From positions 1 to 10,000 of the forward strand of contig VSJD01000158.1 in the NCBI GenBank assembly GCA_008636095.1: a DNA stretch of 10,000 bases, written 5' to 3'. The notes beneath the pieces were generated by a model, which saw only the letters and a list, made by a program, of their open reading frames with translations, had not been told where the DNA came from and searched no databases. Made by a program: the position numbers and the translations under genes. Below, piece by piece: positions 1 to 10,000 of the stretch (the first letter of the stretch is position 1; every line of letters begins with the position of its first letter). The stretch is from Kiritimatiellota bacterium. GTDB taxonomy: Bacteria > Verrucomicrobiota > Kiritimatiellia > JAAZAB01.

Positions 1-275
1 GGCCGGTAACCATTGCCAGGTTGGGATATAGTGGCGATAATTATTTTCTTCATATGATGACCGGCACTGCCAAAACTCCGCTGAAGTGGGAAGAAGCCGG
101 CTGGGCGCCGCCCGCACCCCAGCTCCCCAGCCTGGAAATTGACTTTGATTCTGATCCGGATAGCTTCATTCAAAATGTTCTTGGACAACATTACATCCTT
201 GCTTACGGCGATCAGCGCGGGGTGTATCGGGACTTGTGCGCGCTCCTGGATATCAAACTGATTGGGGCGGGTTAA
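1..275 (+). CDS. L-fucose isomerase-like protein, C-terminal fragment (5' end outside window)
   Basis: The reading frame is open from base 3 to the TAA at 273-275, so this is the C-terminal ~90 residues of a gene that begins upstream of the window. The visible tail resembles the C-terminal domain of the L-fucose/L-arabinose isomerase superfamily: an 'ARLGYSGDNYFLHMMTG' strand region, a Trp/Pro-rich loop, then 'FIQNVLGQHYILAYGD' followed by 'LCALLDIKLI'. In this family the segment resembling HxxLxYGD carries a metal- or substrate-binding His. Such enzymes interconvert an aldose and a ketose in the cytoplasm using a divalent metal. The gene lies 27 bases before the UroD-like gene and probably shares its transcript. 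The catalytic Glu/Asp residues of the family would lie in the missing part, so activity and sugar specificity cannot be judged. A TTG at 21 could be read as a start, but the frame continues upstream with family-like sequence. Confidence 0.72.
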   Translation, partial: PVTIARLGYSGDNYFLHMMTGTAKTPLKWEEAGWAPPAPQLPSLEIDFDSDPDSFIQNVLGQHYILAYGDQRGVYRDLCALLDIKLIGAG

Positions 276-285
276 TCGCAAGCAA

Positions 286-291
286 AAGGAG
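286..291 (+). promoter_or_regulatory. Shine-Dalgarno site (AAGGAG) for the UroD-like gene
   Basis: AAGGAG lies 11 bases before the ATG at 303, in the 27-base gap after the upstream stop codon. It supports the start at 303. Confidence 0.7.
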
Positions 292-302
292 ATAAGCCTG
301 TT

Positions 303-1367
303 ATGGAACTGGAATTCAAAAAAGACTTCGATGAGGCGAGAAAAAACTGGGGTTTATTCTGGAAAGGCAAACTTAACCGTCCGATAATTCTGGCAATAAT
401 ACCCAAGCCCGGAAAAGACCCGGTCAGTCCCCCTAAGTTTGGCGAAGCGTTATACCGCAATCACGAAGACGTGGTGGACCAGGCATTGCGGTGGGCGGAA
501 AGCCATGAATTTCTTTGCGACATGGTTCCGGGTTTTACGCCTTCCTTGATGGTTAGTTTTTTCCCCGCCATCCTTGGTGCTGAAGTAATAGAAATTCATG
601 AAGCGTGGGGGGTGGACACGGCGGTCAGTCCCTTTGTCAAGGACCTTGGCAATGTAAATCTGAAATTCCGACGCGATTCCAAATGGTGGGAGCAATGGGT
701 CGCCCTTTGTGAATGCTTTAAGCGCAAGTGCGCGGGCCGGATTGTCTTTGGCGAAGCTTCGCTGGGGTATAATCTTGACACACTCGGCGCGATAAGAGGA
801 ACCACCGAACTGATGATGGATTTTTATGACAACCCCGAAGGAGTCCATAATGCGATGCGCCAGATTCTTGGAGCATACAATGAGGTAATAGACGAATATA
901 TACGGATTTTTGAATTTGAAAAGTATGGAGGGGTGACAAGGCACGGGTTCTATGCCGATGGATTAGTCGGCGTTCCGCAATGTGATTTCGGGTTCAGCAT
1001 CGGCAAGGAGCATTTTGATGAATTTGCCCTGCCTTACCTTAAAAAAGAGATAGAACGTCTGGATGCCGTGGAATATCACCTGGACGGTCCCGGAAATATT
1101 ATCCACGCGGAATCAATATGCTCCATAGATAAAATCGGAGTCGTCCAATGGGTGGCGGGTGCCGGTAACGAAAAAAAAGACTGGACCTGGCTTTATGAAA
1201 AGATCAACGCGCTGGGAAAAGGTTTGTGGCTCGGGGCGGCATCGCCCGAGGAGGCTGTAAGCCTGTGGAAAAAATACGCCAATTCGGGCAGAATGATATT
1301 AGGCGTGCACGCTGAAACTCGCGACGACGCTTTGCGTTACCTGGATGCTTTTGAAGCAATACGATAA
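303..1367 (+). CDS. Uroporphyrinogen decarboxylase (UroD)-fold family protein of unknown substrate
   Basis: This is a 354-residue soluble protein without a signal peptide or membrane segment. It resembles the diverse UroD/MtaA/CmuA-like superfamily (TIM-barrel proteins that include heme-synthesis decarboxylase and corrinoid methyltransferases). Supporting segments are 'LDTLGAIRGTTELMMDFYDNPE' in part (residues ~158-179), 'CDFGFSI..EHFDEFALPYLKK' (~227-248), 'YHLDGPGNIIH' (258-268) and 'VQWVAGAG' (281-288). Length is typical for UroD-like proteins. It is unlikely to be HemE itself: the N-terminal Arg-rich signature of HemE is not visible and the neighbours are sugar isomerases and kinases. A Cys at 227 and His at 259/268 are candidate ligands or active-site residues (inference). 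Distant UroD-like proteins often occur in carbohydrate or C1 gene clusters, where their role is unresolved. It starts 27 bases after the upstream gene and ends 16 bases before the next, so it is probably co-transcribed. Confidence 0.75.
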   Translation: MELEFKKDFDEARKNWGLFWKGKLNRPIILAIIPKPGKDPVSPPKFGEALYRNHEDVVDQALRWAESHEFLCDMVPGFTPSLMVSFFPAILGAEVIEIHEAWGVDTAVSPFVKDLGNVNLKFRRDSKWWEQWVALCECFKRKCAGRIVFGEASLGYNLDTLGAIRGTTELMMDFYDNPEGVHNAMRQILGAYNEVIDEYIRIFEFEKYGGVTRHGFYADGLVGVPQCDFGFSIGKEHFDEFALPYLKKEIERLDAVEYHLDGPGNIIHAESICSIDKIGVVQWVAGAGNEKKDWTWLYEKINALGKGLWLGAASPEEAVSLWKKYANSGRMILGVHAETRDDALRYLDAFEAIR

Positions 1368-1368
1368 A

Positions 1369-1374
1369 GAAAGG
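1369..1374 (+). promoter_or_regulatory. Shine-Dalgarno site (GAAAGG) that selects the start at 1384
   Basis: GAAAGG lies 9 bases before the ATG at 1384. An in-frame ATG at 1345 would overlap the preceding gene by 23 bases, has no purine-rich site close upstream and would add 13 non-conserved residues, so 1384 is preferred. Confidence 0.65.
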
Positions 1375-1383
1375 CCGGATTTC

Positions 1384-2778
1384 ATGAAACTCGCAAAAAT
1401 CGGATTGTTGCCGTTATACCTGGAACTGTATGACAAGATTTCCAAGCCCGGCCGTCGGAAGCCGCTTGAAGATTTTTACGATACCATTGCCGGCGTTCTG
1501 GCCCGGAAGGGAATAGAAGTTGTCAGGGCGCCGGTTTGCCGCCTTAAACCGGAATTTGCCGCGGCCGTAAAAAAGTTTGAAAAGGCAAACGTGGATGCGA
1601 TTGTCACTTTGCATCTGGCATATTCGCCTTCCTTGGAATCGGCGGAAGTGTTGGCGCGGACACGATTGCCGATAATTGTCCTGGATACAACCCCGGATTA
1701 TGATTTCGGTCCGTCCCAATCGTCGGACCGGATCATGTTCAACCACGGCATCCATGGCGTGCAGGATATGTGTAATCTGCTGATTCGCAACGCCAAACCG
1801 TTTGTAATTGAGGCCGGCCATTGGCAGCATTCCAATGTCCTGGATCGGGTCGTTGGTGGAATTCGTTCGGCGCGGATAGCTTCGGCTTTGCAACACAGCC
1901 GGGTTGGACAAATCGGCCAGGCTTTTGCCGGCATGGGTGATTTCTCCGTGCCGGTGGACGTATTGAAAAGAAAACTTGGAATCCAGACCGTGCCTTGCGA
2001 TTGCCGATACTTAAGCCGAATATGCAAATCTATCCCCGAACGGGACGTTGCCGCGGAAATAAAAAACAATGAACGGCAATTTACAATCCAGCCGGGAATT
2101 AAAAAAGCGCATCAGCGCTCGGCACGGATCGGGTTGGCAGTGCGCCGGTGGGTGGAGCAGGAAAAACTAACAGCCTTTACGGTTAATTTTCTGGATGTAA
2201 CGCGTAAGACCGGCCTGCCTACGGTGCCGTTCCTGGAGGCCAGTTTGGGTATGGCCCGCGGCATCGGTTATGCGGGGGAAGGTGACGTTATGACGGCGGC
2301 ACTGGTCGGAGCGTTGGCGTCTGTATTCCCCAAAACAACATTTGCCGAGATGTTCTGTCCGGATTGGAAAGGGCAAACAATTTTTCTCAGTCATATGGGC
2401 GAGGTGAATTCGAGCCTGTTGGCGGGCAAGCCTGCTTTGATGGAGTATCCATTCATTTTCGGGGATGTGGAAAATCCGGTCAAACCGGTCGGATGTCTGC
2501 GCGGAGGAAAAGCCGTTTTTGTTAATCTATCGCCATTGGCAGAGGATCGTTTCAGGTTGATTCTGGCTCCGGTTGCCATGAAGGCGGCAAAAGGAAAGGA
2601 CCGATTTTCAGATTCAGTCAGGGGGTGGATGAAACCGGTCCTGCAAATATCCGATTTTCTGGAAACTTACAGCCGCGCGGGCGGAACTCATCACGCGGCT
2701 TTAGTTTATGATGCTGACATGAATATCCTATCCGGATTTGGAGATTTAATGGGATGGGAAACGGTGGTGATCCAATAA
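1384..2778 (+). CDS. L-arabinose isomerase-like protein (AraA/FucI superfamily)
   Basis: A 464-residue cytoplasmic protein of the AraA-like isomerase superfamily, near the usual ~500-residue length. The four positions that bind metal and act in AraA can be matched by motif: Glu299 in 'YAGEGD' (296-301), Glu322 in 'TTFAEMF' (318-324), His337 in 'LSHMGEV' (335-341) and His436/His437 in 'AGGTHH' (432-437). The N-terminal part (1-200) has the alternating alpha/beta layout of the family, with 'VDAIVTLHLAYSPSLES' at ~70-86. It should therefore be a functional metal-dependent aldose-ketose isomerase. The sugar cannot be named, because many AraA-like proteins in sugar clusters act on other pentoses or deoxyhexoses. 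An FGGY kinase and a PfkB kinase follow, which fits isomerisation followed by phosphorylation. The gap to the preceding gene is 16 bases. The following gap is 126 bases and holds a repeat element. Confidence 0.82.
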   Translation: MKLAKIGLLPLYLELYDKISKPGRRKPLEDFYDTIAGVLARKGIEVVRAPVCRLKPEFAAAVKKFEKANVDAIVTLHLAYSPSLESAEVLARTRLPIIVLDTTPDYDFGPSQSSDRIMFNHGIHGVQDMCNLLIRNAKPFVIEAGHWQHSNVLDRVVGGIRSARIASALQHSRVGQIGQAFAGMGDFSVPVDVLKRKLGIQTVPCDCRYLSRICKSIPERDVAAEIKNNERQFTIQPGIKKAHQRSARIGLAVRRWVEQEKLTAFTVNFLDVTRKTGLPTVPFLEASLGMARGIGYAGEGDVMTAALVGALASVFPKTTFAEMFCPDWKGQTIFLSHMGEVNSSLLAGKPALMEYPFIFGDVENPVKPVGCLRGGKAVFVNLSPLAEDRFRLILAPVAMKAAKGKDRFSDSVRGWMKPVLQISDFLETYSRAGGTHHAALVYDADMNILSGFGDLMGWETVVIQ

Positions 2779-2904
2779 CATCCAAACCAAGCAAACGCCG
2801 AACATCCAACATCGAACGCTGAACATCGAAAGAAAACATTTCAGACACTTCAGCGTTGGGCGTTCGATCTTGGATGTTTTCTTCAGATTTCTTCATCTCA
2901 TGCC
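2779..2904. repeat. Intergenic inverted-repeat element of CCAACATCGAAC type
   Basis: This spacer interrupts an otherwise tight operon. It is built of iterated AACATC / CCAACATCGAAC words (2778-2830) followed by a reverse-complementary copy (2849-2878). Left arm 2801-2823 pairs with right arm 2849-2878 with one mismatch and one 7-base insertion (GGGCGTT, about 2858-2864) in the right arm; the loop is 2824-2848. No T-run follows the stem, so it is not a classical intrinsic terminator. Similar degenerate repeats are, to my recollection, scattered in large numbers in some PVC-type genomes, where they produce spurious 'SMLDVR'-like translations; the - strand here reads that way. It could fold in mRNA between the isomerase and kinase cistrons. 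Copy number must be tested genome-wide. Confidence 0.72.
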
Positions 2905-4368
2905 ATGAAAATAAAAAATGCATATCTTGGTCTTGATATTGGCGGCACCGGCGTGAAAGCTGGCGTGTTCAGCCGGGATGGAAAAATGCTTGCTTTCGTC
3001 CGGCGTTCGTTTCAGCCGACCGTTTCCGTGGACGGGCATGTTGATATTTCGATTGATGTTATTTATGAATCCGCCCGCAAAACCGTTCGTGAGGCCGTTA
3101 AAAAAAGCGGGGCAAAAATACTGGCCATGGCGGTTTCATCGCAGGGGGAAACATTTGTTACCCTGGATGCGAATGACCGTCCTCTGCATGACGCCATCAT
3201 GTGGTATGACAGCCGGGCAGGCAGGCAGGCAGGAGAATTATGCGCTACCGTGCAATCGGCCGTCGGCCGGAAACCTTCCATTGACGCGATTATGACGGTC
3301 TCTAAAATCAAATGGTTGCATGAAAATCGACCGGAATTAATGCGAAAAGCGCGGCGGTTTCTGCTTCTGCCGGATTATATTTCATACCGTCTGACCGGCC
3401 TGGCAGCGATTGACACTAATACCGCATCATCCACCGGTCTGTTGACGCCGGATGAGGATAAATATGATCCGGCCATTCTTAAGGCCGGCGGGATTGATTT
3501 GGCTCAGCTCTCAACAATTCTTATTCCCGGAACGCCAATCGGAAAAATATTAAAACCGGCGGCGGAAGAGTGGGGGCTTTCTACGAAAACACTTATGGTG
3601 GCCGGAACAAATGACCAATATGCCGGGGCGCTCGGTGCCGGAAACTGCCGCCCCGGCATCTTATCCGAAACAAGCGGAACCTGCCTGGCGCTGGTTACTT
3701 TGACCAGGAAACGGCCGCGTGGTTTGCCGGCGGGATTATTAAGCGGTAAATTTCCGCTTCCGTCTCACTGGTTTGTTCTGGCTTATTCCAAAACAGCCGG
3801 CCTTGTCCTTGACTGGTTCCGGAAGGAATGCGCGGGTGGCGCGAGCTTTGATGCCTTGAATGCGGAGGCGCGCACCGTGCCGATCGGATGCCGGGGGATA
3901 AGCATGGTGCCGCATTTCGACGGTATGATCTCGCCGCACCCGGACCCGGCCATGCGCGGGCGCTTCTGTAATCTGACGCTTCAGCACACGCGCGCCGACC
4001 TATACCGCTCCATCCTGGAAGCCCTGGCGTTCAGTCTGAGAGAAAACATGGAATGGATGCGCCAAAACGGACTTACCATTGAAACGATCAGGTGCATTGG
4101 CGGCGGGGCCAAAAACGAATTCTGGCTGCAAATGAAGGCGGATGTTACCGGCCAACCCGTGGAGCAGCCCGCCGTCACTGAGTCGGCCGTGCTGGGCGCC
4201 GCCATGCTGGCCGCTCGGGGCGCCGGCGCCTTCCCGTCGCTGGCGGAAACGAGCGCCGCATGGTATCGTGCCGGTCGCGTATTTGTCTGCGATAAGCAAG
4301 CCCATCAAGCCTATGACGAGCCCTACCGCCGGTATCAGACGTTGGTGACCAAACAGGTCGGGTGGTGA
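2905..4368 (+). CDS. FGGY-family carbohydrate kinase (xylulokinase-like)
   Basis: A 487-residue cytoplasmic sugar kinase that transfers the ATP gamma-phosphate to a sugar hydroxyl, most likely the ketose made by the upstream isomerase. The N-terminal phosphate-binding segment 'YLGLDIGGTGVKAGVF' is at residues 7-22. 'IMWYDSRA' (98-105) matches the FGGY substrate-binding region, and 'AGTNDQYAGALGAG' (233-246) carries Asp237, the probable catalytic base. The second FGGY domain has 'SETSGTC' (254-260) and 'CIGGGAKNEFWLQMKADVTG' (397-416), followed by 'ESAVLGAAMLA'. Length and motif order are normal for xylulokinase/glycerol kinase relatives, closest by eye to xylulokinase. The ATG at 2905 sits directly before the conserved segment, but no clear Shine-Dalgarno site precedes it; the repeat element ends 26 bases upstream. 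The stop is 10 bases before the PfkB gene. A GGCA tetranucleotide tract lies inside the gene at 3216-3233. Confidence 0.85.
   Translation: MKIKNAYLGLDIGGTGVKAGVFSRDGKMLAFVRRSFQPTVSVDGHVDISIDVIYESARKTVREAVKKSGAKILAMAVSSQGETFVTLDANDRPLHDAIMWYDSRAGRQAGELCATVQSAVGRKPSIDAIMTVSKIKWLHENRPELMRKARRFLLLPDYISYRLTGLAAIDTNTASSTGLLTPDEDKYDPAILKAGGIDLAQLSTILIPGTPIGKILKPAAEEWGLSTKTLMVAGTNDQYAGALGAGNCRPGILSETSGTCLALVTLTRKRPRGLPAGLLSGKFPLPSHWFVLAYSKTAGLVLDWFRKECAGGASFDALNAEARTVPIGCRGISMVPHFDGMISPHPDPAMRGRFCNLTLQHTRADLYRSILEALAFSLRENMEWMRQNGLTIETIRCIGGGAKNEFWLQMKADVTGQPVEQPAVTESAVLGAAMLAARGAGAFPSLAETSAAWYRAGRVFVCDKQAHQAYDEPYRRYQTLVTKQVGW
3216..3233 (+). repeat. (GGCA) tetranucleotide tract, 4.5 copies, inside the FGGY kinase gene
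   Basis: GGCAGGCAGGCAGGCAGG encodes part of the Arg-Ala-Gly-Arg-Gln-Ala-Gly stretch around residues 104-110. The unit is not a multiple of three, so gain or loss of one copy would shift the frame. It is short and may be chance. Confidence 0.6.
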
Positions 4369-4378
4369 TTATCTGATT

Positions 4379-5281
4379 ATGAAATCAAAGCAGATCAAGC
4401 TCCTGTCGTTTGGCGAGGTGTTATGGGACATCATTGACGATCAGGCGTATATTGGCGGAGCTCCTTTCAACCTTGCGGCGCATGCATCGCAATGTGGCCT
4501 GGATGCTTATCTGCTTACCTGCGTGGGTGCGGATGACTTAGGTCGGCGCGCACTGGCGGAAATCGACCGGATGAATGTGCATCGGCAATATGTTCAAACC
4601 GATCGTCAGCATCCAACCAGTACGGTTACGGTGAGATTGTCGGCTAAAGGGCAGCCGGCGTATGTCATTCACAAGAACGCAGCCTGGGATTTCGTTGATG
4701 TGCGCAAGGATATGATGGCCGGCCTGGTTGCCGAAAACTTCAATGTCGTATGCTTTGGTTCATTGGCACAGCGCGAAGCGCTTTCGCGGGCCAGCCTAAT
4801 GAGTGTTCTGGAAGCATTGAAAGGGGTGCCGACATTCTTCGATGTGAACTTGCGCCAGAACTACTATTCGCGTGAACTGCTGACGGCCAGCCTGCAGCGG
4901 GCCACTGTTTTGAAGCTTAACGACAGCGAGGTTAAGATCATCGCTGATTTGCTCTTTGGCCGGAATATGACCGCAACGGAGTTTGCACGGGCTATACAGG
5001 GCAAGTTTCCGGTTCGCGTGATATTGATAACCATGGGGGCGAAAGGATGTGCGCTAACCGAAGGCGGGTCCGTCGAAATATGTCCGGTTCGCCAGGTCGC
5101 AGTTGTTGACACGGTTGGCGCCGGGGATGCTTTTTCCGCAGCTTTTCTGGCCGGCTGGTTGCGTGGCAAAACGGCAATTGAAGCAGCCACCATGGGGAAT
5201 TTGCTGGGGGCTTTTGTGGCTTCCCGACGCGGCGCCATTCCGGATTATGACAACGAAATCCGCCGTTGGCTGGGTTTATAG
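4379..5281 (+). CDS. PfkB-family carbohydrate kinase (fructokinase-like)
   Basis: A 300-residue ribokinase/PfkB-fold kinase, a typical length for fructokinases. The N-terminal substrate-binding region reads 'FGEVLWDII..IGGAPFNLAAHASQCG' (residues 11-40), which matches PfkB signature 1 with its GG pair (26-27). 'FFDVNLRQNYYS' (153-164) and 'KLNDSEVK' (179-186) follow. Signature 2, 'DTVGAGDAFSAAFLAGWL' (244-261), contains the anion hole and the catalytic base Asp250. 'GEVLWD' and 'GGAPFN' are seen in bacterial fructokinases, so a ketohexose such as fructose is a reasonable but unproven substrate. The gene starts 10 bases after the FGGY kinase stop; no strong ribosome site is visible, and translation may be coupled. 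It is the last gene of the + strand sugar cluster, followed 14 bases later by a perfect palindrome. A second kinase of a different fold in the same cluster suggests two substrates or two consecutive steps. Confidence 0.86.
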   Translation: MKSKQIKLLSFGEVLWDIIDDQAYIGGAPFNLAAHASQCGLDAYLLTCVGADDLGRRALAEIDRMNVHRQYVQTDRQHPTSTVTVRLSAKGQPAYVIHKNAAWDFVDVRKDMMAGLVAENFNVVCFGSLAQREALSRASLMSVLEALKGVPTFFDVNLRQNYYSRELLTASLQRATVLKLNDSEVKIIADLLFGRNMTATEFARAIQGKFPVRVILITMGAKGCALTEGGSVEICPVRQVAVVDTVGAGDAFSAAFLAGWLRGKTAIEAATMGNLLGAFVASRRGAIPDYDNEIRRWLGL

Positions 5282-5295
5282 CGGCAGTATGATTT

Positions 5296-5331
5296 TGACA
5301 TTCCAACATTCTGCAGAATGTTGGAATGTCA
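5296..5331. repeat. Perfect 36-bp palindrome between convergent genes
   Basis: Every base from 5296 to 5313 pairs with its counterpart from 5331 back to 5314 (18-base arms, no loop, centre CTGCAG). It is composed of ATTCCAACATTC and its complement. It lies 14 bases after the PfkB stop and 56 bases beyond the Top6A stop, where a bidirectional terminator might sit, but neither side has a proper T-run (TTT on the + side, AAAATC read outward on the other). It may therefore be a dispersed palindromic repeat, a protein-binding site, or an RNA 3'-end stabiliser. The CCAACAT word is shared with the element at 2779-2904. Confidence 0.9.
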
Positions 5332-5387
5332 TTTCAGTACGGGGGGCGGACGGAGAGCGGATTGTCGTCGGTCAAAAAAAACAGACC
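5332..5387. other. Short spacer with G6 and A8 tracts
   Basis: The stretch between the palindrome and the Top6A stop holds a G6 run (5341-5346) and an A8 run (5374-5381). Read on the - strand, the latter is a T8 run just after the Top6A stop, with only weak stem potential before it. No gene is seen. Confidence 0.5.
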
Positions 5388-6539
5388 CTACGGCAGGAAG
5401 GCGCCTTTCTTCAACTTGGCGGGCAGGTATTTTTCCAACACGTAATTCAGCCCGTGCTTGGCAAAGGCCTGTTGTTCGATACGCACCCCCATGGTCAGCA
5501 TCTGGTTGAGCGCCGCCTGCCATTCCTTGAAGTGTTTGATGAAGGGATCGTTTTTCAGCGCGTCCTTGGCGCGCTTGACGTCATTTTCCTCCAGCGGGTG
5601 GGTGGCGTCTTCGAGGTCGTAGTCCAGGATGTCCTGCGGCGTCACGCCCAGGTAATGGACGCGCGGCACGCAGAAGAACTGATTGATATGCGCCGCCTGG
5701 CCGGAGCCGACTTTCAGCGTCCGGTAGATGTTGCAGTAACCATAGGGGTCGCCGTCGGTAAAGGCGAATACCGGCAGATCCTTGTCATCCGACAGGCGCC
5801 GGATGAAGCGCCGGCAGGCGCGCGTGGGCACGCCGCTCATGGAAACCAGGACGCAATTGGCGCTCTCGTAATAGCGGTGGTGGACGAGCCGCTGAAAAAG
5901 CGAGGCCGTTTCAATGGCCAGGATGAATTTGGCCTTCGATTCGAAACGCAGGTGCTCAACCTGCGAGGGAATACTCCACGCACCCGTGCCCAGCTTCTCG
6001 CAGTTAATGCGGATATCGCCGCCGGTACCGGGATCGCGGTCAATTACCGTGACCGGGCCGGTCACTTCGCCGCCGCGTTCCTCGGGGATATAGCCTAACT
6101 GTTCCCGGTTGATGCCCAGCATGGCTTCCATGTCGTCCAGCAGGGAATCGCTTTCGGGCTGTTCGTCGAACCGGCATTCGCCCCAGCTTTTGCTATTATA
6201 ATAAATCTCGCGCTTACCCGCGATATCGTCTTTATCCAGGAGATCCTTCTTGGTCGTGGCCATGAGCCGCATGGACTGGGCAAACGTTTTCACCGTGTTG
6301 TAGGAAAGCGTGCGCGTGGCCACCTTCTTGAGAATCTCGAAATGCCCCTTCTTGGGATCGTACTTGACGTTGCTCAGCGAGCGGACAGGAAACCGCATCG
6401 TGGGCCGCGCGTTCTTGCGGATGATGTCGGCATAAACATCCTGGGCAACGGCGACGATCTTTCCGGAGGCACATTTCCGGGTCACTGCCTCCGGAGCGGT
6501 CGGCTTGGTCTGCACCTGTTCATGTTTTGTTTTCGCCAT
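5388..6539 (-). CDS. top6A: DNA topoisomerase VI subunit A (Spo11-like)
   Basis: A 383-residue protein, close to archaeal Top6A length. With the B subunit it forms an A2B2 type IIB topoisomerase that makes transient double-strand breaks to relax and decatenate DNA. The winged-helix (5Y-CAP) domain contains 'GKREIYYNSKSW' (108-119); the second Tyr (Tyr114) aligns with the catalytic Tyr of Spo11/Top6A. The TOPRIM domain follows: 'FILAIETASLFQRL' (205-218) gives metal-binding Glu210, and 'FTDGDPYGYCNIY' (260-272) gives Asp262 and Asp264. 'SGVPTRACRRFIRRL' (235-249) is also family-like. The N-terminal ~25 residues are polar and probably flexible. The start at 6539 is supported by AAGGAAAG at 6543-6550. 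It is encoded 47 bases downstream of top6B in the archaeal order B-A, so the two are probably one transcript. All catalytic residues are present. It is convergent with the sugar operon. Confidence 0.95.
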   Translation of the reverse strand: MAKTKHEQVQTKPTAPEAVTRKCASGKIVAVAQDVYADIIRKNARPTMRFPVRSLSNVKYDPKKGHFEILKKVATRTLSYNTVKTFAQSMRLMATTKKDLLDKDDIAGKREIYYNSKSWGECRFDEQPESDSLLDDMEAMLGINREQLGYIPEERGGEVTGPVTVIDRDPGTGGDIRINCEKLGTGAWSIPSQVEHLRFESKAKFILAIETASLFQRLVHHRYYESANCVLVSMSGVPTRACRRFIRRLSDDKDLPVFAFTDGDPYGYCNIYRTLKVGSGQAAHINQFFCVPRVHYLGVTPQDILDYDLEDATHPLEENDVKRAKDALKNDPFIKHFKEWQAALNQMLTMGVRIEQQAFAKHGLNYVLEKYLPAKLKKGAFLP

Positions 6540-6586
6540 AATCTTTCCTTGCCTTCAGTCCACGGCCTACAGCCCACAGTCAGTCT
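6540..6586 (-). repeat. top6B-top6A spacer with GACTGTGGGCTGTAGGC-type repeat and top6A ribosome site
   Basis: Read on the - strand, bases 6583-6551 are a run of degenerate heptamer-like words (GACTGTG, GGCTGTA, GGCCGTG, GACTGAA, GGC). AAGGAAAG (6543-6550) follows immediately and serves as the Shine-Dalgarno site for top6A. A similar run (AGGCTATAGGTTGAAGGC) precedes lepB at 8906-8923. Such low-complexity spacers look like members of a dispersed family, which is inferred from two copies here. Confidence 0.5.
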
Positions 6587-8359
6587 TCACGTTTCCAAAT
6601 GCGTGCGCTCCAGCATCTTGTGCAGTTTATTGACGATCTGCGTTTCCTGCTTCGCGGTGAGCGCCAGGATCTCGCGCAGGCCCAGCGCCAGGTGCGGCAG
6701 GTACATCTCGATAAAGTTGCGCTTGCGCTCCAGTTCGGCCTGGCGCCGGCGCCGGCTCAGAAACACGGAAAGCCGCCGGCCGCACTCCTGGAGCGCAAAA
6801 GTCATTTCGCGGATGATCTCCGGGTAATGGGCAATGGCTTCCTTGCTTTCGCTGGTGAATGGCACCCACACGCTGGCAATATGGATCAGGATGACCACCG
6901 GACCTAGCGGCACGGCATCGCGCGGCTGGGCCAGGCCGTAGCTCTTCCAGTTGACGCCCGTCATGGCCTTGATCATGGCGCAGGCACCGCCCATGTAGAG
7001 CAGTGGCACCTTGTTGGCAAAACGCAGGACTCGAACGGGATCCTCGACGTTAATTTCCGCGTTTTCGCCAGGCTTGGCGTAGGCGATGCCGACTTCGATC
7101 TGGAACGGATTGCCGCGATAGACTTCCGGACTGCGCGTAACGGCCGTATAAAAATCAGCGGTAATCTCCTTCTTAAGTCCGGCCAGGATCTGCTCCTCAC
7201 CGATGGGCGAGAGGCAATCGGTTGGCGGGCGCATCAGCTTGGCCTCGCCGATGGCCTTAAAGAGGGCCTCGCTTTCACGGTGGGCAATGTGGGTGGGTCG
7301 CGCCTTGGGATCCAGGGCGGCGCGCTGACAAATTTCCGCTGCCGCGCGGTCGCTGACGCGCGAAAAGTCATTTACAAGCGCGGACTTGAGCGTCTTGGCC
7401 GTAGTATCCTTCAGCATCTGCATCAGCATGCCCAGCTCGACACCGTGGGGATGCGGCTTAATTTCCAGAGGCTGTTTCGGCAGATCGCGGGTGCCGCGTT
7501 CGAAAGTAATCCAGGCGGCAACAGCCGCTCCGGCGGCAACGGCCGCACCGGCGGCGTCCGCCGGTTTTTTATCGTTTGCGGGCGTTTCGGCCCCTTGCCC
7601 CTTGCCGTTGCCATTGGCCGCTCCGGCGGTGCCAGCCGTGCTAACGGCTTCGAGCACCGTGATGCGGTAATGCAGGCACAAATGCGGATTCACAATCGCG
7701 CATTGTTTGAGATATTCATCGGCGGATAATTTGCCGCGTACATAGGCGGCCTCCATCTCGATGGATACGCACGTGCCCTGGGAGTATTCCTTGCTGAGCT
7801 GGGGCGTGCCATCCGGGGCGGCCGTAAAAAACTGGGGATGCCATTCCAGTTCCTCATCCTTCAGGATCGTCGGCTTGTTGGCGCGGGTGTCAATCTGGAC
7901 TTCGATATGATGAGCTTTTTTGCCGGTCTTGATTTTGGATTGAATCAGGGTGGCGGTGCCCGTGGTGAGCTGGCCGTACATGCCGGCCGCGCTGATACCG
8001 ATACCCTGCTGGCCGCGCGACATGCGCAGGCGATGAAATTTGGAGCCGTAAAGCAGTTTTGCAAAAATTTTCGGTACCTGGGCGCGGACGATGCCGGGGC
8101 CGTTATCCAGGACCGTGACACGAAACCGGCGCGCGCCGGTTTGCGCTATCTCCACGCTGATTTCAGGCAGGATGCCGGCCTCGTCGCAGGCATCCAGTGA
8201 ATTGTCCACCGCCTCCTTGACGGTCGTGAGCAAGGCCTTGCGCGGATTATCGAAGCCGAGCAGGTGACGATTCTTGAGAAAAAATTCAGAGACGGCGATT
8301 TCCCGCTGACTATGTGCCATGCTTTCGGCCGTAGCCAGGGTTTGCTTGGAGTGCGCCAT
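6587..8359 (-). CDS. top6B: DNA topoisomerase VI subunit B (GHKL ATPase)
   Basis: A 590-residue ATPase subunit that dimerises on ATP binding and drives strand passage by Top6A. The N-terminal strap is 'REIAVSEFFLKNRHLLGFDNPRKAL' in part (19-43). The GHKL domain has 'KEAVDNSLDACDE' (48-60; Glu49 probable general base, Asn53 Mg-binding), 'LDNGPGI' (84-90) and 'GQQGIGISAAGMYGQ' (116-130). An H2TH-like helical region (~303-350) follows. The transducer domain has 'RFANKVPLLY' (446-455), where Lys450 matches the ATP-contacting switch Lys. Residues ~237-281 are an Ala/Gly/Asn/Lys-rich insertion absent from typical archaeal proteins as I know them, placed in a strand pair near the end of the ATPase domain. 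The tail is rich in Arg/Lys (535-546). AAGGAA at 8368-8373 supports the start at 8359; a second 'MAHS' at residue 14 is a less likely start. The gene is divergent from infA. Confidence 0.95.
   Translation of the reverse strand: MAHSKQTLATAESMAHSQREIAVSEFFLKNRHLLGFDNPRKALLTTVKEAVDNSLDACDEAGILPEISVEIAQTGARRFRVTVLDNGPGIVRAQVPKIFAKLLYGSKFHRLRMSRGQQGIGISAAGMYGQLTTGTATLIQSKIKTGKKAHHIEVQIDTRANKPTILKDEELEWHPQFFTAAPDGTPQLSKEYSQGTCVSIEMEAAYVRGKLSADEYLKQCAIVNPHLCLHYRITVLEAVSTAGTAGAANGNGKGQGAETPANDKKPADAAGAAVAAGAAVAAWITFERGTRDLPKQPLEIKPHPHGVELGMLMQMLKDTTAKTLKSALVNDFSRVSDRAAAEICQRAALDPKARPTHIAHRESEALFKAIGEAKLMRPPTDCLSPIGEEQILAGLKKEITADFYTAVTRSPEVYRGNPFQIEVGIAYAKPGENAEINVEDPVRVLRFANKVPLLYMGGACAMIKAMTGVNWKSYGLAQPRDAVPLGPVVILIHIASVWVPFTSESKEAIAHYPEIIREMTFALQECGRRLSVFLSRRRRQAELERKRNFIEMYLPHLALGLREILALTAKQETQIVNKLHKMLERTHLET
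7514..7651 (-). other. Low-complexity Ala/Gly-rich insertion in Top6B
   Basis: This codes for residues ~237-282, between 'HYRITVLEA' and 'WITFERGTRDLP', which would normally be joined by a short turn. It is rich in Ala and Gly, with a charged centre (GKGQGAETPANDKKPAD) and an imperfect 'GAAVAAGAAVAA' repeat. The DNA is GC-rich with repeated GCGGC-type words, consistent with expansion by slippage. Confidence 0.75.
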
Positions 8360-8367
8360 AGGATGAG

Positions 8368-8373
8368 TTCCTT
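8368..8373 (-). promoter_or_regulatory. Shine-Dalgarno site (AAGGAA) for top6B
   Basis: On the - strand AAGGAA lies 8 bases before the ATG at 8359. It favours that start over the in-frame ATG 13 codons later. Confidence 0.7.
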
Positions 8374-8448
8374 AAAAAATCGGGGTGATTATGGCAGCAC
8401 CGGTTGTGAATGCAAGCCTGGATTTGGCGTGGTTTCACGGTGGGTGTA

Positions 8449-8477
8449 GGATAAATTATTTGGTGATAACTGGGCAA
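8449..8477 (-). promoter_or_regulatory. Possible sigma-70-type promoter for top6BA
   Basis: On the - strand TTGCCC (8477-8472) and TTATCC (8454-8449) are separated by 17 bases, about 90 bases before the top6B start. Each hexamer differs from consensus at two or three positions, so this is a weak, unverified candidate. Confidence 0.25.
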
Positions 8478-8610
8478 GGTATATTGACGGGGCAGATGCA
8501 ACGGGGAATATTACCTCCGAATGCTGTGGTCCCCATTGTGCCAAAATAATGCTTGCGTCAGGGTGGTTTTCTGGCAGTATTCACTCGATATTGACAAATA
8601 AACGGGCATA

Positions 8611-8615
8611 AAGGA
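8611..8615 (+). promoter_or_regulatory. Shine-Dalgarno site (AAGGA) for infA
   Basis: AAGGA lies 10 bases before the ATG at 8626 and supports that start. Confidence 0.65.
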
Positions 8616-8625
8616 CGGTTCTTAT

Positions 8626-8859
8626 ATGGCAGACGCACCCAGTCCAAAAGAAGAGGTCATCCGCGCGGATGGTATCGTGGTCAAGGTTCTGCCGGCGACG
8701 ATGTACCGGGTGAAGCTTCAGACCGGCGGCGAAATCCTGGCGCATATTTCCGGCAAGATGCGCAAGCATTTCATCAAGATTTCCACCGGGGATAAAGTCA
8801 CGCTCGAAATTTCCCCCTACGATCTCTCCAAAGGCCGGATCGTCTTCCGGCAGAAATAG
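8626..8859 (+). CDS. infA: Translation initiation factor IF-1
   Basis: A 77-residue single-domain OB-fold protein that binds the 30S A site during initiation, with IF-2 and IF-3. The conserved core is unmistakable: '[18 protein letters not shown]' (14-31), '[16 protein letters not shown]' (37-52), '[21 protein letters not shown]' in part (55-75). Bacterial IF-1 is usually about 72 residues; the extra residues are in the N-terminal '[11 protein letters not shown]', which replaces the usual 'MAKEDV'-type start. A good ribosome site precedes the ATG. It is followed 93 bases later by lepB on the same strand, separated by a palindromic spacer, so the two may or may not share a transcript. IF-1 is usually found in ribosomal-protein operons; here it stands outside such an operon within the visible range. 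Some bacteria encode more than one infA copy, so this might be the only one or a paralogue. Confidence 0.96.
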
Positions 8860-8874
8860 AGTGCCCGGTTTGTT

Positions 8875-8935
8875 TTCCGCCACAGGCGGATCCGCCTTCG
8901 GTGGAAGGCTATAGGTTGAAGGCTGTTGGCCCTAA
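8875..8935. repeat. Palindromic GGCGGATCCGCC element followed by AGGCTATAGGTTGAAGGC repeat
   Basis: Bases 8875-8906 form a near-palindrome of 32 bases centred on GGATCC. They can also fold as two small adjacent hairpins: TCCGCC-ACA-GGCGGA (8876-8890) and TCCGCC-TTC-GGTGGA (8891-8905, one G-T pair). Bases 8906-8930 then carry the words AGGCTAT, AGGTTGA and AGGCTGTTGGC, similar to the spacer between top6B and top6A. It lies 15 bases after infA. There is no T-run after the stem, so termination of infA is possible but not clear. Confidence 0.65.
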
Positions 8936-8936
8936 A

Positions 8937-8941
8937 AAGGA
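8937..8941 (+). promoter_or_regulatory. Shine-Dalgarno site (AAGGA) that selects the lepB start at 8953
   Basis: AAGGA lies 11 bases before the ATG at 8953. An in-frame TTG at 8926 lies inside the repeat and would place this site within the coding region, so it is rejected as the start. Confidence 0.65.
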
Positions 8942-8952
8942 TAAGTGACAAA

Positions 8953-9651
8953 ATGAAAAAAACGTTCGCTTTCTATTGCAAATATATTTGGGATGGATGG
9001 GTTCGTGAAATTATTGTTATGTTGGCAATCATGATTCCGTTTCGATCATCGATTGCGGATTGGTATCATGTGCCTACCGGATCTATGAAACCAAGCATCT
9101 TGGAATGCGAGCGGGTTTTTGTAAACAAACTGGCCTACGACCTAAAAATTCCTTTGACGACATGGCATCTTGCTGAGTGGGGAAATCCTGAGCGTGGAGA
9201 TATTGTGGTTTTTTATTCGCCTGCCGACCAGAAACGATTAGTCAAACGTGTAATTGGACTGCCGGGTGATGTTGTGGAAATGAGGAGTAATCATCTGGTA
9301 ATCAATGGTCAGTCGGCCGAATATCTTCCGCTTGACCCACGCTTTGTGACAGACCTGTCGGCAGAAGAACGCACAGGGGAAACCTTCGCTGTCGAACGGT
9401 ACGGCAACCTGGATCACCCCGTAATGGCAATCCCTTCCTTGCCTGCCAAGCGCTCTTTTGGGCCAATAACAATACCGGAAAATTCCTATTTAATGCTTGG
9501 TGATAACCGTGACAACAGCGCAGATTCCCGCTTCTTTGGATTTGTTGAGAGAGGCAGGATCGTTGGCAGGACATCTACTGTGGTCGCATCATTTGACCCC
9601 GATAATTTCTATCTTCCCCGCTGGGACAGATGGTTCAAAAGATTGCCATAA
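8953..9651 (+). CDS. lepB: Signal peptidase I (type I leader peptidase, S26 family)
   Basis: A 232-residue membrane-anchored serine protease that removes signal peptides from exported proteins at the outer face of the cytoplasmic membrane. One N-terminal membrane segment spans roughly residues 18-36. Box B 'VPTGSMKPSI' (40-49) holds the nucleophile Ser44. Box D 'RLVKRVIGLPGD' (95-106) holds the general base Lys98. Box E 'LGDNRDNSADSRFFGFV' (182-198) completes the S26 core. The stretch between boxes D and E (about residues 107-180) forms the variable beta-sheet region, including 'HLVINGQ'. All catalytic parts are intact. Base composition looks more AT-rich than the topo VI genes: 23 of 60 bases at 9001-9060 are G or C against 43 of 60 at 6901-6960, though these are small samples. 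It follows infA by 93 bases and is convergent with the DUF4160 gene. Confidence 0.95.
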   Translation: MKKTFAFYCKYIWDGWVREIIVMLAIMIPFRSSIADWYHVPTGSMKPSILECERVFVNKLAYDLKIPLTTWHLAEWGNPERGDIVVFYSPADQKRLVKRVIGLPGDVVEMRSNHLVINGQSAEYLPLDPRFVTDLSAEERTGETFAVERYGNLDHPVMAIPSLPAKRSFGPITIPENSYLMLGDNRDNSADSRFFGFVERGRIVGRTSTVVASFDPDNFYLPRWDRWFKRLP

Positions 9652-9677
9652 GAGCGGTCAACCAGCGTCTTATGGCA
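9644..9677. terminator. Inverted repeat at the lepB 3' end (possible terminator)
   Basis: TGCCATAAGA (9644-9653) is perfectly complementary to TCTTATGGCA (9668-9677), with a 14-base loop. The stem includes the lepB stop codon and lies between two convergent genes. No T-run follows on either side, so intrinsic termination is uncertain. Confidence 0.35.
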
Positions 9678-9717
9678 TCTACCTGCTGCAGAAGGCCGCA
9701 TCGATGAAGGCGAGCTT

Positions 9718-9978
9718 TTATCGAAGCGGCTCAATTTTTTCTATCGGTCGCTGTTTTTCCGCTCTGCACCAGTCGTCAAGCAGTTCATGTTGATGCAGTG
9801 TGGCCCACTCGATGACGAGACCCAGTGCCCTGGGTGAAAGGCGCCCGGCAAACAGCGCGAGGGACGTAATATCAATCAAGGCTTCCTCGTCCGCATAGAT
9901 GGCATGAAAATGGGGAGGATTATGATCATCCCAGAACATTTTGATCACAATGCCGAAGAATCTGCAGATTTCAGGCAT
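9718..9978 (-). CDS. DUF4160 domain protein
   Basis: A small soluble protein of 86 residues from the ATG at 9978, the usual size for the DUF4160 family. The family signature is clear: 'MPEICRFFGIVIKMF' at the N-terminus, then 'DDHNPPHFHAIYADEEALIDI', with the conserved HNPPHFH block. The latter half, 'LSPRALGLVIEWATLHQHELLDDW', is also typical. DUF4160 genes are often paired with DUF2442 genes and have been suggested to belong to toxin-antitoxin-like modules, but no biochemical role is firmly known. No DUF2442 partner fits in the 66 bases between this gene and lepB; one could lie beyond the window. The start at 9978 is chosen because family members begin with MPxI; a GAGATGG stretch lies just upstream. 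An ATG at 9990 would add four residues (MRWL). The gene is convergent with lepB and is probably a mobile accessory gene. Confidence 0.85.
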   Translation of the reverse strand: MPEICRFFGIVIKMFWDDHNPPHFHAIYADEEALIDITSLALFAGRLSPRALGLVIEWATLHQHELLDDWCRAEKQRPIEKIEPLR

Positions 9979-10000
9979 AAGCCATCTCATGCTTTAAGGC

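Follow-up and report, generated by a model that had tools for sequence, protein, structure and literature searches.

The 10,000-nucleotide stretch of DNA analysed here (the window; contig VSJD01000158.1) encodes a complete topoisomerase VI (topo VI) in a bacterium of the Kiritimatiellota type. Across the class to which the host belongs, topo IV is missing mostly in lineages that bear topo VI, which suggests, short of proof, that topo VI has taken the place of topo IV. We give even odds to the reading in which topo VI, acquired long ago and with DPANN-like archaeal affinity, assumed the task of decatenation in this lineage and eased the repeated loss of topo IV. A fuller reading is held tentatively, at somewhat short of even. 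It would make the class a replacement series whose stages all survive (topo IV only, both enzymes, topo VI only and gyrase only), with approximately seven topo IV losses eased by a single inherited enzyme of archaeal type, and with segregation in the topo VI-only lineages now of type IIB. The locus comprises the following features:

5388..6539, minus strand: top6A, topoisomerase VI subunit A, 383 aa, WHD and TOPRIM (ORF; Pfam PF04406, PF20768 and PF21180)
5748..5756, minus strand: TOPRIM DxD codons, Asp262 and Asp264 of Top6A (Asp in 96/96 aligned at both)
5910..5912, minus strand: TOPRIM Glu210 codon of Top6A (Glu in 96/96 aligned)
6198..6200, minus strand: catalytic Tyr114 codon of Top6A, in REIYY (Tyr in 96/96 aligned)
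6540..6586, minus strand: gap of 47 bases between top6B and top6A, with the ribosome-binding-like AAGGAAAG directly 5' of the top6A ATG (sequence reading)
6587..8359, minus strand: top6B, topoisomerase VI subunit B, 590 aa, GHKL ATPase with H2TH and transducer regions (ORF; PF02518, PF09239; PRK04184)
6842..6844, minus strand: switch lysine Lys506 codon of Top6B, in SESKEAI (aligned to S. shibatae Lys427)
7511..7642, minus strand: Ala/Gly-rich linker insert in the GHKL-domain hairpin, Top6B residues ~240-283 (unaligned to M. mazei, query 228-285)
8201..8215, minus strand: GHKL N-box of Top6B, Glu49 to Asn53 (aligned relatives)
8626..8859, plus strand: infA, bacterial translation initiation factor IF-1, divergent neighbour, context only (Pfam and NCBIfam)

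The first-pass annotation had described a complete topo VI operon in a bacterial context, and this description holds: both reading frames were confirmed at these positions on the minus strand, their Pfam matches exceed the cut-offs and the catalytic residues are present. The next gene was also correctly named as bacterial IF-1 (TIGR00008, 103.1 bits). The implied operon link was not upheld, and infA is ruled out as an operon member by its divergent orientation on the opposite strand and by its linkage to top6B in just 2 of 80 loci (L034 and L035), many of the 80 being incomplete. A bacterial lepB also adjoins the top6 genes. The idea that top6B and top6A are separated by a conserved third gene in all loci was not borne out in the ten loci inspected: a similar-looking gene, as judged by eye, is present in four (L049, L055, L056 and L070), other genes sit there in four more (L040, L043, L060 and L081), L063 has doubtful frames alone, and L113 has no frame of at least 90 aa.

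Top6A matches the Pfam families TOP6A-Spo11_Toprim (189.1 bits; cut-off 24.1), Topo_VI_alpha (54 bits; cut-off 23.6) and TP6A_N (48.4 bits; cut-off 26), the last of which corresponds to the WHD that carries the catalytic tyrosine. Comparison with solved structures gave E values of 1.6e-108 for M. jannaschii 1d3y and 7.5e-60 for M. mazei 2q2e_A. The candidate Tyr114 proposed from the sequence proved right, as it lines up with the tyrosine of the solved A subunits, and the proposed TOPRIM acidic residues are Glu210, Asp262 and Asp264; all four positions are invariant in the 96 aligned relatives, window sequence included. The matches to the NCBIfam PRK04342 models (best 460.4 bits) all lie below the cut-offs of those models (675 for the best one). 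We also observed that NCBIfam models and GenBank names label this Top6A "DNA topoisomerase IV subunit A," which masks the difference between topo IV and topo VI.

Top6B matches Topo-VIb_trans (PF09239; 193 bits, cut-off 24), HATPase_c (39.2 bits, cut-off 26.4) and NCBIfam PRK04184.1 (634.5 bits, cut-off 274). It aligns to M. mazei 2q2e_B with an E value of 2.8e-137 over residues 10 to 228 and 285 to 576, the second segment corresponding to residues 219 to 505 of the 621 in the M. mazei subunit. By this alignment, Top6B is predicted to have the H2TH and transducer regions, which separates it from topo VIB-like subunits. The GHKL motifs that had been reported for it hold for the N, G1 and G2 boxes. 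Glu49, Asp52 and Asn53 of the N-box are identical in all 50 of the 71 rows that have letters there, the other 21 being gapped from the way in which the sequences were extracted, and Thr196, taken as the G3 residue, is Thr in 50, Arg in 1 and a gap in 20 of the 71 rows. The switch lysine had been misplaced at Lys450, which lies within FANKVPL at a position that is Arg in 62 of the 71 Top6B sequences, Lys in 7 and a gap in 2. It is instead Lys506, aligned to Lys427 of S. shibatae, which we take to be the switch lysine of that enzyme, and is Lys in 70 of the 71 sequences, with one gap.

The genome of the window has one GyrA-family and one GyrB-family gene, on the same contig, and no type IIA enzyme other than gyrase was found. 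Neither ParC nor ParE was detected in this genome, which is 87% complete; its best match to the ParC profile is GyrA itself (229 bits), which bears the box QRRGGKG that occurs in none of 15 ParC sequences. Within the window's family, a ParC-grade match was obtained in one of ten genomes searched; G400 has ParC and topo VI was not found in it. G393 has a second GyrB-family match. Four family genomes that are 93 to 96% complete are without ParC or a second GyrB-family gene. The top6 genes are intact in the window and of full open-frame length in these four. The question raised initially, whether topo VI acts beside or instead of gyrase or topo IV, is thus a real one as regards topo IV, given that the window genome retains gyrase and no topo IV was found in it.

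Of the 387 genomes of the phylum, 51 have topo VI above the cut-off, and every one of these belongs to the window's class; the distribution of topo VI is patchy, as had been supposed, and not uniform across the phylum. Within the class, either subunit is present in 91 of 193 genomes. Topo IV was scored as present on a ParC match of 280 bits or more, or on two GyrB-family genes; family models assign to topo IV each of the four second GyrA-family genes that were scanned. Among the 117 good genomes, 24 of the 52 with topo VI are without topo IV, versus 1 of the 65 that have no topo VI (Fisher 1.4e-9, a test that, on these class tables, ignores shared ancestry); in genomes of up to 3.05 Mb, the counts are 12 of 19 versus 0 of 25. 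The association between topo VI presence and topo IV absence is stronger among good genomes. Gyrase, topo IV and topo VI occur together in 28 good genomes, 26 of which have ParC, with G104 and G409 scored by the second GyrB alone. Both top6 genes are present in 22 of the 24 good topo VI-only genomes, G053 having top6B only and G222 top6A only; sub-cut-off Top6A matches of G278 and G450 were left uncounted. In a first table based on Top6A only, 2 of 67 good genomes without Top6A had gyrase only, and the addition of Top6B moved G053 to the topo VI-positive group, leaving G168. Both enzymes are missing in 13 class genomes (G245, G399, G441 and ten others), 12 of which are less than 90% complete.

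A gyrase tree of 95 hand-chosen genomes of the 193 in the class was used, with a midpoint root. A subset of 77 rows (76 of the 117 good genomes and G000) omits 38 of the 64 good genomes with topo IV only, 2 of the 28 with both enzymes and 1 of the 24 with topo VI only. On these 77 rows, seven topo IV losses were observed, each within a topo VI-carrying clade; G168, which is without topo VI, falls in one of these clades. Topo IV loss depended on topo VI both with regain allowed (LR 5.40, p 0.02) and without it (LR 13.8, p 0.0002); on all 95 rows, with regain allowed and interrupted genes still counted as present, p was 0.052. ParC distances track those of gyrase (r 0.735, 15 genomes), which argues against topo IV regain. 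A test of independent pairs, ill-suited to a directional question, gave a median p of 1 over eight pairs in which topo VI seldom differs. The rate of Top6A relative to that of gyrase showed no difference by topo IV state (Mann-Whitney p 0.13, 13 versus 15 genomes); Top6A does not evolve more slowly in genomes without topo IV, which counts against replacement.

The expectation that topo VI is intact wherever topo IV is gone failed, as the top6 genes are interrupted in 4 of the 24 good topo VI-only genomes. Both subunits are broken in G121, which is assembled in two contigs and has an intact gyrase, and top6B is interrupted in G074, G180 and G347. A further genome that keeps topo IV (G386, 86% complete) also has an interrupted top6 gene. 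Interruption was checked in these five genomes and in G056 and G398, the other good genomes being judged by open-frame length alone; no short top6B frames were seen in the 28 good genomes with both enzymes. The resulting contrast (4/24 versus 0/28, p 0.039) runs opposite to the prediction of strict essentiality. If interrupted genes are scored as absent, 20 of 48 genomes with topo VI are without topo IV, versus 5 of 69 that have no topo VI (p 1.6e-5). The same recount on the tree, applied to the four good genomes and, for 95 rows, also to G386, gave p values of 1.0 (77 rows) and 0.73 (95 rows) with regain, and of 0.005 and 0.086 without it. Because of these interrupted genes, our confidence in replacement fell from probable to evenly balanced and that in the replacement series from evenly balanced to tentative, while the view that gyrase suffices rose from unlikely to a substantial possibility.

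Judged from its motifs, the locus would encode a working A2B2 topo VI of type IIB. Top6B would bind ATP and shut on a second duplex, and Top6A would cleave the first through Tyr114, with metal held by Glu210, Asp262 and Asp264, after which the second duplex would pass. Gyrase would provide negative supercoiling in the host, and topo VI would perform chromosome decatenation and unknotting, the job of topo IV in most bacteria; from the distribution of the two enzymes, we infer that decatenation in the cell would rely on topo VI. The top6 genes may have reached an ancestor within the class from a donor with archaeal (DPANN-like) affinity, whether directly or via another bacterium. Topo VI would have coexisted with topo IV, easing its loss, which would have followed several times, including in the window's family, and in a few lineages topo VI would later have decayed too, leaving gyrase alone.

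The same distribution could arise if gyrase alone decatenates in the topo IV-less members, topo VI being employed elsewhere (positive-supercoil relief, stress or repair) and the loss of topo IV being incidental, which we consider quite possible, if on the doubtful side. Outside the class, 37 of 256 genomes, from 15 families, combine one GyrA-family gene with the absence of any Top6A match above the cut-off, and therefore gyrase alone can suffice; the four topo VI-only genomes with interrupted genes may already live on gyrase, as G168 seems to, and topo VI is unbroken alongside topo IV in the 28 good genomes with both. Against this, loss of topo IV within the class is concentrated in genomes with topo VI, also at matched genome size and when interrupted genes are counted as absent. 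The correlation might instead stem from assembly gaps and common descent, with topo IV present and unassembled, since many class genomes are fragmented, the window's among the incomplete ones, nearly all genomes with neither enzyme are below 90% completeness, and the tree signal with regain vanishes in the recount. This is improbable, given that random gaps are expected equally often in topo VI-less genomes, that the association strengthens in good genomes, that the four family genomes at 93 to 96% are without ParC and a second GyrB-family gene, and that assemblies of 2, 5 and 10 contigs (G121, G398 and G056) are likewise without topo IV, G056 having both top6 genes uninterrupted.

It is very improbable that the complex only cuts DNA, as a Spo11-like or defence nuclease would. 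Top6A is homologous to Spo11, Top6 homologues are described as the nuclease part of MksBEFG, Wadjet and Gabija (PMC13040014), and PADLOC returned weak JetD matches to the Top6A TOPRIM region (23.6 and 20.9 bits) and no other match among ten window proteins. Top6B, however, aligns over the GHKL, H2TH and transducer regions with its N, G1 and G2 boxes and switch lysine intact, whereas topo VIB-like subunits are without H2TH, according to a 2024 survey (PMC11302465). The archaeal affinity of the top6 genes would also fit an archaeal contig, or a chimera binned into a bacterium. We give this practically no weight and treat it as ruled out, since the adjoining infA and lepB are bacterial, near-identical loci with the same pair lie on Kiritimatiellae/Kiritimatiellaeota contigs of 128 and 165 kb (L034 and L035), and top6 genes occur in nearly half of the class genomes.

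Phylogeny had been proposed as the way to the origin of the enzyme. The 35 class Top6A sequences treed form one group (100/100) that roughly tracks gyrase, and therefore one old acquisition is indicated, rather than a recent odd transfer; Top6A and gyrase distances correlate (Mantel r 0.55). Strict vertical descent inside the class is excluded, as an AU test rejects the gyrase topology (28 genomes, p 0.003), although f1, f3, f4, f10, f11 and f16 form clades and f8 alone does not. The archaeal affinity stands. In the tree, the clade has bacterial topo VI from Planctomycetota (Phycisphaerae among them) as its nearest outgroup, the two together supported at 99/98; Top6A identity is 60 to 65% for the nine planctomycete loci. 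The initial interpretation of a complete, archaeal-affinity topo VI, patchy in bacteria and with a question of role, thus survives apart from Lys450 and the infA link.

Topo VI itself is already known, and it is the replacement series that appears unreported. The M. mazei enzyme is a preferential decatenase in vitro (PMC8837201), and complements an E. coli parE-ts mutant, according to unpublished data mentioned in the survey of Allen and Maxwell (2024; PMC11302465). In the same survey, type II enzymes are classified in 17 topo VI bacteria, the role of bacterial topo VI is left open, the set of gyrase, topo IV and topo VI is given as exclusive to Pseudomonadota and Terrabacteria, and topo VI is not necessarily tied to topo IV absence; the 17 families of its figure 6 include none from Verrucomicrobiota or Kiritimatiellota. 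The planctomycete families shown there are likewise without topo IV, in contrast with the class studied here, where it is retained in 28 of the 52 good genomes that have topo VI, a count that also weighs against replacement. Having all states within one class, on a common tree, opens two questions to direct testing: whether bacterial chromosome decatenation can pass to an archaeal type IIB enzyme, and whether gyrase can then manage alone. If replacement is true, the topo VI-only lineages, the window's included, segregate their chromosomes with a type IIB enzyme.

Topo IV (ParC/ParE) would share with topo VI the proposed cellular job of sister-chromosome decatenation, and is a type IIA enzyme of other architecture. 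The Spo11/topo VIB-like meiotic complex has a homologous A subunit; the B subunit here differs in aligning as an apparently full topo VI-B, with the H2TH region and intact ATPase motifs. The topo VI enzymes of M. mazei, S. shibatae and M. jannaschii have the same domains, catalytic tyrosine, TOPRIM acids, GHKL boxes and switch lysine. Unlike these archaeal enzymes, the present one resides in a bacterial host with gyrase; its Top6B is too short for the Ig-like C-terminal domain of the M. mazei type, and the hairpin linker of its GHKL domain is longer. Indeed, the span from NPH to LP in Top6B is 38 to 73 residues in the 23 clade members where this pattern was found, versus 22 to 26 in five DPANN sequences.

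Topoisomerase VI (topo VI), the archaeal-type type IIB enzyme, is encoded in the window by two neighboring genes, top6B and top6A, listed here with a sugar cluster:

8359-6587, minus strand: top6B, open frame of 590 aa
6539-5388, minus strand: top6A, open frame of 383 aa, 47 bases after top6B
303-5281, plus strand: sugar cluster (unassigned 354-aa protein, arabinose-isomerase-like protein, FGGY kinase nearest XylB but below its cut-off, PfkB-family kinase)

Both subunits exceeded their Pfam cut-offs. The NCBIfam Top6B model was passed with 634.5 bits (cut-off 274), and the NCBIfam Top6A models were matched, the best at 460.4 bits, yet under their own cut-offs. Among solved structures, Top6A matched those of M. 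jannaschii (1d3y, E = 1.6e-108), M. mazei (2q2e), and S. shibatae (2zbk), and Top6B matched those of S. shibatae and M. mazei, with 2q2e aligned to residues 10 to 228 and 285 to 576. Together with the identity of Top6A Tyr114, Glu210, Asp262, and Asp264 in 96/96 aligned relatives, these matches uphold the first-pass annotation of a complete operon with Tyr114 and the TOPRIM acidic residues. Wherever Top6B rows have letters at the N, G1, and G2 boxes (50 of 71; extraction cut the other 21), these residues do not vary. Lys450, previously proposed as the switch lysine, has to be abandoned, as its position holds Arg in 62/71 rows, Lys in 7/71, and a gap in 2/71. The residue aligned with S. shibatae Lys427, which we take to be the switch lysine, is Lys506 (Lys in 70/71 rows, a gap in one). 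The topo VI of the window is complete, intact, and in an unusual evolutionary situation, and judging from its sequence, it is very likely catalytically competent. Top6B residues 240 to 283, approximately (window 7511-7642), form an Ala/Gly-rich variable linker in a hairpin of the GHKL domain, spanning 38 to 73 residues in 23 Top6B sequences of the clade versus 22 to 26 in five DPANN sequences.

The window (contig C11) belongs to a genome of 3.8 Mb in 357 contigs, 87% complete and 0.4% contaminated. The check for gyrA/gyrB and parC/parE suggested in the first pass returned one GyrA-family gene, bearing the GyrA box QRRGGKG, and one GyrB-family gene, both on contig C234. A profile (A1) of 15 ParC proteins of the class, on which near-full-length ParC scores about 900 to 1200 bits, found no ParC in this genome, its sole match being GyrA at 229 bits. 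Among 10 genomes of the family, ParC occurs in one, G400 (68% complete; topo VI not found); this ParC (locus L224) shares no more than 62% identity with any of 15 ParCs of the class, and may be a topo IV that was kept or a product of misbinning. G393 (88% complete) has a second GyrB-family match and no ParC. Four genomes of the family (G142, G368, G071, and G288; 93 to 96% complete) carry top6A and top6B as open frames of full length; searches for ParC and for a second GyrB-family gene found neither there. In the 15 genomes compared, the second GyrA-family copies stand apart by score (333 to 363 bits versus 539 to 556 for GyrA copies); the GyrA box is present in 0/15, and the four scanned are all topo IV subunit A by NF007209 over cut-off. 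Topo VI A subunits of the clade (window 5388-6539; proteins P0002, P0010, and P0045) are labelled "DNA topoisomerase IV subunit A" by NCBIfam models and GenBank, so that counts by annotation would show topo IV where it is missing.

Top6A over cut-off was found in 51/387 genomes of the phylum, every one in the window's class, which agrees with the earlier description of topo VI as patchy in bacteria. Within the class (193 genomes), 85 have Top6A and 88 have Top6B over cut-off; 91 have either, namely, both in 82, Top6A only in 3, and Top6B only in 6. Topo IV was called present when ParC scored 280 bits or more or when two GyrB-family genes occurred. In the 117 good class genomes (at least 90% complete, at most 5% contaminated), it is missing from 24/52 with topo VI versus 1/65 without (Fisher, 1.4e-9), and in all 193 from 46/91 versus 13/102. 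The association holds in each size bin, with topo IV missing from 12/19 versus 0/25 genomes up to 3.05 Mb, 9/18 versus 1/16 between 3.05 and 4.05 Mb, and 3/15 versus 0/24 above 4.05 Mb; streamlining alone is therefore no explanation.

Outside the class, a single GyrA-family match occurs in 37/256 phylum genomes from 15 families, and a search for Top6A alone found it over cut-off in 0/256. All genomes sampled from 13 of the families outside the class (f45, f47, f49, f53, f56, f59, f61, f62, f64, f69, f73, f74, and f75) have one GyrA-family gene and none has Top6A over cut-off; these are apparent gyrase-only bacteria. Given this absence of topo IV without topo VI elsewhere in the phylum, the claim is limited to saying that topo VI raised the likelihood of topo IV loss within the class, and does not extend to loss requiring topo VI.

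Topo IV loss was mapped on a gyrase (GyrA+GyrB) tree covering 95 genomes of the class and on its 77-row subset, composed of G000 and good genomes. With loss taken as irreversible, the 77 rows need 7 topo IV losses, each within a topo VI-bearing clade, one of which also includes G168, lacking topo VI. The 95 rows need 11, two in single genomes without topo VI (G245, 89% complete; G399, 85%), and G168's clade there also includes G441 (85% complete; topo VI absent). A topo VI-dependent loss rate was favored over an independent one with regain allowed (LR 5.40, p 0.02, 77 rows; LR 3.78, p 0.052, 95 rows) and likewise when topo IV was set at the root and could not be regained (LR 13.8, p 0.0002; LR 7.97, p 0.005). 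Across 15 genomes, distances between ParC proteins track those between gyrases (Mantel r 0.735), a pattern that fits vertical inheritance of topo IV with losses better than it fits regain.

Functional replacement of topo IV by topo VI in the window's lineage is the best explanation, and we give it an even chance; it had appeared fairly probable before the interrupted top6 genes were taken into account. The cellular role of topo VI is suggested by its distribution and by what is known of how the archaeal enzyme works biochemically. M. mazei topo VI is a preferential decatenase according to McKie et al. 2022 (PMC8837201), and a division of labor between archaeal gyrase and topo VI is argued in PMC9348778. 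The main rival, that gyrase alone suffices, is a tentative but serious possibility. A check of short open frames found non-intact top6 genes in 4/24 good topo VI-only genomes. Both genes are frame-broken with stops in G121 (3.1 Mb, two contigs; L226), where gyrase is intact and the top6 genes look to be in decay. G074 (L227) has an intact top6A and a degraded top6B spread over several frames with stops; in G180 (L229), top6B shifts frame near residue 373; and in G347 (L230), it comes as two pieces in one frame, separated by about 320 bases. Top6B is also interrupted in G386 (L234). These interruptions may reflect decay, sequencing error, or, in G347, a split gene. In G398, of the same genus code as G074 (g16), both top6 genes are unbroken; its gyrase frames are not, for which sequencing error may be responsible. 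Judged by the length of open frames, top6B is short in 0/28 good genomes with topo IV and VI versus 4/24 topo VI-only ones (p 0.039). With interrupted genes scored absent, topo IV is missing from 20/48 genomes with topo VI versus 5/69 without (p 1.6e-5); the tree test then gives no support with regain allowed (p 1.0, 77 rows; 0.73, 95 rows), and p 0.005 and 0.086, respectively, with no regain. Some lineages thus seem to proceed to gyrase alone. Top6A evolution was no slower in genomes that lack topo IV (p 0.13).

An open-access search found no literature that mentions topoisomerase VI alongside Kiritimatiellota, and two papers that mention it alongside Verrucomicrobiota. None of the 17 topo VI bacteria in Allen and Maxwell 2024 (PMC11302465) belongs to Verrucomicrobiota or Kiritimatiellota. 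Topo IV and topo VI occur together in 28 good genomes of the class (ParC itself in 26), which extends the range of gyrase, topo IV, and topo VI sets beyond Pseudomonadota and Terrabacteria, the groups to which that paper confines them.

In the Top6A phylogeny (71 rows, from among the matches listed plus one chain of a solved structure), the 35 clade sequences form one group (100/100), joined by Planctomycetota, one Deltaproteobacteria bin, and three other sequences (99/98). The phylogenetic check suggested earlier thus places the clade beside Planctomycetota, the joint group sitting inside a Woesearchaeota/Nanoarchaeota grade with Methanococcales outside. This agrees with the two bacterial clusters, near Methanococcales and near DPANN and Euryarchaeota, described by Allen and Maxwell (PMC11302465); built from the matches listed, the tree points to an affinity and not to one donor. 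The gyrase topology is rejected for Top6A within the class (AU p 0.003), and inheritance there is mostly by family, not strictly vertical.

The nearest named loci listed are Kiritimatiellae and Kiritimatiellaeota MAGs with Top6A 95 to 96% identical, on contigs of 128 and 165 kb, in both of which infA adjoins top6B; judging from these relatives, the host is probably a bacterium of Kiritimatiellota type. Near the operon, infA and lepB are bacterial (Pfam, NCBIfam), both on the plus strand. The earlier statement that the next gene encodes bacterial IF-1 stands for adjacency; as an operon partner it fails, infA lying on the opposite strand and occurring in 2/80 of the top6 loci listed. At 9718-9990, the window encodes a DUF4160 protein resembling the type II toxin-antitoxin toxin DhiT (68.6 bits; NCBIfam cut-off 100), with no partner identified within the window. 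In G007, G020, G047, G059, G267, and G398, top6A and top6B lie on different contigs, so the two genes apparently became separated on more than one occasion. Other genes are interposed between top6B and top6A at loci L040, L043, L049, L055, L056, L060, L070, and L081; L049, L055, L056, and L070 seemingly have one such gene in common, and the others differ.
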